Part shown: positions 1 through 64,000 of the stretch, one piece after another
How the letters are laid out: every line of letters starts with the position of its first letter
Numbering within the stretch: position 1 is the stretch's first letter
Source: an uncultured Chthonomonas sp.
GTDB taxonomy: Bacteria > Armatimonadota > Chthonomonadetes > Chthonomonadales > Chthonomonadaceae
Assembly (NCBI GenBank): GCA_903859705.1
Contig: CAIONQ010000163.1
Location: 62,001 to 126,000 of the forward strand
Direction of reading: 5' to 3'
Length of the DNA: 64,000 nt
Position numbers and translations under genes: made by a program
Notes under the pieces: model-generated
Databases searched by the model: none
The model's input: only the letters and a program-made list of their open reading frames with translations
What the model was told of the DNA's origin: nothing

Positions 1-773
1 TGCGCAAGGCAGCGTGGGTCCGATGCAACAGTAATTCTAACAGTAACCGTGGCGGCACTAAACGCAGATATACCCGCAAGCACTGGCGCTGCCTTCAGCG
101 ATGTGATGCCGCTTTCAAACAGCTCGGCACCTGCTGTGTTTATGGCCTCTCGGGTGGCATTCAAGTCGGCACCGGCGGCCAGTGCAATCTCAATAAACTC
201 CTGAACTGGGTTACGGCTCAGGTTAATTACCTGGCCAATATCACCGTTGCTCAGCATTATCACTCTGCCCGTGGCATCCAGCAGGCGGGTTACACGCATT
301 CCCATATCCTGCACTTCCCCGGTGATGGCACCCACTGTTATCGTATCTCCCACCACAAACATATTATCTACGATTATGAAAAATCCAGAGATAACATCTT
401 TTACAAGTTTTTGCGCGCCAAAACCTACGGCAAGCCCAACCACGCTCGCGGTGGTTATAAACGGCATAATATCGAAGCCAACCGCCTTAAACGTTAGCAC
501 TACAAACAGAAAGAACAACACATACCCAATAATGCTGTTTAACAGGCTGCTCAGGGTTTTAAGGCGTCCAGATCGTTCCTCGGTAACTCCAAGCCGTTCT
601 TCACGCGCAATAATGCTCGTGGTAACACTAAATACCGCCCGCTTGCATATGTTGCGCAATAAAAAATACACAACCACAATGCCGATTACATGCACTCCAC
701 TTTCCAGCGCGCGTTCGGTAATATGGCGGTAAAGGGTAGCCCAAAAGGCACTATCCAGCACGGTGTTCTTCAT
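1..773 (-). CDS. MscS-family mechanosensitive channel (3' end outside window)
   Basis: The minus-strand frame opens with ATG at 773 and stays open for 257 codons to the window edge, so the C-terminus is missing. The start reads MKNTVLDSAFWATLYRHITE. Two or three hydrophobic helices follow, then the family signature around residues 115-150, including VGLAVGFGAQKLVKDVISG and FVVGDTITVG. These mark the pore-lining helix and the start of the cytoplasmic beta domain. The family consists of inner-membrane channels that open on membrane tension and release solutes during osmotic downshock. An AAGGGG stretch lies about 11 bases before the ATG. The gene runs off the left edge and is separated from its right-hand neighbour by about 50 bases on the same strand. 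Confidence 0.88.
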   Translation of the reverse strand, partial: MKNTVLDSAFWATLYRHITERALESGVHVIGIVVVYFLLRNICKRAVFSVTTSIIAREERLGVTEERSGRLKTLSSLLNSIIGYVLFFLFVVLTFKAVGFDIMPFITTASVVGLAVGFGAQKLVKDVISGFFIIVDNMFVVGDTITVGAITGEVQDMGMRVTRLLDATGRVIMLSNGDIGQVINLSRNPVQEFIEIALAAGADLNATREAINTAGAELFESGITSLKAAPVLAGISAFSAATVTVRITVASDPRCLA

Positions 774-825
774 GTATGGCGTAACCCCTTAAATAAAGAG
801 AGATCGCCCGGGTCGCAGGCAATCA

Positions 826-1743
826 CTACAGCAGGCTTTTGAGGGCCCCTCCCAAATCGGGATATTCAAACTTGTAACCAAGCTTTGTGGCGGCTTCTGG
901 CACGGCATTCTGGCCCGTAAGCAATGCACTGGCAAACTCACCCGCTATCATTCGCAGCGCAAATCCTGGAACAGGCAGCATTGCAGGCCGATGCAGCAGG
1001 CTGGCCAGCGTTTGCGTAAACAGTTTGTTGGTAACGGGGTGTGGCGCGGTGGCGTTGATGGGGCCAACAACAGAATCCGTTTGAGCGGCCCAAACAAATA
1101 TGCCAGCAGCATCCTCTATATGTATCCATGGCCACCACTGTTTCCCGCTGCCAAGCGGGCCACCAAGGCCCAGTTTGAGTGGGCTAAGGTGAACTGGCAG
1201 AGGATACAGAATCTTTTCGAGTGCGCCTCCATGTGCCAGCACCAAGCCAGTGCGGATTAATGCCACACGGGCGAAGCCTGTGGCTGCCAGCGCTTCCTTC
1301 TCCCACTCTACACACAATTGGCCCAGAAAATCGGTTGATGGCGCATGCGCTTCCGTTACCTTCTCTGGCCCCGTTCCCGTATCCCCATAGTATCCCACAG
1401 CGCTTGCATTAATCAATGTAATTGGCGGGCCATCCCGGCGCATAGCAGCCACCAGATTACGCGTTATCAACACACGAGAGTCGGTAAGCTTTTTCTTAAA
1501 CTCTGGCGTCCACCTGCCTCCCCCAACGGATTCACCCGCAAGGTTAATAATCACATCGGCGGCACGTACATCGGCCTTCCATCGGTCATCACCCCAGTCA
1601 ACACACTGCACCCCGGCTGGCAACCGCTTTGCGGCGGAAGCAGCATTGCGGGAAATTGCGGTTATCTGCGCCTCTGGCCCGGTAAGCTTCTTCACGATGG
1701 CGGAGCCCAGCAGGCCCGTTGCACCGGTTATTACATATTTCAA
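826..1743 (-). CDS. TIGR01777-family NAD(P)-binding oxidoreductase/epimerase
   Basis: This 305-residue protein is an extended short-chain dehydrogenase of the YfcH/SDR39U1 type. The Rossmann motif GATGLLG is at residues 7-13, NLAGESV follows at about 67-73, and the SAVGYYGD segment carries the conserved tyrosine region. The C-terminal 50 residues (about 250-305) match the extra DUF1731-type domain typical of this family. The physiological substrate of the family is not known. The start is TTG at 1743, with GAGG seven bases upstream. Length is normal for the family. The gene is divergent from the DAHP synthase gene across about 235 bases. Confidence 0.88.
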   Translation of the reverse strand: MKYVITGATGLLGSAIVKKLTGPEAQITAISRNAASAAKRLPAGVQCVDWGDDRWKADVRAADVIINLAGESVGGGRWTPEFKKKLTDSRVLITRNLVAAMRRDGPPITLINASAVGYYGDTGTGPEKVTEAHAPSTDFLGQLCVEWEKEALAATGFARVALIRTGLVLAHGGALEKILYPLPVHLSPLKLGLGGPLGSGKQWWPWIHIEDAAGIFVWAAQTDSVVGPINATAPHPVTNKLFTQTLASLLHRPAMLPVPGFALRMIAGEFASALLTGQNAVPEAATKLGYKFEYPDLGGALKSLL

Positions 1744-1979
1744 TTGGTGGCCTCACTAAACAAAAATAAGCGGATATTACATCCTTTTCTACGCCCGGGG
1801 TTAACTGTTTAACAGCCCATGTTTTCCTCAGCAGGGCGCAAAACCGGCTTCCCAACTTGCAATGGGGTAAACTGATGCAGCCCGTGCAATGCAGCGTACG
1901 CCGGTGAATGCAGCGCGGATGCTGCAAACGGAATGGATGCCGGTACCGATGCGGGAATAGATCGAGGACAAGAACTAAG

Positions 1980-3002
1980 ATGATAGTGGTAATGGCAGCG
2001 CATGCCACCCAGCAGCAGATTGAAGATGTGCAGCAGCGCATCGAAGACTGGGGATACGGCGTGCATCCGATTATTGGTACAGAGCGCACAGTTATTGGCG
2101 CTGTGGGTGTTCCGGAGGCCGATAAGGCCCGATACATGGAATCCCTCGAATCGCTTCCCTATGTAGAGCAGGTGCTCGGGATCATTCGCCCATACAAGTT
2201 TGCCAGCCGGGAGTTTCACCCGGAAGGCACCGTTCTGGATGTTAAGGGTGTTAAAATTGGCGGCAATCAAATTGCCCTAATGGCTGGCCCCTGCACAGTA
2301 GAAACCTACGAGCAAACCTGGGAATCAGCAGTTGCCTGCAAAGCAGCCGGTGCAACCGTGCTACGCGGTGGCGCTTACAAGCCCAGCACCTCGCCGTACT
2401 CCTTCCAGGGCCACGGTGTGCCCGCACTCGAAATTCTGCGAGATATCGCCGATAAGCTCGATATGCGCGTTATCACCGAGGTAATGGACCCACGCAATGT
2501 GGAGTTGGTTAGCAAGTACGCCGATATCCTGCAAATTGGCACACGCAACATGCAGAACTATGATCTGCTGCGCGAAGTGGGCCAGTGCAAAACCGCAGTC
2601 ATGATTAAGCGTGGCATGTGGGCAAAAATCGAAGAGTGGTTGCAGGCGGCCGAGTACGTGCTGTTGGGCGGCAACCCCAATGTAATGCTCTGTGAGCGAG
2701 GCATCCGCACCTTTGAAACCTACACCCGCAACACGCTGGATCTATCGGCGGTGCCGGCAGTGAAAGAGCTTTCCCACCTGCCCGTGGTAATCGATCCCAG
2801 CCAGGGCACCGGCAAACGCAGCCTGGTAATTGCAATGACCAAGGCCTCCGTAGCCGTTGGTGCAGATGGGCTTCTGATTGAAGTACATCCCCGCCCTGAC
2901 CAGGCCCTAAAAGATGGTGCACAATCGCTCACCTGCGAGCACTTCAGTCAGCTTGTGGCAGATCTTAAACCCATCGCCACAGCAGTCGGGCGCACCATCT
3001 AA
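1980..3002 (+). CDS. aroF: 3-deoxy-7-phosphoheptulonate synthase (type I-beta DAHP synthase)
   Basis: The enzyme condenses phosphoenolpyruvate and erythrose 4-phosphate to DAHP, the first step of the shikimate pathway. Residues 1-70 form a ferredoxin-like regulatory domain ([20 protein letters not shown] onward). The TIM barrel follows with [34 protein letters not shown], the catalytic-lysine strand [17 protein letters not shown] and VIDPSQGTG. This is the Thermotoga-type domain order at the expected length of 340 residues. The ATG at 1980 is preferred because a GAGGA lies about 11 bases upstream and the ferredoxin-like domain begins there; the frame is open 24 codons further upstream but has no family similarity. 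A terminator follows directly. Confidence 0.95.
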
Positions 3003-3018
3003 CCACCCCAAAACAACA

Positions 3019-3065
3019 AAAGCCTCCAATCGGCATGCATCCGCGCTGCCGGCTGGAGGCTTTTG
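3019..3065 (+). terminator. rho-independent terminator after aroF
   Basis: An 11-bp perfect stem pairs 3019-3029 with 3055-3065 (arms AAAAGCCTCCA and TGGAGGCTTTT) and closes on a run of T. It starts 16 bases past the aroF stop. The A-rich left arm means it could also serve the convergent murJ gene. Confidence 0.85.
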
Positions 3066-3099
3066 TATTGAGTTCCCTTATTCCCTCTTGCCTGCGTCC

Positions 3100-4770
3100 C
3101 TATCTTCCCACTCTCGCTCTAATCTTCCCCACCAGGTCACTGATAACGCTCAGTTCCTCCATGCGCAACACAAACCCAACGGCCAGATAAACCACAACTC
3201 CCACAGATAAACACACGGTAAGAATTTCGGCCGCATGCAGAAACACATGTGTTTTGTGGTTCATAGTGGCCCACATCGCTCTGTAAACCAGGCGTGCAAC
3301 CCCTGCCGCCGCCAGCGATGCCGCCGCAATTCGCGCGGATGATTTGGCCAAACGTCCGCCTTCTATTCCGCGTAACCGCATGCGCACCAACCAGAGCAGC
3401 GCAAACATATTCATTGCAGAAGCAATGGTAGTTGCAAGCGCCAATCCCCTATAACCCATCAGGTGCATCAGCGGCCGGTTCATCGGCAAAAACATCAGGG
3501 TAGCCAGGGTGCCCACAACGGTTGGTACCTTTGTGTTCTTAAGTGAGTAGAATGTGCGAGAAAGAATCGACTGGCCCGACCAGGCGAAAATGCCGATGGC
3601 ATAAAACTTAAGCGCCTCTGATGCACGATACGCGTCATCCGCACCGTACTTGCCACTCTGTAGCAGCAGCTGAACAATTGGCAGCGCCAGCACAAACATA
3701 AGCGCAGAGGCCGGAACCGTTAAGAAGAATATAAACCGCAGCCCATAGTTGGTGGTAGAGCGCAGGGCTTTGATATTTCTATCTGCATAATGTGCGGCCA
3801 TCGTTGGGAAAATAGCGATTGCCGTTGCCTGCCCAAACACTCCCAACGGCACCTGCATCATGCGGTTGGCATTCATTAGTGCCGATTGCGCGCCAGCCGT
3901 TAGGAAGGATGCATAGTATTTATTTGTTATAGCAGCAATCTGAGGCAGCGCAACCCCCAGCAAAATAGGCAGCATCATGCGCCAAACTTGTTTGGCACCA
4001 TCTTTTACGCCGGGGTAGGCAAGTAGTGTTTTTACAGAGCGGGCAACAAAATACCCGCCTATTTTCCGGATAAGGGCCCACTGAATAACGATGTTGCCTA
4101 TAAATGCGCCAATTACGGCACCCCAGCACAACACAACAATTCGGTTGTTAGCGGGCGCAAAGTGGATAAGCACCGTGCCGCCCATAATAATGCCAAGGTT
4201 GTAAACCACTGGGCCAATCATCTGCCCAAAAAACACGCCCTTAATCTGCATTACTCCCATCATCAACCCGCCAAGAAAGAAAAAGAGCTGGGCCGGTAAC
4301 AGGATGCGAGTTAAAAATACAGATTGCGGAATGTGAGGTGCAAACACGGGGCCAGGATTAAGCCTGGCCACCAGGGGCCACGCGAAAATCTCACCGATTA
4401 TAATAAAACCAGTAACCACCCATGTTACAATGATGGCAACTACACTGAAAATGCGCCACGCCTCTTTGTTGCGCCCGGCCTTCATGTACTCTGTAAAAAC
4501 GGGCACCACCGCAGAGCTGATGGCACCGCCAGCAATTACATAGGATAGGAGGTCTGGAACGGTGAAGGCGGCATTGTAAGCGTCAGTTTCAAAGCCCTGG
4601 CCAAATTTGGCGGCTATAACCCTGTCTCTCACAAGCCCGAGCACGCGGCTCAAAAGCACGGCCACCATCATCAAGGTGGAAGCGTTCGCAACGCGACGGT
4701 TGGAGGCCTTACTGGAGGCTTCGTGGTCCTCGTCAGATTCGGCAGAGGAAGGTGAGCTGGTTGGCGACAT
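3100..4770 (-). CDS. murJ: MurJ lipid II flippase (MviN family)
   Basis: This 556-residue polytopic membrane protein flips lipid II across the inner membrane for peptidoglycan synthesis. A charged N-terminal stretch is followed by the family hallmark LLSRVLGLVRDRVIAAKFG (about residues 38-56) and DAYNAAFTVPDLLSYVIAGG. Many hydrophobic segments run to the C-terminus. RILLPAQLFFFLGGLMMGVM and GVFGQATAIAIFPTMAAHYA are further conserved blocks. The charged N-terminus and length fit the family. Upstream there is only a short AGG before the ATG, but a perfect TATAAT sits eight bases in front of it, so the message may be nearly leaderless. The gene is convergent with aroF and divergent from the S41 pair. 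Confidence 0.95.
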   Translation of the reverse strand: MSPTSSPSSAESDEDHEASSKASNRRVANASTLMMVAVLLSRVLGLVRDRVIAAKFGQGFETDAYNAAFTVPDLLSYVIAGGAISSAVVPVFTEYMKAGRNKEAWRIFSVVAIIVTWVVTGFIIIGEIFAWPLVARLNPGPVFAPHIPQSVFLTRILLPAQLFFFLGGLMMGVMQIKGVFFGQMIGPVVYNLGIIMGGTVLIHFAPANNRIVVLCWGAVIGAFIGNIVIQWALIRKIGGYFVARSVKTLLAYPGVKDGAKQVWRMMLPILLGVALPQIAAITNKYYASFLTAGAQSALMNANRMMQVPLGVFGQATAIAIFPTMAAHYADRNIKALRSTTNYGLRFIFFLTVPASALMFVLALPIVQLLLQSGKYGADDAYRASEALKFYAIGIFAWSGQSILSRTFYSLKNTKVPTVVGTLATLMFLPMNRPLMHLMGYRGLALATTIASAMNMFALLWLVRMRLRGIEGGRLAKSSARIAAASLAAAGVARLVYRAMWATMNHKTHVFLHAAEILTVCLSVGVVVYLAVGFVLRMEELSVISDLVGKIRARVGR

Positions 4771-4778
4771 AATGGCCT

Positions 4779-4784
4779 ATTATA
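4779..4784 (-). promoter_or_regulatory. putative -10 box for murJ
   Basis: Read on the minus strand this is TATAAT, with its last base eight bases before the murJ ATG. No convincing -35 is visible at 16-18 bp. Transcription from this box would start at or next to the ATG. Confidence 0.4.
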
Positions 4785-4930
4785 CCTTTGCGTTCCAAAC
4801 GAGGCTGTGGAACCATTGCCTCGCTCAGTATGCCGTAACTATTGTATACTGATACAGTTATTTAGATACCAACTGTTCGTAGCAAGGCGCTGCGCACGCA
4901 ACTGTTTCCGCTGCCTGCAGGGAGGCACCG

Positions 4931-6286
4931 TTGAACCCGAAACTAAAACTGGCGGCCGGATATGCATCTCTGGCTGTGGCAGCAATAACCGGGCTCACCG
5001 TGGGTACCTTTGAGGGCTCGGCTGCCCGGCGTTATCTGGCACAAACAGTGCCCGCCCTCAGCTTGATTTATGGCGGTGGGCGGAGTGATGTGCCCGGCCC
5101 GCCCGCACCCCCGGAGCAGGTCTACCGATCCGTGGTTACCAAGATACGTCATGATTACGTGTCTACCACTGGCCAGGTTACAGATAAAGCGCTGGCAGCA
5201 GGCTCGGTAAGCCGCATGATGGCATCGCTTGATGATGAGCACAGTCGCTACATAAGCCCTGCAGCGGCCTCTGCGCTGGTAGGCACACTTCATGGCCATA
5301 CAGAGGGCCTGGGTGTACATCTGGATATTGAGCGTGCGATACGCCGCGGCTCAGACATTGAAGACAGATTTCTGCGCGTTGTGTCGGCAACACCGGGTGG
5401 CCCTGCGGAACGCGCCTCCCTCATAAACGGCACCAGAATTATTGAAATGGATGGCCGCTACATTATCCCGTTTACGGTAGCATCCGATGCCGCCGATGCA
5501 AGAGCTTCCACATATTCTCATCCACCAGATAATACGGGAATCACAGCAGCCAGGGCGATAGACGCACTCTGCACCGGCGCAGGGGTTCCACATGCGCTGG
5601 TTGTGCAGATGCAAAAGGCCCCAGCTCTTGTGCATGTAAACGTTACCACCGCCGCAGGGGCGGAGCGTATTGCCTCGGCTCGCAGTATCGCAGACGGTGT
5701 GCTATTGGTTCGACTTACCGCCATAAGTAATCAGGCCGCACACGAGCTGGATAACGAACTGCAGGATACCTCCAGATACCGCAATGGTCTGGTAGTGGAT
5801 CTGCGGCAGTGCTCCGCAGCGGCAGTGGTTAGCGGCAAAACTGCCGATAGAGAAGATGCGGTTCTAGCCTTTGCTCACATAGCCGGGGCTTTCGTTCCGG
5901 GTTCGGTTGCAGCGCAAATAGAGCGCAAACGAGGCAGGCAGGATCCAGTAAAGGCAGATCATAATCCTGCGGCCATCCATGTGCAGATTGCAGTTTTGAT
6001 AGATAAGGGCACCGGCGGCCTTGCCGAGTGCCTCGCCAGCACACTCAAAAGTGCCGCTGCTGCCCGCCTTGTTGGCACGCAAACCGCCGGTAAAGATCTG
6101 CTGGATGAGGTTTGCATTCTCGGGGATTCCGGGGCAGTAGTCTTCCCGTGCTTGCGCCTGTTAACCGCCGATGGACAAAAGCTATCTGCGGGGATATCGC
6201 CGGATGTTGTAACGCAACAGAACGAAGCAGTTCAGATCAAGCTCGCCCTTGCTCAGTTGCGGATTAGACGCGGTGCCAACAAATGA
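4931..6286 (+). CDS. S41-like protein without the catalytic serine (pseudo-protease)
   Basis: This 451-residue protein has an N-terminal hydrophobic segment (residues 5-25), a PDZ-like region (about 118-180, with ATPGGPAERASLINGTRI) and a C-terminal S41 fold. Aligned by eye with the active protease encoded next door, the nucleophile block reads DKGTGGLAECL. Gly363 therefore stands where the serine should be. The lysine of the dyad is kept at the right spacing (Lys388 in QTAGKDL). The start is TTG at 4931 with GGAGG five bases upstream. Its last four bases overlap the next gene's ATG, so the two are probably translationally coupled. A scaffolding, inhibitory or substrate-capturing role for the partner is inference; a decaying duplicate is the alternative. 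Confidence 0.75.
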   Translation: MNPKLKLAAGYASLAVAAITGLTVGTFEGSAARRYLAQTVPALSLIYGGGRSDVPGPPAPPEQVYRSVVTKIRHDYVSTTGQVTDKALAAGSVSRMMASLDDEHSRYISPAAASALVGTLHGHTEGLGVHLDIERAIRRGSDIEDRFLRVVSATPGGPAERASLINGTRIIEMDGRYIIPFTVASDAADARASTYSHPPDNTGITAARAIDALCTGAGVPHALVVQMQKAPALVHVNVTTAAGAERIASARSIADGVLLVRLTAISNQAAHELDNELQDTSRYRNGLVVDLRQCSAAAVVSGKTADREDAVLAFAHIAGAFVPGSVAAQIERKRGRQDPVKADHNPAAIHVQIAVLIDKGTGGLAECLASTLKSAAAARLVGTQTAGKDLLDEVCILGDSGAVVFPCLRLLTADGQKLSAGISPDVVTQQNEAVQIKLALAQLRIRRGANK

Positions 6287-7740
6287 CGCCCAAAAACCGC
6301 GTAACACGCCGCCGAAGCGCACGCCGTGCCATTTTGCCGGCCGCACTGCGTATCTTCTGGGTATCTCTGTTCTGTGCGTTTTTTGGGATGCTAATTGGGC
6401 CCGTAGTCACATTCTCACCTTCGGATGATCGCGGCACAGCAAATGCTGTGGCGCACAAGCCAGCAACCACCGCTCCAGAGGATGCGCCCACATCCAGCAT
6501 CCCGGTAGATTCCTGGGAAACCGCCATTCGCGCCCTGCGTTCAGATTACTATCCTGCCGATATCGATGGCGCACGTGCTCGCACACTTACTTATCAGGCA
6601 ATCCGGGGCATGATGTCCAGCCTGCGTGATCCATACTCGGCCTATCTGGATCCTGCCGAATGGAACCGATTGGTTACCATGACCGAAGGCCAATTTGGCG
6701 GCATTGGCGCGCTTATGGAGCGCACGCGAGATGGCATTAGAGTAGCGCGCCCCCTGCCCGGTGGCCCGGCAGAAAAAGCCGGCGTGAAGGCAGGCGATAC
6801 CCTGACGGCCATAGATAAACAGCCCGTTAAAGGCAAGTCCCTGGAAGATCTGGGCAAATGGGTGGAAGGTCAGCAAGGCACCGAGGTGCTGCTTTCTGTA
6901 ATGCGGGGCGGCACGCTGATGGAGTTTAGAGTGCAGCGGGCCAATATTGAGCCTCCCGTTGTGGAACAGTGGATGGAGGACCCGGCTGCAGGAATAGGGC
7001 ACATCGTCCTTACCGAGTTCAATCGACGAAGCGCCTCCCAGATAGAGGCCGCCTACCGCGAACTGGATAAAAAGGGGCTCAAGGCACTGGTTCTCGATCT
7101 GCGGTTTAACCCGGGAGGCTTGCTGGATGCCGCCGTGGATGTTGCCAGCCAGTTTGTGCCAGAAAATACCGCACGCTCGCTAAATAACAACGTAGTAATA
7201 ATCAGGCACGCCGATGGAGAAGAAGAGGGTTTGCCTATCCAGCCACGCTCGCTTCTTGGCAAAAAGATCCCACTAGCAGTGCTGGTAAATGGCTCTAGCG
7301 CCTCTGCCGCAGAGATAGTAATTGGGGCCTTGCGAGATTATGGCGTGGCCGAAGTAATTGGGGAACGCACCTTTGGCAAAGGTAAAGTGCAAACCCTGTT
7401 TGAAATGAACCATGGCCGCGATGGCGGCATTAGGCTAACTACCTCGCTGTACTTCCCACCAAAGGGGTACGACATCAATTTTAAACACGATGACGATGGC
7501 AATCGCATCCCAGATACCGGCGGCATTGTACCAGATATCCATGTAGATGCATTGCAAAATTGGACCAGTGACTTTGAAGATCGCAAGAACGACAGGCAGC
7601 TTGCCTGCGCAGTAGAGTTTTTGCGGCGAAGATTGGCAGGTAGAAACCCTGCAGAAGCCGCATCTGATGTTGCGGCTGTTTATCAAACCCCAACCCGTAC
7701 CGCCCGCGGAAATGCGCACTCACAGTTCAGCGGCGAATAA
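6283..7740 (+). CDS. ctpA: C-terminal processing serine protease, S41 family
   Basis: This 485-residue protein has an N-terminal membrane anchor or uncleaved signal (about residues 18-42), an N-terminal helical cap with MMSSLRDPYSAYLDP, a PDZ domain (about 133-220, with PLPGGPAEKAGVKAGDTL) and the S41 catalytic domain. The catalytic dyad is Ser341 in NGSSASAAEIV and Lys366 in FGKGKVQ, 25 residues apart as in Prc/CtpA. The family trims C-termini of envelope proteins and regulates peptidoglycan hydrolases in the periplasm. It overlaps the upstream pseudo-protease by four bases. A deacetylase lipoprotein follows after 15 bases, which fits a cell-wall remodelling operon. Confidence 0.93.
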   Translation: MTPKNRVTRRRSARRAILPAALRIFWVSLFCAFFGMLIGPVVTFSPSDDRGTANAVAHKPATTAPEDAPTSSIPVDSWETAIRALRSDYYPADIDGARARTLTYQAIRGMMSSLRDPYSAYLDPAEWNRLVTMTEGQFGGIGALMERTRDGIRVARPLPGGPAEKAGVKAGDTLTAIDKQPVKGKSLEDLGKWVEGQQGTEVLLSVMRGGTLMEFRVQRANIEPPVVEQWMEDPAAGIGHIVLTEFNRRSASQIEAAYRELDKKGLKALVLDLRFNPGGLLDAAVDVASQFVPENTARSLNNNVVIIRHADGEEEGLPIQPRSLLGKKIPLAVLVNGSSASAAEIVIGALRDYGVAEVIGERTFGKGKVQTLFEMNHGRDGGIRLTTSLYFPPKGYDINFKHDDDGNRIPDTGGIVPDIHVDALQNWTSDFEDRKNDRQLACAVEFLRRRLAGRNPAEAASDVAAVYQTPTRTARGNAHSQFSGE

Positions 7741-7755
7741 CAGGCAATACAAGCA

Positions 7756-8592
7756 ATGCAATCACAAACCCGCCTAGCCACCCTCATAGTGCTGGTGCCA
7801 CTTTGTACGCTATCGGCATGCAATAAGGCACCGCAGCCTGCCGCGCAAACCGCACCCCCGCAAGCAACACAGCCCGCACCCTCGCCTACGCCCACGGCTC
7901 ACCCGGCAGATATAAAGCCAGAGGCAAAGCTGTTTGTAAATGCCCCGGTAAGCTGTGAAAAAGTAGCCCTTACCTTTGATGCTGGGGCCGATGCGGATGC
8001 AGTGCCGCTAATACTGCAAACCCTGCAGGCTCACCACGTTCACTGCACCTTCTTTCTCACAGGTGCCTTTGCGGCGCGCTTTCCAGATCAATGCAAAGCC
8101 ATCGCTGCGGCAGGCATGGAACTGGGCAACCACTCCTACCACCACCCTAAGTTCACCACAAAAACTACGGAGCAGGTTCACGAAGAGTTGGGCACTGCGG
8201 AAGCCGAAATAGAAAAGGTATGTGGCCGCCCTGCAAAGCCACTTTTCCGCTTCCCATTTGGAGATAGCGATAGGAGAGTGCGGGCCCAGGTTGCCGCAGA
8301 GGGATATCAGGCAATTCACTGGACCATCGACTCGCTGGATAGCGTGGGCAAACCCAAAGATGCCGAGTTCGTAACAAAGCGCATCCTTGGCAAAATGAAG
8401 CCCGGTGTCATCACCCTTATGCATGTGTCCAGAGTAGAATCGGCCAAATCCCTGCCCGCCATCTTTGATTATCTGGATTCGAAAGGCATACAGGTAGTGC
8501 CCGTAAGTGAACTTATAGCCGCCGACCAGGAAGATCGCAAAGCCCGAAGCCTCAAGAAGAAGGCAAAAGCGCAAAGCCAAAATGTGCCGTAA
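7756..8592 (+). CDS. polysaccharide deacetylase lipoprotein (NodB domain)
   Basis: This 278-residue protein starts with a lipoprotein signal ending in lipobox LSAC (Cys22), followed by a Pro/Ala/Thr-rich linker to about residue 55. The NodB homology domain shows motif 1 as TFDAGAD (about 75-81), motif 2 as NHSYHH with the two metal histidines, and motif 3 as FRFPFGDSD. The second aspartate of the classic TFDD motif is alanine, a variant also seen in other members of the family. It ends in a Lys/Arg/Gln-rich tail. The family removes N- or O-acetyl groups from peptidoglycan or exopolysaccharide. It sits 15 bases after the S41 protease gene, probably in the same operon. Confidence 0.9.
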   Translation: MQSQTRLATLIVLVPLCTLSACNKAPQPAAQTAPPQATQPAPSPTPTAHPADIKPEAKLFVNAPVSCEKVALTFDAGADADAVPLILQTLQAHHVHCTFFLTGAFAARFPDQCKAIAAAGMELGNHSYHHPKFTTKTTEQVHEELGTAEAEIEKVCGRPAKPLFRFPFGDSDRRVRAQVAAEGYQAIHWTIDSLDSVGKPKDAEFVTKRILGKMKPGVITLMHVSRVESAKSLPAIFDYLDSKGIQVVPVSELIAADQEDRKARSLKKKAKAQSQNVP

Positions 8593-8656
8593 AGGAATCT
8601 CTGCGTAGCCTGCGGTATACCGTTGATGTACGAACACTATGTTAGGAGCGTGCTGA

Positions 8657-9451
8657 ATGGCTGCCGCAAATTTTGAGAACGCAAAGTCGCGTTACGAAAC
8701 TGATGGGTATCTGATTCTTCCTCAGCCGGTGATACCTGCCGAGTTGGTGATGCGTGCTGTGGAGGGGATGGATGCCATCCGGCGCAGCGAATATGATACT
8801 GGCAGGCCACCCTGTAGTTCGCCCTGGAAGCACGGCGACGACCCCAACAAGCTGTGCAAAATAGAGCAGCCACAATTTGCAAGTAAGGCCGTGTTTGAGC
8901 TTGTTAGCCACCCGGAGTTGGGCCGCTGGGCAGCACAGATTACCGGTGCCACCATGGTGCAGGCATGGTGGGTGCAACTGCTGTACAAACCGCCGCATGT
9001 TGGCAACGCCAATACAAATGTTGGGTGGCATCAAGATCAATCGTACTGGGGAATATGGGAAGATGGCAGCCAGCTGCTTACGGCCTGGGTGGCCATTTCA
9101 GATGTTACGGCAGATAGCGGACCCATGTTCTTCGCAAAGGGCTCTCACAAATGGGGGCTAAGAAATCAGGGCGATTTCTTCGGGCAGGATCTGGAGGCTC
9201 AAAAGCGTGCCATCGCTGCACAATGCCAGTCCGAATGGATTGAGGATACGGCTATCCTGCCGCCTGGCGGTGTTAGCTTCCACCACTGCCTCACCGTACA
9301 TGGATCCGGCCCCAACACCTCCAATCTACCCCGGCGCAGCTTCGCAATCCATCTGCGTACGCAAAACTCCCGCCCTGTAAGTAACAAACGCGAAGGTCTC
9401 AGCCAGTATATCGACGATCCCAGCCTGTGCCCAATACTCTTTGAGGAGTAG
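8657..9451 (+). CDS. phytanoyl-CoA dioxygenase (PhyH) family protein
   Basis: This 264-residue protein is predicted to be an Fe(II)/2-oxoglutarate-dependent oxygenase. The metal-binding facial triad is visible as His125-x-Asp127 in GWHQDQSYWG and His215 in TVHGSGPN. Arg227, about 12 residues later in LPRRSFAIHL, is placed to bind 2-oxoglutarate. There is no signal peptide, so it is cytoplasmic. SD-like AGGAG lies about seven bases before the ATG (TTAGGAGCGTGCTGA). The substrate is unknown. Twenty-one bases downstream starts a formylglycine-enzyme-like gene on the same strand, suggesting a two-gene operon. Confidence 0.9.
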   Translation: MAAANFENAKSRYETDGYLILPQPVIPAELVMRAVEGMDAIRRSEYDTGRPPCSSPWKHGDDPNKLCKIEQPQFASKAVFELVSHPELGRWAAQITGATMVQAWWVQLLYKPPHVGNANTNVGWHQDQSYWGIWEDGSQLLTAWVAISDVTADSGPMFFAKGSHKWGLRNQGDFFGQDLEAQKRAIAAQCQSEWIEDTAILPPGGVSFHHCLTVHGSGPNTSNLPRRSFAIHLRTQNSRPVSNKREGLSQYIDDPSLCPILFEE

Positions 9452-9472
9452 GTACCGGAAAAGGGCAGGTTC

Positions 9473-10204
9473 ATGCCGGATCTGAACATAGCAGAACGTA
9501 TAGAAACCGCTTCGGGCATCAGGGTAGTGCTGTTGCCCGGCGGCACCTTTGAAATGGGAAGTGCTAACGGATTTGATGATGAGAGGCCCATTAGAAGCAT
9601 AACTCTCATCCCATTCTATATAAGCGTGTGCCCGGTAACCGTGGCGCAATATTATAGATTTTGTGCCGCAACTGGTTACGAAAAGCCCGTGAAATTCTTC
9701 AATCAATACTTCTGGCGAAAAGAAAATCACCCGATTGTGCACGTTACATGCAGTGATGCCGGGGCATATTGTTCCTGGCTTACCGGTATTACAGGCATGC
9801 AATGCCAGCTGCCAACAGAGGCGCAGTGGGAGTATTCTGCCCGAAGCGGCAAGGATAGCAACGATTACCCGTGGGGAAGAGATTTTGATGCCAGTTTATG
9901 CGCCCACGGCCTGGCTCGGAAGTGGGCAGGCACAACCGAAGTTGGCAGTTATGCGCCCAATGGTTTTGGCCTGTATGATATGGCCGGGAATGTACGGGAA
10001 TGGTGCCAGGACTGGTATGCCCCATACAACGCATCCAGCGTTATTAATCCTCGTGGCCCGCAAAACGGTGAAGAAAAGGTGCAACGGGGCGGCAGCTGGA
10101 CAGATAATTACGCCAGCGACTACCGGTGTTCCAACAGAGTGTGCGACTATCCTGAAAACGCCTGCGGCAGCACTGGCTTCAGGATAGTTGTAACCAGCTT
10201 GTGA
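9473..10204 (+). CDS. SUMF1/FGE-sulfatase-domain protein
   Basis: This 243-residue, single-domain protein has the formylglycine-generating-enzyme fold. Recognisable blocks are LPGGTFEMGS at the start, CPVTVAQYYRFC, CQLPTEAQWEYSARSG, GLYDMAGNVREWCQDWY, QRGGSW and GSTGFRIV at the end. Near the C-terminus it has cysteines (RCSNRVCDYPENACG), but not in the CxxxxC pattern of true FGE, so it is better called a relative of unknown substrate. GGGCAGG lies just before the ATG. No signal peptide is seen. It follows the PhyH gene by 21 bases; a joint small-molecule oxidation role is possible but unproven. Confidence 0.88.
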   Translation: MPDLNIAERIETASGIRVVLLPGGTFEMGSANGFDDERPIRSITLIPFYISVCPVTVAQYYRFCAATGYEKPVKFFNQYFWRKENHPIVHVTCSDAGAYCSWLTGITGMQCQLPTEAQWEYSARSGKDSNDYPWGRDFDASLCAHGLARKWAGTTEVGSYAPNGFGLYDMAGNVREWCQDWYAPYNASSVINPRGPQNGEEKVQRGGSWTDNYASDYRCSNRVCDYPENACGSTGFRIVVTSL

Positions 10205-10646
10205 GCCACGGCGCAGAGGTGACTGCGGTAGATGCAAAGGGCAGAATCGCATTACACCTTATGACTTTGCGAAAATACACATGGACAAACACATGTGTTG
10301 GATGCTTGGTAAGGGCAATACTGGATAAAGATAGGCTACAAAATAGGGAACCGAAGGGGCAACAACAGGGGGAATATGTTTTTTGTGAACATCTCGGTAC
10401 CAGCCCTATCGGGCTTCGCTGTCATATACCGCCCCGTTGGGGCTCGTTGAATGCGTACCACATGCCTCCATCTGGGCGTCCTAACTAAGCGCAGCGTCCT
10501 ACCCACAAAAAATAGCTTCAAAAACTTCTGTCACTACACGGTAGGTCAAATCGTTAATATCAGTGAAGTAATTATTACAAGTTTGCAAGTCGTCTGGCCG
10601 GCCACGGTGCCGGCATGTTGTGTGGCTGAAAGTTGAAGGTGACGCC
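10205..10646 (+). other. intergenic region with two short GC hairpins
   Basis: No convincing gene is seen over these 440 bases. Around 10402-10455 two similar units lie side by side, each a short C-rich/G-rich hairpin followed by a CTTCGCTG or CTCGTTGA tail. They resemble a dispersed palindromic repeat but could also be weak terminators for the SUMF1 gene. A palindromic GCCGGC pair lies near 10598-10614, just before the lipoprotein gene. Confidence 0.4.
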
Positions 10647-11669
10647 ATGATATGCAAAGTTGCCCGATTTCGATGTCTCGTTGCTCTGGCCACTGTATGT
10701 GTTGCCATTGGTGCCGTTGGGTGCGGGGGTGGGGGTGGTTCTGCATCTTCCCACCTTTCAAAAAGCGCGCTGGCAAAGCAACGCATGGCCTCTGCTGCAC
10801 GCATGTCTCGCTCGGTACTGGCCGTAACAGGTCTGGGGCGCACAATTACGCGCGCGGGCAGCGCCGTGCCGCACCGCTGGTTTGGCTCGCGCCTGCCGCA
10901 ATTTTTTGTTGGCGTTACCCGCACAGTTTCGGCTCCTGCGCCCACCGCACCCGTACCGGTTCTGGACCCAGGTTCTGGCCTCTATTACATAACCACTATC
11001 AACGCCGATGGCAGTGGAAACCAGATGCTATTTGCGGATGCTGCAGGCAAAAAGCCCGCGGGCTGGTTTAAGTGGCTGATGCCTGTGTGGACCACCCCAA
11101 AACCGCCCACTTACCCGGCAATGATTACGGTTACCTATAAAATTACAGCAGGCAGCTTTTCAGGGGTTGCCGGCACCATGCGCATTACCGTGAACGACCC
11201 GAATTTCGGTACCGGCGCCATAGAACTCGTTATCAGCAACTCTCTGCACGAATCGGCAAAAGCCAATTTCGATGTTAGTCAGGAAGGCGTAACGGGCAAA
11301 CAAAACATCGATCTTGGCAATGGTGATACCTGCTCCGTGGATGATACTTACGATCTCAGCAACGTGTTCGCGGATGTTTTCACATTCCCGGATGGCGTGA
11401 TTATCGATATGAATACTCAGCCGGATGGCAGCAGCACCGAAACATACACCGATCCTGCACCTGCCACCGATAATCCTGTTGATGCCAGTGGCAATGTTTC
11501 GCCAGATGGCACCGATACAATAGATTACAGCACCGGGGAAACAAGTTCAGTAAATGTAGACCCTGGCACCTACGATAATAGCTCCGACAACTCTGGAGAC
11601 AGCACCGATAGCTCCAAAAAGGTACAAAAGTCGGTAAAACCTGCTCCCGGAGCACGCCCTAAACTCTAA
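10647..11669 (+). CDS. putative lipoprotein of unknown function
   Basis: This 340-residue protein is not recognised. The N-terminus is a signal with a hydrophobic core (LVALATVCVAIGAVG), then Cys and a run of five glycines, which suggests a lipoprotein. Residues about 95-250 contain alternating beta-like segments (for example MITVTYKITAGSFSGVAGTM). The C-terminal 80 residues are very rich in Asp, Ser, Thr and Gly, then end in a basic KPAPGARPKL tail. ATG at 10647 is preferred over an in-frame ATG nine codons upstream because GAAGGTGA lies just ahead of it and the signal peptide begins there. It probably sits on a membrane surface. The gene stands alone on its strand. Confidence 0.7.
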   Translation: MICKVARFRCLVALATVCVAIGAVGCGGGGGSASSHLSKSALAKQRMASAARMSRSVLAVTGLGRTITRAGSAVPHRWFGSRLPQFFVGVTRTVSAPAPTAPVPVLDPGSGLYYITTINADGSGNQMLFADAAGKKPAGWFKWLMPVWTTPKPPTYPAMITVTYKITAGSFSGVAGTMRITVNDPNFGTGAIELVISNSLHESAKANFDVSQEGVTGKQNIDLGNGDTCSVDDTYDLSNVFADVFTFPDGVIIDMNTQPDGSSTETYTDPAPATDNPVDASGNVSPDGTDTIDYSTGETSSVNVDPGTYDNSSDNSGDSTDSSKKVQKSVKPAPGARPKL

Positions 11670-11690
11670 GCACGCTCTCATCACCCAATA

Positions 11691-11731
11691 ACAGGCGCCT
11701 TCCACACTACGGCTGTGTGGAAAGCGCCTGT
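11691..11731 (+). terminator. hairpin between convergent genes
   Basis: Arms around 11691-11707 and 11715-11731 (starting ACAGGCGC and ending GCGCCTGT) form a long stem. It overlaps the last eight codons of the minus-strand thioredoxin gene. The T tract after it is poor (TATATCTTTA), so efficiency is uncertain; it could act for both converging genes. Confidence 0.5.
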
Positions 11732-12750
11732 ATATCTTTATCCAGCATCTTCAAAAACTCTGGCCGATTGTATGGCTCCGTACCGGCCGAAAGGGCACGC
11801 GCACGCTTGAGAACACGCAGTGCGGTTTTCTTATCGTGAATATCCTGATAAAAGATGGATGCACTAAGCAGGGTATCAATATCTGCCTCAAGGGTAGCTT
11901 TGAGTGCAGTTGCCATTGCTTCACGGCCGTTGGCTTCGTCACCCTGCCGCTCCAACTCTATCGCAATCGCCCCCAAAAGCATGCGGCTCTCTTCATCCTT
12001 CCCATCTGCAAGGCCATTGATCTCTCTGCGCCAGGCTGCGCCATCATCCTTCGCAAGCCATACAGCGCGCGCAATTCGGGCCTTCATGCTTCCCTGTGGC
12101 GATTTAGCTGCAAGGGCAGCCAGAATGCCACTGGCCTCTGCTAGCTTGCCCGCGGCATGTAGCTCTTCTGCTTTGTTAAGGGCTTCCTTTACTTCCCGCT
12201 CCGCCTGCCCCATGCGTACGCTCTGCTCATACGCGCTCTTCGCAGCGGCCACATCAAAAGTATCGGCCTTAATCTGCGCAAGGGGGCCATCCAACGCCAT
12301 CGGGTTGCCAATCCACTGAATGATGCCTCGTTTAATAACAAATGCCACGGGAATTCCGGCCTGTCGCGAAGGTGCCATCCAGCTGGCTGCCATGCCATCG
12401 CGGTTGCCAGAATAGCCCACGGCATAGTTCATTCTTGGCCCCATCTCCATAACAAATCTCTGGATGTTGCCGCCATGGTCCTCTTCCCATATGCTTATGC
12501 CAGCGAAAGAAACGTCCTTATTCTTTGCCGCAATCTCGGTAAGGTGTGGAATACAGGCCTTACAGGGCTGGCACCAGGTTGCCCAAAACTCCACAACGTA
12601 GGTTCTGTCGTTCTTCATAGAGGCTATGGGTTTTCCCTTTAGCCACTTCCTTACCGATATCGTTGGGGCCGGGGAGCCGATGGTGATTGGGAGGGGCGCT
12701 TGCACCGTAAACAGCGAAGCAGCAGCCAATAAAGTGTTAAATAGCAGCAA
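11707..12750 (-). CDS. TlpA-like thioredoxin-fold protein with helical C-terminal extension
   Basis: This 347-residue protein has a short signal peptide (MLLFNTLLAAASLFTVQA) and a TlpA/ResA-type thioredoxin domain (about residues 25-165). The redox motif is WCQPC in EFWATWCQPCKACIPH. After about residue 170 a long alpha-helical, Ala/Glu-rich region resembles TPR repeats and may bind a partner. Such proteins reduce disulfides in the periplasm. I chose TTG at 12750 rather than the ATG at 12846. GGAGGAG lies seven bases before the TTG and the signal peptide begins there, while the upstream extension is basic and unlike a signal. Confidence 0.82.
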   Translation of the reverse strand: MLLFNTLLAAASLFTVQAPLPITIGSPAPTISVRKWLKGKPIASMKNDRTYVVEFWATWCQPCKACIPHLTEIAAKNKDVSFAGISIWEEDHGGNIQRFVMEMGPRMNYAVGYSGNRDGMAASWMAPSRQAGIPVAFVIKRGIIQWIGNPMALDGPLAQIKADTFDVAAAKSAYEQSVRMGQAEREVKEALNKAEELHAAGKLAEASGILAALAAKSPQGSMKARIARAVWLAKDDGAAWRREINGLADGKDEESRMLLGAIAIELERQGDEANGREAMATALKATLEADIDTLLSASIFYQDIHDKKTALRVLKRARALSAGTEPYNRPEFLKMLDKDIQALSTQP

Positions 12751-12957
12751 TGGTTGTCTCCTCCATTTACAACGCTGCCGATGCGTGTGAGGTTTCGGTA
12801 ATTGCAACGCTGTATTGCAGTCATTATCGGCCGCGTTGGCACCCATAAGCAGGGAAGGGTATCCTATTGGTGCGAGTGGAAACAGTCTTAATAACTCTCG
12901 TACCTCCCTGCCGGCTTACGGCGTATATGCGGTTTCAAAATCGAAGGGATAAGCACT

Positions 12958-13947
12958 GTGGCTACTGTGGGTATTGATCTCGAATTTCTCAAACAGATTT
13001 CCGATGTTGTTTCTGTGGGTACGGCCTGCGGGCCAGGTATCAATCTGCTGAAAAGCCGGTTTGGCGATGGCTATGATTCTACGCTGGTAAGCGATGGCTT
13101 TTGCCTTTTTCAGAAGAAGGGAGGCGGCCCCGGCCGCCTTAAGGCCGTGTTTGTAGCCCACATCGATGAAATTGGCGGCGTTGTGTATGGGCCGGAGGCC
13201 ACCGGTGGCTTCAACACGCGCGTATGGGGAAACCATCCTTCTATATTTGCCAATGCAGAGTTGCAGGCATTTGATTACCTCGCGCAGGATGGCTCCGGCT
13301 GCATTCCCGTAACCGGCCACGTGCAAGGGGATGGGGCGGATGCGCGCCTCATCCTCGATGGAGATGGCATCAAGCCATACCGAACGGTGTACACCTTTAA
13401 AACGGAAGCTAGCTTCGGGCCAGATGGCGATACCATTACCGGTAAAGCGCTGGACCCTCGTATGACCACCTTCTCTGTTATAGAGGCAGTGCGCCGCCTG
13501 GATACCGATGAGGTGGGCGCGATGATTGTTATGGCCGAAGAGTGCGCCATGGATGTGGCACGCAAAGGCGTTCACTTCCTGCAGAAGAACTCTCCAGATT
13601 TACAGTTGATAGTCAATGCCGATGTACCATGGATCAACAATATCGGCGAAGGCAGGCTGGATCTGCCAGCAATTCGGATATTTGAAGGCCGCAACTTTAT
13701 CGATCCTTCCTTTGGTATTCGCACCGTAGATCATCTGCTTGAGCGCGGTGTAAAACTGCACCTCTCTGCGGCAAAGAGCGGCAGCCAAACGTTGCTGTTT
13801 ACCCCGCTCGCCAGCACGATTTCAGTGGCTCTTCCCAGCGATGGAATTCATGAGCCCTCCTATACCATGAGCCTCACAGGTGTTGAACGCTGTGTAGATC
13901 TGCTTCAGGCTCTGGGTGAAGAACAACTTGCCGGGCGCCTACACTAA
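12958..13947 (+). CDS. M42-family metallopeptidase (deblocking aminopeptidase-like)
   Basis: This 329-residue cytoplasmic protein shows the co-catalytic metal site of M42 peptidases. AHIDEIG has His68 and Asp70, GKALDPRMTT has the bridging Asp166, and MAEECAM has the catalytic glutamate Glu194/195. NADVPW has Asp222 and a histidine lies in DGIHEPSY near the end. The family releases N-terminal amino acids from peptides, often as a large tetrahedral dodecamer. The start is GTG at 12958 with GAAGGGA upstream. It is divergent from the thioredoxin gene and 46 bases upstream of pgi on the same strand. Confidence 0.88.
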   Translation: MATVGIDLEFLKQISDVVSVGTACGPGINLLKSRFGDGYDSTLVSDGFCLFQKKGGGPGRLKAVFVAHIDEIGGVVYGPEATGGFNTRVWGNHPSIFANAELQAFDYLAQDGSGCIPVTGHVQGDGADARLILDGDGIKPYRTVYTFKTEASFGPDGDTITGKALDPRMTTFSVIEAVRRLDTDEVGAMIVMAEECAMDVARKGVHFLQKNSPDLQLIVNADVPWINNIGEGRLDLPAIRIFEGRNFIDPSFGIRTVDHLLERGVKLHLSAAKSGSQTLLFTPLASTISVALPSDGIHEPSYTMSLTGVERCVDLLQALGEEQLAGRLH

Positions 13948-13990
13948 AGTAGGCCCCAAAGCACTACAAATGCAACAGGAGAAAGTTTAA

Positions 13991-15655
<1,665 letters not shown>

Positions 15656-15677
15656 TTCATAACGGAGGGTGCACATT

Positions 15678-18281
15678 ATGAAAAGCAGACACTGTTGTCT
15701 TCCTGCCCTGCTGGCAATTACGGCCACTGGTGCTGCGGCTCAAAGTGCGCCCTCAGGAACCATGTTTCCATTTGTACTTCCCTGGGATGGGGGAGCACCA
15801 AAATCTGTGACGGATGTATCCTGGATGAATCCTGGGGCTGCCGGTGCGAATGGATACATTGTGTGCGAAAACGGACACTTCGCTGAGGCCCGAACGCATC
15901 GGCGAATACGGTTTATTGGCACAAACTTTGCTGCCAAATCTGCATTCCCATCACATGCCGATGCCGAGAAGGTGGCCATTCGGTTGGCTCGCCTCGGCAT
16001 AAATATTGTGCGCATGCACCATATGGATAATGTGGACTGGGGCCAGGAAAGCAGCATCTGGGATTACTCGTTCAAAGACAGGCAGCACATCAGCGCAACT
16101 CAGCTGGATAAGCTGGATTACTTGATAGCGCAACTCAAGAAGAACGGCATCTACACCAACCTCAATCTCCACGTTTCCAGGCAGTTCTCGGCAGCGGATG
16201 GGTTTCCTCCGGACGTAAGCCAGATCAAGTTTGGTTTTGATAAACGCGTTGATGAGTTTGACACCCGGATGCGAACGCTACAGAAAAACTACGCCAGAGA
16301 CCTCCTAACCCATGTAAACCCCTACACGGGCCTTGCGTATACCACCGACCCTGCCATAGCTGTGGTTGAGATCAACAATGAGAACTCACTGGTGGGCGAC
16401 CCATGGGCGGAGTACGGTGGCGATCTCACCGATCTCCCCGAGCCATTTAAAGCAGAGCTGGCTCAGCAATGGAATGCGTGGTTAAAAACAACCTACCGCA
16501 ATGGAACCATCCTGCGGGAAGAGTGGACAAAGGGAATAACACCTCCGGGGCCGCCACTGCTTACCGCTTCAAACGCATGGAGCTCAGAGCATCAGGGCGA
16601 AGCACAGGCAGAGTTTACACCCGGGGCAGCCGGCAGCAACGGGCTGAAATCCATTCGTGCAGTTGTTTCAAAGGCGGATGGTACCGATTGGCATGTGCAG
16701 GCACATCAAACGGGCCTGAACTTAAAAGAGGGCGAAACCTACACCGTATCATTCCGGGCAAAGGCCGACCAGAGCCGAACGATTGCTATTAACGCTGGCC
16801 TGGATCAGGCTGATTGGCACAACATCGGCCTGAACGCAAGCGCCGGCCTTACCACGGAGTGGAAGCGGTTCAAATTTACCTTCCGTGCTGAGCGCACCGT
16901 AGCGCATCATGCCCGCGTTGCATTTGTGTTGGGAGGAATGACGGGAGGCGTGGATCTTGCCGATCTACAGGTTCAGGCCGGTGCGGACCCTTCGGCGCTA
17001 CCAACCGATAGCGAGGTTACCAACGGTATGGTGGCGGTCCCTGAGGGAGGGCTCCCCGCTGCTAAGCAAGCCTGGATTCACTTTCTGGCAGATACAGAGC
17101 TGAGCTACGCAGTGGAGATGCGCGCATTTATTAAGGACGAACTTAAGAGCAAAGCCAACGTAATCTGCTCTCAGGTTAGCTGGGGCGGCCTCACCGGCCT
17201 GCGGCGTGAAAACAGCATGGATTTTGCCGATAACCATGCCTATTGGGAGCACCCTGTATTTCCGCATAAGCCCTGGGATGCCGAGGACTGGTATATCCGC
17301 AATACCTCCATGGTGCGCGATCTGGCCGCTGGCAAGGGTGGGGCTCTTATCGATCTGGCCCGCTACCGTATCGAAGGCAAACCCTACACTATCTCCGAGT
17401 ACAATCATCCTGCCCCGGGCGATTACCGGGCAGAGTGCACGCCTCTGCTTGCTACGTTTGCTGCCCTGCAGGATTGGGATGCCATCTACCTTTTTGATTA
17501 TGGCGACTATGGCACGGGGGTGCAGAACGACAGAATAAATGGATACTTTGGCATCAGCAGTGATCCGGCCAAAACAGCATTTTTGCCTGCTGCAGCGCAG
17601 ATATTCCGGCAGGCACATATAGATCCAGGCACCAAAAGCGTTCTTCCTGTACGGCTGTCAAAAACCTTAGAGGCATCGGCAAGCCTGTGGCCAGAGATGT
17701 CTCCGGGGGCTCTATTTACCCGCAGCCTCTCGGTAAAGCTCGATCCTGTAGTACCTGCCGATCTGCGGATTCCGCCCCCCGGCCGTGAAGTTACCAGAGC
17801 TGCAGCTAGCATACAACGCAATTCGGACCTGGGCACGGCAGCATTCACCGCAGATTCTGGCTCTGTACTGGTTGCTGTTGGCCAGGTGGGCAGGCAAGAG
17901 TACGCATCTCATAGCGCGGTGCTGAGGTTTAGCGGCACAGTGGGAGAGTTTGCTGCCGCCACCATAACTTCTGCGGATGGTGAGCCGCTGGCAACCGCCA
18001 AACACATTCTGGTTACTCTGGTTTCTAAGGTGGAAAACCAGGATATGAGCTGGAACACAGCGCGAACCAGCGTGGGAAGCAAATGGGGGCATGGCCCCAC
18101 GGTGGCATCGGGCGTAGGTGCTGAAATCCGCATTAAATCCAGTTCTGCGGCCACAGTTTGGGCCCTGGATGGTGCTGGCCGTCGAACCCTGAAGGTGCCT
18201 GCCACTTTAGCTGCAGGCTGGTTGGAGTTTGCCGCAGATGCAAAGTATCGCACGCTATGGTATGAAGTAGAACGGAAATAA
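15678..18281 (+). CDS. secreted GH5-like glycosidase with an internal CBM-like domain
   Basis: This 867-residue protein starts with a signal peptide (MKSRHCCLPALLAITATGAAAQ). The first half of a TIM barrel spans about residues 40-285, with FIGTNFAAKSAF, LGINIVRMHHMDN and the likely acid/base Glu235 in VEINNENS. A jelly-roll carbohydrate-binding-like segment (CBM4/9-like) spans about 297-436. The barrel then resumes, and Glu574 in TISEYNHP is the likely nucleophile. A beta-rich tail follows from about 670. The ATG at 15678 has GGAGGG eight bases upstream; an in-frame GTG three codons earlier lies inside that site. The glycan target is unknown, and a role in scavenging or remodelling plant or microbial polysaccharide is inference. 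Confidence 0.82.
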   Translation: MKSRHCCLPALLAITATGAAAQSAPSGTMFPFVLPWDGGAPKSVTDVSWMNPGAAGANGYIVCENGHFAEARTHRRIRFIGTNFAAKSAFPSHADAEKVAIRLARLGINIVRMHHMDNVDWGQESSIWDYSFKDRQHISATQLDKLDYLIAQLKKNGIYTNLNLHVSRQFSAADGFPPDVSQIKFGFDKRVDEFDTRMRTLQKNYARDLLTHVNPYTGLAYTTDPAIAVVEINNENSLVGDPWAEYGGDLTDLPEPFKAELAQQWNAWLKTTYRNGTILREEWTKGITPPGPPLLTASNAWSSEHQGEAQAEFTPGAAGSNGLKSIRAVVSKADGTDWHVQAHQTGLNLKEGETYTVSFRAKADQSRTIAINAGLDQADWHNIGLNASAGLTTEWKRFKFTFRAERTVAHHARVAFVLGGMTGGVDLADLQVQAGADPSALPTDSEVTNGMVAVPEGGLPAAKQAWIHFLADTELSYAVEMRAFIKDELKSKANVICSQVSWGGLTGLRRENSMDFADNHAYWEHPVFPHKPWDAEDWYIRNTSMVRDLAAGKGGALIDLARYRIEGKPYTISEYNHPAPGDYRAECTPLLATFAALQDWDAIYLFDYGDYGTGVQNDRINGYFGISSDPAKTAFLPAAAQIFRQAHIDPGTKSVLPVRLSKTLEASASLWPEMSPGALFTRSLSVKLDPVVPADLRIPPPGREVTRAAASIQRNSDLGTAAFTADSGSVLVAVGQVGRQEYASHSAVLRFSGTVGEFAAATITSADGEPLATAKHILVTLVSKVENQDMSWNTARTSVGSKWGHGPTVASGVGAEIRIKSSSAATVWALDGAGRRTLKVPATLAAGWLEFAADAKYRTLWYEVERK

Positions 18282-18285
18282 GGCC

Positions 18286-18319
18286 GCCTTCCTGCCACGT
18301 TAGGTGGGGGCAGGAAGGC
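18286..18319 (+). terminator. hairpin between convergent genes
   Basis: An 11-bp perfect stem pairs 18286-18296 with 18309-18319 (arms GCCTTCCTGCC and GGCAGGAAGGC) around a 12-base loop. No T tract follows on either strand, so it may act as an RNA 3'-end stabiliser or need Rho. Confidence 0.55.
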
Positions 18320-18330
18320 AAGCATAGATA

Positions 18331-19038
18331 CTAACTATGGATGGCCGCAAACCTGCAGGCCACGCAGCAGTATCTGCCAAAGCCCGTGCCTCTGGGGTAG
18401 GGTTCGCCGCAATGTAAACAGGTGGATAGCTGCACGCCATCGATACGGCGTGCGGGTTTTCGGTAGATGGTGTGCCTTGAGTATAGAGTAAAGGTAATCG
18501 GCATAGAGTCGGAACACTTCAGCAATGCCCGTTTTAGTACCCCCGAAATAACCGCTCCGCCTTCGTTGCCATACGTATCCTTCCAGCGCGCAGCGCTCTC
18601 CTGCTGGGTCCAACCCAGCATCCAGGCCCGCAAAAAGAATCGTTCCCGCGCAGATAGGCATGATACGCTCATCAGGAAGCGGATGGCGTTAACAGTGGTT
18701 TCTGCTGGCCGCCAATCTGCCACGCTACCGGTTGTAATTTCCAGCCTGGTAGTTACACGTCCGCTAACCTTGCGCACAAGCTGTGTTTCGGTATAGGCAC
18801 GAAGCCCATGCTCTGGCCCGCCGCGCGCCGCATCCGCACAATGCAGCAAATAGTCGGCGTATCGTTCCTTTTCCGCCTCTTCCTCCTCCGTGCCAACGCA
18901 TCGCTTTGCCGGTGGGCATCGGTGCCTCAGCAAGGTATCTTCGCGTTCCCCATTCTCTGTTTGTAAATCGGCCGAGCCAGGCACATCCGCACTGTGCCAG
19001 CCCCTTCTTTCTGCACCCGGCTGCAAACGCGTTCTCAT
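18331..19038 (-). CDS. HTH plus C-terminal zinc-ribbon protein, unknown
   Basis: This 235-residue protein is not a family I recognise. Residues 1-60 are charged and low-complexity with an EEEEAEKE run. About 128-176 reads like a sigma-70 region-4-type helix-turn-helix (LSARERFFLRAWMLGWTQQE). The C-terminus has a zinc-ribbon: Cys207-x2-Cys210 in CLHCGEPY and Cys224/225-x2-Cys228 in YCCVACRF. The ATG at 19038 is chosen because AAAGGGCG lies eight bases upstream; an in-frame ATG 11 codons earlier lacks one. It lies 219 bases downstream of the pilus-like gene block on the same strand, so it could be part of or regulate that block. DNA-binding is inferred from the two motifs only. Confidence 0.6.
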   Translation of the reverse strand: MRTRLQPGAERRGWHSADVPGSADLQTENGEREDTLLRHRCPPAKRCVGTEEEEAEKERYADYLLHCADAARGGPEHGLRAYTETQLVRKVSGRVTTRLEITTGSVADWRPAETTVNAIRFLMSVSCLSARERFFLRAWMLGWTQQESAARWKDTYGNEGGAVISGVLKRALLKCSDSMPITFTLYSRHTIYRKPARRIDGVQLSTCLHCGEPYPRGTGFGRYCCVACRFAAIHS

Positions 19039-19256
19039 TATATTCGCCCTTTCGTCCCGTGTACTCAGCATAGAAAAATACGTTAACTGTACATTTGTCT
19101 ACTATATTTTACATGTGGTCAGAATATTTGTCAAATGGTTACAGAGAAATTTTTTGAGCTGGCTATGGGGGTATTCAGATTGCGCGGCAGGGGCTTGTGA
19201 AGTTTAATGCGATCCCAACTGTCAAACCAAGGGGGCTTCGTGCAGTCTATCTAGAA

Positions 19257-19751
19257 TCAATAACCTAAAGACTCCACTTTCCAAACAATATTTACGGAAT
19301 GTGACCCGGCTCGTACGCGGGCTGGGAGTGCACCGAGGCGGAACGTTATGTCACAACGACCACTCATCGGGTTTGCAAAACTCTCAAATACAGAATGGTA
19401 GCTAACATGATCAAGCGTGCCACTTACGCCGTTTCCGCCAATACTGCTTGAAACCTGCCATGTTACCAGGGATACCGGTATTTGTGTTCCACCTGGCCCA
19501 AGAAACGTTGCGGCGCTGGCTGCGGCAGAAAGCCGGAATGAATGGCCCGCAGTTAGATGGGCACCGGAATAGATCATGGTGGTTGGGCTGGGGGTGCCGG
19601 TGGTTGTGTTACGAACGTCATCTACATAAAACGACACTGCTGCTGGAACGTTGATGGTTATCGATTCGCCATCAGCCGCATGGGCTGGGCGCACTCCTAA
19701 ACCGCAAAAAACGCAAAGGCAGCAACTTGTAAATTTGAGTGCTTTAATCAA
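19257..19751 (-). CDS. pilin-like secreted subunit D (last gene of fibre locus)
   Basis: This 164-residue protein has a signal peptide ending PAHAADG and a beta-rich mature domain. It shares a general pattern with the three subunits encoded upstream. ITINVPAAVSFYVDDV matches their CDITVPTGITF segment, and the C-terminal strand GSHSVNIVWKVESLGY matches GNHTLALVWKVESIGS. It lacks the EQC motif and carries a cysteine later (GRCDITF). The divergence and its place after the usher-like gene would suit a tip or anchoring subunit, by analogy with chaperone-usher operons. The start is TTG at 19751 with AAGGAGG six bases upstream. Confidence 0.68.
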   Translation of the reverse strand: MIKALKFTSCCLCVFCGLGVRPAHAADGESITINVPAAVSFYVDDVRNTTTGTPSPTTMIYSGAHLTAGHSFRLSAAASAATFLGPGGTQIPVSLVTWQVSSSIGGNGVSGTLDHVSYHSVFESFANPMSGRCDITFRLGALPARVRAGSHSVNIVWKVESLGY

Positions 19752-19836
19752 CTGCTACCTCCTTCACCAGTCTTATCATACTCAATCGGGAATCTGGAGT
19801 CCAACACTTATCAATTCAACATGATATTGATTAAAC

Positions 19837-21855
19837 CTACTTTATTTCCTGAAACTCGATGGGGCGATCATGATATTCAATAACAAATAACAGCTCCGGC
19901 GCTGCGGCACTGGGGTCCAGGTTGTGTTCTATGGAGGCGGGAGTTATGGCTACGTATCCCATTGGAAGGCGCGGCTCATCCAGAAAAATGGTGTGCTTGC
20001 CGGGATCTACATTGTAAAATGCAAAACTGCCATCTTCTGCAGTAGCGGTTGCCCTATCACCCATTCGCAGTACAATTTTGCCCATCCCTTCACCATTATC
20101 CGCTTTTCCGTTGTGGTTCTTATCTACTATTACTCTGCCAAGGATTGCCCTCAGGGGTATTACGCGCATATCTGCCTTCACAATGGTGCGAGGCTTTATG
20201 CGAATTTCACGCGCGGTTGCATCTGAGCGGTAATCGGCAGAAAGCGATTCTGGATCTATCGCCAGTAAGTATCTCCCTTCTGGGAGGTTGAGGAATTTGT
20301 ACTGACCGTGCTCATCTGTTACGGCACGATAGTCTCCCAGTTTTACCACGGTTTGTTTCACCGGCTTCCCTGTTTGATCCACCACCGTGCCAACCATGCG
20401 TGAACCGTGGGCGGGCGTGTGCTCGTTAAAATGCGAGCGCAGCATAAACATAACACCGTTGGGGCTGGCATTGTAACTCGCGATTTGGTATGGCATAAGC
20501 CGGCCATACTCTACCGAGAGGGCAAGATCCGCGGATATGTTGTGGTTCACTCTTACCCGCATGCGGTCTGCTGCAAACAGCTCAGGAAATCCACTGATAA
20601 ACGGCAGATCGTAGCCCCTAAGTATGGATGTGCTGGCTACAACCTGAGACCATGTGGAGGCTCTGCTGCTTTGATCCCAACGCGTGGCGTTTTGCATTGT
20701 AAGCATTGTTTTGCGGCTGGGAGTGTAGCTGGCAGAAACAAGCAGTGATCGGCGCGATTGAAACAAAACAGTGGGTTGATCAGGAGTGGTAATAAACGAA
20801 ATTCCGCCAAGCTGGTACCGCATCTGAACATTCAACCCTCTAAATGGAAACGCAAGCGATACAGCGCTGCCTGTGGTAGTTGAAGTTAGTGTGGTTGTTC
20901 GCGTTTGTTCTGCACCAATGGAAACGTTGTTGCGTAGCGGAAAGGTTATGCCATAGGTACTGTTAATGCTTCGGCTCAGCAGGGTGGTGGTTTTGCTCGT
21001 GCCCGCAAAGCCAGATTGAGTTGTAACCTCATTGTTGTGGCTAAGGCCAGCATACAGGCTTATCCCGTGGCCCACATCAAGAACGATGGACCCACCTGCG
21101 CCAGATGCAAGCTTCTCTGGCCGCGTTTGATAGTTGGCAAACAGGCTCAAGTGCCTTCTAACTGTTTGCCCACGCAGTAGCAGGCTGCGGTCGCTTCCTA
21201 TCTCCCCGGCAAACTGTGTGGCTTTGTCAACAGTGATCTCGTTTCGATAAGATAGAACAGTATGCCTGGCACTGCCGGATTCCGTGGTGGCGAAGGCGCT
21301 TATAGATTGTGCGCTGCCACGCCGGGTAGCCAGGTTATATCGAACGCCATGCACCAGGCCACAGAGCTCGTTGTTGAGCTCTCCCGCGTGCAGTTGCCAG
21401 CCTACTTCTGGATCATACAGATCTAATCTGCCAGAAACCAGGCGGGATCCCAGCAGTCCCTGTGTTAGGAATGAGCTGAAATCTACCCGAGTGCCAGCGT
21501 AGCTTCCCGCTCCTGTGAGTTCCACTGCAGAATCTGCGCCCTGCACAAACCCGATGCCGAGCCCAAAACGGATGTTCTCAAAAGCCGGCGGCAACCGCTC
21601 CTCATGCGGCAGTGGTGGGGTTGTGCTGGAACCCAGCATTGCCGACTGGTGCTCTGCCAGTTCGCTATCACTCATCCGCTGGTTGAAGGTTTCCAGTGTG
21701 TCTGGGCCTCCTGCGGGTGGATTCACCGGGCGAGTTGTTCCCTGGGCGAGGCACGCTGCTGCTGTAGACCCAATCAGGATCGTGCTGCAAAACAGCGCAA
21801 GCCGTGCTCGCTTAGCGGCCCTTACCAGCCTCCGGTTGTATGCCAGATGTTCCAT
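19837..21855 (-). CDS. outer-membrane beta-barrel protein, usher-like
   Basis: This 672-residue protein has an Arg-rich n-region and hydrophobic signal to about residue 38. Residues about 90-480 are a long run of amphipathic beta strands with alternating polar and hydrophobic residues, typical of an outer-membrane barrel. Two Ig-like modules follow: a carboxypeptidase-regulatory-like domain (about 487-560, MVGTVVDQTGKPVKQTVVKL) and an SdrD-B-like domain (about 583-650, VIVDKNHNGKADNGEGMGK with a Ca-binding look). FimD-type ushers also end in two Ig-like domains, but clear FimD sequence identity is not visible. The start at 21855 overlaps the chaperone gene by 44 bases, implying coupled translation. 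The usher role is inferred from context and architecture. Confidence 0.66.
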   Translation of the reverse strand: MEHLAYNRRLVRAAKRARLALFCSTILIGSTAAACLAQGTTRPVNPPAGGPDTLETFNQRMSDSELAEHQSAMLGSSTTPPLPHEERLPPAFENIRFGLGIGFVQGADSAVELTGAGSYAGTRVDFSSFLTQGLLGSRLVSGRLDLYDPEVGWQLHAGELNNELCGLVHGVRYNLATRRGSAQSISAFATTESGSARHTVLSYRNEITVDKATQFAGEIGSDRSLLLRGQTVRRHLSLFANYQTRPEKLASGAGGSIVLDVGHGISLYAGLSHNNEVTTQSGFAGTSKTTTLLSRSINSTYGITFPLRNNVSIGAEQTRTTTLTSTTTGSAVSLAFPFRGLNVQMRYQLGGISFITTPDQPTVLFQSRRSLLVSASYTPSRKTMLTMQNATRWDQSSRASTWSQVVASTSILRGYDLPFISGFPELFAADRMRVRVNHNISADLALSVEYGRLMPYQIASYNASPNGVMFMLRSHFNEHTPAHGSRMVGTVVDQTGKPVKQTVVKLGDYRAVTDEHGQYKFLNLPEGRYLLAIDPESLSADYRSDATAREIRIKPRTIVKADMRVIPLRAILGRVIVDKNHNGKADNGEGMGKIVLRMGDRATATAEDGSFAFYNVDPGKHTIFLDEPRLPMGYVAITPASIEHNLDPSAAAPELLFVIEYHDRPIEFQEIK

Positions 21856-22663
21856 GGACTATATCCATCGTTTTCTGCGCACCAATGTAGTGCGTTAAGC
21901 CTATATCCAGCACTGCGCGTACCAGGTACTTACCGTTGGGCAGCTGCGCTGTCTCAGGCAGAGGAGCCGTAATGATAATTGTGTTAATCGGTTCAGGCAA
22001 CACTGTGGTGCGGGCCAACTTTACAGTTGCAATGGGCTTCGTTGTATCGGATGGCGCATAGAACTCAATACGCCCCTCAATCCCGAGGGGACAATTGCCC
22101 TCGTTAACTACTTTAAGCTCCGTATCAGTGCCATTGCCAGATAACTGCAGAATTTTTGCATTGCGATCTACGGGCGTAATGCTGATGAAAATGCCAACAG
22201 ATACCGATGCTGTAAACACAACCCCAACGCCCTGTGGTGCTGTTTTAAGTGGGTCGGCAACTTCATCAACCGTTAGTGCACACCAGTATCCACCAGATTT
22301 GATATCGGCAGGTACCACGGTTGAAATGCGTACCGTAAGTGTTTCACCTGGCCCAATAGCGGCTTCGGCAGGATTTAGAGTTATCCAGCTTGCGCATGAG
22401 TGCTTAATGGAGCCGGCTGGCCGATAAAAGGATTGTTTGCCGTCTTCACTGCGCCACCAGTCTTCAAGGTGGGCCTTAAACTGTGTCTTTTTCTCACCCT
22501 TATCTAAAGTGAGATGGTAGGCCCGGGTTACTACTTGGCCGGGCTGTGCCTCAATCTTAATTGAATTCATATCGGAGTGAAACTTGAGCGCCTGTGATTT
22601 TACCGGGCAAATCAACACCAGAGCCACAGCCAGTGCGGATATCGTTTTTAAACAAAGGTTCAT
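21812..22663 (-). CDS. PapD-like periplasmic chaperone
   Basis: This 283-residue protein has a signal peptide (MNLCLKTISALAVALVLICP, cleavage near SQA) and two Ig-like beta domains. The first (about residues 28-150) shows IKIEAQPGQVVTRAYHLTL, then WITLNPAEAAIGPGETLTVR and SGGYWCALTV. That order is seen in fimbrial-chaperone-like proteins that donate a strand to subunits. The second domain (about 155-265) has LKVVNEGNCPLGIEG and PNGKYLVRAVLDIG. The ATG at 22663 has AGGAG eight bases upstream; the longer open frame above it is not coding-like. It lies between subunit C and the usher-like gene and overlaps the latter. Classification as a subunit chaperone is inference from fold pattern and position. 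Confidence 0.68.
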   Translation of the reverse strand: MNLCLKTISALAVALVLICPVKSQALKFHSDMNSIKIEAQPGQVVTRAYHLTLDKGEKKTQFKAHLEDWWRSEDGKQSFYRPAGSIKHSCASWITLNPAEAAIGPGETLTVRISTVVPADIKSGGYWCALTVDEVADPLKTAPQGVGVVFTASVSVGIFISITPVDRNAKILQLSGNGTDTELKVVNEGNCPLGIEGRIEFYAPSDTTKPIATVKLARTTVLPEPINTIIITAPLPETAQLPNGKYLVRAVLDIGLTHYIGAQKTMDIVHGTSGIQPEAGKGR

Positions 22664-22681
22664 AGTATTAACTCCTGTTTT

Positions 22682-22709
22682 GGGCTCGCACCAGTTACGG
22701 TGCGAGCCC
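22682..22709 (-). terminator. intergenic hairpin between subunit C and chaperone
   Basis: A perfect 11-bp GC-rich stem pairs 22682-22692 with 22699-22709 (GGGCTCGCACC / GGTGCGAGCCC) around a 6-base loop. On the minus strand it is followed by AAAACAGGAG, the chaperone ribosome site, not by a T tract. It is therefore more likely an attenuator, processing or stabilising element than a full terminator. Confidence 0.65.
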
Positions 22710-22727
22710 GATCTGTCAATCCTTAGC

Positions 22728-23321
22728 TTAGCCACCGCCGCCTTCGCCACCGTCCATGCACTCCACCTTCCAGGTGAGAGCAAGAACATAGTTTCCAGAA
22801 CGTTTAACGTTCGTGTTGGCTGCAAGTGTAAAATGCAAAGTTGACGTTGAGAACGCGGCTGCATCGGCTTGCCCAATCGCCACTGGTTTGTATGACGATT
22901 GAGACAATGTACCGGATTGGCCCGTTGCTCCACTCCAGGAAGTACCGGCATCCCATGTAACGGCACCGGCACTCCACGTAGAGGCACCGGAAACGGAAGG
23001 TGTGAACTGGGAACTTGCCGCCTTTACCGAAACCCGAACCACCCGGCTTGCACTGGAGGTAACGATGTTTGTAACTGTTAGAGAAACAGCGGTAACAGCT
23101 GGCGTTGGATCCGAGATATCACCAACGTTGAACGCGACTGAACTGGGTACTGTTATGTCGCACTGTTCGTAAACATGCGCTGTAAACGATGTGCCGTTCA
23201 GTTCGTTAGCATGAGATGTTATGTCTGTTGATGTCTGCGCGCTGCAATTTGAGAGCGAAAGCGAAAGGCAGATACCAACAGCAAAGATACATGAAGCGAA
23301 GGATTTTGTGATGTGTACCAT
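22728..23321 (-). CDS. pilin-like secreted subunit C
   Basis: This 197-residue protein is a paralog of subunits A and B. It has a signal peptide to about residue 29 (ICLSLSLSNCSAQ), the shared DITSHANELNGTSFTAHVY and EQCDITVPSSVAFNVGDISD segments, and the C-terminal strand GNYVLALTWKVEC. Unlike A and B it ends MDGGEGGGG, so the last cysteine and poly-Gly tail are unusual. Two adjacent ATG codons follow GGAGG; the second (23321) is at five bases and is preferred. A single cysteine after EQ is shared by A, B and C. It is probably a fibre subunit that receives its chaperone from the next gene. Confidence 0.7.
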   Translation of the reverse strand: MVHITKSFASCIFAVGICLSLSLSNCSAQTSTDITSHANELNGTSFTAHVYEQCDITVPSSVAFNVGDISDPTPAVTAVSLTVTNIVTSSASRVVRVSVKAASSQFTPSVSGASTWSAGAVTWDAGTSWSGATGQSGTLSQSSYKPVAIGQADAAAFSTSTLHFTLAANTNVKRSGNYVLALTWKVECMDGGEGGGG

Positions 23322-23412
23322 CATGTCCTCCGAGATAGAATGGGCCGCCAATTAAACTGGCAACACCGTTAGTTGGTAGCAAATCCGTTTGAAATTGTTA
23401 TGCAACTCGGTA

Positions 23413-23450
23413 TTTGTGGGCAGATATGCGTAAGCACACCTGCCCACAAA
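23413..23450 (-). terminator. hairpin downstream of subunit B
   Basis: Stem arms TTTGTGGGCAG (23413-23423) and CTGCCCACAAA (23440-23450) pair over 11 bp around a 16-base loop, between the subunit B stop and the subunit C start. There is no strong T tract after it on the minus strand, so it may only partly terminate. Confidence 0.6.
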
Positions 23451-23478
23451 CGGGGCGGCAATACCGCTACGCTAACGC

Positions 23479-24036
23479 TTAGCTGCCGATCGATTCAACT
23501 TTCCATACCATCGCCAGAGTGTGGTTGCCAGAGCGCTTTACTGTGGTGTTGGCTGCCAGGGTGAACTTCAGGGTTGTGGTTGAGAACGAAGCAGTATCTG
23601 CTGCGCCAGTTGCCACGGCATTGTATGCAGAGCTGGAAAGCGTGCCGGCTGCACCGGTTGCGCTCGTCCATGAAGTACCGTTGTCCCAGGATACATCGCC
23701 TGCCGACCACGTTGCTGCGCCTACTACGGAGGGCGTAAAGCTCGCCGCAGAAGCCTGGATGGAGATCTTCAACTGCTTCGTTGCAGTTGCAAGCACGATG
23801 TTGTTTACACTAACCGAGGCATTGGAAGCAATGGTAGGATCCGAGATGTCGCCAACGTTAAAGGTAATGCCGGTTGGGACAGTGATATCGCACTGCTCGT
23901 AAACATTGGCCGTGAGCGTAGTTCCGGTTAGCTCATTGGCATGGCCGGTGATATCCGTCTGAGCGAAGACCACCGAGGATGTTGCTACAAATAGTCCGAT
24001 TGCAGCAAGGCATGTCGCGATACGTGTGAGTTTCAT
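23479..24036 (-). CDS. pilin-like secreted subunit B
   Basis: This 185-residue protein has a clear signal peptide (MKLTRIATCLAAIGLFVATS, cleavage near VFAQ). The mature protein is Thr/Ser/Ala-rich and beta-structured: DITGHANELTGTTLTANVY, EQCDITVPTGITFNVGDISD, GTLSSSAYNAVATGAADTAS, and the C-terminal strand RSGNHTLAMVWKVESIGS. That strand has the alternating hydrophobic pattern after a glycine seen in donor-strand-type pilins. It differs from subunit A at about 15 of 185 positions by eye. The ATG at 24036 has AAGGAGAG four bases upstream. It is likely a major fibre subunit; this is inference from its neighbours. Confidence 0.72.
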   Translation of the reverse strand: MKLTRIATCLAAIGLFVATSSVVFAQTDITGHANELTGTTLTANVYEQCDITVPTGITFNVGDISDPTIASNASVSVNNIVLATATKQLKISIQASAASFTPSVVGAATWSAGDVSWDNGTSWTSATGAAGTLSSSAYNAVATGAADTASFSTTTLKFTLAANTTVKRSGNHTLAMVWKVESIGS

Positions 24037-24163
24037 TGCACTCTCCTTATGCAACCTCTAATCGGGTTGCCTGAAGCGAGCTCCGATACGGTGCAGCTCT
24101 GCATTGTCCTGCCTCTGCATGCTGATCTTAGTGTGCCCGTTTCAATTATTACTATATCTTCTT
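23479..24163 (-). repeat. tandem duplication, copy 1 (subunit B and leader)
   Basis: The gene and its 127-base upstream leader match copy 2 (24384-25068) over exactly 685 bases with no indels seen. The match ends with a shared AT-rich block around CAATTATTACTATATCTTCT. Confidence 0.8.
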
Positions 24164-24315
24164 ATACACAGGACAATCATCTGCAGATTGGCATATTTTG
24201 CTACATCTTCAACACATTATTGATTGCAGAGGAAGACAATTGCTGTGCCAGTAAATCCAAGAGACGTAGGATTTCGGCCGAACAAGGATAATCTTCCTTG
24301 CCCGCGCTACCGGTA

Positions 24316-24353
24316 AATAAAATGGGCAGGTGTACCAGAAGGTACACCTGCCC
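24316..24353 (-). terminator. rho-independent terminator after subunit A
   Basis: A perfect 13-bp stem pairs 24324-24336 with 24341-24353 (GGGCAGGTGTACC / GGTACACCTGCCC) with loop AGAA. On the minus strand ATTTTATTT follows. It lies 31 bases past the subunit A stop, so most A transcripts probably end here. Confidence 0.85.
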
Positions 24354-24383
24354 AAAAGGCAATTAGAATAACAGCAAGGCTAT

Positions 24384-24941
24384 TTAACTGCCGATCGATT
24401 CAACTTTCCATACCAGGGCCAGCGTGTGGTTGCCAGAGCGCTTTACAGTGGTCTTGGCAGCCAGTGTGAACTTCAGGCTCGTGGTGGAGAAAGATGCGCT
24501 ATCTGCTGCGCCAGTTGCCACGGCATTGTAAGTCGAGCTGGAAAGCGTGCCGGCTGCACCGGTTGCGCTTGTCCATGAGGTACCGTTGTCCCAGGATACA
24601 TCGCCTGCAGACCACGTTGTGGCTCCGACCACCGAAGGTGTGAAGCTGGATGCGGCCGCTTCGATAGAGATGCGCAGCTGCTTCGTTGCAGTTGCAAGCA
24701 CGATGTTGGTTACGCTAACCGAGGCATTGGAAGCAATGGTAGGATCCGAGATGTCGCCAACATCAAACGTAATGCCGGTTGGGACAGTGATATCGCACTG
24801 CTCGTACACATTTGCCGTGAGCGTAGTTCCGGTTAGCTCATTGGCATGGCTGGTGATATCCACTTGAGCGAAAACCACCGAGGATGTTGCTACAAATAGT
24901 CCGATTGCAGCAAGGCATGTCCCGATTCGTGTGAGTTTCAT
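24384..24941 (-). CDS. pilin-like secreted subunit A
   Basis: This 185-residue protein is a near-duplicate of subunit B with the same signal peptide (MKLTRIGTCLAAIGLFVATS) and domain pattern: DITSHANELTGTTLTANVY, EQCDITVPTGITFDVGDISD and RSGNHTLALVWKVESIGS. Most of the roughly 15 changes are conservative (K/R, Q/E, A/S, T/S). The ATG at 24941 follows AAGGAGAG. It is the first gene of the fibre block, has its own leader and a strong terminator, and so may be expressed at the highest level. I do not recognise a named family; the EQCDITV...FxVGDIsDP segment loosely recalls spore-coat-U-like pilins, which is only a suggestion. Confidence 0.72.
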   Translation of the reverse strand: MKLTRIGTCLAAIGLFVATSSVVFAQVDITSHANELTGTTLTANVYEQCDITVPTGITFDVGDISDPTIASNASVSVTNIVLATATKQLRISIEAAASSFTPSVVGATTWSAGDVSWDNGTSWTSATGAAGTLSSSTYNAVATGAADSASFSTTSLKFTLAAKTTVKRSGNHTLALVWKVESIGS

Positions 24942-25068
24942 AGCACTCTCCTTATGCAACCTCTAAACGGGTTGCCTGAAGCGAGCTCCGACACTGTGCA
25001 GCTCTGCATTGTCCTGCCCACGCATGCTGTAAGTTGTATGCCCATTTCAATTATTACTATATCTTCTT
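24384..25068 (-). repeat. tandem duplication, copy 2 (subunit A and leader)
   Basis: This is the second 685-base copy, covering subunit A and its 127-base leader. The terminator hairpin after subunit A (24316-24353) lies outside it, in the 220-base spacer between the two copies. Confidence 0.8.
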
Positions 25069-25152
25069 GAGTATAGGTATTCGTCTGCTGAATGGCATAT
25101 TTTGCTAATCTAAAGTGCCGCTATATATTTGGTGGAAATGCCGGGAATCTAA

Positions 25153-26130
25153 TTACGACTCAATGCCGATACGATGCTGTTCACGCTGATGGTTCAATTC
25201 GGCAAGATACGGCTCAATATGGATAGTTATTATGATGCCTGGCAGCGTTTCGCGGATGGCATCCTCAATCTCTTCGGTAACCTGGTGCGCATAAACAAGG
25301 GTGGTATTGTCATCAATTTGCACGTGAATATCTGCATGTCGTTGCGTACCAGAGCGGCGCGTTCGCAGTTTGTGAAAGCCCAGAACCCGGGGGTCTCTTC
25401 TCAAAATAGCCACAATGGCCAGCTCTTCGCCATCCGGCAGGCGGGTATCCAGTAACAGCTGAATAGCCTGTTTAGTTAGCCGGTAGGCAACACTTATTAA
25501 CAGCGATGCAACAATGCCGGCCGCCAGGGGATCCAACCACGCAAGGTGCGTAACATGTACCAGTATCAGGCCAACAAGAACCCCTGCCGAGGTCACCACA
25601 TCTGTTTGCAGGTGGGCAGCATCCGCTTGCAGGGCCTCCGACTCTGTTTCTCGCGCTACCCTGTGAAGGTATCTTGAAATCAGAAAGTTGGCAATCATGG
25701 AGATAGCCATGATCACAATACCAATATCTACAGAGCCACTGTGGCGCGGGGCAGGGTAACGCAGCTTATCAATGATTTCGTACCCTATGAACAGTGCCGC
25801 AGCAAATATCAGCATTGCTTCGGCGAGGCCAGAAATGCTCTCAATCTTGCCGTGGCCGTAGGGGTGATCTTCATCCGGAGGGGTATCGGAAGCACGTACC
25901 GAGAATAACGCGATGCCGGAGGCAAGCAGGTCTGTGCCGGAGTGCATGGCCTCAGAAAGTATGCCTACAGATCCCGTCCAACCGCCAACCAGCACTTTAA
26001 GCAGGGTAAGAATTGTGTTGGAAGCTACGCTCAGCTTGGCTGCGCGAACCTTACGCTTGCGGCGTTCGGAATCCAGTGGGGTTGCAGGGTTAGGTGTTAC
26101 ACCTTCTGGGTTAATTTCGGTGTGGCTCAT
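25153..26130 (-). CDS. cation diffusion facilitator family transporter
   Basis: This 325-residue inner-membrane transporter exports divalent metals (Zn, Fe, Mn, Cd or Co) by proton antiport. Six hydrophobic segments lie within about residues 30-215. Metal-site motifs include SEAMHSGTDLLASG (His/Asp in TM2) and the DEDHPYGHGKIES loop. A second His/Asp helix is LQADAAHLQTDVVTS in TM5. The C-terminal cytoplasmic metallochaperone-like domain spans about 225-310 (RRSGTQRHADIHVQIDDNTT). The ATG at 26130 is chosen because the conserved N-terminus starts there; no strong ribosome site is visible and an extra 14 in-frame codons upstream look non-coding. It follows hemW by 73 bases on the same strand. 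Confidence 0.92.
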   Translation of the reverse strand: MSHTEINPEGVTPNPATPLDSERRKRKVRAAKLSVASNTILTLLKVLVGGWTGSVGILSEAMHSGTDLLASGIALFSVRASDTPPDEDHPYGHGKIESISGLAEAMLIFAAALFIGYEIIDKLRYPAPRHSGSVDIGIVIMAISMIANFLISRYLHRVARETESEALQADAAHLQTDVVTSAGVLVGLILVHVTHLAWLDPLAAGIVASLLISVAYRLTKQAIQLLLDTRLPDGEELAIVAILRRDPRVLGFHKLRTRRSGTQRHADIHVQIDDNTTLVYAHQVTEEIEDAIRETLPGIIITIHIEPYLAELNHQREQHRIGIES

Positions 26131-26203
26131 AGGCAAAGTGTAGCAGAAACAAGAACAGAATAACAGAGGCAATTATTGAGGCAACGATGGTGGTACCTGC
26201 CGA

Positions 26204-27358
26204 TTACAGAAACTCAGAAAGCACACTGTTGGCCAGCAGCAACCCCTGATGGGTAAGCCGCAGCCTGCTGCCATCTATAACTAACAATCCTTCTCGCTGA
26301 AACTTCTCCAATTGAGGAGCAAAGTACTGTAATGGATCGATGCCATGGCGTTGCATAATGCGCTCACACGTAATGCCCTCTCGCAGGCGCAGCCCAAGCA
26401 TCATCGTTTCTCCAAGCGATTCACTTGAATCGGGCTCATCTGTCTCCACGATTACGGAATCTGCGTTACTGATCTTCTGATTATAAGCTCCGGGGCTGCG
26501 CTCGCGCCTGCAACGTAAGCCATCCAGGCAGCTTACTGCGCCCGGCCCAAAGGCGTAATACTGTTCGTTGTTCCAGTAAACCAGGTTGTGCCGGCACTGA
26601 TTGCCTTCTCTGGCGAAGTTACTTACTTCATACTGTTGCAATCCAGCAGCCTGCATGCGCTCTATGCAAGTTTCATACATGGCCAGCTCTGTATCTTCAT
26701 CAGGCAATTTAAGTTTGCCACCGGTGTGCATTCGCTCAAAGCGTGTTCCTGGTTCCAGTGTAAGTGCATAAAGTGAAATATGTTCTGGTTGCAGCGCCAG
26801 GGCCTTATCTATGCTGGCCTCTAACAGTGCCAGTGATTGGCCCGGGAGCCCGAACATCAGATCCAGACTAACGTTATCAAAACCTGCGGTGCGCGCCGCA
26901 TTCAGTGCAGCCTCCGCCTCACCAGCAGAATGAAATCTATCGAGATTCAGCAGCAGTTCATCATCGAATGCCTGAACCCCAATGCTGAGCCTGTTAAAAC
27001 CTGCACTGCGCATGGCAGCAAACTTCTCCGCATCCGAAGAGCCCGGGTTCGCTTCACTGCTTATCTCGGCATCCGGGGCAATTGGAAAAGTTGCCCGCAG
27101 GCACTCCAATATGCATGTGATCTGTTCCGCAGTGAGAAACGTTGGGGTTCCGCCTCCGAAGAACACAGAGCGTATTGGCACGCCGGGTGGGGGATTGCTG
27201 CGTGCAATATCCGCACAAATTGCGTTTACAGTTTTGTTTACTGCGGGCGAATTAGGCGTTTCTACGTAGGTGTTAAAATCGCAGTATGCACAATGTTTTG
27301 CACAAAAAGGGATATGAATATAGATCGCCTGGGCAGGCGGCCAGTAACTGATTAGCAC
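26204..27358 (-). CDS. hemW: radical SAM heme chaperone HemW
   Basis: This 384-residue protein belongs to the HemN-like radical SAM family. The 4Fe-4S motif is CAKHCAYCDF (Cys-x3-Cys-x2-Cys, about residues 18-25). It is followed by FFGGGTPTFL, SSEANPGS, RLSIGVQAFDDELL and the HemN C-terminal domain (LGLRLREGI). It lacks the extra N-terminal cysteine arrangement of true coproporphyrinogen oxidase HemN. HemW inserts heme into respiratory enzymes. The start is GTG at 27358, two bases after the stop of the upstream propeller/TPR gene, so the two are an operon. The C-terminal QLEKFQREGLLVIDGSRLRL winged helix is intact. Confidence 0.92.
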   Translation of the reverse strand: MLISYWPPAQAIYIHIPFCAKHCAYCDFNTYVETPNSPAVNKTVNAICADIARSNPPPGVPIRSVFFGGGTPTFLTAEQITCILECLRATFPIAPDAEISSEANPGSSDAEKFAAMRSAGFNRLSIGVQAFDDELLLNLDRFHSAGEAEAALNAARTAGFDNVSLDLMFGLPGQSLALLEASIDKALALQPEHISLYALTLEPGTRFERMHTGGKLKLPDEDTELAMYETCIERMQAAGLQQYEVSNFAREGNQCRHNLVYWNNEQYYAFGPGAVSCLDGLRCRRERSPGAYNQKISNADSVIVETDEPDSSESLGETMMLGLRLREGITCERIMQRHGIDPLQYFAPQLEKFQREGLLVIDGSRLRLTHQGLLLANSVLSEFL

Positions 27359-27360
27359 GG

Positions 27361-29076
27361 CTATTCCAACCTGCTAAAGCGATCGGCAAGGCTATCCTGA
27401 ACAGTGTCTTGCGCGAATTTGCGAGCAAACTCCAGGTAGCGGCGAGCCTCGCTGTGTCCGGGATGTAGGTTTAGTACCTTCTTAAATTGGAAAGCAGCTT
27501 CGCTGTACTTGCGTGCGTTATACGCTTCCATGCCAGCACTAAATTCAAACTGTATTTGCAGATGTGTTATCCGTTCGGATCGTTCAGTGCTCAACGAGAT
27601 GGACTGTGCGTGCTGCAAGGCCTCCAGAGCCTCACTCAGCCTACCCTCTGAAATAAGCGTTGCCGCCCGAGCATCCATGGCAGTTGCCTGGCCCATGCAC
27701 ATATCTGCCAGCGCCTGCCTTATCACCATATTCTCTGGCATAGCCACAGCCACAGCTTCTCTCAGGGATGCTTCCGCCGCCTCCAGGTCTCCCACATCAC
27801 GATGCGCATTCGCTTCCATACTTAGCAGATTTGCTCTTTCAGTACGAAGAGCTCGAAGATCCTCAATTGCGGGAATATACAGAGGGTCGGCTTCAATTAT
27901 CTGCGTGCACCAGCGGATAGCCGCGCGATGATCATTGGCAGCCCGCAAACTGTGTGCTTCTGTCATTGCCGCTGCAAACCACAAATCCCTGGTACGGTTT
28001 AGCTCTCGCCATAGCGCCACATCGGCAGGGTTCGCCGGGCCAACAGCCTGCAGCACCTGATAGGCTGCCTTTATGTCGCCAGCAGCCTCCAGTTGGGCTG
28101 CTCTGGCAAGAGCTTCGAAAGAGGCAGTGAACGAAGCTGGCCCGCCTGCCACGCCTTGCTCTACGCGGTATACAGCCACCGATCCGTCACGGGCACCAAC
28201 CGAAAGAACCGATCCGTCTGGAGTGATGGATACACCAGTAGCACGCCGATCGGTATCATGTGTCCATCCAATGGTTCCATCGCTCAACAAGAGAGCAACC
28301 GTTGAGGCACCTTCTGGAGCATTTGTTGGGAAGTAAAGGGCTGCAGTAAGGGCACCATCGGCCGAAACTGCCAGCGCTGCCACCTCGCCAGGAAGTGCGG
28401 CCTCCCAAATGCGAGATCCATCCATGCCAATAAGGCCCAGCCTGCCGCCATCTACCGCATACGCTGTATATGATGCGGTACGAGAGCAGGCAACAGTTGT
28501 GATGGGGGTGCCCAGTTCAAACTGCCATATCTCTTTGCGTGCGGAATCCAACAATGTAAGCAGGCCAGCATAGTCCGCGGCAAGCACGCAGGCACCATCT
28601 CCGGAAATTGCTGTTGCAGTTAACGGGGCATCAAACTCACGCAGCCATATCAAACGCCCACTCATATCGCCATAGGCAAGGGCGTAGCTTGCGCCAGCCA
28701 TATCAGAGAAGGCAGCGGTAAGGCGCTCGCCATCTGCACTCAACGCACAATCAATGTAGTTTATGTGCTTGTCGGCAAGAAACCGGGTTTTGGAGCGGTT
28801 ATGAAACAGGTAAAGATCGTCTGCGGTCATGCCCAGGCAGTCATCAGAGTCGGCGGTTTCGAGCTTTATCAAAGTCTCAACAGAAAAACCCCACCTTACT
28901 TCGGCTCCACCATCCGGGCGAAACACCGTAACATCATAGGCACGGGGTTCGAGAGGGCGTGGTACCGCCAGGGTAAGGATGCCTGTTTCATCCAGAGAGT
29001 AATCGGCAGGTGGATAAATGCCCCGGAATTTGCGCTCCCAGAGAAGGTTTACAGTGCGGATTGAGGCGGCGGGCAT
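27361..29076 (-). CDS. beta-propeller (WD40/PQQ-like) plus TPR protein
   Basis: This 571-residue protein has no signal peptide, so it is probably cytoplasmic. Residues about 20-310 form repeated beta-blade units (for example DGACVLAADYAGLLTLLDS, MDGSRIWEAALPGEVAALAV, DGSVLSVGARDGSVAVYRVE). Residues about 330-560 are helical TPR-like repeats: EALARAAQLEAAGDIKAAYQ, AEASLREAVAVAMPENM and SEAAFQFKKVLNLHPGHSEA. This combination is a protein-interaction scaffold; no enzyme signature is seen. It starts nine bases after the NHL-repeat gene and ends two bases before hemW. Confidence 0.8.
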   Translation of the reverse strand: MPAASIRTVNLLWERKFRGIYPPADYSLDETGILTLAVPRPLEPRAYDVTVFRPDGGAEVRWGFSVETLIKLETADSDDCLGMTADDLYLFHNRSKTRFLADKHINYIDCALSADGERLTAAFSDMAGASYALAYGDMSGRLIWLREFDAPLTATAISGDGACVLAADYAGLLTLLDSARKEIWQFELGTPITTVACSRTASYTAYAVDGGRLGLIGMDGSRIWEAALPGEVAALAVSADGALTAALYFPTNAPEGASTVALLLSDGTIGWTHDTDRRATGVSITPDGSVLSVGARDGSVAVYRVEQGVAGGPASFTASFEALARAAQLEAAGDIKAAYQVLQAVGPANPADVALWRELNRTRDLWFAAAMTEAHSLRAANDHRAAIRWCTQIIEADPLYIPAIEDLRALRTERANLLSMEANAHRDVGDLEAAEASLREAVAVAMPENMVIRQALADMCMGQATAMDARAATLISEGRLSEALEALQHAQSISLSTERSERITHLQIQFEFSAGMEAYNARKYSEAAFQFKKVLNLHPGHSEARRYLEFARKFAQDTVQDSLADRFSRLE

Positions 29077-29085
29077 GCGGTGGTG

Positions 29086-30030
29086 TTACTCCCAGGCCAG
29101 GCGGACGACACGGTGATTTTGGGTGTCTGCAACATACACTTCGCCATTCGGTCCCAGAGCAACGCCTGCCGGGGCCTTTAAAGCACCCATGCGGGTGCTG
29201 AGGGTTTCGAAGGTAAACAGTGAAGACCCATCGGGTGTAAATACATGCAGCCGATCTTTCCCGGCTTCGGCCAGATACACCCTTCCAAAAGAGTCTATGG
29301 CAGATTGCTGCGGCCCATGAAGTCTGCGATTAGCTCCCAGCGAGCCGCTTCGCCTCCCGTAGTTTGCATAGTACACAACGTCTTCGGCGGAGCCTTCGGT
29401 TACGTACAGGTTGTGCGCGGGGTCGCAGGCAAGCGATATGGGGCGTGTAATGCCGTGCCGATAATCGAGAGGTGTGAGGTATTGCTTATGACGGCCATCC
29501 CAGCACAACACCCGGCCATTGCCTGTATCCGCAATCCACAGCCTGCCAGCCACGTCTACCGTAAGGCCAGAGGGGCTGGCAAACCCATTCATCACCCCAC
29601 GGTGTTGCCCGTTAACCTGAAAGCATTGTACGCGGTTGTTGCCCTGCTCGGATACGTAAAAGAAATCGCCACTGGGGTCAACCGCTACGGCCGTTGGCCC
29701 CCACAGCTCGCCGGGTGCGTTGCCTGGGCGGCCATAAACCTTTAGCTCTCCGTTCATGCCTATACGCTGCACACGGTGATTGCTGGAATCGGCAACGTAA
29801 ACGGCACCGTGGCGATCAACAGCAAGTCCAAGCGGATTCATAAACTGCCCGTGGGCAGTGCCAGGATCTCCAATAATTTCGACGGCCCGCAGGCGCACCG
29901 GCTTCCATGCGGAACCCACCGATGCCTCTAATGGGTCTGCTGCCGAATCCAGTTGGCTGGTTTCCGCCTCTGCAACGGCAGCTGCCGGACGCCCATCACT
30001 CAGCTCCAAAAAATCGAACCGGTCGCTCAT
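29086..30030 (-). CDS. NHL-repeat protein
   Basis: This 314-residue protein is a six-bladed NHL propeller. At least four repeats are clear: NPLGLAVDRHGAVYVADSSN, PTAVAVDPSGDFFYVSEQGN, SPSGLTVDVAGRLWIADTGN and APAGVALGPNGEVYVADTQN, each followed by an HRVQR/NRVQC-type strand. No signal peptide is present. The domain normally binds protein or RNA or is a lyase-like propeller; no catalytic motif could be identified. It heads the tandem NHL - propeller/TPR - hemW gene order, with a nine-base gap to the next gene. Confidence 0.88.
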   Translation of the reverse strand: MSDRFDFLELSDGRPAAAVAEAETSQLDSAADPLEASVGSAWKPVRLRAVEIIGDPGTAHGQFMNPLGLAVDRHGAVYVADSSNHRVQRIGMNGELKVYGRPGNAPGELWGPTAVAVDPSGDFFYVSEQGNNRVQCFQVNGQHRGVMNGFASPSGLTVDVAGRLWIADTGNGRVLCWDGRHKQYLTPLDYRHGITRPISLACDPAHNLYVTEGSAEDVVYYANYGRRSGSLGANRRLHGPQQSAIDSFGRVYLAEAGKDRLHVFTPDGSSLFTFETLSTRMGALKAPAGVALGPNGEVYVADTQNHRVVRLAWE

Positions 30031-30136
30031 AGTCTCTGTATTGCCTGAACCATGAAATTAATCAAACGATTATGCTGGTGCTGCACTTTGTTGCTGCGCA
30101 GCACAGAAGTTGATAGCGTACGGTTGTTGATTACAA

Positions 30137-31699
30137 CTACTCTTGAGCTGTGGGCTCTGATCCAGATTTTGCGAGCATTAGCGACTCAGCTATCTCATTC
30201 ATCTCCTCAGCCCGGGCGCTGGATGCCATTCTGGCCCGCGTAGTGGCCCATTCCCGCAGTTCCTCAATCTTCTCACGCATTGTCATTGAGAGAGGAACCG
30301 TGTTCTGCGCAGCCTCAACAATAGATTCGGTTGTTAGCTCGCGGGTTTCATCAAATGCATCGTACAGTGCATCTTCAACTGCAGCTGCGATTTCAGCACC
30401 AGAAAAACCGGGTGTGGCTGCCGCAAGCTTTATCACATCGAAATCTTCAGGATTTCGTTTGCGCTTCGTAAGGTGTATTTTGAAGATAGCTGCCCGCTCT
30501 TCTGGAGATGGCAGATCGATAAAGAAGATCTCGTCGAAGCGGCCCTTACGCAGCAGTTCTGGCGGAAGCGACGTAACATCGTTGGAGGTGGCCACTACAA
30601 AGGCTGCCGCCTTCTTATCCTGCATCCATGTAAGGAAAGTACCGAACACGCGGCTGGTTGTGCCACCATCAGACATTCCAGAGCTCTGAGTTCCTGAGAA
30701 GCCCTTTTCCAGCTCATCCAGCCACAGAATACAGGGCGCAACAGATTCGGCAACACGTATTGCCTTGCGCATGTTCTCTTCAGAAGAGCCCACAATTCCA
30801 GCAAATATGCGCCCAACATCCAGCCGAAGCAATGGCAGCCGCCACAGGGAGCCAATGGCTTTTGCTGAAAGGCTTTTACCACAGCCCTGCACACCCAGCA
30901 GCAGCACGCCGCGCGGAGCCGGGAGCCCAAAGTCTCGAGCCTTTTCGGTAAACGCTACAGTCCGCTTCTCCATCCAGTCTTTCAACAGATCCAAACCACC
31001 AACATCGGTTATCTGCTCATTAAACGGATAGTATTCTAGAATGCCGGACTTGCGGATAATCTGCTCTTTTTCGCTCAGAATTACATCCACATCAAAGCTA
31101 TGCTTCTCTACCAGCGATTTTGCAAAAACGTTTTCTGCCTCGTTGGCAGTTAGCCCCTGGGCCGCTTTCAACACCTGATCCCGCTCTATTTCAGAGAGGG
31201 TGGTATCCACCTGCGGATTATCTTTAACGGATTGGATGATGCCTTCCAGTAGCTGATCCAGATCGCCATGATCAGGCAATCCATAATCTACAACAGTAAC
31301 ATCTTTTTCCAACTCGCTGGGTAGTTTCAGCAGCGGAGCCAATATAATCAGGGTTTTGTAGCTTGTTTTTAGTGCAGTCGTCAGGTCGCGCAGGCGGCGC
31401 GTTACCGTAACGTCGTTTATGAAGGCGTGATAATCCTTCAGCACAAATAGAGCCTGATCACGGGAATCCATAACAAAATCCAGGGCGGCAATTGGGTCTC
31501 GTGTGGCGTTATCCCTGTGGTTAGGATTCAGCACCATTCCCTGCGTAATGGTCCAGAAGAAGATCTTCTTTCCACGATCACGGGCAATGTTGCGAAGCGC
31601 ATCTTCAACGCGCTTTTCTTCCCACGAAACGATGTAGATAATGGGGTATCGCGCTCGAATAAGGGTTTCGAGCTCGGTATCAACGCTGGAAGCTGCCAA
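30137..31699 (-). CDS. Ycf46-like AAA+ ATPase
   Basis: This 520-residue protein has an N-terminal alpha/beta domain (about 1-190: YPIIYIVSWEEKRVEDALRN, ALFVLKDYHAFIND) and a AAA+ module (about 230-490). Walker A is GVQGCGKSLSAKAIG and Walker B is CILWLDELEKGF. Sensor and arginine-finger blocks are VVATSNDVTSLPPELLRKGR and FDEIFFIDLPSP. This arrangement matches the cyanobacterial/plastid Ycf46 family, whose role is only partly known, with links to photosynthesis regulation in cyanobacteria. TTG at 31699 is preferred because GGAG lies eight bases before it; an in-frame ATG ten codons upstream would fall before this site. Confidence 0.87.
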   Translation of the reverse strand: MAASSVDTELETLIRARYPIIYIVSWEEKRVEDALRNIARDRGKKIFFWTITQGMVLNPNHRDNATRDPIAALDFVMDSRDQALFVLKDYHAFINDVTVTRRLRDLTTALKTSYKTLIILAPLLKLPSELEKDVTVVDYGLPDHGDLDQLLEGIIQSVKDNPQVDTTLSEIERDQVLKAAQGLTANEAENVFAKSLVEKHSFDVDVILSEKEQIIRKSGILEYYPFNEQITDVGGLDLLKDWMEKRTVAFTEKARDFGLPAPRGVLLLGVQGCGKSLSAKAIGSLWRLPLLRLDVGRIFAGIVGSSEENMRKAIRVAESVAPCILWLDELEKGFSGTQSSGMSDGGTTSRVFGTFLTWMQDKKAAAFVVATSNDVTSLPPELLRKGRFDEIFFIDLPSPEERAAIFKIHLTKRKRNPEDFDVIKLAAATPGFSGAEIAAAVEDALYDAFDETRELTTESIVEAAQNTVPLSMTMREKIEELREWATTRARMASSARAEEMNEIAESLMLAKSGSEPTAQE

Positions 31700-32237
31700 C
31701 AGGTAGTCTCCTCGGTAAGGCCGGCACACTCAGTAGAAATCTGTACTCAGAATGTAAGTGGAAGGCTTGAATAAAGAGCAACAGGGCAACCCTGCACACT
31801 TTGCGTTTTGCATCACCACGTTTCTCCGTGGTGTGCAATGTGGATACATAGACTCCGAATACAGCTTTCGGAACCTGCACCATTATATATTATGGGCCCA
31901 TCTTGCGTCAATTGGCGCCTGTACGGGTATCAGGGCCACTGCTTCCATGTTCCATGGTCAAGGAACCTCCGCATAGCAATCATAATCGATAATTGTCACA
32001 ATGAACTAACCAGGCAGACAAGTGCATAGCTTGCGACCTATTGCTCGGTCTAGATGATGGCGGAGAACAATACCGGAAAGGCGCGATTGCCTGAGTGCGT
32101 TGGCTATATCAATTACCAGTTGAACAAATATACTGGATGTGATAGACTGCACCGAAATAAAGTCCCGAATGCTCAAAGGTTGAGTTACTCGAAGGGCAGA
32201 ATATTGGCCCGTACACAGTTAATCGGAGGATCTGCTC
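31700..32237. other. intergenic region with one strong hairpin
   Basis: No gene is seen in these 540 bases between the divergent AAA and PEP-CTERM genes. A stem of 12 pairs with one bulge spans 31808-31820 and 31827-31838 (TTGCATCACCACG / CGTGGTGTGCAA). It could lie in the AAA leader or mark an old terminator. The right part is AT-rich and holds the promoter of the PEP-CTERM gene. Confidence 0.5.
32120..32148 (+). promoter_or_regulatory. putative sigma-70-type promoter of the DUF642-like gene
   Basis: TTGAAC (32120-32125) and TAGACT (32143-32148) are 17 bp apart. The sequence before the -10 is GGATGTGA, resembling the second PEP-CTERM promoter near 39970. The expected leader is about 80 bases. 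Confidence 0.5.
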
Positions 32238-32903
32238 ATGCGACGTATTTGGATTGCTGCAGTAACAGCCATCGTTTGTCTCTCGTTTCTGGGATCGACT
32301 CGCAACGCTAACGCACAACTGGTAAACGGAGATTTTGAGGCCGGGGCGTACGTCTTTGACGGCAACGGTGCAGATTCACTGGTGGCTCTATCAACCGCAA
32401 TTACTGGCTGGACAACCGTGAATGCTGAGTTAGCTGTGATTACGCAGCCGAATACATTTTCTATTCTGGCAGAATCCGGTACTAAACACCTCGATTTAAC
32501 CGGCTATCACGATTCTGGACCATACGCTGGCATTACACAAACAGTTAATACGGTGGCAGGGCGGAACTACTCACTTAGTTTTTATATAGGTTCACAAACC
32601 GGGAATGTAAGTATAGATGTCACCACGGGCCTCACAACCGCTACCTACACGAATAGTTCTGGCGGAGCTGGCCCGGTATGGCAGCAGTTTACGCACAATT
32701 TTACGGCAACAGGTGCAACGTTCATTCAATTTCTGGGAACTGCTACCTCCAGCGGAAACTACATTGGATTAGATAATATTACGCTGGCAGGAGATTTTAC
32801 GCCTGCCAGATCTACCCCTGAACCAGGTAGCCTTGCGCTGCTAGTTGGCATTGCGGTGGCGGCACAGGGAGTTCGCAGAAAGAACAGGCATTGCGCACGC
32901 TGA
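32238..32903 (+). CDS. PEP-CTERM surface protein, DUF642-like
   Basis: This 221-residue exported protein has a signal peptide to about residue 26 (SFLGSTRNANAQ) and a galactose-binding-like fold. It opens LVNGDFEAGAY with AITGWTTVNAELAVITQ, the DUF642 pattern. The C-terminus is a PEP-CTERM sorting tail: STPEPGSLALLVGIAVAAQ then RRKNRH. By family knowledge such tails are cut by an exosortase, usually with exopolysaccharide export; no exosortase gene is in this window. GGAGGA lies seven bases before the ATG. It stands alone between a recognisable promoter and a strong terminator. Confidence 0.88.
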   Translation: MRRIWIAAVTAIVCLSFLGSTRNANAQLVNGDFEAGAYVFDGNGADSLVALSTAITGWTTVNAELAVITQPNTFSILAESGTKHLDLTGYHDSGPYAGITQTVNTVAGRNYSLSFYIGSQTGNVSIDVTTGLTTATYTNSSGGAGPVWQQFTHNFTATGATFIQFLGTATSSGNYIGLDNITLAGDFTPARSTPEPGSLALLVGIAVAAQGVRRKNRHCAR

Positions 32904-32937
32904 GCGCAAGCCAACATTCAATGAGTTGAAGCACTTT

Positions 32938-32980
32938 GGGCCGATATCAGGATCAGGATATCGGCCCACTTTCATTTTTA
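32938..32980 (+). terminator. rho-independent terminator after the DUF642-like gene
   Basis: A perfect 11-bp stem pairs 32938-32948 with 32957-32967 (GGGCCGATATC / GATATCGGCCC) and is followed by ACTTTCATTTTTA. It starts 34 bases past the stop codon. Confidence 0.85.
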
Positions 32981-33259
32981 CTTCAAAGCTAGATTCGGTA
33001 AACTGCCTCCCACAACTGAATTCTCGCCGCTTTGACGTTACCTGCCGAATTGTTGTTTGCCCTGTTGCTTGTGTTGGGCCTGTTCTATAAGCGATCACAT
33101 TATCAGAAAATTTGGAATATCGATTTGACTGCAAATGCTTGAAGATGTAGCGCTCGTCATCAGACTCTCGAGATGGCGAAAACAGGGAATGACGCAAATA
33201 GGATGAGTGAACTAAACAGATGCAAGCCATTTGGCACAGGCATGAAGTACATACATACA
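32981..33259. other. intergenic region, no gene seen
   Basis: This stretch between the terminator and the promoter of the CoA-binding operon is AT-rich. A minus-strand open frame crosses it but also runs through the terminator hairpin and the 3' end of the PEP-CTERM gene, so it is not accepted. Confidence 0.5.
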
Positions 33260-33288
33260 TTGACATGCCATTCGGCATGGGCTAAACT
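33260..33288 (+). promoter_or_regulatory. promoter with inverted-repeat operator in the spacer
   Basis: A perfect TTGACA (33260-33265) is 17 bp from TAAACT (33283-33288). Within the promoter lies the inverted repeat CATGCC-ATTC-GGCATG (33264-33279). A dimeric repressor bound there would block RNA polymerase. It is about 65 bases upstream of the four-gene operon starting at 33357. Confidence 0.6.
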
Positions 33289-33356
33289 ACATTTGCAATT
33301 CGTGCCCTTCAACATGCTGGTGCGCGAAAAATCACAGTAAGAAAAGAGCAGCGCCG

Positions 33357-33761
33357 TTGTCTACCCGATCGCTGATTGAAGAGGTTATTGCGTGTAAGAA
33401 GTTCGCCGTTTCCGGCGTTTCACGCGATGAAGAGAAGTACGGAAACAAAGTGTACCGCGCGCTCAAGGCTGCCGGTTACACCGTTTACGCAATCAACCCC
33501 AATGCCGAAGATATCGATGGTGATCCATGTTATCCCGGGCTGTTTTCTCTGCCCGGCTCCGTGGATTGCCTGGTAACGGTTACTCCACCGGAGATTACCG
33601 AGAATACCATTCGTGATGCCGCACATCTGAAGATTCCGTACCTGTGGATGCAGCCAGGATCAGAATCCACTGCGGCATACAATCTGGGCCAGGCGGGCTC
33701 TATGAGGATTGTCTCTGGCGGACCATGCATCCTCGTTGCGCTGGCCGTGAGCAAAAACTAA
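33357..33761 (+). CDS. CoA-binding domain protein (YccU-like)
   Basis: This 134-residue cytoplasmic protein is a single Rossmann-like CoA-binding domain. Diagnostic segments are KKFAVSGVSRDEEKYGNKVY, YAINPNAEDIDGDPCYP, VDCLVTVTPPEIT and LWMQPGSESTAAYNL. The family is widespread and small, and its role is uncertain; it probably binds CoA or NAD. The start is TTG at 33357. It is the first of four closely packed genes (next TTG one base after its stop) behind a strong promoter with an inverted repeat. Confidence 0.88.
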   Translation: MSTRSLIEEVIACKKFAVSGVSRDEEKYGNKVYRALKAAGYTVYAINPNAEDIDGDPCYPGLFSLPGSVDCLVTVTPPEITENTIRDAAHLKIPYLWMQPGSESTAAYNLGQAGSMRIVSGGPCILVALAVSKN

Positions 33762-33762
33762 C

Positions 33763-34260
33763 TTGGCGCGCAAACCTGCATCTGGAAATGCTTCTGCTCA
33801 AAATGCTGCCGTAGTCATGGCCCTACTGCGAGTTTTTCTGGGCGTGAAGTTTTTGCAGCATGGCATTGCGAAGTGGAGCTGGTTTGGCACCGGAGATCTC
33901 AAACATCAGCTCACAGTCTGGATGCAGGGAGATTCTCCCGCAGCCTATACAACTTACATACCCTTCCTGAGCAAATTCATTGTGCCACACGCCGCTATAT
34001 ACAGCTACATGGTGGTACTGGGCGAACTAGCTGTGGGTGCCCTGCTGGTGCTGGGGCTCACATCACGCCTTGCCGCTCTTATTGCGCTGTTTATGAGTGC
34101 TAACTACTTACTTGCCACCTGGAACCTCGGGTTTGAGTGGCAAGCAGTTAACGAAGCATTTATTGCCATAGAGGCTGCTATTCTGATAACCGGAGCTGGC
34201 CGAACGGGCGGGGTTGATACTGCGCTCGCACGGCGACGGCCAGGTTGGCCAATCTGGTAA
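33763..34260 (+). CDS. DoxX-family membrane protein
   Basis: This 165-residue protein has four predicted membrane helices. MALLRVFLGVKFLQHGIAKW is the DoxX opening, followed by YMVVLGELAVGALLVLGL, LAALIALFMSANYLLATW and AFIAIEAAILITGAG. The family is linked to thiosulfate:quinone oxidoreductase-type and oxidative-stress membrane complexes, but individual roles are mostly unknown. The start is TTG, one base after the stop of the CoA-binding gene, so translation is probably coupled. The C-terminus is basic (ARRRPGWPIW). Confidence 0.85.
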   Translation: MARKPASGNASAQNAAVVMALLRVFLGVKFLQHGIAKWSWFGTGDLKHQLTVWMQGDSPAAYTTYIPFLSKFIVPHAAIYSYMVVLGELAVGALLVLGLTSRLAALIALFMSANYLLATWNLGFEWQAVNEAFIAIEAAILITGAGRTGGVDTALARRRPGWPIW

Positions 34261-34308
34261 AGCCTTATGCATTTAGCCGCTACACGGCGGCAGAACCAGG
34301 CTGATATT

Positions 34309-34671
34309 ATGAAACTGTTTTTTGACCACGCTGCTTCCGTGGTGCCAGATATCGACGAAGCGGTCGACTGGTATGTAGCCGCTCTGCCCGGCACAAAAAT
34401 TCTTTATAAGGATGCTTCATGGGCTTTTCTGGATGCGCATGGAGCAAGGCTGGCATTTGTAGTTAAAAGTCAGCACCCGTCGCACCTGGCATGGCGTGTA
34501 TCACAGGCCGATCTGGAATTGCTGGCCGCACAGCATGGCAAATCTATAGACACTCATCGAGATGGCACCCGCGGGTTTTACCTGAAAGCACCCGGCGGAA
34601 ATGTTGTTGAGATTATTTGTATGACAGGCACACAATGGGAGGTGCCCGGAGAGGATGTCACCGAAGAATGA
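34309..34671 (+). CDS. VOC-family (glyoxalase/bleomycin-resistance-like) protein
   Basis: This 120-residue protein has the paired beta-alpha-beta-beta-beta pattern of the vicinal-oxygen-chelate fold. FFDHAASVVPDIDEAVDWY begins the first module, with ASWAFLDAHGARLAFV. HLAWRVSQADLELL begins the second and ends in GFYLKAPGGNVVEII, whose final Glu is the usual metal ligand; His6 could be another. The substrate is unknown. ATG at 34309 is preferred to one 14 codons upstream because the fold begins with it. Its stop overlaps the next gene's ATG (ATGA), indicating coupling. Confidence 0.78.
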   Translation: MKLFFDHAASVVPDIDEAVDWYVAALPGTKILYKDASWAFLDAHGARLAFVVKSQHPSHLAWRVSQADLELLAAQHGKSIDTHRDGTRGFYLKAPGGNVVEIICMTGTQWEVPGEDVTEE

Positions 34672-34928
34672 CAGAACGAAAAACGACACAAAAAAGGACC
34701 ACCGATAAAAAGCCCGAGCAGAGATTAACGGTACCAACTAAAAAAGCGCCACCGAGCCCCGGCCAGGCGGAAGTGAACGTAATTGCGCTCCGAATGAAAA
34801 TTGAAGAAGATATGAAGCATGCCGCGAAAGCTAAAGCATTTAAGGCAGCCGAAGATCGCAGATGGGACATTATTAAAGAAGAGAGAGCGCGAAAAAGGCG
34901 CCTGCGAGAAGAGCGCCGTAAACGCTGA
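34668..34928 (+). CDS. small highly basic protein, unknown
   Basis: This 86-residue protein is not recognised. It opens with a Lys/Thr-rich disordered stretch (MTERKTTQKRTTDKKPEQR), has a Pro-rich KKAPPSPGQ segment, and ends in a long charged helix (EEDMKHAAKAKAFKAAEDRR, then a run of Arg and Lys). The composition suggests nucleic-acid or ribosome binding, or a coiled coil, but nothing decides this. Its ATG overlaps the stop of the VOC gene by ATGA, so it is translated from the same message and is likely real. It is the last gene of the operon. Confidence 0.6.
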   Translation: MTERKTTQKRTTDKKPEQRLTVPTKKAPPSPGQAEVNVIALRMKIEEDMKHAAKAKAFKAAEDRRWDIIKEERARKRRLREERRKR

Positions 34929-35030
34929 TTGGCCTCAATTTTGCCGTAAAGGTTACTGGGGTTTCAATCAAAATACGTAATTTTGCTGATGCGGCCCGCA
35001 GTTGTTGGTGATACACTTATACTACTCGAC

Positions 35031-35340
35031 GATGGCGTAGGTGTGCCCTGCTCCTCATGCGCATAGCGTGGTGGCTTAGTTAGCCCTTATACGCTGTCGG
35101 CACGGAGGCGGAGGGTACGGGAGCGGTGTGAGTACGGATCACCAGAATGCCGGACCATGCGTTACTTATTCATGCCCGACCTTCGATGAACGACCACGAC
35201 AGATGAGGCTGTTCTGAGGACTTTGTTCCTCGGCTGTGTCCCTGTCGAACACTGTACCGTTCAGCGTGTTGCAGCGCAGGGTTCACCGTAAGGTGGCGCT
35301 TGCCTCTGAACAATCAGTGCGCGTTGGGCCGCACTTCCCG
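35031..35340 (+). ncRNA. candidate structured RNA or long structured leader
   Basis: The 470 bases between two genes hold nested complementary segments not explained by coding. Domain 1 pairs GTGCC 35043-35047 with GGCAC 35099-35103, AGCGT 35065-35069 with ACGCT 35091-35095, and GGCT 35073-35076 with AGCC 35082-35085. Domain 2 pairs GACAG 35198-35202 with CTGTC 35242-35246, and CTGAGG 35214-35219 with CCTCGG 35228-35233. Domain 3 pairs AGCGC 35273-35277 with GCGCT 35296-35300, enclosing CACC-GTAA-GGTG (a GNRA tetraloop, 35284-35295). TATACT just before 35031 could be its -10. It matches no RNA family I can name. It may be free-standing or the 5' leader of the gene at 35397. Confidence 0.5.
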
Positions 35341-35396
35341 CTCCCTTAGTTTTCCCGGGAAACACAGACACCCGGCAGCTGAGAAAGGGCAAAACT

Positions 35397-35762
35397 ATGG
35401 AGCAGGTTATTAAATCTGCCGATTGGCCACTCTTTTGCCGGGAGTTTTCCGATCGTAACCGCCTGCGTGCTACCCTCCTGCAATCCATACAACCTGTTGG
35501 CGCAAGATTAGAAGAGCGAGGCCTTCCTCTGCTTGGAATAGACTTAGAACAGCGCCACCAGGCACTCGCAGATTTATTGATTATGCTTGGCGACGAACAC
35601 CGCGATGCAGAAGGTTACTCAGGTGAGCGCCGCCATTTGTGCCATACAGTTCGCGGAGTGCTTCGGATTACGCTCAAAACCAATCAGGATAACACCGATC
35701 ATGTACTGGAAATAGAAGCGTCAGATGGAGAACACACCCTGCTTCACTTGCTGTTGCCCTGA
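35397..35762 (+). CDS. DUF5335-like protein
   Basis: This 121-residue, probably cytoplasmic protein matches the general pattern I associate with DUF5335. SADWPLFCREFSDRNRL comes first, then VGARLEERGLPLLGIDL, LLIMLGDEH and VLEIEASDGEHTLLHLLLP at the end. The function of the family is unknown. The ATG at 35397 has GAAAGGG seven bases upstream. Its 3' end overlaps the convergent aldose epimerase gene by 19 bases, and a strongly structured 300-base region precedes it. Confidence 0.62.
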   Translation: MEQVIKSADWPLFCREFSDRNRLRATLLQSIQPVGARLEERGLPLLGIDLEQRHQALADLLIMLGDEHRDAEGYSGERRHLCHTVRGVLRITLKTNQDNTDHVLEIEASDGEHTLLHLLLP

Positions 35763-36697
35763 GCTGTAATCTCGGCTTGTGCTCCCCATATCACCGTGCG
35801 AGATTCCCCCGGGGCAAGGCTCCACAATCCCCATTCCGGGTTGTTGAATGCATCTGATCCACAAGACATTGGCTCGATGGCAAGGCTGCGCCTGCGGTGG
35901 CTCTCTGGCAATGGGTCGCCAGAATAGACAACAACATAATCCAGGCTGCTATCCATCCAAACCGTTGTGCTAATCCCATCGGGCCGCACTAGCCGAAATC
36001 GCGTGCAGCCTTCCTCGTCTTTTATCGGGTTTACATAGCAGGTGTTGAATTTTGTGGTGCCAATGCTGTGTGGTTCTCGAAAATCCAGTTCTGTGCCTGC
36101 AGTGTCGATAACTCTTCCCGTGGGTATTAGATTAACAAAGTCCAGATACCCCTCCATCGGAATATGCACCGTGCAGTCATCTATAAGGCCGCCTGCGGCA
36201 AAATAGGGGTGAAACCCTGCAGCCGCGGGCGCGGTGATATTTCCAGTATTGGTAACGGTGCACCGGCACGTAAGGCTGGCATCCGTATCGGTTCCCGCCA
36301 GGCTATATTCAACAACAATAGTCAGCGTAAATGGGTAACCATGGGCACCATCCAGTGCGCATTCAAATACGGCACGGTTGCTCTCAAGTGTCACAACGTT
36401 CCAGATGAGAGTACGCACAAATCCATGGATGGCGTTAGGGCCATCTTTATCATTAATTTCGAGCTGGTGGCGCTCGCCCTCAAAAGTGTACGCGGCGCCG
36501 CCTACTCGGCCAGGAAACGGAATCAAGATGTCGCCCTGCCCACCCAGTTTAGCCTGCGCTCCCGTGTAACCCGTCACAATTTCATGGTTGGCAAGCCACA
36601 TGCCGCGTAGAGAGGCACCATAGGGCGAAACGGTGGCTACGGCTTTGCCGGAGCTGAGGCGGAACTCCGTATCTGGTGTGACTCTCTGAGTGGACAT
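35744..36697 (-). CDS. aldose 1-epimerase family protein
   Basis: This 317-residue protein has the galactose-mutarotase-like fold. NAIHGFVRTLIWNV carries the conserved His-Gly...Arg, AGFHPYFAAGG the catalytic histidine and SLAIEPMSCG the catalytic glutamate. The family interconverts alpha and beta anomers of aldoses. ATG at 36697 is chosen because AGGA lies eight bases upstream and the beta domain starts there; the longer open frame runs into the terminator hairpin at 36722-36754. It is convergent with, and overlaps, the DUF5335-like gene. The substrate sugar cannot be told from sequence. Confidence 0.9.
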   Translation of the reverse strand: MSTQRVTPDTEFRLSSGKAVATVSPYGASLRGMWLANHEIVTGYTGAQAKLGGQGDILIPFPGRVGGAAYTFEGERHQLEINDKDGPNAIHGFVRTLIWNVVTLESNRAVFECALDGAHGYPFTLTIVVEYSLAGTDTDASLTCRCTVTNTGNITAPAAAGFHPYFAAGGLIDDCTVHIPMEGYLDFVNLIPTGRVIDTAGTELDFREPHSIGTTKFNTCYVNPIKDEEGCTRFRLVRPDGISTTVWMDSSLDYVVVYSGDPLPESHRRRSLAIEPMSCGSDAFNNPEWGLWSLAPGESRTVIWGAQAEITAQGNSK

Positions 36698-36721
36698 ATG
36701 AGTATTCCTTCCGGGCAGCAA

Positions 36722-36754
36722 ATAGAAAACGGCAGCACCTTGCAGTGCTGCCGT
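36722..36754 (-). terminator. rho-independent terminator after the sulfotransferase gene
   Basis: A perfect 10-bp stem pairs 36729-36738 with 36745-36754 (ACGGCAGCAC / GTGCTGCCGT). TTTTCTATT follows on the minus strand. It lies between the sulfotransferase stop and the epimerase ATG. Confidence 0.85.
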
Positions 36755-36816
36755 AATTTTGACACTCTGTTCTGTTTTGGTCAACGGGAAAACACAGGTA
36801 TTCGGGCTCAGGAGGC

Positions 36817-37734
36817 TTAGTTTCTGGAAACAGATACAAACGAAGCTGCCTTCAGCACGGCGTTCAGTGCAATGTTAGGTGCTATAAAATCGGCGATGCG
36901 CCCCGCATTGTTAATTGGGTCTCGCACAATCTCTTCATAAGATACTTCCAGATACCCACCGGGATGGTGTACCCACGATTCACACTCACCGGTATACGTG
37001 TTTACAAGGTTCATCCATTGGTCCTGAGTTTCTGGCACAGTGGATGCAGATGGGCTAATACCCAGCCTACGCCCAATGCTTCGCACTACAGCACCCGGAT
37101 TACCAGCAACGCGTACAATTCGGTCTCGTGCAGTTGGTGGTGGAGATACAGCCGCTTTTGAGCGGTTTGCAGCCTCTCGCCGAACCAGGCTTCGAATAAT
37201 ATCCTCGGGATTGCGCCGAACGTGAAGCAGACGCGCATTGGGAAACAGTTGGAGCCAGTACGGCAAAGTCAGCGAGTTCCGAGGATCCTTCCAACCCCAG
37301 ATTGCGGGCCGAGAATCTCGAGATTTCTGCAGATACTCTCGGAGGAGAATTTCATGGGTAGCCTGGCCAAGCTGCCGTACGCAAACGCCCGCAAATCTTG
37401 GGTGATCTCTCCGTGCCAGAAAAGGCTCTACCTGGCACCAATTGGCCCCGGTTCTGCCCATGATTGCTTCGTTAACAAGCCGAAATGCAACGGCCTCACC
37501 ATACCCCGCAGTTCTTGCGGTATCGGAGGGTAGCGCTTCGCCGGGCACTACGGATTCCAACATCGGATCCACAAAAGCGCCCATTGCATGCAGCATCCCT
37601 GCAACCATGCTTGTTCCAGACCGGTGCATACCAATGATGATTACCGGAGGAGCAAGCTTCTGAAACGCCTGAGAGAGCTTAACCTTTCCTTGTTCTGCTC
37701 TATCCACAAGCGGTTTGTCTAACAAATGCTGCAC
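36817..37734 (-). CDS. sulfotransferase family protein
   Basis: This 305-residue cytoplasmic protein shows the 5'-phosphosulfate-binding loop PVIIIGMHRSGTSMVAGML (about residues 30-48). The 3'-phosphate motif is RLLHVRRNPEDIIRSLVRRE (about 181-200), with YLEVSYEEIVRDP near the end. These are the PAPS-binding elements. The acceptor, for example a polysaccharide or lipid, is unknown. The start is GTG at 37734 with AAGGGG eight bases upstream. The gene stands alone, with a strong terminator downstream. Confidence 0.87.
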   Translation of the reverse strand: MQHLLDKPLVDRAEQGKVKLSQAFQKLAPPVIIIGMHRSGTSMVAGMLHAMGAFVDPMLESVVPGEALPSDTARTAGYGEAVAFRLVNEAIMGRTGANWCQVEPFLARRDHPRFAGVCVRQLGQATHEILLREYLQKSRDSRPAIWGWKDPRNSLTLPYWLQLFPNARLLHVRRNPEDIIRSLVRREAANRSKAAVSPPPTARDRIVRVAGNPGAVVRSIGRRLGISPSASTVPETQDQWMNLVNTYTGECESWVHHPGGYLEVSYEEIVRDPINNAGRIADFIAPNIALNAVLKAASFVSVSRN

Positions 37735-37979
37735 GGTAGTTACCCCTTCTCTGCATACTTTAACAGATTAATATGAATAAAGTATGAGAATGGCAGCCGC
37801 TTAAGATCTGGGTTTTTACACCGGTATTTCAAATGGACGGACAAGCAGTTTTCGCCTTTCCAGTCTGCTAATAGGTTTCATAAGCAACGCTCGTAGGATC
37901 GTTCGTAATGAAACGATTTAGCATGCGAAACAGTCTAACGATAAGGACATTGTGAATACTGCTGAAATGAGGTAGAGGC

Positions 37980-38207
37980 ATGAAAAACAGAGCAAAACTT
38001 AAGAGATACAGCAAAATTTCTTCAGCCAGCGTTGTTACTGCGGCTCGTGTTGCCCTGGGCGTGCCAGATATTTCTGAACGCGCAATGGTGCGAGGAAATG
38101 CCGCGGGGTTACATGGTGGCGCCAGAGAACGGTATGGCAAGCGAGATCGGCAAAATATGCGCCGGGATGAAAGGTCTGCCGCATTGGAGATGGCCGCGCG
38201 ATCATAA
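37980..38207 (+). CDS. small basic protein, unknown
   Basis: This 75-residue protein is not recognised. It is Arg/Lys/Ala-rich (for example MKNRAKLKRYSKISSASVVT and GKRDRQNMRRDERSAALEMA). GAGGTAGAGG lies just before the ATG, a good ribosome site, and codon choice resembles neighbouring genes. It is 106 bases upstream of the Rho-like gene on the same strand. Overlapping minus-strand open frames have no ribosome site. A basic peptide next to a Rho-like protein might bind RNA, which is only a suggestion. Confidence 0.45.
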   Translation: MKNRAKLKRYSKISSASVVTAARVALGVPDISERAMVRGNAAGLHGGARERYGKRDRQNMRRDERSAALEMAARS

Positions 38208-38313
38208 CTAAGCAACAGGAGGCCTGTGCCGGTGCGGTATCATCTGTATGGGCGTCAGTACCAGCTGCTGACGCCCGTTCTACACATACCGGGAAAAACA
38301 ACCGAGGTCAGCT

Positions 38314-39546
38314 ATGCAAACCAGGCTAAATGGGTACGTTCACATAGTTAGCGCTCAAAGCCTGCAGGTGATTGTGCCATCACGCACAGGTGCTCGCCCG
38401 GAGTTCTTTACCCTACCCGTGCAAATAGCAGAACGGCTGGCGGAGGGAGATTACATTGAATTCACCGCAAGTTTCAGTGCAGAAGAGCAACCAGATATTG
38501 TTACAGAGATACATTCGGTAAACGGTTTTGTGGGTGACGCCATATACCAGCGTCCAACAGCACGCTCGCGTAGAAGCCAGTGGGAACGTACGCGCCCAGA
38601 TATGTGGCTCTCACTGGCCAACTCCATAACCGGTAGGGCTATAGATTTTGCAGCCCCCTTACCCGCCGGAGCCGCTGGTGTTATAACCGGGCAGCACGGC
38701 ACCGGGCTTTCTTATTCTGCAGCAACAATTGCAGAAGGAGCACTGCAAAACCAGCCAGATATCCACGTTTTTTGGCTGCTCACAAGCCGCAGGGCAGAAG
38801 AGCATACCGCGCTGCGCAGGAAGTTCCCGCAGGCAACAATTGTAGTATGCCCGGCCGTTTCTCCCGAAACCCCGGCATCCGTGGCTCAGCTTGTTCCAAG
38901 GATGATGCTTTCTGCAGCATGCAGATATTCAGAAACAGGCCGAGATGCCTTATTGCTGATAGATTCGTTAACAGATCTCTGGTACCTGATGCTTCAAGAA
39001 GAACAGGCCGGCGATCAAATGGAAGCAGATCACTCCGGTGCCAGGCATCGAATTCGCGAGTTTTTGCAACACGCGGGCTGCTTCCATGGCAACACCCCCC
39101 TGGGTGGGGGTTGTGGTGGCAGCCTCACCATAATCGGCACCGTGTGGGATAAGCCAGTGGATGAAGCCGTTGAGCAGGATAGGGAGTTGCACCCGGCACT
39201 TCGCCTTCTTGAGTATGCCCACTCAGATATTAACTGGAGACTTGCACTTTCGTCATCACTCGCCTCCAACCGAGTGTTTCCATCCATAGATCTTGCCAAC
39301 TCTTACGCGCATGATGAGGAGGCCATCTTGCCAGCAGACATCTATCGCACTATCGGCGCAGCCAGGCAATCCTTGTTAACCAATGGGCCAGATGCCGCAC
39401 TGCTCCGTCTGGTTGATAAGCTGGATGAGTACTCCTCCCTGAGCGATCTCTGTGCCAGCCTCGCCGGGCCGTCCAAACCTTCCTCGGCTCGGAAGTCGTG
39501 GGATCAACTGTGGGGAGACAACACAGATACGCCCGATGCCGAATAG
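38314..39546 (+). CDS. Rho-like protein with degenerate ATPase site
   Basis: This 410-residue protein follows transcription terminator Rho from end to end. Residues 1-75 resemble the OB/RNA-binding domain (FFTLPVQIAERLAEGDYIEF ... IHSVNG). The motor-domain opening is GRAIDFAAPLPAGAAGVITG. LLLIDSLTDL is a Walker-B-like strand with Asp217, followed by GGSLTIIGTVWDKPVDE and NRVFPSIDLANS. The P-loop lysine is lost: GQHGTGLS (126-133) has Leu132 where Rho has Lys. The ERPEEV catalytic glutamate is also lost (SRRAEEH). ATP hydrolysis is therefore unlikely. It may bind RNA or true Rho as a regulator, or be a decayed duplicate. The start has a moderate ribosome site. Confidence 0.72.
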   Translation: MQTRLNGYVHIVSAQSLQVIVPSRTGARPEFFTLPVQIAERLAEGDYIEFTASFSAEEQPDIVTEIHSVNGFVGDAIYQRPTARSRRSQWERTRPDMWLSLANSITGRAIDFAAPLPAGAAGVITGQHGTGLSYSAATIAEGALQNQPDIHVFWLLTSRRAEEHTALRRKFPQATIVVCPAVSPETPASVAQLVPRMMLSAACRYSETGRDALLLIDSLTDLWYLMLQEEQAGDQMEADHSGARHRIREFLQHAGCFHGNTPLGGGCGGSLTIIGTVWDKPVDEAVEQDRELHPALRLLEYAHSDINWRLALSSSLASNRVFPSIDLANSYAHDEEAILPADIYRTIGAARQSLLTNGPDAALLRLVDKLDEYSSLSDLCASLAGPSKPSSARKSWDQLWGDNTDTPDAE

Positions 39547-39949
39547 AGATCAACCCCTGAGCTTGGCCAATAACCTGCGATTTTAGATTGCAGTTGTAAT
39601 GGTTGCTGATAATTAAGAACCACTAAAGTTTTACTGCTGCAATTTGCCTGGTTAGCCTGATTTGATGCATGCATCTGCGGAGTTAACTTAGGGGGTCAAA
39701 CTTAATGTCCTTGGCCGAAAATATTCCTCGTCACGATCCAGTACGCTTGCGGTTACTTTCTGGAATCTACTGGGACTTTAAGTGTTGCTTGCCAATGTTT
39801 GTGGGAAATATACTACTGATTTGATCTCAAAAATAAATATTATATGTAGATAAATGCCCACTGGACGCCTGTTTGTTGCACTAAATTTCAGCTGTTTTTC
39901 ATTATTTGTCACAATAAAAACGAAATTGTCCTGAATGGTCACAATTCGG
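39547..39949. other. AT-rich intergenic region, no gene seen
   Basis: About 400 bases between the Rho-like gene and the second PEP-CTERM promoter hold no supported gene. A 63-codon minus-strand frame at 39778-39969 lacks a ribosome site and family similarity. The region becomes very AT-rich near 39830-39950. Confidence 0.5.
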
Positions 39950-39979
39950 TTGACAGGCGAACAATACATATGTGATACT
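39950..39979 (+). promoter_or_regulatory. promoter of the second PEP-CTERM gene
   Basis: A consensus TTGACA (39950-39955) is 18 bp from GATACT (39974-39979). TG is one base before the -10, giving an extended -10 element TGTGATACT. The expected leader is about 80 bases. Confidence 0.6.
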
Positions 39980-40065
39980 GGTAGATGAACAGTTTCTTAT
40001 GGCCATGATGTGGCTTGAGAAGCAGTTAAGTTTCACTTAGACATTTACAGAAAGGAGAAGATTTC

Positions 40066-41004
40066 TTGCGCGATCTCTTCCCTAGGACAGGAAAATTCGT
40101 CTGGAATACATGCGTAGCAGTTGCAGGACTGGCAATGTGCTCGGTGGTTCCCGCTAGTGCTCAGATTTCAGTTTATATCAATGCGCCGGGTGACAACACT
40201 GGAACCTACTACAGCGCAGTAACGCACACCACGCTTCGCACTGAAACGTTTGACACGCTGTACCATGGTACGTCGAAGGTAATTGACACCAAGACCCTGT
40301 ACACAAACGTTGGTGATTTTATGCTCAATAACTCGAGCAAACTGGCAATCATTAATAACCAGTACAGTGCAGACAAAGCCTACGCGGCATCTCAGGCACT
40401 GGGTAACTACGCGGCAATAGGTGCAGAGTCGTCTTCCTCCGTACCGGTTATTCTTAATCTTCCGGCTGGCCAGAAGTACTTTGGCCTCTCCTGGAATGCT
40501 GGAGACGCAAATAACCAGCTGTGGTTCCTGGATCAGAACGGAAACGTTGTAGGATACTACAACACTGCTACAGTCAAAACACTCCTGACTGGCGCGGGTA
40601 ATGTTGCTGCAATCGATGGCACGCTCTATAACAAGGCTTCGTATTTCGGTCAGCCTGGCACCAGCCCCAAGCTGGACCCATCTGAGCCATTTACGTTCTT
40701 GAACTTTGTTGCACCTGCTGGTGTCACCTTCAGTCAGGTTATATTTGGCAACAGTGGCAGCACGGGTTCTGGTTTTGAATTCGATAATGCAACGATCGTT
40801 GCAGAGCAGTTGGCACCAGATACACACTTTGTTGGGGCAGGCACCACAACAACTGGCGGTAGCACACCTGCTCCACCGTCCAGCCCGTGGTTTGCTCCTG
40901 TACTCGTGCCGGATGCTCCCGAGCCGGGTTCTGTGGCTCTGTTCGCTGCAGGTGCTTCAGTATTTGCTGGCATGAAGCTCCGCCGCCGACAGAAGAAGGC
41001 TTAG
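40066..41004 (+). CDS. PEP-CTERM surface protein
   Basis: This 312-residue protein has a signal peptide (AVAGLAMCSVVPASAQ, to about residue 32). The central beta-rich region is Asn/Thr/Ser/Gly-rich with no enzyme motif (YFGLSWNAGDANNQLWFLDQ). A Pro/Thr linker precedes a PEP-CTERM tail: APEPGSVALFAAGASVFAGM then LRRRQKK. By family knowledge it is sorted by an exosortase to the cell surface, often with extracellular polysaccharide. The start is TTG with AAAGGAGAAG upstream. It has its own promoter and terminator. Confidence 0.88.
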   Translation: MRDLFPRTGKFVWNTCVAVAGLAMCSVVPASAQISVYINAPGDNTGTYYSAVTHTTLRTETFDTLYHGTSKVIDTKTLYTNVGDFMLNNSSKLAIINNQYSADKAYAASQALGNYAAIGAESSSSVPVILNLPAGQKYFGLSWNAGDANNQLWFLDQNGNVVGYYNTATVKTLLTGAGNVAAIDGTLYNKASYFGQPGTSPKLDPSEPFTFLNFVAPAGVTFSQVIFGNSGSTGSGFEFDNATIVAEQLAPDTHFVGAGTTTTGGSTPAPPSSPWFAPVLVPDAPEPGSVALFAAGASVFAGMKLRRRQKKA

Positions 41005-41039
41005 CCTTTCCCACAAACTATCGTTTTGAATAGTTTATG

Positions 41040-41070
41040 GCAGCCTGACTTCGGTCGGGCTGCTTTTTTA
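41040..41070 (+). terminator. rho-independent terminator after the PEP-CTERM gene
   Basis: A 10-pair stem spans 41040-41049 and 41054-41063 (GCAGCCTGAC / GTCGGGCTGC, one G-U pair) with a TTCG tetraloop and a six-T run. It starts 36 bases past the stop. Confidence 0.92.
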
Positions 41071-41200
41071 TTGGTATAGTTGTTGTGTGGCAACCTCAGG
41101 AGTATCCATACTCACTGAAGAATAGTAAGAGTGCAGATAGCAGCCATTATTGAGCCGGAATGCTGGGCTAAAAGAATAACCATAAGCTGGAGGGGCGTAA

Positions 41201-41971
41201 ATGTCTGAAATGGATCGAAGAACATTCATCGGCGGTGGCGTAGCTGCCGCATGTGCAACATCGCTTATGCTTGGCACACAGGCAGATGCAAAGCCGCAAA
41301 AGCGGCGTGTAATCTGCTGGTCGGAGGGCACCGCCCCAAAAAACATCTACCCCGCAGATATTAACCACGCCATTGCCGAAGGGCTTTCCCCACTCAAAGG
41401 CTGGGATGTGGTAACCGCATCTCTTAATGACGCAGATCAGGGCCTACCGGATGATCTCCTGAACAGCGCCAGCGTAATCATATGGTGGGGACATATGCGC
41501 CATGACGATGTAAAAACAGAGCTCGTAAACAAATTGGTGCACCGGGTAAAAGAAGAGGGTATGGGATTCATCGGCACCCACTCGGCACACTGGTCGCGGC
41601 CATTTAAGGCGCTCATGGGAACGCCCTGTGGTTGGACCGGTGGCTATAATGAAGATGGCTCAAGTGTGGCAGTAAGCGTAAAGGCACCGAAGCACCCCAT
41701 CACGAAAGGCATTAAAGACTTCGTTATTCCACACACCGAAAGATACACCGAGCGCTTCGAAGCGCCAGATCCAGAGCAGCTTATATTCGATGGAGTATAT
41801 ACGTTGCCCAACGGTAAAACCGAACCGAGCCGCCAGGGGATGATATGGACCGTAGGCAAAGGCCGCGTGTTCTACTTCCAGCCCGGGCACGAAAGCTATC
41901 CCATCTACTTCCAGGAGGAGGTACGCCAGGTGTTCCGTAATGCGGTGCCCTGGGCTGCCCACCTGAAATAG
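41201..41971 (+). CDS. ThuA-domain protein with Tat-type signal
   Basis: This 256-residue protein opens MSEMDRRTFIGGGVAAACAT, a twin-arginine-like signal. The mature part is a ThuA (trehalose-utilisation-type, glutamine-amidotransferase-like) fold. RRVICWSEGTAPKNIYPADI is followed by IIWWGHMRHDDVK, GMGFIGTHSAHWSRPFKAL and GKGRVFYFQPGHESYPIYF, the usual conserved ends. Catalytic activity is unknown; the family is often near sugar-dehydrogenase-like proteins, and a Gfo/Idh/MocA gene lies about 2.4 kb away. GGAGGGG is about ten bases before the ATG. It lies alone after the PEP-CTERM terminator. Confidence 0.88.
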   Translation: MSEMDRRTFIGGGVAAACATSLMLGTQADAKPQKRRVICWSEGTAPKNIYPADINHAIAEGLSPLKGWDVVTASLNDADQGLPDDLLNSASVIIWWGHMRHDDVKTELVNKLVHRVKEEGMGFIGTHSAHWSRPFKALMGTPCGWTGGYNEDGSSVAVSVKAPKHPITKGIKDFVIPHTERYTERFEAPDPEQLIFDGVYTLPNGKTEPSRQGMIWTVGKGRVFYFQPGHESYPIYFQEEVRQVFRNAVPWAAHLK

Positions 41972-42069
41972 TTGGAACCGGGTATCGCGGCCTCGCCGCG
42001 ATACCCGCGTTATCAGGAGTTACTTCAATCAAAACTACAAAGAATGATAGGGACGCGCTTGCATACCAT

Positions 42070-44298
42070 ATGGCGCGCCCCCATGGCAAGCTGGAGATTG
42101 TGCCCACAAAGCCCTGTCTCACACAGCGGGATCTGGCGCTGGCCTACACGCCTGGCGTCGCCGCGCCATGCAGAGCAATTCAAGCCAATCCAGACGATGC
42201 ATTTAAGTACACGGGCCGGGGCAATCTCGTTGCCGTTATAACCAATGGCACCGCTGTGCTTGGGCTTGGCAATATTGGGGCACTCGCTGGCAAGCCAGTT
42301 ATGGAGGGAAAAGCGCTACTCTTCAAACGCTTTGCCGATCTTGATTCTATTGATATTGAGCTGGATACGGAAGATCCTGATGAGTTTATAAAAGCTGTTC
42401 AGCTTATGGAGCCGAGCTTCGGGGCCGTCAATCTGGAGGATATAAAGGCGCCGGAGTGTTTCTACATTGAAGAAACACTACGCAAAACCATGAAAATCCC
42501 CGTGTTCCATGATGATCAACACGGTACCGCAATCATCTCTGGGGCCGCGCTGAAGAATGCGTTGGAGCTTGTTGATAAAAAGATCAACGAAGTTAAGATC
42601 GTTTTCAGTGGGGCAGGTGCGGCGGCCATGGCAACTGCGCGCTTTTATCGCCAATTGGGTGCAGACCCTGCAAACATACTCATGGTGGATATTCACGGCG
42701 TTGTAAGGCCAGATCGTAATCCACCACCCAATGCAATTCAAAGTGAGTTCTCTCGGCCAACGGATAAGAAAACGCTTGCTGAAGCGCTGGATGGTGCAGA
42801 CGTTTTTGTTGGCCTCTCTGCAGGCGGAATTGTATCGGCAGAAATGGTGAAGAAGATGGCACCGAAGCCTATTATCTTTGCTCTCGCCAACCCGGATCCG
42901 GAGATTGGGTACGAAATAGCCAGGGCTGCACGGCCAGATGCCATTGTTGCAACTGGCAGATCAGATTATCCCAACCAGTGTAACAATGTGTTGGGTTTTC
43001 CGTTTCTATTTCGCGGCGCCCTGGATGTGCGTGCAACCGAGATTAACGAAGCCATGAAAGTGGCTGCATCTACAGCACTAGCTGAACTTGCACGTGGCGA
43101 TGTTCCGGATGCAGTAGCCAAGGCATATGGGCTCAGTTCACTTCACTTTGGACCCGAATACCTCATACCCAAACCGCTGGATCCGCGCGTATTGCTGTGG
43201 GTTGCACCCGCAGTAGCCCGGGCTGCAGTAGAAACTGGCGTAGCGCGTGGCAAACTTGATCTACAATGCTATCCCGAACAGCTCGAAGCCCGTCTCGGAC
43301 GATCTCGAGAGATGATGCGCATTGTCTTCAATAAGGCAAAATCCGATCCAAAGCGGATCATCCTTGCAGAAGGCGAACATGAAAAAATGATCCGCGCTGC
43401 CTGCCTGCTCGTGGAGGAGCGCGCGGCGCGCCCCATACTGCTCGGCAGCCGGGATAAGATACTGCAGGTAAGTGCAGCCGCACAGGTAGATATCACTGGC
43501 GTAGAGATTGTAGATCCCGAGGAGTTCAAAAACCTCGCGGCCTATACGGATAGGCTCATAGCTCTTCGAGAACGCAAAGGTGTTACCAGGCGCGAAGCAA
43601 ATGAGCTCATCCGCAAGCCTGAGTACTTTGGCGCCGTAATGGTAGAACTTGGTGATGCCGATGGCATGGTTTCTGGCCTTACCGCGCACTATTCGGATGG
43701 CCTTCGTCCGCCGCTTCAGATCATTAGAACGGCACCTGGCACCGGCACTGTAGCCGGTGTTTACATGGTGGCAATGCGCCAACGAGTTCTATTCTTTGCC
43801 GATACTACTGTAAATATTGATCCTGGGCCAGAAACATTGGCAGAAATCGCTCTGCTTACAGCCAGCCTCGTACGTAGCTTTGATATCGAGCCACGTATCG
43901 CGATGCTAAGCTTCTCTAACTTTGGCAGCGTAAGGCATCCCAGAACAGATAAGGTTCGGCAGGCAGTAGAGATATTGCTGAAGCGTGCCCCAGATCTAAA
44001 GGTGGATGGCGAGATGCAGGCAAACACTGCTCTTGTTGGAGAGATGATGCAGGGCACCTATCCGTTTAACCGGCTTGGCGGCGAAGCGAATGTGCTGATA
44101 TTCCCCAGCCTGGAAGCAGGCAACATCGGCTACAAGCTAGTACAGCAACTGGCACTGGCCGAGGTTGTTGGCCCCATTCTGGTTGGCATGCGCAAGCCCG
44201 TGCACGTTCTGCAGCGCGATGATGAAGTGAAAGATATTGTCAACCTGGCTGCACTTGCCGTTCTGGAAGCACAAGGGCAATCCGCAGCTAAGAAGTAG
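42070..44298 (+). CDS. maeB: NADP-dependent malic enzyme with phosphotransacetylase-like domain
   Basis: This protein of 742 residues or more oxidatively decarboxylates malate to pyruvate. The malic-enzyme half (1-425) shows [49 protein letters not shown] and [19 protein letters not shown]. The phosphotransacetylase-like half (about 430-742, [29 protein letters not shown]) is usually regulatory, not catalytic. The ATG at 42070 is the first usual start codon, but the conserved ALAYH...GK segment begins before it. AGGAG (42015-42019) lies eight bases before an in-frame ATC at 42028, so the real N-terminus may be 14 residues longer. A strong terminator follows. Confidence 0.93.
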
Positions 44299-44325
44299 CG
44301 CCCACTACAAGTAAAATAAAATAAA

Positions 44326-44353
44326 GGGCGCACCGAAATTCTTCGGTGCGCCC
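44326..44353. terminator. bidirectional terminator between maeB and a convergent gene
   Basis: A perfect 12-bp stem pairs 44326-44337 with 44342-44353 (GGGCGCACCGAA / TTCGGTGCGCCC) with loop ATTC. The minus-strand side has TTTATTTTATTTT; the plus side has ATTATTAATT. Confidence 0.9.
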
Positions 44354-44378
44354 ATTATTAATTGTTGCAAACCGTGGT

Positions 44379-45704
44379 TTACAGCGAGTAGCCATTCTTC
44401 AGGTCTGGCTTTACAATGTGAGCAACTTCCGGTGCATTCTTCGCCTTCATTGCATGCGCATCCCACTGAATAACTTTGTTGGGAGACCATACCGCCATGT
44501 TGCCAAGCAAAATGGTTTCGGCCAGCTTACCAGAGTATTCTGGGAAGTTGGACATGGCCGGCTCGCCGCCCTTAATCGCGCGTACCCACTCTTCGAAGTG
44601 ACCCGGAGACTCAGGGAACTTCGGCACAACGCCGTTATCGCCTTCAATCGGCTTGCCGCTATGCTCAAAGAGCTTGCCTCCGCCGCCGTAGTCGCCAGGC
44701 GTATACAGCAGGGCCTTGTCGCCAATAATGAGCGAGCCGCTATCTTTGTAAGATGCACCTGGCAACAGGTCCTGGCTCGGCAACTTACCACCGTCGTACC
44801 AAACAAACTTGATTGGGCCACGGGTTTTGGTTGCCGGGAACTGGAAGGTGATCTGAGATGCCTTCGGGTAGCTGGCCTTATTGGTGCCAGTGGTCTCTGA
44901 ATAAACAGAGATAGGATCTCGTAGGCTAAGAGCCATGTATGGCAGGTTTACGGTGTGGCATGCCATGTCACCAAGGGCGCCCGTACCAAAATCCCACCAT
45001 CCGCGCCACTTAAAGGGCATATAACCATCGCCGTATGGGCGCTTCTCTGCCGGGCCAAGCCACAGATCCCAGTCAACATTTGCCGGAACCGGGGATGGCG
45101 CGGGAATTTCCATTCCCTGTGGCCAAATCGGTCGGTTTGTCCACACATGCACCTCGGTTACCTTGCCGAGGGCCCCCTGGCGAACCAGTGCGGCATTGCG
45201 GCGCATGCTGTTATCGCCGGTGCCCTGGTTGCCCATCTGGGTGGCAACTTTCTTAGAGCGCGCCAGGTCTGCAAGTTGGCGGCACTCCCATACACTGTGT
45301 GCCAGTGGCTTCTGCGTGTAGCAGGCCTTGCCAAGATGAAGTGCTGCTGCGGTGGCTACGGCATGCATATGGTCAGGCGTGCTGACTGTTACTGCATCAA
45401 TGCCGGAACCCATCTCATCAAACATCTTGCGCCAGTCGGTATACCGTTTGGCGTTTGGAAATCGCTTGTTACCGGCTGCCTCAAGGGTGTCGGAGTTTAC
45501 ATCACAAATTGCAACAACGTTGCCGTGCTCGCCGCAATCGGCACTGTCGCTGCCGCCTTTGCCGCCAACGCCGATACAGGCGAAGTTAATGCGGTCGTTG
45601 GCAGTTTTGTTGCCCTGGCCCCATGTGCGGTTGGAGATGACTACACCAATGCCGGTAAATGTAGCCTGTTTGATAAATTGACGCCGGCTGCTCTGCTCAC
45701 TCAT
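44379..45704 (-). CDS. Gfo/Idh/MocA-family oxidoreductase, Tat-exported
   Basis: This 441-residue protein has a Tat signal (SRRQFIKQATFTGIG). A Rossmann domain follows (INFACIGVGGKGGSDSADCG, NVVAICDVNSD, VTVSTPDHMHAVA), then the family hinge as TQKPLAHSV, where Gln replaces Glu of EKP, a variant common in relatives. The C-terminal domain (GKVTEVHVWTNRP, WWDFGTGALGDMACHTVNLP) is a large-family alpha/beta domain. Such proteins bind NAD(P) and oxidise sugars or related compounds; here export implies an extracytoplasmic role, which may need a cofactor bound before Tat transport. ATG at 45704 has AAAGGG upstream; the longer open frame is rejected. Confidence 0.9.
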   Translation of the reverse strand: MSEQSSRRQFIKQATFTGIGVVISNRTWGQGNKTANDRINFACIGVGGKGGSDSADCGEHGNVVAICDVNSDTLEAAGNKRFPNAKRYTDWRKMFDEMGSGIDAVTVSTPDHMHAVATAAALHLGKACYTQKPLAHSVWECRQLADLARSKKVATQMGNQGTGDNSMRRNAALVRQGALGKVTEVHVWTNRPIWPQGMEIPAPSPVPANVDWDLWLGPAEKRPYGDGYMPFKWRGWWDFGTGALGDMACHTVNLPYMALSLRDPISVYSETTGTNKASYPKASQITFQFPATKTRGPIKFVWYDGGKLPSQDLLPGASYKDSGSLIIGDKALLYTPGDYGGGGKLFEHSGKPIEGDNGVVPKFPESPGHFEEWVRAIKGGEPAMSNFPEYSGKLAETILLGNMAVWSPNKVIQWDAHAMKAKNAPEVAHIVKPDLKNGYSL

Positions 45705-45899
45705 AATTCGGCCCTTTCGTGGTCCCGTATCCTCAATCGGATGAGCGCAATGCGCTGTCGAAATAGATTGGTGGGCTGATGCGCGCATGTGAACTGCGCA
45801 TCTGGGAGGCATGTACTTTGTTAGTTCATGCGGTGCCGCCGCATTTCCTCTTTAGAACCGGCGGTAAATTGTTGTTGTTGGTTATGTACAGCCCGGCAA

Positions 45900-47075
45900 C
45901 TAAGGAGTCTGGCGCGTGTCTTTTTCGCTTTCGGCTATAATCGCTTCTAGCTGCGCGCGAGATACGTCTGGCACCAGAGCATCAATGCTAAGCGTGAACT
46001 TGAGATCTACCGGGCTCACCACTGCTGTTAGCTGCGATAGAAGCTGCGGCGCTATGCGGGCTATGTCGTTTTGATCCAGGCGAAGAGTAGCGCTATAAAG
46101 GCGCTTAGGGCCACCCGGGCCAACCCGCTGCTTAATGCCCGCCGCAAGTGCCGATTGCAGTGCCGTTTGCAGCACCTTATCGTTAATCAGGCGTGGTAAA
46201 AACAGAAACCGTGCAAACTCTTCGGCAAGCTGTGGGCCAGCGGGCACCGCATCGCCTAACCATCCTCTGGCGGCGTCAATTTCCTCAGCAAGCCCAAGAT
46301 CATCAATGCGTACCAGGCCAGCATCTGCCAGTGTTTGTGCTACAGCTTCAGCCAGGGTACGAAGGCCACATTCCAGCGGTAGCTCGCGCCACTCTAGCGA
46401 GCTCTCAGGGTCTGCCTGAGTTGGTACCAGCAGCCACTTGAAAATTTCGCGCAGAGCAATCTCTTTCCGGTCCAAAAACCGGGTTACATGGGCTCTGGCA
46501 CGGTCAACAAGTCTAGATTCCAGGCCACCTGGCTGATCTACCAGGCTGCGCCAGGCAAGCATGCTGCGTATCTCTTCAGCAAGTTCTTGCACCTGCTCAG
46601 CTTCGGCCGCCACAAATATTAGGGAGTTGCGATATCGCCGCGGGCCAACCCCATAGTGAGATAGAAATGCCTGGGATTTGCGCCGGGCTATGCTCTCATG
46701 GTTTCCCTGTATATGGGGGTGCGCCGGGTTTAGCATAACCATGCGTGTTTGCCGCACATCGCGTATGTCTGCGTTGCTGGAAGGCGAAAGCAGAATCTCA
46801 GCAAAAGGTGCAACACGCCGCTTCTCAGCAGCAAGCAGTGAATTAATTTCAGACAACACCACACTATCCGCTACGTTGTTACGGCGGTTAGTGTAGGTTT
46901 GCAACAGGTGGTCATCGTCGGCATCGCCAAGCCTGGCTGTGCGAGATGCAGTGAAGATATTCTGAAGCGGATCCGGAACAGCCGATTCTGAGGGTTCGGC
47001 AGCGGGCTCCGGCTCCTGCGTAGGCTTGGCGGCAGGTATCCAGCTGGGCGGCGGCCCAAGCTTGCGCCTATTCAT
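45900..47075 (-). CDS. ParB-position protein resembling the C-terminal part of DUF499 proteins
   Basis: This 391-residue protein opens MNRRKLGPPPSWIPAAKPTQ, like the ParA-contacting N-terminus of ParB proteins. Residues about 20-80 are Pro/Glu/Ala-rich and disordered. From about 95 to 300 the pattern matches the C-terminal half of DUF499 ATPase proteins: YRNSLIFVAAEAEQVQELAE, IRSMLAWRSLVDQ, LREIFKWLLVPTQAD and LRTLAEAVAQTLADAGLV. The AAA domain that precedes this region in DUF499 proteins is absent. It has no helix-turn-helix or ParB nuclease box. It starts eight bases inside the end of the upstream parA-like gene, so the two are a unit. Its function is unknown. Confidence 0.62.
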   Translation of the reverse strand: MNRRKLGPPPSWIPAAKPTQEPEPAAEPSESAVPDPLQNIFTASRTARLGDADDDHLLQTYTNRRNNVADSVVLSEINSLLAAEKRRVAPFAEILLSPSSNADIRDVRQTRMVMLNPAHPHIQGNHESIARRKSQAFLSHYGVGPRRYRNSLIFVAAEAEQVQELAEEIRSMLAWRSLVDQPGGLESRLVDRARAHVTRFLDRKEIALREIFKWLLVPTQADPESSLEWRELPLECGLRTLAEAVAQTLADAGLVRIDDLGLAEEIDAARGWLGDAVPAGPQLAEEFARFLFLPRLINDKVLQTALQSALAAGIKQRVGPGGPKRLYSATLRLDQNDIARIAPQLLSQLTAVVSPVDLKFTLSIDALVPDVSRAQLEAIIAESEKDTRQTP

Positions 47076-48018
47076 TCAACAACTCCCTCGTTAGTGCGGC
47101 ATAGTCGTGAGTTGTCATGTTATTGGGGAACATAACAGGAAGTGGGCACCGGTACATCTGAGAGCGGCCAACATCTACCGCCTTGCGAATAACCGTGTTC
47201 AGTACGCGATTGTCGTACGCCTGCCACAACTGGTCAAGTACATCTTCGGTAAACTGGTTCGGTTCTACACGGGTAGCCAGAAACCATACATTGGGGGCAT
47301 CAGCAAGCTCCTCGCTTACATGCCTCATAATCTCCAGCAACTTAACGGTGCCGCGCAGTGAAAAGGCACCCATGTCTACAGGCACGATAACATCTGTTGC
47401 CGCTGCAATAGCATTTACAGTAAGCGCATCCAGGTTCGGCGGGCAATCAATAACCACGTAAGGGTAATCTTCTTGCACAGCCTTCAGTGCGTTACGCAAA
47501 ATCTTGGCCCACCACGGCCGGCCGGTTACCTGCATGGTTGTTTCGGCAAGCTCAAGGTTGCTGCCAACAATGCTGAGTGAGCTTGGCTCAAACTCCAGCG
47601 GTGGCTCCTGCAAGATTATAGGGGATATAGCCTCCTGAATAGGAAGGCCCTTTACCATTACTTCGTAGAGTGTGCGTTCAAGGCCATCGCTATCAAGGCC
47701 GCATACCTGAGTAAGGTGTCCCTGTGGATCGGCATCGATCATCAGAGTTGGGGCCCTGCGCGAAAGGAACCAGCCCAGTGCGCCGGCCGTGGTAGTTTTG
47801 GCAACGCCCCCTTTATGGTTGCAAATTGCAAATACACGCCGCCGCGTATCGGGATTTTTCGCGGCAAACAGGGCAGTCAACTCGTCGCGGTCGAGCTGAA
47901 TGGCCTTGCCCTGGCCGTATTGAGTAAGCCGCTTAGATCGGATGTAATTACGCAGAGTATGCGTGCTCACCTGATACTGGGATGCGGCCTCTGTGAGATC
48001 GATACGCTGGGGTGCCAT
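47068..48018 (-). CDS. ParA/Soj-type ATPase with N-terminal HTH
   Basis: This 316-residue protein has a helix-turn-helix of MerR/excisionase type (about 5-55: EAASQYQVSTHTLRNYIRSK). The deviant Walker A ATPase follows: CNHKGGVAKTTTAGALG (about 64-80), Walker A' MIDADPQGHLTQ, and VVIDCPPNLDALTVNAIAAA. Such ATPases move plasmids, chromosomes or protein cargo. ATG at 48018 is preferred because GGAGGAG lies directly upstream. It overlaps the next gene by eight bases, as parA and parB commonly do, though that partner is not a ParB. No parS-like repeats were spotted nearby. Confidence 0.85.
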   Translation of the reverse strand: MAPQRIDLTEAASQYQVSTHTLRNYIRSKRLTQYGQGKAIQLDRDELTALFAAKNPDTRRRVFAICNHKGGVAKTTTAGALGWFLSRRAPTLMIDADPQGHLTQVCGLDSDGLERTLYEVMVKGLPIQEAISPIILQEPPLEFEPSSLSIVGSNLELAETTMQVTGRPWWAKILRNALKAVQEDYPYVVIDCPPNLDALTVNAIAAATDVIVPVDMGAFSLRGTVKLLEIMRHVSEELADAPNVWFLATRVEPNQFTEDVLDQLWQAYDNRVLNTVIRKAVDVGRSQMYRCPLPVMFPNNMTTHDYAALTRELLNE

Positions 48019-48266
48019 CTCTCCTCCAAAATCAATCATATGCACCGGTCATTATAGCCCTTCAGCTTACTCAAGTCAAATTACAGGCGGGTTCACATGC
48101 ACACAGCATCGCCGGGAGTACCCCCGATTCCGAGCGTGTATGGCATTGTTGCACAATAAACGCACCATCCCTGCACACACGTAGAGTTAATACGCCTGCT
48201 GAAACTTCGTAAACGGTAAACTTACATGTGGGGAATTACCCATTGAAATGGTTGGAGGTTTCAGTA

Positions 48267-49430
48267 ATGCAGGAACAACACCTGGTGGAAATAACGGGCC
48301 AGAAGCTTGTGGATACAATTGAACATAACTGGTCACTTGAGATGGATGGCGTGGCTATGTACGCCGCACTTGCATCCAGAGAACGCATTCCTGAACGCAA
48401 AAAAATCTTCCAGATGCTCAGCGATTTGGAGCAAAAACATGCTAATTCATGGGAGAAGAGGCTCAAAGATCTGGGCGGATCCGTTCCTGAAAACAGCAGT
48501 GGCAAGGCTCATGCCATTCGGGTTGCAGATACGCCAGGGGGCATGGAGGAGATAATCCAGGCGATTATTGCCGAAGAGCGGCGGGATGTATCCTCTTACC
48601 TCAGGCAGATGCGAGCTATTACAGATTCAGAGACTCGAGAAATATTGCGCGAAGTTGTGCTGGATGAGTTTGCGCATGGGCATGTACTCACCCGAATGCT
48701 GGAGCAAAGCAGCTCACGCAGTGTGCTGGATTACCTGCTGCATCGTAAACGGCAGGGCACTGGCAGCTGGATAGGCGATGCAGTATATGGCGTAAATGAT
48801 GGACTGGGGGCAATCTTCGGCATCGTAAGTGGTGTTTCTGGAGCCACACTTGGCGATAGCCGATTTGTACTTCTGGCTGGCCTATCTGGCGTGGTAGCCA
48901 GCGCTCTATCTATGGGTAGTGGCGCGTATCTGGCAGCAAAGTCTGAACGCGAGATCTTCGAGGCGGAAATTCACCGGGAACGCGAAGCACTCAACCAACA
49001 TCCCGAAGCTGCTAAAGAGGAGATGTCTATCTTTTACCAGCTTAAAGGTGTGCCAGAACAGGAATCCATACGCATGTCAGAATATCTGGCCGCAAACCCA
49101 GATCAGTTTCTACATACAATGGCAGCCGAAAAGCTTAACCTCACAGAAGATGGCCTCTCAGATCCCATCAAATCTGCCATCTCAGGCTCACTCTCCACGG
49201 CCGTTGGTGCCTTCGTCCCTATTATTCCGTTTTTCTTCATGAAGGGATTCCAGGCGGTGATCGCTGCCGCAATTGTATCTCTGCTTGCTCACTTTGCCGT
49301 GGGTGCTGCCAAGAGCCTGGTTACCGTTCGCTCCTGGTGGAGCAGTGGCTGGGAAATGACGCTTATCGGAGCCATCGAAGGCATCGTTACATACCTTATC
49401 GGTATTGGCCTGGGCAGAGCAGGGGCGTAA
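48267..49430 (+). CDS. ferritin-like domain fused to VIT1/CCC1 iron transporter
   Basis: This 387-residue protein joins two domains. Residues about 1-150 form a four-helix ferritin/erythrin-like bundle with two ExxH motifs (LEQKHANSW and DEFAHGHVL) and further glutamates, giving a di-iron site. Residues about 165-387 are the VIT1/CCC1 transporter domain: WIGDAVYGVNDGLGAIFGIV, SALSMGSGAYLAAKSERE and membrane helices near the end. This matches the membrane-bound ferritin MbfA type, which exports iron and protects from peroxide. ATG at 48267 has GGAGG eight bases upstream. It is divergent from the parA-like gene and convergent with the BON gene. Confidence 0.88.
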   Translation: MQEQHLVEITGQKLVDTIEHNWSLEMDGVAMYAALASRERIPERKKIFQMLSDLEQKHANSWEKRLKDLGGSVPENSSGKAHAIRVADTPGGMEEIIQAIIAEERRDVSSYLRQMRAITDSETREILREVVLDEFAHGHVLTRMLEQSSSRSVLDYLLHRKRQGTGSWIGDAVYGVNDGLGAIFGIVSGVSGATLGDSRFVLLAGLSGVVASALSMGSGAYLAAKSEREIFEAEIHREREALNQHPEAAKEEMSIFYQLKGVPEQESIRMSEYLAANPDQFLHTMAAEKLNLTEDGLSDPIKSAISGSLSTAVGAFVPIIPFFFMKGFQAVIAAAIVSLLAHFAVGAAKSLVTVRSWWSSGWEMTLIGAIEGIVTYLIGIGLGRAGA

Positions 49431-49434
49431 AAAA

Positions 49435-49466
49435 GGGGGGCGCTGCGTTTCTGCTGCGTCCCCCAA
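49435..49466 (+). terminator. possible terminator after the VIT1 gene
   Basis: A G6 run (49435-49440) faces a C5 run (49460-49464) and is followed by AAAA, with no T run on the plus strand. It could pair, but the inner part pairs poorly. Confidence 0.3.
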
Positions 49467-49564
49467 AATCCTTCACAGGATAAGTTCTCTGTTCGTCGTC
49501 GTTGAAAGAGAAGTTTTCAAGCTGTTGCTTCACAGCCCATAGATGAGCGAATGGATAGGTAAAA

Positions 49565-50029
49565 CTAATCCATGGGAGCAGCAATCTCGATATCGTTTAC
49601 AATGCCCTTTACGCCGGATATGTGGCTTATTGCAACCTGTGCCTCAAGCTTCTGGTACTCGGCAGATACTTTGCCCTGTAGCAGAACCCATCCATCTACC
49701 ACAACACAATCAATGCTACCAGAGGGCAGCAGCACATTCCACTTGAAGTGGTAGCGCACTGCATCGCTAATCTCTTTGTCTGCCCTGAACTCGTGGCGCG
49801 GAATTTTTACTTCCAGCCGGTTGTTTACTACTGTAACTTCAGATACGCGGTGGGCCGCTGCCTCTGCATAAACTTTGGCTGCAAAAGACTTTACCGATCC
49901 TACCAGAGTTACCGTGCTGTCTTCAACGCTGGTTTCAAGCGCGATGCCGGAGATCCTGGGATCAGATGCTATTTCGCGTCGTACCTTCGCATTAACATCA
50001 TTCGCTTGTTGAATAGTGGCTGCAGCCAT
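49565..50029 (-). CDS. double BON-domain protein
   Basis: This 154-residue protein carries two BON domains, each a beta-alpha-beta fold that in the family binds membranes or other stress-response proteins. The first (about 12-75) contains IALETSVEDSTVTLVGSVKS and VTVVNNRLEVK. The second (about 85-150) contains CVVVDGWVLLQGKVSAEYQK and VKGIVNDIEI. No signal peptide is seen, so it is likely cytoplasmic. GGGAGG lies seven bases before the ATG at 50029. It is in a row of stress-type genes that also holds two UspA proteins. Confidence 0.85.
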   Translation of the reverse strand: MAAATIQQANDVNAKVRREIASDPRISGIALETSVEDSTVTLVGSVKSFAAKVYAEAAAHRVSEVTVVNNRLEVKIPRHEFRADKEISDAVRYHFKWNVLLPSGSIDCVVVDGWVLLQGKVSAEYQKLEAQVAISHISGVKGIVNDIEIAAPMD

Positions 50030-50225
50030 TTTCATTCCTCCCAATCGTCCGGCCCGCATATCTTCTGTTGGCGGGCGCCCGGCGAAATCTCTCTAAGTAT
50101 GTTCGCTCTAGCGCTTGCAAAGTAAGCAAGCATCCGAGCTTTCCGCTCAAGATAGTGAAATTATATGGCAACAGCCGCACGCGATAAATCCGCGATTTGG
50201 CGGATTGTTCCACGCTGGTTAACCG

Positions 50226-50669
50226 TTACCGAACGATGAGTACGGGGCAATGCGCATGGTGCAATACACCATCCGAAATGCTGCCAAGCAAGTAGGATTT
50301 CCACTGGCTGAGGCCACGGCAACCCATCACTATCAGGTCCACGTGCTCTGCTTCCGCCAGGCTAATAATCCTGTCTACCGGGTGGCCAAGCTCTCGGCGG
50401 CAGGAGTATGCAACGCCCTCTTGCTCAAGCACCGCTCCGGTCTCTCTTTCAACACTCTGCTGTAGCTCCTGTACATAGCTGCCCATGTTTGTTGCCGTTG
50501 AAAGCGATGCACCGGGCACACCAATGAACGGTGGCGGCACATCGGTTGGGTTGTACACACATGCAATGATGATCTCTGAGCCAAACTTCTTCGCGATACC
50601 GGCTGCATGCTTTGCTGCCATCTTCGCGTGGTCGGATCCATCGGAGCAAACCAGTATTTTCGTAAACAT
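50226..50669 (-). CDS. universal stress protein (UspA family)
   Basis: This 147-residue cytoplasmic protein opens FTKILVCSDGSDHAKMAAKH. It keeps the ATP-binding motif Gly-x2-Gly-x9-Gly-Ser in MGCRGLSQWKSYLLGSISDG, then HHAHCPVLIVR. This form normally binds ATP and is induced in stationary phase or hypoxia. It is a close paralog of the Usp at 52266-52706 and shares its HHAHCPVLIVR end. An AGGAG lies about seven bases before its ATG. Confidence 0.93.
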   Translation of the reverse strand: MFTKILVCSDGSDHAKMAAKHAAGIAKKFGSEIIIACVYNPTDVPPPFIGVPGASLSTATNMGSYVQELQQSVERETGAVLEQEGVAYSCRRELGHPVDRIISLAEAEHVDLIVMGCRGLSQWKSYLLGSISDGVLHHAHCPVLIVR

Positions 50670-50847
50670 GTCTTACTCCTCTCACGTTTATGGCCATCTC
50701 GCTACACTGCGGGGCAAGCTATAAACTTCAATCTGTGTTCTCTTTGAACAACACTCAGAGTATATATCGCGCCTTGCTCCCGCGTAATCCACGGTTCAGC
50801 GTATTCCCGGCAATACATGCAACGAATTGGCACACATGTTAATAAAA

Positions 50848-50880
50848 GAGGGGCAGAGCCACAAATGTGGCCCTGCCCTC
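50848..50880 (-). terminator. terminator after the double-HTH regulator gene
   Basis: Long stem: arms GAGGGGCAGAGCCAC (50848-50862) and GTGGCCCTGCCCTC (50867-50880), loop AAAT, one internal mismatch. TTTTATT follows on the minus strand. Confidence 0.8.
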
Positions 50881-50912
50881 CTTAAAATTTCTGTTTCTGT
50901 TTTGGGCCCAGC

Positions 50913-52187
50913 TTACAGCCCGCGTGCTGCAGTCTCCATCAACGCCCGATACTTCGGTGCCGGAGATTCCTGGAGCATGCAGAGAGCATGTGCCAGATGA
51001 TTTTGCGCAGCGCACTTCTCACCAGCTGCAATAAGCGTTTCAGACATTGCAATCAGGTTAAAGATTCGGTGAGAACGTGCTGGCGGCATGGTGGGAAGCT
51101 GGTTAAGCGCTTCTACTGGTTTGCCGTTTATCGTGAGCACTCGCATTTTGGAAAGTCGGTAGTATCTGTCCAACTCTGGCCCGTTTGTATCGCAGAGATT
51201 TACCAGATCGTTGGCCTGCTTTAAAGCTGCCTCAGATTGCTCTGCGCGGCCACACCGTGCGGCATAGTAGGCGATATCACAAACCAGCATGCTGCGGTAT
51301 TGTGGCTGGGTGATGCGTGGTAACCAGGAACCCAATAGCTTCAGACTGGTGCGTTCTCCGCGCTGCCCCATGCCAACATGTATAGAGGCGATGTTTAGCG
51401 CTGTAAGCCAGTGCGCCTCACACTTGTGGGGCTCTTCCATAAGTGCCAACGCCTGCCTGCACACCAGAGCAGATTCCGCGTAACGATCCTGAAGTACAAG
51501 CCATCTCGCATGGTCCGCATGTAGTTTGGCAAGTATGCGGAAAGCTTCTGGAGATTCCAGTGCGTGCATTCTCAAATGCCGCTCCAAAGTAAGTGCATAC
51601 AGGTCCACCACGGGTGTTTGCAGGCAATCAATATCCATGCCGAGGCGCATTACGCGCTCTTCGCACTCCTCAATCGGTACCTCTATAGGCCATGACGGGG
51701 GCTGTAGCCGGCGAGATTGTAGGGCCTCGCGCTCCTCAGGGTAAGCTCCCAGCAAGTCGCAGGCAAGGTCTACGCTGGTGTCTGATGGAAACATCGTTGT
51801 AGTTTCCCATCGCAGCACCGTAGATCGATTTACATTCAGCTCGGTTGCAAGCCGGGTTTGAGACCAGCCAACGCGCAATCTCAATGCTCGCAACAAATCG
51901 CCAACACCTGGCGCAACAAGCAGGTCATCCTGCCGGGTGTCTCGCCGCACCAGGCGGGTGCCACGCGGTGGGGATACCAGGCTGGCCGCTAAAGCCTTCT
52001 CATGGGGAGCAGCATGCAATGCCAGCAATGCGCTATCTAGCTCTGCACTGCGCGGTATGCGTTCGCCGGATTCCCAGTAGGCGAGTGTCCTTACGGCTAT
52101 CTGCGCTACGTTTGCCAGCTGACGCTGGGAAAGGCCGCGCCGCTTCCGCAGGTCCTTTATGAACACCCCAAATCGCTTGTCTACCAT
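50913..52187 (-). CDS. transcriptional regulator with two XRE-type HTH domains and TPR-like C-terminus
   Basis: This 424-residue protein has two tandem lambda-repressor-like helix-turn-helix domains: residues about 5-60 (LRKRRGLSQRQLANVAQIAV) and about 93-150 (LRLRVGWSQTRLATELNVNR). The rest, about 180-424, is alpha-helical with TPR-like repeats (YAESALVCRQALALMEEP, AEQSEAALKQANDLVNLCD), as in regulators controlled by a peptide or partner. It ends in a strong terminator. It sits between the two Usp genes on the same strand and could control them, but no binding site was identified. Confidence 0.85.
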   Translation of the reverse strand: MVDKRFGVFIKDLRKRRGLSQRQLANVAQIAVRTLAYWESGERIPRSAELDSALLALHAAPHEKALAASLVSPPRGTRLVRRDTRQDDLLVAPGVGDLLRALRLRVGWSQTRLATELNVNRSTVLRWETTTMFPSDTSVDLACDLLGAYPEEREALQSRRLQPPSWPIEVPIEECEERVMRLGMDIDCLQTPVVDLYALTLERHLRMHALESPEAFRILAKLHADHARWLVLQDRYAESALVCRQALALMEEPHKCEAHWLTALNIASIHVGMGQRGERTSLKLLGSWLPRITQPQYRSMLVCDIAYYAARCGRAEQSEAALKQANDLVNLCDTNGPELDRYYRLSKMRVLTINGKPVEALNQLPTMPPARSHRIFNLIAMSETLIAAGEKCAAQNHLAHALCMLQESPAPKYRALMETAARGL

Positions 52188-52265
52188 GGTCGATCCTCTG
52201 GCATTCCGGCTTTAGCGCATCTAGGTTTGCCACACGCAGTTCGCCGGTTAGTTGCCTCTCACGAG

Positions 52266-52706
52266 TTATCTAACTATCAGTACGGGACAGTGCGCGTGGT
52301 GAAGCACTCCATCCGAAACGCTTCCAAGTAATAGCGACTTAAAGCCGCTCATCCCTCTGCAGCCCATTACCACAAGGTCTGCATTGATCTGTTGTGCCGC
52401 ATTCACGATTGTATCAACCGGGTGGCCGAACTCTCGTAATTCTGTGCCTTCAACGCCTGCTTCCGCCAGTATCTGGCGAGTGGCGCTCTGAATGGCTTCG
52501 TGCTGACCTTCACCGATGCTAATCACGGTATCCAGGCAGGCCGCCGCTTCCGGGGCCTCACCAAATGATGCCAGGAGCGGTGTGGGGAAGAACACACTCA
52601 GCACCGTAATCTTGGAACCAAACTTTTTCGCTATCTCGGCGGTGGATTGCGCGGCCTTCACGCCGCCTTCAGAACCATCGGCGCATAACAAAATTTGTTG
52701 GTACAT
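52266..52706 (-). CDS. universal stress protein (UspA family)
   Basis: This 146-residue protein opens MYQQILLCADGSEGGVKAAQ. Its ATP motif is MGCRGMSGFKSLLLGSVSDG, followed by HHAHCPVLIVR. GGGAG lies seven bases before the ATG at 52706. It follows the small zinc-ribbon gene by 31 bases, so the two are probably cotranscribed. The shared C-terminus shows it arose from the same duplication as the Usp at 50226-50669, although the two have diverged in the middle. Confidence 0.93.
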   Translation of the reverse strand: MYQQILLCADGSEGGVKAAQSTAEIAKKFGSKITVLSVFFPTPLLASFGEAPEAAACLDTVISIGEGQHEAIQSATRQILAEAGVEGTELREFGHPVDTIVNAAQQINADLVVMGCRGMSGFKSLLLGSVSDGVLHHAHCPVLIVR

Positions 52707-52737
52707 GGTCTTACTCCCGCCGGGGAGCCATGCTCCC

Positions 52738-52980
52738 TCAGCTTTCCGAACCAAAAGGCCCTGCAATGTCCAGATGTGTTGTGCGGAAATCTTTCGCACA
52801 CTTAGGACAGTAGTGCATCCACACACCGTTCATGCGAACATACAGCCAGTCTGCCGAAGGATCGGTTTTGCGCGGGCCAGTTCTGCCATTCAGTTGAGGC
52901 AGGGCAACCGGCACACAGGTTGATTCTTTGCAGTTGTCCCCATCGCAGACGATACGTCTGCCATCCGCAACCAGACTCAT
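52738..52980 (-). CDS. small zinc-ribbon-like protein
   Basis: This 80-residue protein is not recognised. It has cysteines in a pattern able to bind zinc: VCDGDNCKESTC near the N-terminus and HYCPKCAKDF near the C-terminus. GGGAG lies nine bases before the ATG. It is just upstream of a Usp gene on the same strand. It may be a small regulator or redox switch in the stress island; this is a guess from composition and position. Confidence 0.68.
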   Translation of the reverse strand: MSLVADGRRIVCDGDNCKESTCVPVALPQLNGRTGPRKTDPSADWLYVRMNGVWMHYCPKCAKDFRTTHLDIAGPFGSES

Positions 52981-53091
52981 CGATGCTGTCTCCCGCTCAG
53001 GATTTACGATGTGGACATTATAGTGTCCAATTCACGCAACAACATCCCCTGATTGGCGGATTGTAAGGCTTCTGCATGCACACAATGCGCA

Positions 53092-54588
53092 TCAATGGCT
53101 CGTGGCAACGCCTACTTCAGTAGAACCATTGGGATGCAATAGAACCGCCTGTCCTGGAGACAACTCGTATCGCTCACCCTGCTGTGGCACCCGGCACTCC
53201 CAGCCATAAGTCTGCGTTATGTGCCCCTGCAATGCTTCCGCTGCTTGTTGTTCTCCATGGGTAATAAACACGGTTCTTGGCGGTTGTGGCAATGCAGATA
53301 GCCAGTGAAGAGTATCTTGCCAATCTGCATGGGAGGAGAGGCCATCTACCGTTTCTACGTGGCAACGCACCGGGCACTTTGTTTTGTAAATCGTTACCTC
53401 AGAAGCGCCATCCTTAATAAGGCGCCCCGTAGTACCCTCTGCCTGGTATCCGGCAAATACAATGGTAGATCGCCTATCTGGCAATATACGCTGAGCATGG
53501 TGCAGCACCCGCCCGCCTGTCATCATCCCGGCAGCACTTAAAATAATGCATGGGCCTTCCGCATCATTCACTTTGCGGCTTTCATCCCGGCCAGATGCAA
53601 TCGTCATCTTGCGTGTTGAAAGCGGCCGGCGATGCTGCGTTTCCAGTTTCCTGTATGCGTCATCCTGTTCACTTCTTAGCTCGGCGTAAACTTCGCAGGC
53701 CTTTGCTGCCATGGGTGAGTCTACATACACGGGCAAAATGGGTATCTTGCCGGCATCTTCCAGTTCGCGGATCATGTAGATCAGCTCCTGGGTTCTATCT
53801 ACCGCAAAAGCCGGTATCAAAGTTATGCCATGCCGTTGGGCTGTTTCATTAATAATGCGCGCAAGCGCAATTTCTGGTGCTGCACCGGGGTGCAGCCTAT
53901 CGCCATAGGTAGATTCCACCAGCATATAGTCGCAAACAGGCGGCGGAGTAGGGTCTGGAAGAATAGGGCGGTTGTACTGCCCAATATCTCCTGAGAACAG
54001 AATGCGCGTTTGTGATGGGGTGGGGGTGCGTTGCTGAATATCAATCAGCACAAATCGAGAACCAATAATATGCCCGGCATTCATAAACTGCGCGGTGATC
54101 TGCGATCCATTTTGTTGGAATAGATCGATGGTTGTGTTTGCTCCCTTTATGGGCCGAAGTTGGCGCAGTACATCAAACGCATCCTGTTCGTCATATAGCG
54201 GTTTCGCAGGCTCATGGCGCGTTAAACCATGCTGGTTTCGGTGGTCGGCCTCCTCCTCCTGCAGGCGCCCGGCATCTGGTAGAAGTATTTCAAGAAGCTT
54301 TGCCGTACCTTCCGAGCAGTAGATTGGGCCGGCAAAACCCATTTTAACAAGCCGGGGCAGATATCCAGAGTGGTCGATGTGAGCGTGGGTAATTACCACC
54401 ACATCAATATCTGCGGGGCGAAACGGCATCTCTTGCCAGTTTCGATCTCGTAGATGTTTTAATCCCTGAAACATGCCGCAGTCTACAAGTATGCGTTGCC
54501 CTCCGGCCTGCAGCAGGTATTTTGAACCCGTAACCGTGCCCACTCCGCCGTAAAAGCCCAGGGTAACAGATGGGGAAGATATATTCAT
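53092..54588 (-). CDS. metallo-beta-lactamase/beta-CASP RNA-processing-like exonuclease
   Basis: This 498-residue cytoplasmic protein shows the metal motif THAHIDHSGYLP (HxHxDH) and LFSGDIGQ. The beta-CASP insert follows, and the C-terminal block is HGEQQAAEALQGHI. The order matches the bacterial YsH1/CPSF-like group of ribonucleases or nucleases. ILSAAGMMTGGRVLHH and SSHADWQDTLHW are conserved beta-CASP motifs. ATG at 54588 has GGAGGGG upstream; six extra codons upstream are ignored. In some bacteria relatives lie with stress genes, and here it sits between the Usp genes and the two-component genes. Confidence 0.9.
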   Translation of the reverse strand: MNISSPSVTLGFYGGVGTVTGSKYLLQAGGQRILVDCGMFQGLKHLRDRNWQEMPFRPADIDVVVITHAHIDHSGYLPRLVKMGFAGPIYCSEGTAKLLEILLPDAGRLQEEEADHRNQHGLTRHEPAKPLYDEQDAFDVLRQLRPIKGANTTIDLFQQNGSQITAQFMNAGHIIGSRFVLIDIQQRTPTPSQTRILFSGDIGQYNRPILPDPTPPPVCDYMLVESTYGDRLHPGAAPEIALARIINETAQRHGITLIPAFAVDRTQELIYMIRELEDAGKIPILPVYVDSPMAAKACEVYAELRSEQDDAYRKLETQHRRPLSTRKMTIASGRDESRKVNDAEGPCIILSAAGMMTGGRVLHHAQRILPDRRSTIVFAGYQAEGTTGRLIKDGASEVTIYKTKCPVRCHVETVDGLSSHADWQDTLHWLSALPQPPRTVFITHGEQQAAEALQGHITQTYGWECRVPQQGERYELSPGQAVLLHPNGSTEVGVATSH

Positions 54589-54754
54589 TGCGAACCCCTC
54601 CTGCAAATAATGCGTAACATGCTCAGTGTACTTATGCAGGGGTGTTCCGTAATCCGCAGATAAGCGTATTTAGTTCGTAATGCACGAATTCCGCATCTAT
54701 TCGTAACTGTTACTTATGCAATCTTGGTATGGCAATTTCTTCATTAAAACAAAA

Positions 54755-54787
54755 ATCGCCGCTGCCCACTGAGTGGGTCGCGGCGAT
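54755..54787 (-). terminator. terminator after the response regulator gene
   Basis: Outer stem ATCGCCGC / GCGGCGAT (54755-54762 with 54780-54787) plus an inner CCCAC/TGGGT stem. TTTTGTTTT follows on the minus strand. Confidence 0.85.
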
Positions 54788-54809
54788 CTAAATGCTGGCA
54801 CTAATCCGG

Positions 54810-55487
54810 TTACCCGAGGTCATTAGGAAGCGTAGCAATGCCCTTACGAGCTGCCCAAACTGCGGCCTGTACCCTATCTGAAACAGCAAGCTTGCCGATA
54901 ATATGCTCAACATGAGTCTTTACAGTACTCTCAGCAACAAATAGAATTGCGGCTATCTCCCTGTTGGAGAGGCCGGTTGCAAGTAGCCGAAGCACCTCGT
55001 TCTCACGGTCGGTAAGTGGCTCTACCAGATCTTCAGATCCAATTGCCTGATCGCTAATGCCCCGCAACGATCGCACAAGATCCTTGGCATTAAGCAACAT
55101 CTCTCCGCCACACACGGCCCGCAAGGAGGTAAGCAGCTCTGCACGCTCTACGCCCTTCAGTAAGTAGCCTGCCGCGCCGCCTGCCACTGCACGCGCCATA
55201 TACGTTGGATTATCGTAGGTTGTAAGCATCACCACAACCATCTTGCGGTGCTCAGCCTTCAACGCTTGCAAAGCATCCAGCCCATCGCCACCGGCCATAC
55301 GAATGTCCAGTAGTGTTAGCTGTGGCTCCGCATCACGCGCTCGCTCCAGGGCTTCATGCCCGGAGGAGGCCTCTGCAATTACAGTAAACTCAGTGTCTTC
55401 AAGCATGCTGCGCACACCACCACGCCATATGGCATGGTCGTCAACCAGCATCACTGTTACTTCTGCCGGGCTGCTGCTCTCGGGCAT
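54810..55487 (-). CDS. NarL/LuxR-family response regulator
   Basis: This 225-residue protein has a receiver domain (about 10-125). Its phospho-acceptor aspartate is in LTLLDIRMAGGDGL, with acidic VDDHAIW at the start and a lysine in YLLKGVERA. The DNA-binding domain is LuxR-type (about 160-220): LTDRENEVLRLLATGLSNRE and ESTVKTHVEHIIGKL. It is read from the same strand as the kinase gene, about 100 bases after it, making a two-component pair of the NarL/DosR kind. A strong terminator follows. Confidence 0.93.
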   Translation of the reverse strand: MPESSSPAEVTVMLVDDHAIWRGGVRSMLEDTEFTVIAEASSGHEALERARDAEPQLTLLDIRMAGGDGLDALQALKAEHRKMVVVMLTTYDNPTYMARAVAGGAAGYLLKGVERAELLTSLRAVCGGEMLLNAKDLVRSLRGISDQAIGSEDLVEPLTDRENEVLRLLATGLSNREIAAILFVAESTVKTHVEHIIGKLAVSDRVQAAVWAARKGIATLPNDLG

Positions 55488-55590
55488 GTGAGAGTTTTCT
55501 CCTTAGCTCAAACTAATACACTAATTGCTTTCGCAGTTTAGAAAGCAAAGATCGACGATACTATACCCTGCCGAGGTCCTAACACAGAAA

Positions 55591-57243
55591 CTATACGTGA
55601 TCTGGCACGGGGAACCTGGCACGAACAGTTGTGCCTGAGCCAGGCGCGCTGTGCAGGCGGTACTCACCACCCAGCAATTGAACACGTTCCGTCATGCCAT
55701 GCAGGCCGAAGTGCGCATAATCTTCTACCTTCTGCTCTGGCACAAACCCGCTGCCCCAGTCTCGTATCTCAAGAGATAGATTGTGCATCGCCAGAGATTC
55801 GTCCAGACTGAGTATAAGGCTAACACGTACACGCGGAGATTGCGCATGTTTGCGCACATTGGTTACCGCTTCCTGAGCCACCCTGTACACCGCAGTTTCA
55901 AGGGTAGGATCAAATCTCCTGTCTGGAATGTTGTGAATCAAATCGGCGGCATCCCAGTTGGATCTGCCTTTCTCCTCGGCAAGCAACTGCTCCAGCGCTC
56001 CTGCCAACCCCAGATCATCCAGTGCAAGAGATCGCAAGCCATTTACCATTCGCCGAGACTCTATTACCGCCTCCTTGAGGTATTTCAATGCCTGGTTTAT
56101 CTCTCGCTCGGCCTTCTCCGGGTTGTTACCTGCAGCATGAGCTCTCTTAAACGATTCCATATGCGCGTGAGATGCCATTACAAATTGGGTTAGCCCATCA
56201 TGTAAATCGTAAGCAACGGCCCGGCGCTCCTCTTCCTGTGCAGCTATAAGCCCACTTACAAGGGCTCTCTGGCGGGTAATCATGTGCAGATTATGAATGG
56301 CAACTGCGGCATACGCTCCAATGGCCTGCACCGCAATCTCATCTTCCATAGTAAAAGATTTGCCATCCAACTTATCGGTTAGGTACAGGCTGCCCAGTAC
56401 GGTAGATCCTCTGCGAATGGGCACACCCAAAAACGAGGTCATGCTGGGGTGGTTGGCGGGAAATCCTACAGAAGCCGGGTGCTCAGAAAGGCGGTCAATC
56501 CTCAGTGGCTCGTGTCTGTTTAACAACAGGCCAAGTATGCCTGTGCCTTTCGGCCGAGATCCTATCTGGGTTTCTTCCTCGGCGGAGAACCCCACAGCAG
56601 CAAATTCAAGCAGGCCAGCACCATCCTGCCGGGCCACGCCAAGTGCAGCATATCGTGCATGGGCCAACGTGCGTGCGGCATCTGCAATATGGCGCAGTGC
56701 CTCCACGCCGGTGCGGCTGGATAAAATATCCAGAGCAACGCGGCCAGCTGTCTCCAGCACAACAAGGCGCCTATCCGAAGCATCCTGTTGGGCCTGCACC
56801 TCCAGCTGCTCTTGCTTCATAGCGCTAACATCAAGTATGGTTTGTGAGGTGCCCACCAGGGCACCGCTTTCATCACGTATGGGTGAAAGGCGTATCTGTA
56901 CATCCACCAGCTTGCCATCTTTGCACTGGCGTACCGATTCAAAAGGCGGGCAATGGCCAACCGTCGCGAGCATCTCTATGGCTCTGTCAAAAGCGTTGTG
57001 TTGGCCTGATGGAATTAAAACGGCGGAGTTATTGCCAATAATTTCGGCGGCGGCATACCCAAATAGCTGCTGGCAGCTGCGGTTCCAAATGGTTATCTTG
57101 CCATCCAGAGTGGCTGCCATAATGGCATCGTCGGATGAATCTACAATGGCGGCTGTGTGGATCACAGCGCAATGGGGAACTTCTGTTTCAGATGTTGATT
57201 CGGTAGCCGTATCGCTGCGCTGCGTGCTTTCCGTATCGCTCAT
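55591..57243 (-). CDS. PAS-GAF sensor histidine kinase, DosS/DosT-like
   Basis: This 550-residue protein has no membrane segment. A PAS domain spans about 25-145 (AATLDGKITIWNRSCQQLFG). A GAF domain spans about 175-320, then HisKA_3 with phospho-His348 in AVAYDLHDGLTQ, and a HATPase domain (EIRDWGSGFVP, FGLHGMTERVQLLGG). The GAF domain reads like DosS/DosT GAF-A. HPASVGFPANHPSMTSFLG has His265 where those kinases have the proximal heme ligand, and Tyr287 in LGSLYLTDK is exactly 22 residues later, as His149/Tyr171 in DosS. It may thus sense O2, NO or CO. ATG at 57243 has AGGAG nine bases upstream. Confidence 0.87.
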   Translation of the reverse strand: MSDTESTQRSDTATESTSETEVPHCAVIHTAAIVDSSDDAIMAATLDGKITIWNRSCQQLFGYAAAEIIGNNSAVLIPSGQHNAFDRAIEMLATVGHCPPFESVRQCKDGKLVDVQIRLSPIRDESGALVGTSQTILDVSAMKQEQLEVQAQQDASDRRLVVLETAGRVALDILSSRTGVEALRHIADAARTLAHARYAALGVARQDGAGLLEFAAVGFSAEEETQIGSRPKGTGILGLLLNRHEPLRIDRLSEHPASVGFPANHPSMTSFLGVPIRRGSTVLGSLYLTDKLDGKSFTMEDEIAVQAIGAYAAVAIHNLHMITRQRALVSGLIAAQEEERRAVAYDLHDGLTQFVMASHAHMESFKRAHAAGNNPEKAEREINQALKYLKEAVIESRRMVNGLRSLALDDLGLAGALEQLLAEEKGRSNWDAADLIHNIPDRRFDPTLETAVYRVAQEAVTNVRKHAQSPRVRVSLILSLDESLAMHNLSLEIRDWGSGFVPEQKVEDYAHFGLHGMTERVQLLGGEYRLHSAPGSGTTVRARFPVPDHV

Positions 57244-57371
57244 GGACAAATTCTCCTGAAACGCGTTGTGCACCCATTAGTGTACCAATAATTTGCACCA
57301 ATTGGGCAAATGCAGGCACACCACAGGGTGCACAACAACGTTGTTCAGGTTGCTTCTAGGGCGCCAAGGGG

Positions 57372-58682
57372 TCAGGCTGGTATTAGCTTGCGCTCCCTTG
57401 CTGCGGCCACCAGTTCGGCCCGGAAATCCGGGTGCGCAATCTGTATCAGAGATATCGCGCGCTCCCGTATCGATTTGCCATGCAGGTACGCCACACCAAA
57501 CTCTGTAACCACATAGTGCACATCGCCACGGCTGGTAACCACGCCTGCCCCCGCTTTTAGCGTAGGCACAATGCGCGATACCATGGGGCCACTTCTCGGC
57601 GAGGCCGTAGATGGAAGAGCCATAATTGGCTTGCCGCCTTTGCTGCGTGCCGCACCGCGCATAAAGTCCACCTGGCCACCAATGCCGCTATAGAACTTTT
57701 CACCAATAGAGTCGGCACAAACCTGGCCCGTAAGGTCAACTTCTATGCCGGCATTAATAGCCACCATTTTGTCGTTGCGGGCAATGATGAATGGATCGTT
57801 CACATACTCGGTTGGCAAAAACGAAATGCCCGGGTTGTTATCGATAAAGTCGTAAAGCTTTTGCGTGCCCATGCAGAAGGTAGTTACAATCTTGCCGGCG
57901 CGCAGAGATTTGCATCTGCCTGTAATCACACCCGATTCCACAAGCTTCAAGATTCCATCGCTGAACATCTCGGTATGAATGCCGAGATCGCGCTTGCCGG
58001 TTAAGCACTCCAGTACTGCATCCGGGATAGCGCCGATGCCCATCTGAAGAGTAGAGCCATCCTCAATCAGCTCGGCAATGTGTTTGCCAATGCGGCGCGT
58101 TGCATCGGATTGCACCGGTGGAGCAAGCTCAACCAGAGGCCTGTTTGATTCAACAAAGGCATCTATCTGGCTAACATGAATAAAGCTATCACCCAGGGTG
58201 CGCGGCATCTGCTGGTTTATTTCGGCTATCACTACCCGAGCCGATTCAGCCGCGGCCTTCACAACATCAACCGATACCCCAAGGCTGCAGTAACCATGAG
58301 AGTCGGGAGGAGATACCATTATCAATGCGCATCCCAGGGCAACCGCCCCAGTTTTGAACAGGGCCGGTATTTCAGAAAGAAACATGGGGGTGTAATCTGC
58401 ACGGCATTCGTTTACCGCATCCCGTACATTGGCCCCAATGAAGAACGCGTTGTGCCGAAACTTATCCCGGAAGGCTGAATTTGCAGAAGGCGCAGCACCA
58501 AGAGTCATGATATGCACAATCTCGTTGTGTCCCGGGTTGGATGTGGATTCTGTCAGCGCGTCTACAAGCGCCTGTGGCTGCGCCGCGTTGCTTCCAACAA
58601 ATATTCTTTCACCACTCTGTATGCTCTCTACCGCTTCCGCGGCCGTCATAGTATGGTTCTTGTAATGTTCCTGCCAGCTCAT
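57372..58682 (-). CDS. acetyl-CoA hydrolase/transferase family CoA-transferase
   Basis: This 436-residue protein belongs to the group that includes 4-hydroxybutyrate and butyryl-CoA:acetate CoA-transferases. It shows GERIFVGSNAAQPQALVDAL near the N-terminus, then LQMGIGAIPDAVLECL, HTEMFSDGILKLVESG, INAGIEVDLTGQVCADSI, YSGIGGQVDFMRGAARSKGG and VVTEFGVAYLHGKSIRERA. The enzyme moves CoA between short-chain carboxylates, using a glutamate that forms a CoA thioester. GGGAATAAA lies just before its ATG. It could support fermentation when electron acceptors are short, which would agree with the neighbouring sensor system; this is inference. Confidence 0.92.
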   Translation of the reverse strand: MSWQEHYKNHTMTAAEAVESIQSGERIFVGSNAAQPQALVDALTESTSNPGHNEIVHIMTLGAAPSANSAFRDKFRHNAFFIGANVRDAVNECRADYTPMFLSEIPALFKTGAVALGCALIMVSPPDSHGYCSLGVSVDVVKAAAESARVVIAEINQQMPRTLGDSFIHVSQIDAFVESNRPLVELAPPVQSDATRRIGKHIAELIEDGSTLQMGIGAIPDAVLECLTGKRDLGIHTEMFSDGILKLVESGVITGRCKSLRAGKIVTTFCMGTQKLYDFIDNNPGISFLPTEYVNDPFIIARNDKMVAINAGIEVDLTGQVCADSIGEKFYSGIGGQVDFMRGAARSKGGKPIMALPSTASPRSGPMVSRIVPTLKAGAGVVTSRGDVHYVVTEFGVAYLHGKSIRERAISLIQIAHPDFRAELVAAARERKLIPA

Positions 58683-58966
58683 TTTATTCCCTGATTACTG
58701 CGGCATGCTGTGTTCCTGAAGCCATGCCACGTGAAATGATTTACTTTTAGTTCGGCAATTTAGCCGATTAATTGCCGGGGGCACCTTTGCCTGCCGGCGG
58801 TGGAAACAACCCCGTTTCCATTGTACGGGCCACCCATTGGCCCGAGAAGCTTCACCATAGATTTGTTCGTTATTATAATGTTACGCTTGCGACTATTATG
58901 CATCCACCTATCGGCGGAATGCGCGCGGCGCACACCTTAAATCACGGGCTGTGTGGAGGCAAACTA

Positions 58967-59902
58967 TTGAACCGTAGGGATTTCCTGATATCGACTGCCA
59001 TCTCAGGCTGCCTGCTTGGCGGTGCACGCTGGAGCCAACTAGCATCTGCAGAGCCATTATCAGAGGTAGAAACCGCAGAAGGGTTGGAAACCACCCGGCT
59101 TACAGATACAGTACACCTCATAACCGGTGCAGGCGGCAACATTGCGGTAATTGATGTTACCGAAGGTGGGCCAATTCAAATCGATAGCGGCCTTGCTGCT
59201 ACCGCAGATAAAATGCTGCAGGCGGTTACTGCCGCCACGGGTAGAACGCCCGGCATGCTACTCAACACACACTGGCATGGCGATCACACCGGTGGCAATT
59301 CCGCCCTCGGTGGCACACACGCCACCATTGTTGCACACGCACAAACCAGAGTAAGGCTATCTACCGATCAGCTTGTTGAGCTGCTAAAATCAAAAACTCC
59401 AGCATCGCCCGCCATTGCCCTGCCAGCGGTAACCTTCAGCGATACGCTCACAATGCGGGTTGGCTCCGAAGAGATAGCCCTTACGCATGTGGCACCCGCT
59501 CACACCGATACGGATGTGTTTATCTATATCAAGAATGCCAACGTGCTTCACGCTGGCGACCTGCTGTTTAATGGCATGTTTCCATTCATCGATTACTCAA
59601 GCAAGGGCTGGATCGGTGGCATGGTGGCAGCAGCAGATTCCATGCTAAAGTTTGCCAATAGCACTACAAAAATAATACCTGGGCATGGGCCAGTGGCCAG
59701 TAAGACTGATCTGCAAACCTCACGAGATATGCTGCATGAGGTGCAGAGCCGCATTACTCCCTTCATCAAGAAGGGCAAAACTCCGGCGCAGGTGGTGGCT
59801 GCAAAACCGCTAAAGGATCTGGATACACACTGGGGCGGGGGCTTTATGAAAACTGATGTGTTTACCCTGTGCGTTGCAGAGGGCATTAAGCGGCACGGGT
59901 AA
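58967..59902 (+). CDS. metallo-beta-lactamase-fold hydrolase with Tat-type signal
   Basis: This 311-residue protein begins MNRRDFLISTAISGCLLGGA, a twin-arginine-type signal. The MBL fold follows with NTHWHGDHTGGN (HxHxDH), APAHTDTDVFIYI, LHAGDLLFNG and IIPGHGPVA as the metal sites in order. Relatives hydrolyse esters, thioesters or phosphodiesters; the substrate is unknown. I chose TTG at 58967 because GGAGG lies seven bases upstream and the signal peptide begins there; the open frame runs 65 codons further back without a signal. It is divergent from the CoA-transferase gene. Confidence 0.85.
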   Translation: MNRRDFLISTAISGCLLGGARWSQLASAEPLSEVETAEGLETTRLTDTVHLITGAGGNIAVIDVTEGGPIQIDSGLAATADKMLQAVTAATGRTPGMLLNTHWHGDHTGGNSALGGTHATIVAHAQTRVRLSTDQLVELLKSKTPASPAIALPAVTFSDTLTMRVGSEEIALTHVAPAHTDTDVFIYIKNANVLHAGDLLFNGMFPFIDYSSKGWIGGMVAAADSMLKFANSTTKIIPGHGPVASKTDLQTSRDMLHEVQSRITPFIKKGKTPAQVVAAKPLKDLDTHWGGGFMKTDVFTLCVAEGIKRHG

Positions 59903-59928
59903 TCTGCCAGTACAATCCGAAACATAAA

Positions 59929-59972
59929 ACGGCGCCCATCTCGAAAAACTTCGAACTGGGCGCCGTAATTTT
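59929..59972. terminator. bidirectional terminator between convergent genes
   Basis: Perfect 10-bp stem ACGGCGCCCA / TGGGCGCCGT (59929-59938 with 59957-59966), plus an inner TCGAA/TTCGA stem. AATTTT follows on the plus strand and TTTTATGTTT on the minus strand. Confidence 0.88.
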
Positions 59973-59991
59973 GCCGGAGATGGCATTTAGC

Positions 59992-61317
59992 TTAGATGAA
60001 AACGTTTTTGCCAGGTACTGCCATGGGCGGCACCGGCAATGCGCCATTCCAGTTCAGCGGCTCCGGGAACAGCGATTCTTTCGATTGCTGCATCATGTCC
60101 CAGGTAATCTCCTGGCCCGTGTACGCTGCCATGCGGCCCATAAGGCCAACAAGGGTGCTCTGTGCCATCTGCTCGCCATCGTTCATGGGTGTTCCCTTGC
60201 GGATGGATGCAAACAGCTCGTCGTGCTCTACCTGGTACATATCCCGTCGAACGCCTGTGTAGTTCCATACCGGGTCGGTATGGATTACAGGCTGCCAGCC
60301 GTGGATGGTGGCAAAGCCCTTTGCACCAAGAATGTAGTCGGAGTTATCGTTGTGCTGGCACGGAATCTGGCGCTGTGCCATGGTACCGCGCGTGCCATCT
60401 GCCCACTCGTAAAACACATCGATGTGATCGTAGATATTGCCTTCGTTGTTCGGCAGTACGCGCCCGCCAGTACCAACGGCCTTAACGGGCGGAATATCGC
60501 CCATCGCCCACATAATCTTATCGATGCTGTGGCAAGCCTGCTCAATCAGCCCATCGCCGCAGCTCCACACAAAGTTGTACCAGTTCTTGATCTGCCACTC
60601 GGTATCGCTCATGCCAGCTGGGCGGGCGGTTGCGGGCGGCATAGACTTAACCGGGCCGGTAAGATACGTTGCATGTACGTGCCGGATCTTACCAATGGCA
60701 CCGCTGTGTAGCTTCTGGTAAAACTCGCGGTGTGAAAGATTTTTTCGGAAGCAGAAACCGTTGGCAAAGTTCAGCTTCTTTGCCTTTGCCTGCCGTACGG
60801 CAGCCAGGCCTATGCGCACACCCTCTACATCCGTTGCCATTGGCTTTTCAGCAAAGATATGCTTGCCGGCGTCTACCGCTGCCTTAATGTGGCGGGGGCG
60901 GAAGCCTGGAGGCGTGGTAAGCAGAACCACATCCACATTTGTATCCAGCACGCGCTTGTATGCATCAAGGCCAACAAACTGCATTTCGGGAGCAACCTGA
61001 ACCCTTGTGCCAATCTTCGGCTGATCTTTCAGCGTTGCAATATGCGCCTCTATCTGATCCTTAAACACATCGCCCATAGCGGTAAGTACCACACCGGGGT
61101 CTGCATTTAGAGCCTGCGCTGCCGCACCGGTGCCTCGGCCACCACAGCCAATGAGCCCAATGCGAATCTTATCAGATCCCTGAGCATATGCGTAGTTGCC
61201 GGAAGCCATAAGAGCTGCCGCACCAGAAACCGCAGTCACCGCGCCTGTTTTAATGAACTCGCGCCGCGTTGCGCTGCCCTCTGTCGGCGTGGATACAGAA
61301 TCCCTTCTCTCAGTCAT
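59992..61317 (-). CDS. Gfo/Idh/MocA-family oxidoreductase, Tat-exported
   Basis: This 441-residue protein has a Tat-type N-terminus (ATRREFIKTGAVTAVSGAAA) and a Rossmann domain (IRIGLIGCGGRGTGAAAQAL, VVLLTTPPGFRPRHIKAAVD). The hinge motif is IFAEKPMATDVEG. The second domain has IGKIRHVHATYLTGP and GDGLIEQACHSIDKIMWAMG. The length, and a C-terminal region with GKGTPMNDGEQ-like segments, match glycosyl-hydrolase- or dehydrogenase-like family members of planctomycete type. GAGGAG lies seven bases before the ATG. It is a distant paralog of the protein at 44379-45704. Confidence 0.9.
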   Translation of the reverse strand: MTERRDSVSTPTEGSATRREFIKTGAVTAVSGAAALMASGNYAYAQGSDKIRIGLIGCGGRGTGAAAQALNADPGVVLTAMGDVFKDQIEAHIATLKDQPKIGTRVQVAPEMQFVGLDAYKRVLDTNVDVVLLTTPPGFRPRHIKAAVDAGKHIFAEKPMATDVEGVRIGLAAVRQAKAKKLNFANGFCFRKNLSHREFYQKLHSGAIGKIRHVHATYLTGPVKSMPPATARPAGMSDTEWQIKNWYNFVWSCGDGLIEQACHSIDKIMWAMGDIPPVKAVGTGGRVLPNNEGNIYDHIDVFYEWADGTRGTMAQRQIPCQHNDNSDYILGAKGFATIHGWQPVIHTDPVWNYTGVRRDMYQVEHDELFASIRKGTPMNDGEQMAQSTLVGLMGRMAAYTGQEITWDMMQQSKESLFPEPLNWNGALPVPPMAVPGKNVFI

Positions 61318-61450
61318 TGCCTCTCCTCAGATACGTTCTGCTACGGGGCCGCTTCTGTGCCATGTAGGCTTGCGGCACCCGCAGCAGGGTGTTAGCGCTG
61401 GCGCCGCACTTCCATTCGGAAGCTAAGCACATCTTGTTTGTATGTGGAAA

Positions 61451-62308
61451 TTACTGCTCGCAAACAACTCGGAAGCCGCAGAAAAAACCATCCGAAAGCC
61501 ACCAACGGCTTTTCGGCAACTGCGGGTCGGTCTCCTGCCACGCGGGCTTAAAGTAGGCGCGCGAATCGGGCGTCTGTTTCATCGCCACGTCACGCAGGGT
61601 TGGGCCACACAGCACAGGCTTGCCGGCCAGGTCGGTTGCCCACTCACCTGTATTGCCCAGCATATCATAAAGCTTCCAGGCGTTGGGAGCCTTTTTCGCC
61701 ACCGGGTGTGTCTTCTCGGCGGCATTGCCTTTGTGCCATGCGGCTGCGTTAATCTGTGCAGCGGTCAGCGTTTTTGTAGATCCGGCGCGGCATGCAAACT
61801 CCCACTCCGCCTCGGTTGGCAGGCGGTACTTCTTCCCGGTTTTGGAAGAGAGCCAGCGGCAGTACATGGTTGCGCTGAGAATGCTGATGTTGATTGCCGG
61901 GAATCCGTGATGTCCCCAGCCAAGGTCTGGCAGAATGTAAGATTTGCTGGGGCGCGCAATGGCATCCGCAGCAAACTTGGTCATATCGTACGGTTTGCTC
62001 GGCTCGCCGCTGGATATAAATACATCGTATGCTTCCCAGGTGGTTTCGGTATCCGCAATCCAGAAGGGCTTAACGGCAACCGGCTTTCCGCCAATCTTGA
62101 CGCTACCACCAGGTATGCCAACCATATTCACCTTAACAACCGAGCCAGGAAGCGTTTCGGCATAGGTTGCCGGCGCCTTCTGAGCAGTGGCTGTGCGGGG
62201 AGCAAGGGCAACAGCGGGTAGAATGAGTGCGGCGGCGATAAGCGCAGCACCCCGTGTGCGGAATCGTCCGGTAAAACAATTTGTGGCAGAAGTAATGAAG
62301 AAACTCAC
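61451..62308 (-). CDS. SUMF1/FGE-domain secreted protein
   Basis: This protein of about 285 residues has a hydrophobic signal-like stretch (GAALIAAALILPAVALAP, then ATAQ) and an FGE-type domain. VNMVGIPGGSVKIGGKPVAV comes first, then ETTWEAYDVFI, YRLPTEAEWEFACRAGSTKT, WKLYDMLGNTGEWATDL and FFCGFRVVCEQ. No FGE catalytic cysteine pair is evident. The start is uncertain: GTG at 62308 begins a signal-like N-terminus, with AAAGGG 11 bases upstream, but that start lies 14 bases inside the divergent apbE gene. An ATG at 62365 is the other in-frame option. Confidence 0.82.
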   Translation of the reverse strand: MSFFITSATNCFTGRFRTRGAALIAAALILPAVALAPRTATAQKAPATYAETLPGSVVKVNMVGIPGGSVKIGGKPVAVKPFWIADTETTWEAYDVFISSGEPSKPYDMTKFAADAIARPSKSYILPDLGWGHHGFPAINISILSATMYCRWLSSKTGKKYRLPTEAEWEFACRAGSTKTLTAAQINAAAWHKGNAAEKTHPVAKKAPNAWKLYDMLGNTGEWATDLAGKPVLCGPTLRDVAMKQTPDSRAYFKPAWQETDPQLPKSRWWLSDGFFCGFRVVCEQ

Positions 62309-63341
62309 GATACAGAAAACCCTTTCCGTCTGGATGATGCTGGCGGTGGTTGCCCTGGCAGCCACACTATCCGGCAGCGTTCATGCGGACGCACTCGAAT
62401 TAACCAGATATGAGTATACCGAATACCACATGGGTGTGGATGTTCGGATCGTAGTTTATACCGAAAACAAAGAGAAAGCCGAAAAGGCTGTTTCTGCTGC
62501 TTTCGAACGGTTTGCCCAGCTCGATACCATCATGAGCGATTATCGCGCAGATAGCGAACTGATGCAGTTGTGCGCAAAGGCTGGCGGACCCCCCGTGCGC
62601 ACAAGCAAGGAGCTAACTAAAGTACTGGCTCATGCGCAAGAGCTTTCCCGCCGTAGCCAGGGAGCCTTTGATATAACCTGTAGTCCTTCTGTGCGCCTGT
62701 GGCGCACGGCACGTAAATCCCACATACTGCCCACCGAAGCACAGATTGCTGCCGCAGTTAACCTCACCGGCTGGCAAAAGCTGCAGGTAAACGCCCGCAA
62801 GCACACAGCGCGCCTTGCGCAGCAGGGCATGCTTCTGGATCTTGGCGGCATTGGTAAAGGCTTTGCCAATGATGAAGCCCAGAAAGTACTGAAACACTTC
62901 GGCATACGCTGCGCGCTTGTAGAAGCCGGAGGCGATATTGTGGTAACAAACGCGCCGCCAGGTACACGCGGGTGGCGCATTCAGGCTCAGATCCATAATA
63001 ACGAGCTTCCCTCGCTGGATCCTCAAGATCCGCGGGTTATGCTGCTAAGCAACTGCAGTATCTCCACCTCTGGCGATACCGAGCAGTTTGTAGATATCGG
63101 CGGTCAACGCTTCTCACATATCGTTAACCCGCTTACGGGCCGCGCACTCACCAACCGCATAGCAGTAATGGTAATTGCACCAACTGGCATCGTTACCGAT
63201 GGCCTCACAAAACCTGTAAGTATTCTCGGTGTTGAGAAAACCCGAGATCTTGTAAGTACCTACCCTGGTGCCCACGTTTGGATTGGCTTCGATCGTGGAG
63301 ACGAAAAACCCACACCGCGCGGAGATCAACGTGCCCCTTAA
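62295..63341 (+). CDS. apbE: FAD:protein FMN transferase
   Basis: This 348-residue protein has a signal peptide (TLSVWMMLAVVALAATLSGS, cleavage near HADA) and the ApbE fold. MGVDVRIVVYTENKEKAEKA and MSDYRADSELMQL come first, followed by FDITCSPSVRLWR, LLDLGGIGKGFAND, CALVEAGGDIVV and SHIVNPLTGRALTN. The enzyme attaches FMN to threonines of membrane or periplasmic flavoproteins such as NqrC/RnfG. ATG at 62295 is preferred because the signal peptide begins there; the frame runs 36 codons upstream without one. A phosphoesterase gene follows after 43 bases. Confidence 0.92.
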   Translation: MKKLTIQKTLSVWMMLAVVALAATLSGSVHADALELTRYEYTEYHMGVDVRIVVYTENKEKAEKAVSAAFERFAQLDTIMSDYRADSELMQLCAKAGGPPVRTSKELTKVLAHAQELSRRSQGAFDITCSPSVRLWRTARKSHILPTEAQIAAAVNLTGWQKLQVNARKHTARLAQQGMLLDLGGIGKGFANDEAQKVLKHFGIRCALVEAGGDIVVTNAPPGTRGWRIQAQIHNNELPSLDPQDPRVMLLSNCSISTSGDTEQFVDIGGQRFSHIVNPLTGRALTNRIAVMVIAPTGIVTDGLTKPVSILGVEKTRDLVSTYPGAHVWIGFDRGDEKPTPRGDQRAP

Positions 63342-63384
63342 TCTCGCAAATACCAGCGCCATCCCCGTAACTCAGGAGACAAAC

Positions 63385-64000
63385 GTGAGCCTTAACCGAC
63401 GCGAGCTTCTTATTTCCGGCGCCGCCGGGTTGGCGCTATCCGCCGATAACGCCCAGGCGGCCCCATCCCGCTTCCACTTTGTACATATCACCGATACGCA
63501 CATTCAGCCAGAGCTCGGTGCTACTTCTGGCGTGCACAGAGCGTTTCAGGCAGTCAAAGCGCTGGAGCATAAGCCCGGCTTCGGCCTCATAGGCGGCGAT
63601 CTTGTAATGGATGCCTCCCGCGTGTCACACGATAGGGCAGACAGGGTTTTCGCGCTTTGGCGGGAGCAGGCAGAAACGCTTGGCATGCCGCTGCACTACT
63701 CCATGGGCAACCATGATCTGTATGGCCTTGGTTCTGAAGCAGAGGGCAAACCCTCTACAGATAGCCCGGATTATGGCAAAAAGCTCTGGAAAAAGCGCCT
63801 TGGCCTGAGCACCACTTATTCCACATTTGATCATCAAGGATGGCGTTTTGTTTCGTTGGATTCTGCAGGCATCACTCCTGACTATGGTTGGGAAGGTGTG
63901 CTGGATCTGGCACAAATTTCCTGGCTAGATAATCTGCTGCGCAAAACGCCACGAACCATGCCCATGGTGTTTCTAACACACTATCCTATTTTTACGGCTT
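63385..64000 (+). CDS. metallophosphoesterase with Tat-type signal (3' end outside window)
   Basis: The open frame runs to the window edge, giving 205 codons. It opens MSLNRRELLISGAAGLALSA, a twin-arginine-like signal. The calcineurin-like phosphoesterase motifs follow in order: FVHITDTHIQPE (DxH), GFGLIGGDLVMD (GGD), YSMGNHDLYG (GNHD) and MVFLTHYPIF at the cut end. The start is GTG with AGGAG six bases upstream. It probably is exported and hydrolyses a phosphoester; the substrate is unknown. It follows apbE closely, probably in one transcript. Confidence 0.9.
   Translation, partial: MSLNRRELLISGAAGLALSADNAQAAPSRFHFVHITDTHIQPELGATSGVHRAFQAVKALEHKPGFGLIGGDLVMDASRVSHDRADRVFALWREQAETLGMPLHYSMGNHDLYGLGSEAEGKPSTDSPDYGKKLWKKRLGLSTTYSTFDHQGWRFVSLDSAGITPDYGWEGVLDLAQISWLDNLLRKTPRTMPMVFLTHYPIFTA

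Follow-up and report, generated by a model that had tools for sequence, protein, structure and literature searches.

Among bacterial fibres, the chaperone-usher pili, familiar from E. coli, have been studied best. In the classical systems, the chaperone residues Arg8 and Lys112 (PapD numbering) hold the C-terminal carboxylate of the subunit. In archaic and alternative chaperones, the carboxylate is anchored by a nearly invariant Arg89 (CsuC, strand F1; PMC4654587). Our literature search found no paper linking "chaperone-usher" with "Armatimonadota", and the Fimbriimonas genome paper attributed the fimbriae of that organism to type IV pili and left ushers unmentioned (PMC4072686). The models PF00345 (PapD_N) and PF00577 (Usher) had no match in the genome that hosts the locus described here, itself from Armatimonadota. 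Of 291 genomes of this phylum, only one (G228) had matches that reached the cut-offs; they lie on a short contig and may reflect contamination or transfer. Given the layout of its genes, the homology of its chaperone, the likeness of its barrel to ushers and the logic of its subunits, we consider it very probable that this locus is a chaperone-usher system, and we infer that it forms fibres.

The window, that is, the whole stretch of 64,000 nucleotides analysed, contains six ORFs on the minus strand between 19257 and 24941, transcribed in the order S1, S2, S3, chaperone, barrel, T1 (ORF check). These six genes were confirmed as a real, conserved operon; the genes, their homology, the conserved order, the predicted folds and the split into extended and extension-less subunits were all computed directly. 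Since Omp85 is present in the host genome, the host is diderm. The features of the locus, in order of transcription, were as follows.

24384..24941, minus strand: S1 subunit, 185 aa from ATG, with signal peptide, N-terminal extension of ~23 residues, beta-rich domain and C-terminal strand GNHTLALVWKVE (ORF, homology to the subunit set)
24798..24866, minus strand: N-terminal extension of S1, proposed donor strand, QVDITSHANELTGTTLTANVYEQ, between the predicted signal-peptide cleavage and the conserved CDITVP; missing in the tip-type subunit
23479..24036, minus strand: S2 subunit, 185 aa, tandem duplicate of S1, also with an N-terminal extension (ORF)
22728..23324, minus strand: S3 subunit, 198 aa, with a 25-residue N-terminal extension and a Gly-rich tail after the WKVE strand (ORF, alignment with relatives)
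21812..22663, minus strand: predicted periplasmic chaperone, 283 aa, two Ig-like domains, Trp127 at the archaic Arg89 position (predicted model, Foldseek/VIA, hhalign, residue tally)
19837..21855, minus strand: usher-like outer-membrane barrel protein, 672 aa, with 24 predicted barrel strands and two C-terminal domains (top 11 Foldseek matches all FimD/PapC)
21655..21702, minus strand: conserved N-terminal linear motif of the barrel protein, residues 52-67, DGWxxLxIxKSxxE in relatives (alignment)
20413..21582, minus strand: predicted 24-strand beta barrel, residues 92-481, with no domain-sized insertion (DSSP of the model)
19873..20403, minus strand: two C-terminal beta-sandwich domains, residues 485-661, CarboxypepD_reg/SdrD_B-like (Pfam) and like usher CTD1/CTD2 (model)
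19257..19751, minus strand: T1, tip-type subunit, 164 aa, TTG start with AAGGAGG upstream, homologous to S1-S3 and without the N-terminal extension

The initial annotation had given a 44-base overlap between the chaperone and barrel genes, which proved exact (21812-22663 versus 19837-21855); overlaps of similar size, or 4-base ATGA overlaps, occurred again in the relatives. Reading of gene neighbourhoods, a check which that annotation had proposed, also recovered the order subunit(s)-chaperone-barrel in many genomes. Chaperone and barrel genes were adjacent in at least 27 Armatimonadota genomes from 14 families, and the search with the chaperone alone found relatives throughout the phylum. The layout of these relatives comprised one or more exported beta-rich subunits, a chaperone of ~280 aa, a barrel protein of 650-970 aa with CarboxypepD_reg/SdrD_B domains near its C-terminal end, and often one more subunit. 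We distinguished four operon types: A, to which the operon of the window belongs, B, C, and D, which comes from family f15. The D-type operon is contained in genomes that we call Fimbriimonadaceae-like, a guess from family f15. Related operons were found on Deinococcus plasmids, and plasmids of Proteobacteria carried operons related to type D, with the annotation "DUF4402 domain-containing protein" - "molecular chaperone" - "carboxypeptidase-like regulatory domain-containing protein". Our searches of the literature found no paper on DUF4402 and no published name for operons of this composition. A strict peptide-pattern scan of genome contigs returned five loci, all from Armatimonadota, which, given the strictness of the pattern, is no proof of absence elsewhere.

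Four exported proteins of the locus had been described as sharing the C-terminal pattern GxHxxxxxWKVE. We found that the pattern is exact in S1, S2 and T1, and S3 departs from it by a Tyr in place of the His (GNYVLALTWKVE). Considering that the upstream subunits and the downstream T1-type subunit are homologous along their full length (hhalign 99.8%, E 3.7e-28), the shared pattern is not due to chance. Beyond the WKVE strand, the subunits carry variable tails, that of S3 ending in GGEGGGG. To judge from their sequences, S1 and S2 form a tandem duplicate on which purifying selection has acted, with 89% DNA identity over 733 bp and with 33 synonymous versus 15 non-synonymous codon differences. 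The two-cysteine layout of spore-coat-U pilins occurs in none of the subunits, in agreement with the initial annotation. S1-S3 and T1 had no significant Pfam or NCBIfam match, SCPU (PF05229) and WxL (PF13731) included, and profile comparison gave no link between window-type subunits and classical or archaic pilins. Links of B- and D-type subunits to archaic subunits were discarded; they were confined to the N-terminus and may be driven by the signal peptide.

The subunits were of two kinds with respect to their N-termini. The spacing between the signal peptide and CDITVP is 23-25 residues in S1-S3, with hydrophobic residues alternating along the extension (TTLTANV), versus about five residues in T1. 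Across the relatives, the distance from the cleavage site to the ITVP anchor was about 25-30 residues in extended subunits versus 4-7 in those of the tip type (the automatic signal-peptide cut misplaced a few sequences; L035_5, L039_8, L039_9 and the last rows of the alignment were inspected manually). In the fully readable operons, the extended subunits precede the chaperone and there is one extension-less subunit, usually after the barrel; L039 has its extension-less subunit before the chaperone instead. Because donor-strand exchange spares only the tip subunit the extension, this split is the strongest sequence evidence for the mechanism.

The 283-residue protein had been regarded as a PapD-like chaperone of two Ig domains. 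Its model indeed consists of two beta-sandwich domains (pLDDT 75) and matches the fold of CsuC, FimC and PapD. The Pfam/NCBIfam search with the chaperone gave nothing usable, and its profile had no significant match among PDB sequences. The nearest solved folds were WxLIP, CsuC, FimC, PapD and Caf1M (Foldseek/VIA). The N-domain of CsuC was superposed with Z 11.8 and rmsd 2.9 over 116 residues at 22% identity, FimC, PapD and Caf1M being close behind (VIA), and superpositions of both domains together had an rmsd near 17 Å. The models of chaperone and barrel were built from only five to six sequences (pLDDT 75 and 71, pTM about 0.5). The best structural match was WxLIP (9i25; Foldseek E 3.3e-11, VIA Z 11.9), which would suit an equivalent, in a diderm, of the WxL system of Gram-positive bacteria, with a WxLIP-like scaffold of two Ig domains holding WxL-like surface proteins and a barrel that only exports or anchors, no polymer being formed. 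In line with this, PF06030 (WxLIP_PGBD) weakly matched 4 of 14 chaperone relatives (best E 0.001), and the subunit end TWKLESVVP of one relative resembles the WxL distal motif. However, WxLIP and CsuC are tied in Z, no subunit of the window or the relatives has a WxL domain, and this reading would leave unaccounted for the extension split, the likeness of the barrel to FimD and the relation of the chaperone, in sequence, to archaic ones. A WxL-type scaffold is thus very improbable, and we keep to the chaperone-usher reading.

The chaperone profile was aligned with eight archaic chaperones at 98.0% over 220 columns (hhalign). This score matches those of the controls (archaic-classical 97.5%, archaic-alternative 96.4%), which puts the detectable kinship of the window chaperone with the archaic class on a par with that of the other known classes. 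In the tree, whose deep order is uncertain owing to long branches in the known classes, the chaperones of the window and its relatives formed one clade (support 97/94) apart from the archaic, classical and alternative rows, and those of type A were grouped with 100/100 support. The alignment places Ser at the PapD Arg8 column, Gly at the Lys112 column and Trp127 at Arg89. Window-type relatives likewise have Ser (or Thr/Asn/Pro) and Gly (or Asn) at the first two columns. Trp occupies the Arg89 position in 8/8 A-type chaperones and in all A, C and Deinococcus chaperones, and Arg is kept in those of B, D and Proteobacteria. With the anchor residues replaced and the subunit tails variable, the chaperone probably recognises the subunits by their WKVE strand and not by a fixed carboxylate. 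These data also bear on whether the locus is a true archaic (sigma) system that diverged beyond the Pfam models, which would differ from our preferred reading in class and not in mechanism. The closest profile links are to archaic chaperones and to the C-terminal domains of archaic ushers, as expected of such a system; nevertheless, the supported clade leaves out the archaic rows together with the classical and alternative ones, the substitution of Trp for Arg89 is uniform in type A, and SCPU subunits are lacking. We consider an archaic assignment improbable.

The description of the 672-residue protein as a barrel with two C-terminal Ig-like domains was borne out by Pfam (CarboxypepD_reg and SdrD_B) and by the model (pLDDT 71, five sequences). 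Its best 11 Foldseek matches were all FimD/PapC ushers (best E 3.7e-15). In VIA-align, FimD reached Z 17.4 (rmsd 7.6, 343 aligned) versus 18.7 for TonB receptors (rmsd 4.2, 336 aligned). Taken by itself, the match of the barrel therefore lacks specificity. Moreover, CarboxypepD_reg/SdrD_B domains are common in unrelated surface proteins, and the usher likeness could come from generic barrel and Ig folds in an operon for a transporter, similar to a porin or a TonB receptor, and its Ig-like binding proteins in the periplasm. Such a transporter is, however, hard to reconcile with the restriction of the best Foldseek matches to ushers and with the constant pairing of the barrel with a PapD-superfamily chaperone and several pilin-like subunit copies, and we regard it as very unlikely. 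Support for an usher also came from profiles. The C-terminal domains matched archaic usher CTDs at 96.6% (hhalign), the window-type barrel being matched in these domains only, and the alignment of the type D and proteobacterial barrels with archaic ushers reached 97% and covered about 470-520 columns, the plug region included (hhalign). The latter alignment identifies the wider barrel family as ushers.

As for the plug/Ig arrangement anticipated in the barrel, the C-terminal Ig pair is there in the model and the plug insertion is missing. Strand 6 of the model ends at 176 and strand 7 starts at 184; because they are seven residues apart, the predicted window-type barrel has no room for a plug, and no plug-sized insertion was found there or elsewhere in the model or in five aligned ushers. 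No title or abstract describing a plug-less usher was found in the literature. The window copy also has no folded usher N-domain, ~54 low-confidence residues lying between the signal peptide and the barrel in the model; in some relatives, a Cu_amine_oxidN1-like domain is located ahead of the barrel. The motif DGWxxLxIxKSxxE may, to judge from the alignment, be a chaperone-docking tail.

We propose that S1-S3 and T1 would be exported as incomplete Ig-like domains, to which the two-Ig chaperone would donate its G1 strand in the periplasm. The chaperone would then hand the subunits to the 672-aa outer-membrane barrel, a relative of ushers, where the N-terminal extension of the incoming subunit would displace the chaperone strand in the previous one (donor-strand exchange). 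Secreted through the barrel, S1 and S2 (and S3) would make up the shaft of the fibre, and T1, being without an extension, could only be the first subunit, at the tip. The fibre would presumably serve adhesion or biofilm.

The initial annotation had called the locus a distant or new class of fibre assembly system. Distance is borne out and novelty of kind is not: the operon is a divergent branch of the chaperone-usher pathway, placed inside that superfamily by the profiles that tie its chaperone to archaic chaperones. More tentatively, and with somewhat less than even confidence, we suggest that a fourth chaperone-usher class occurs across Armatimonadota and Deinococcota, whose fibres would be built by an usher that has no plug and a chaperone in which Trp stands in place of the carboxylate-anchoring Arg. 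In a sister branch, tandem chaperones would work with a secretin in the usher's place, which would connect ushers and secretins with the WxLIP scaffolds of Gram-positive bacteria. The current models PF00345, PF00577 and SCPU overlook the present branch, which suggests that DUF4402 proteins, along with many proteins annotated as "carboxypeptidase-like regulatory", have a pilus function. Should the usher truly be plug-less, this natural variant makes the closure of a wide secretion pore directly testable.

The locus is neither classical, alternative nor archaic, since one tested defining feature of each class fails. Gram-positive WxL/WxLIP clusters resemble it in that WxLIP, tied with CsuC in Z, is the closest solved fold to the chaperone, and in a Trp in the C-terminal strand of the subunit, but here there is no WxL domain match and no cell-wall context, and an usher-like outer-membrane barrel is present. 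With the classical FimC/FimD and PapD/PapC systems, it has in common the predicted 24-strand barrel, the two C-terminal beta-sandwich domains and an extension-less tip-type subunit; unlike them, it has Ser/Gly at PapD Arg8/Lys112, neither plug nor folded usher N-domain, and, in the window type, no sequence-profile link to them. Archaic (sigma) pili such as Csu (CsuC/CsuD) resemble it in the subunit-chaperone-usher-tip layout, the N-terminal donor-strand layout, the fold and profile of the chaperone and the C-terminal domains of the usher. They differ in that the present system has no PF00345, PF00577 or SCPU match, no two-cysteine layout and no plug insertion, carries Trp for Arg89 and has a single-domain tip-type subunit. 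The DUF4402 operons of Proteobacteria and Fimbriimonadaceae-like Armatimonadota, in contrast to the window, retain Arg89 and have a plug region that aligns with archaic ushers, and their subunits are DUF4402 proteins; nevertheless, they have the same gene order, their barrel proteins are annotated only by CarboxypepD_reg domains, and their chaperones belong to the same supported clade.

Armatimonadota proteins of about 530-610 amino acids were found to consist of two tandem copies of the chaperone (L074, L115, L118, L119 and L125, and also L072, L116, L117, L120, L121 and L122; L-numbers denote loci). At the first five of these loci, a secretin gene (PF00263, E values from 1e-31 to 1e-45) adjoined the tandem-chaperone gene, and a small exported beta-rich protein often accompanied the pair. 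These loci represent a secretin-linked chaperone cassette, lying within the same supported tree clade as the window-type chaperones.

The subunits of type D chaperone-usher operons were DUF4402 (PF14352) proteins (L071, L111-L114 and L136-L138). This role suggests that DUF4402, a domain of unknown function, serves as a pilin. Plasmids of Deinococcus carried a further operon, nearly all of whose proteins were annotated as hypothetical:

L126, L127 and L128, four genes: subunit-like protein of about 292 aa, chaperone, subunit-like protein of about 190 aa, barrel protein of 1013-1090 aa

Directly downstream of the type C usher genes in L051 and L108, two large signalling-type proteins were encoded, one with an apparent C-terminal response-regulator receiver domain, read by eye. 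This adjacency suggests a link of type C operons to regulation or surface sensing. Downstream of the window operon, one ORF could encode a regulator, and it had no match in Pfam:

18331-19071, minus strand: 246-aa ORF in which inspection by eye shows a stretch resembling sigma region 4 and, C-terminally, a zinc-finger-like cluster of Cys residues

An Armatimonadota MAG whose contamination is 6% carried a canonical archaic-type chaperone-usher operon on a short contig (L069, G228:C105); of the 291 Armatimonadota genomes, no other exceeded the PapD_N (PF00345) and Usher (PF00577) cut-offs. Unlike the window barrel protein, those of L036, L037, L040 and L041 carried an extra Cu_amine_oxidN1-like domain N-terminal to the barrel, matched by PF07833 in L036 (E = 3.5e-6) and weakly in L041, and assigned by alignment in L037 and L040. 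This domain is a candidate replacement for the usher N-domain.
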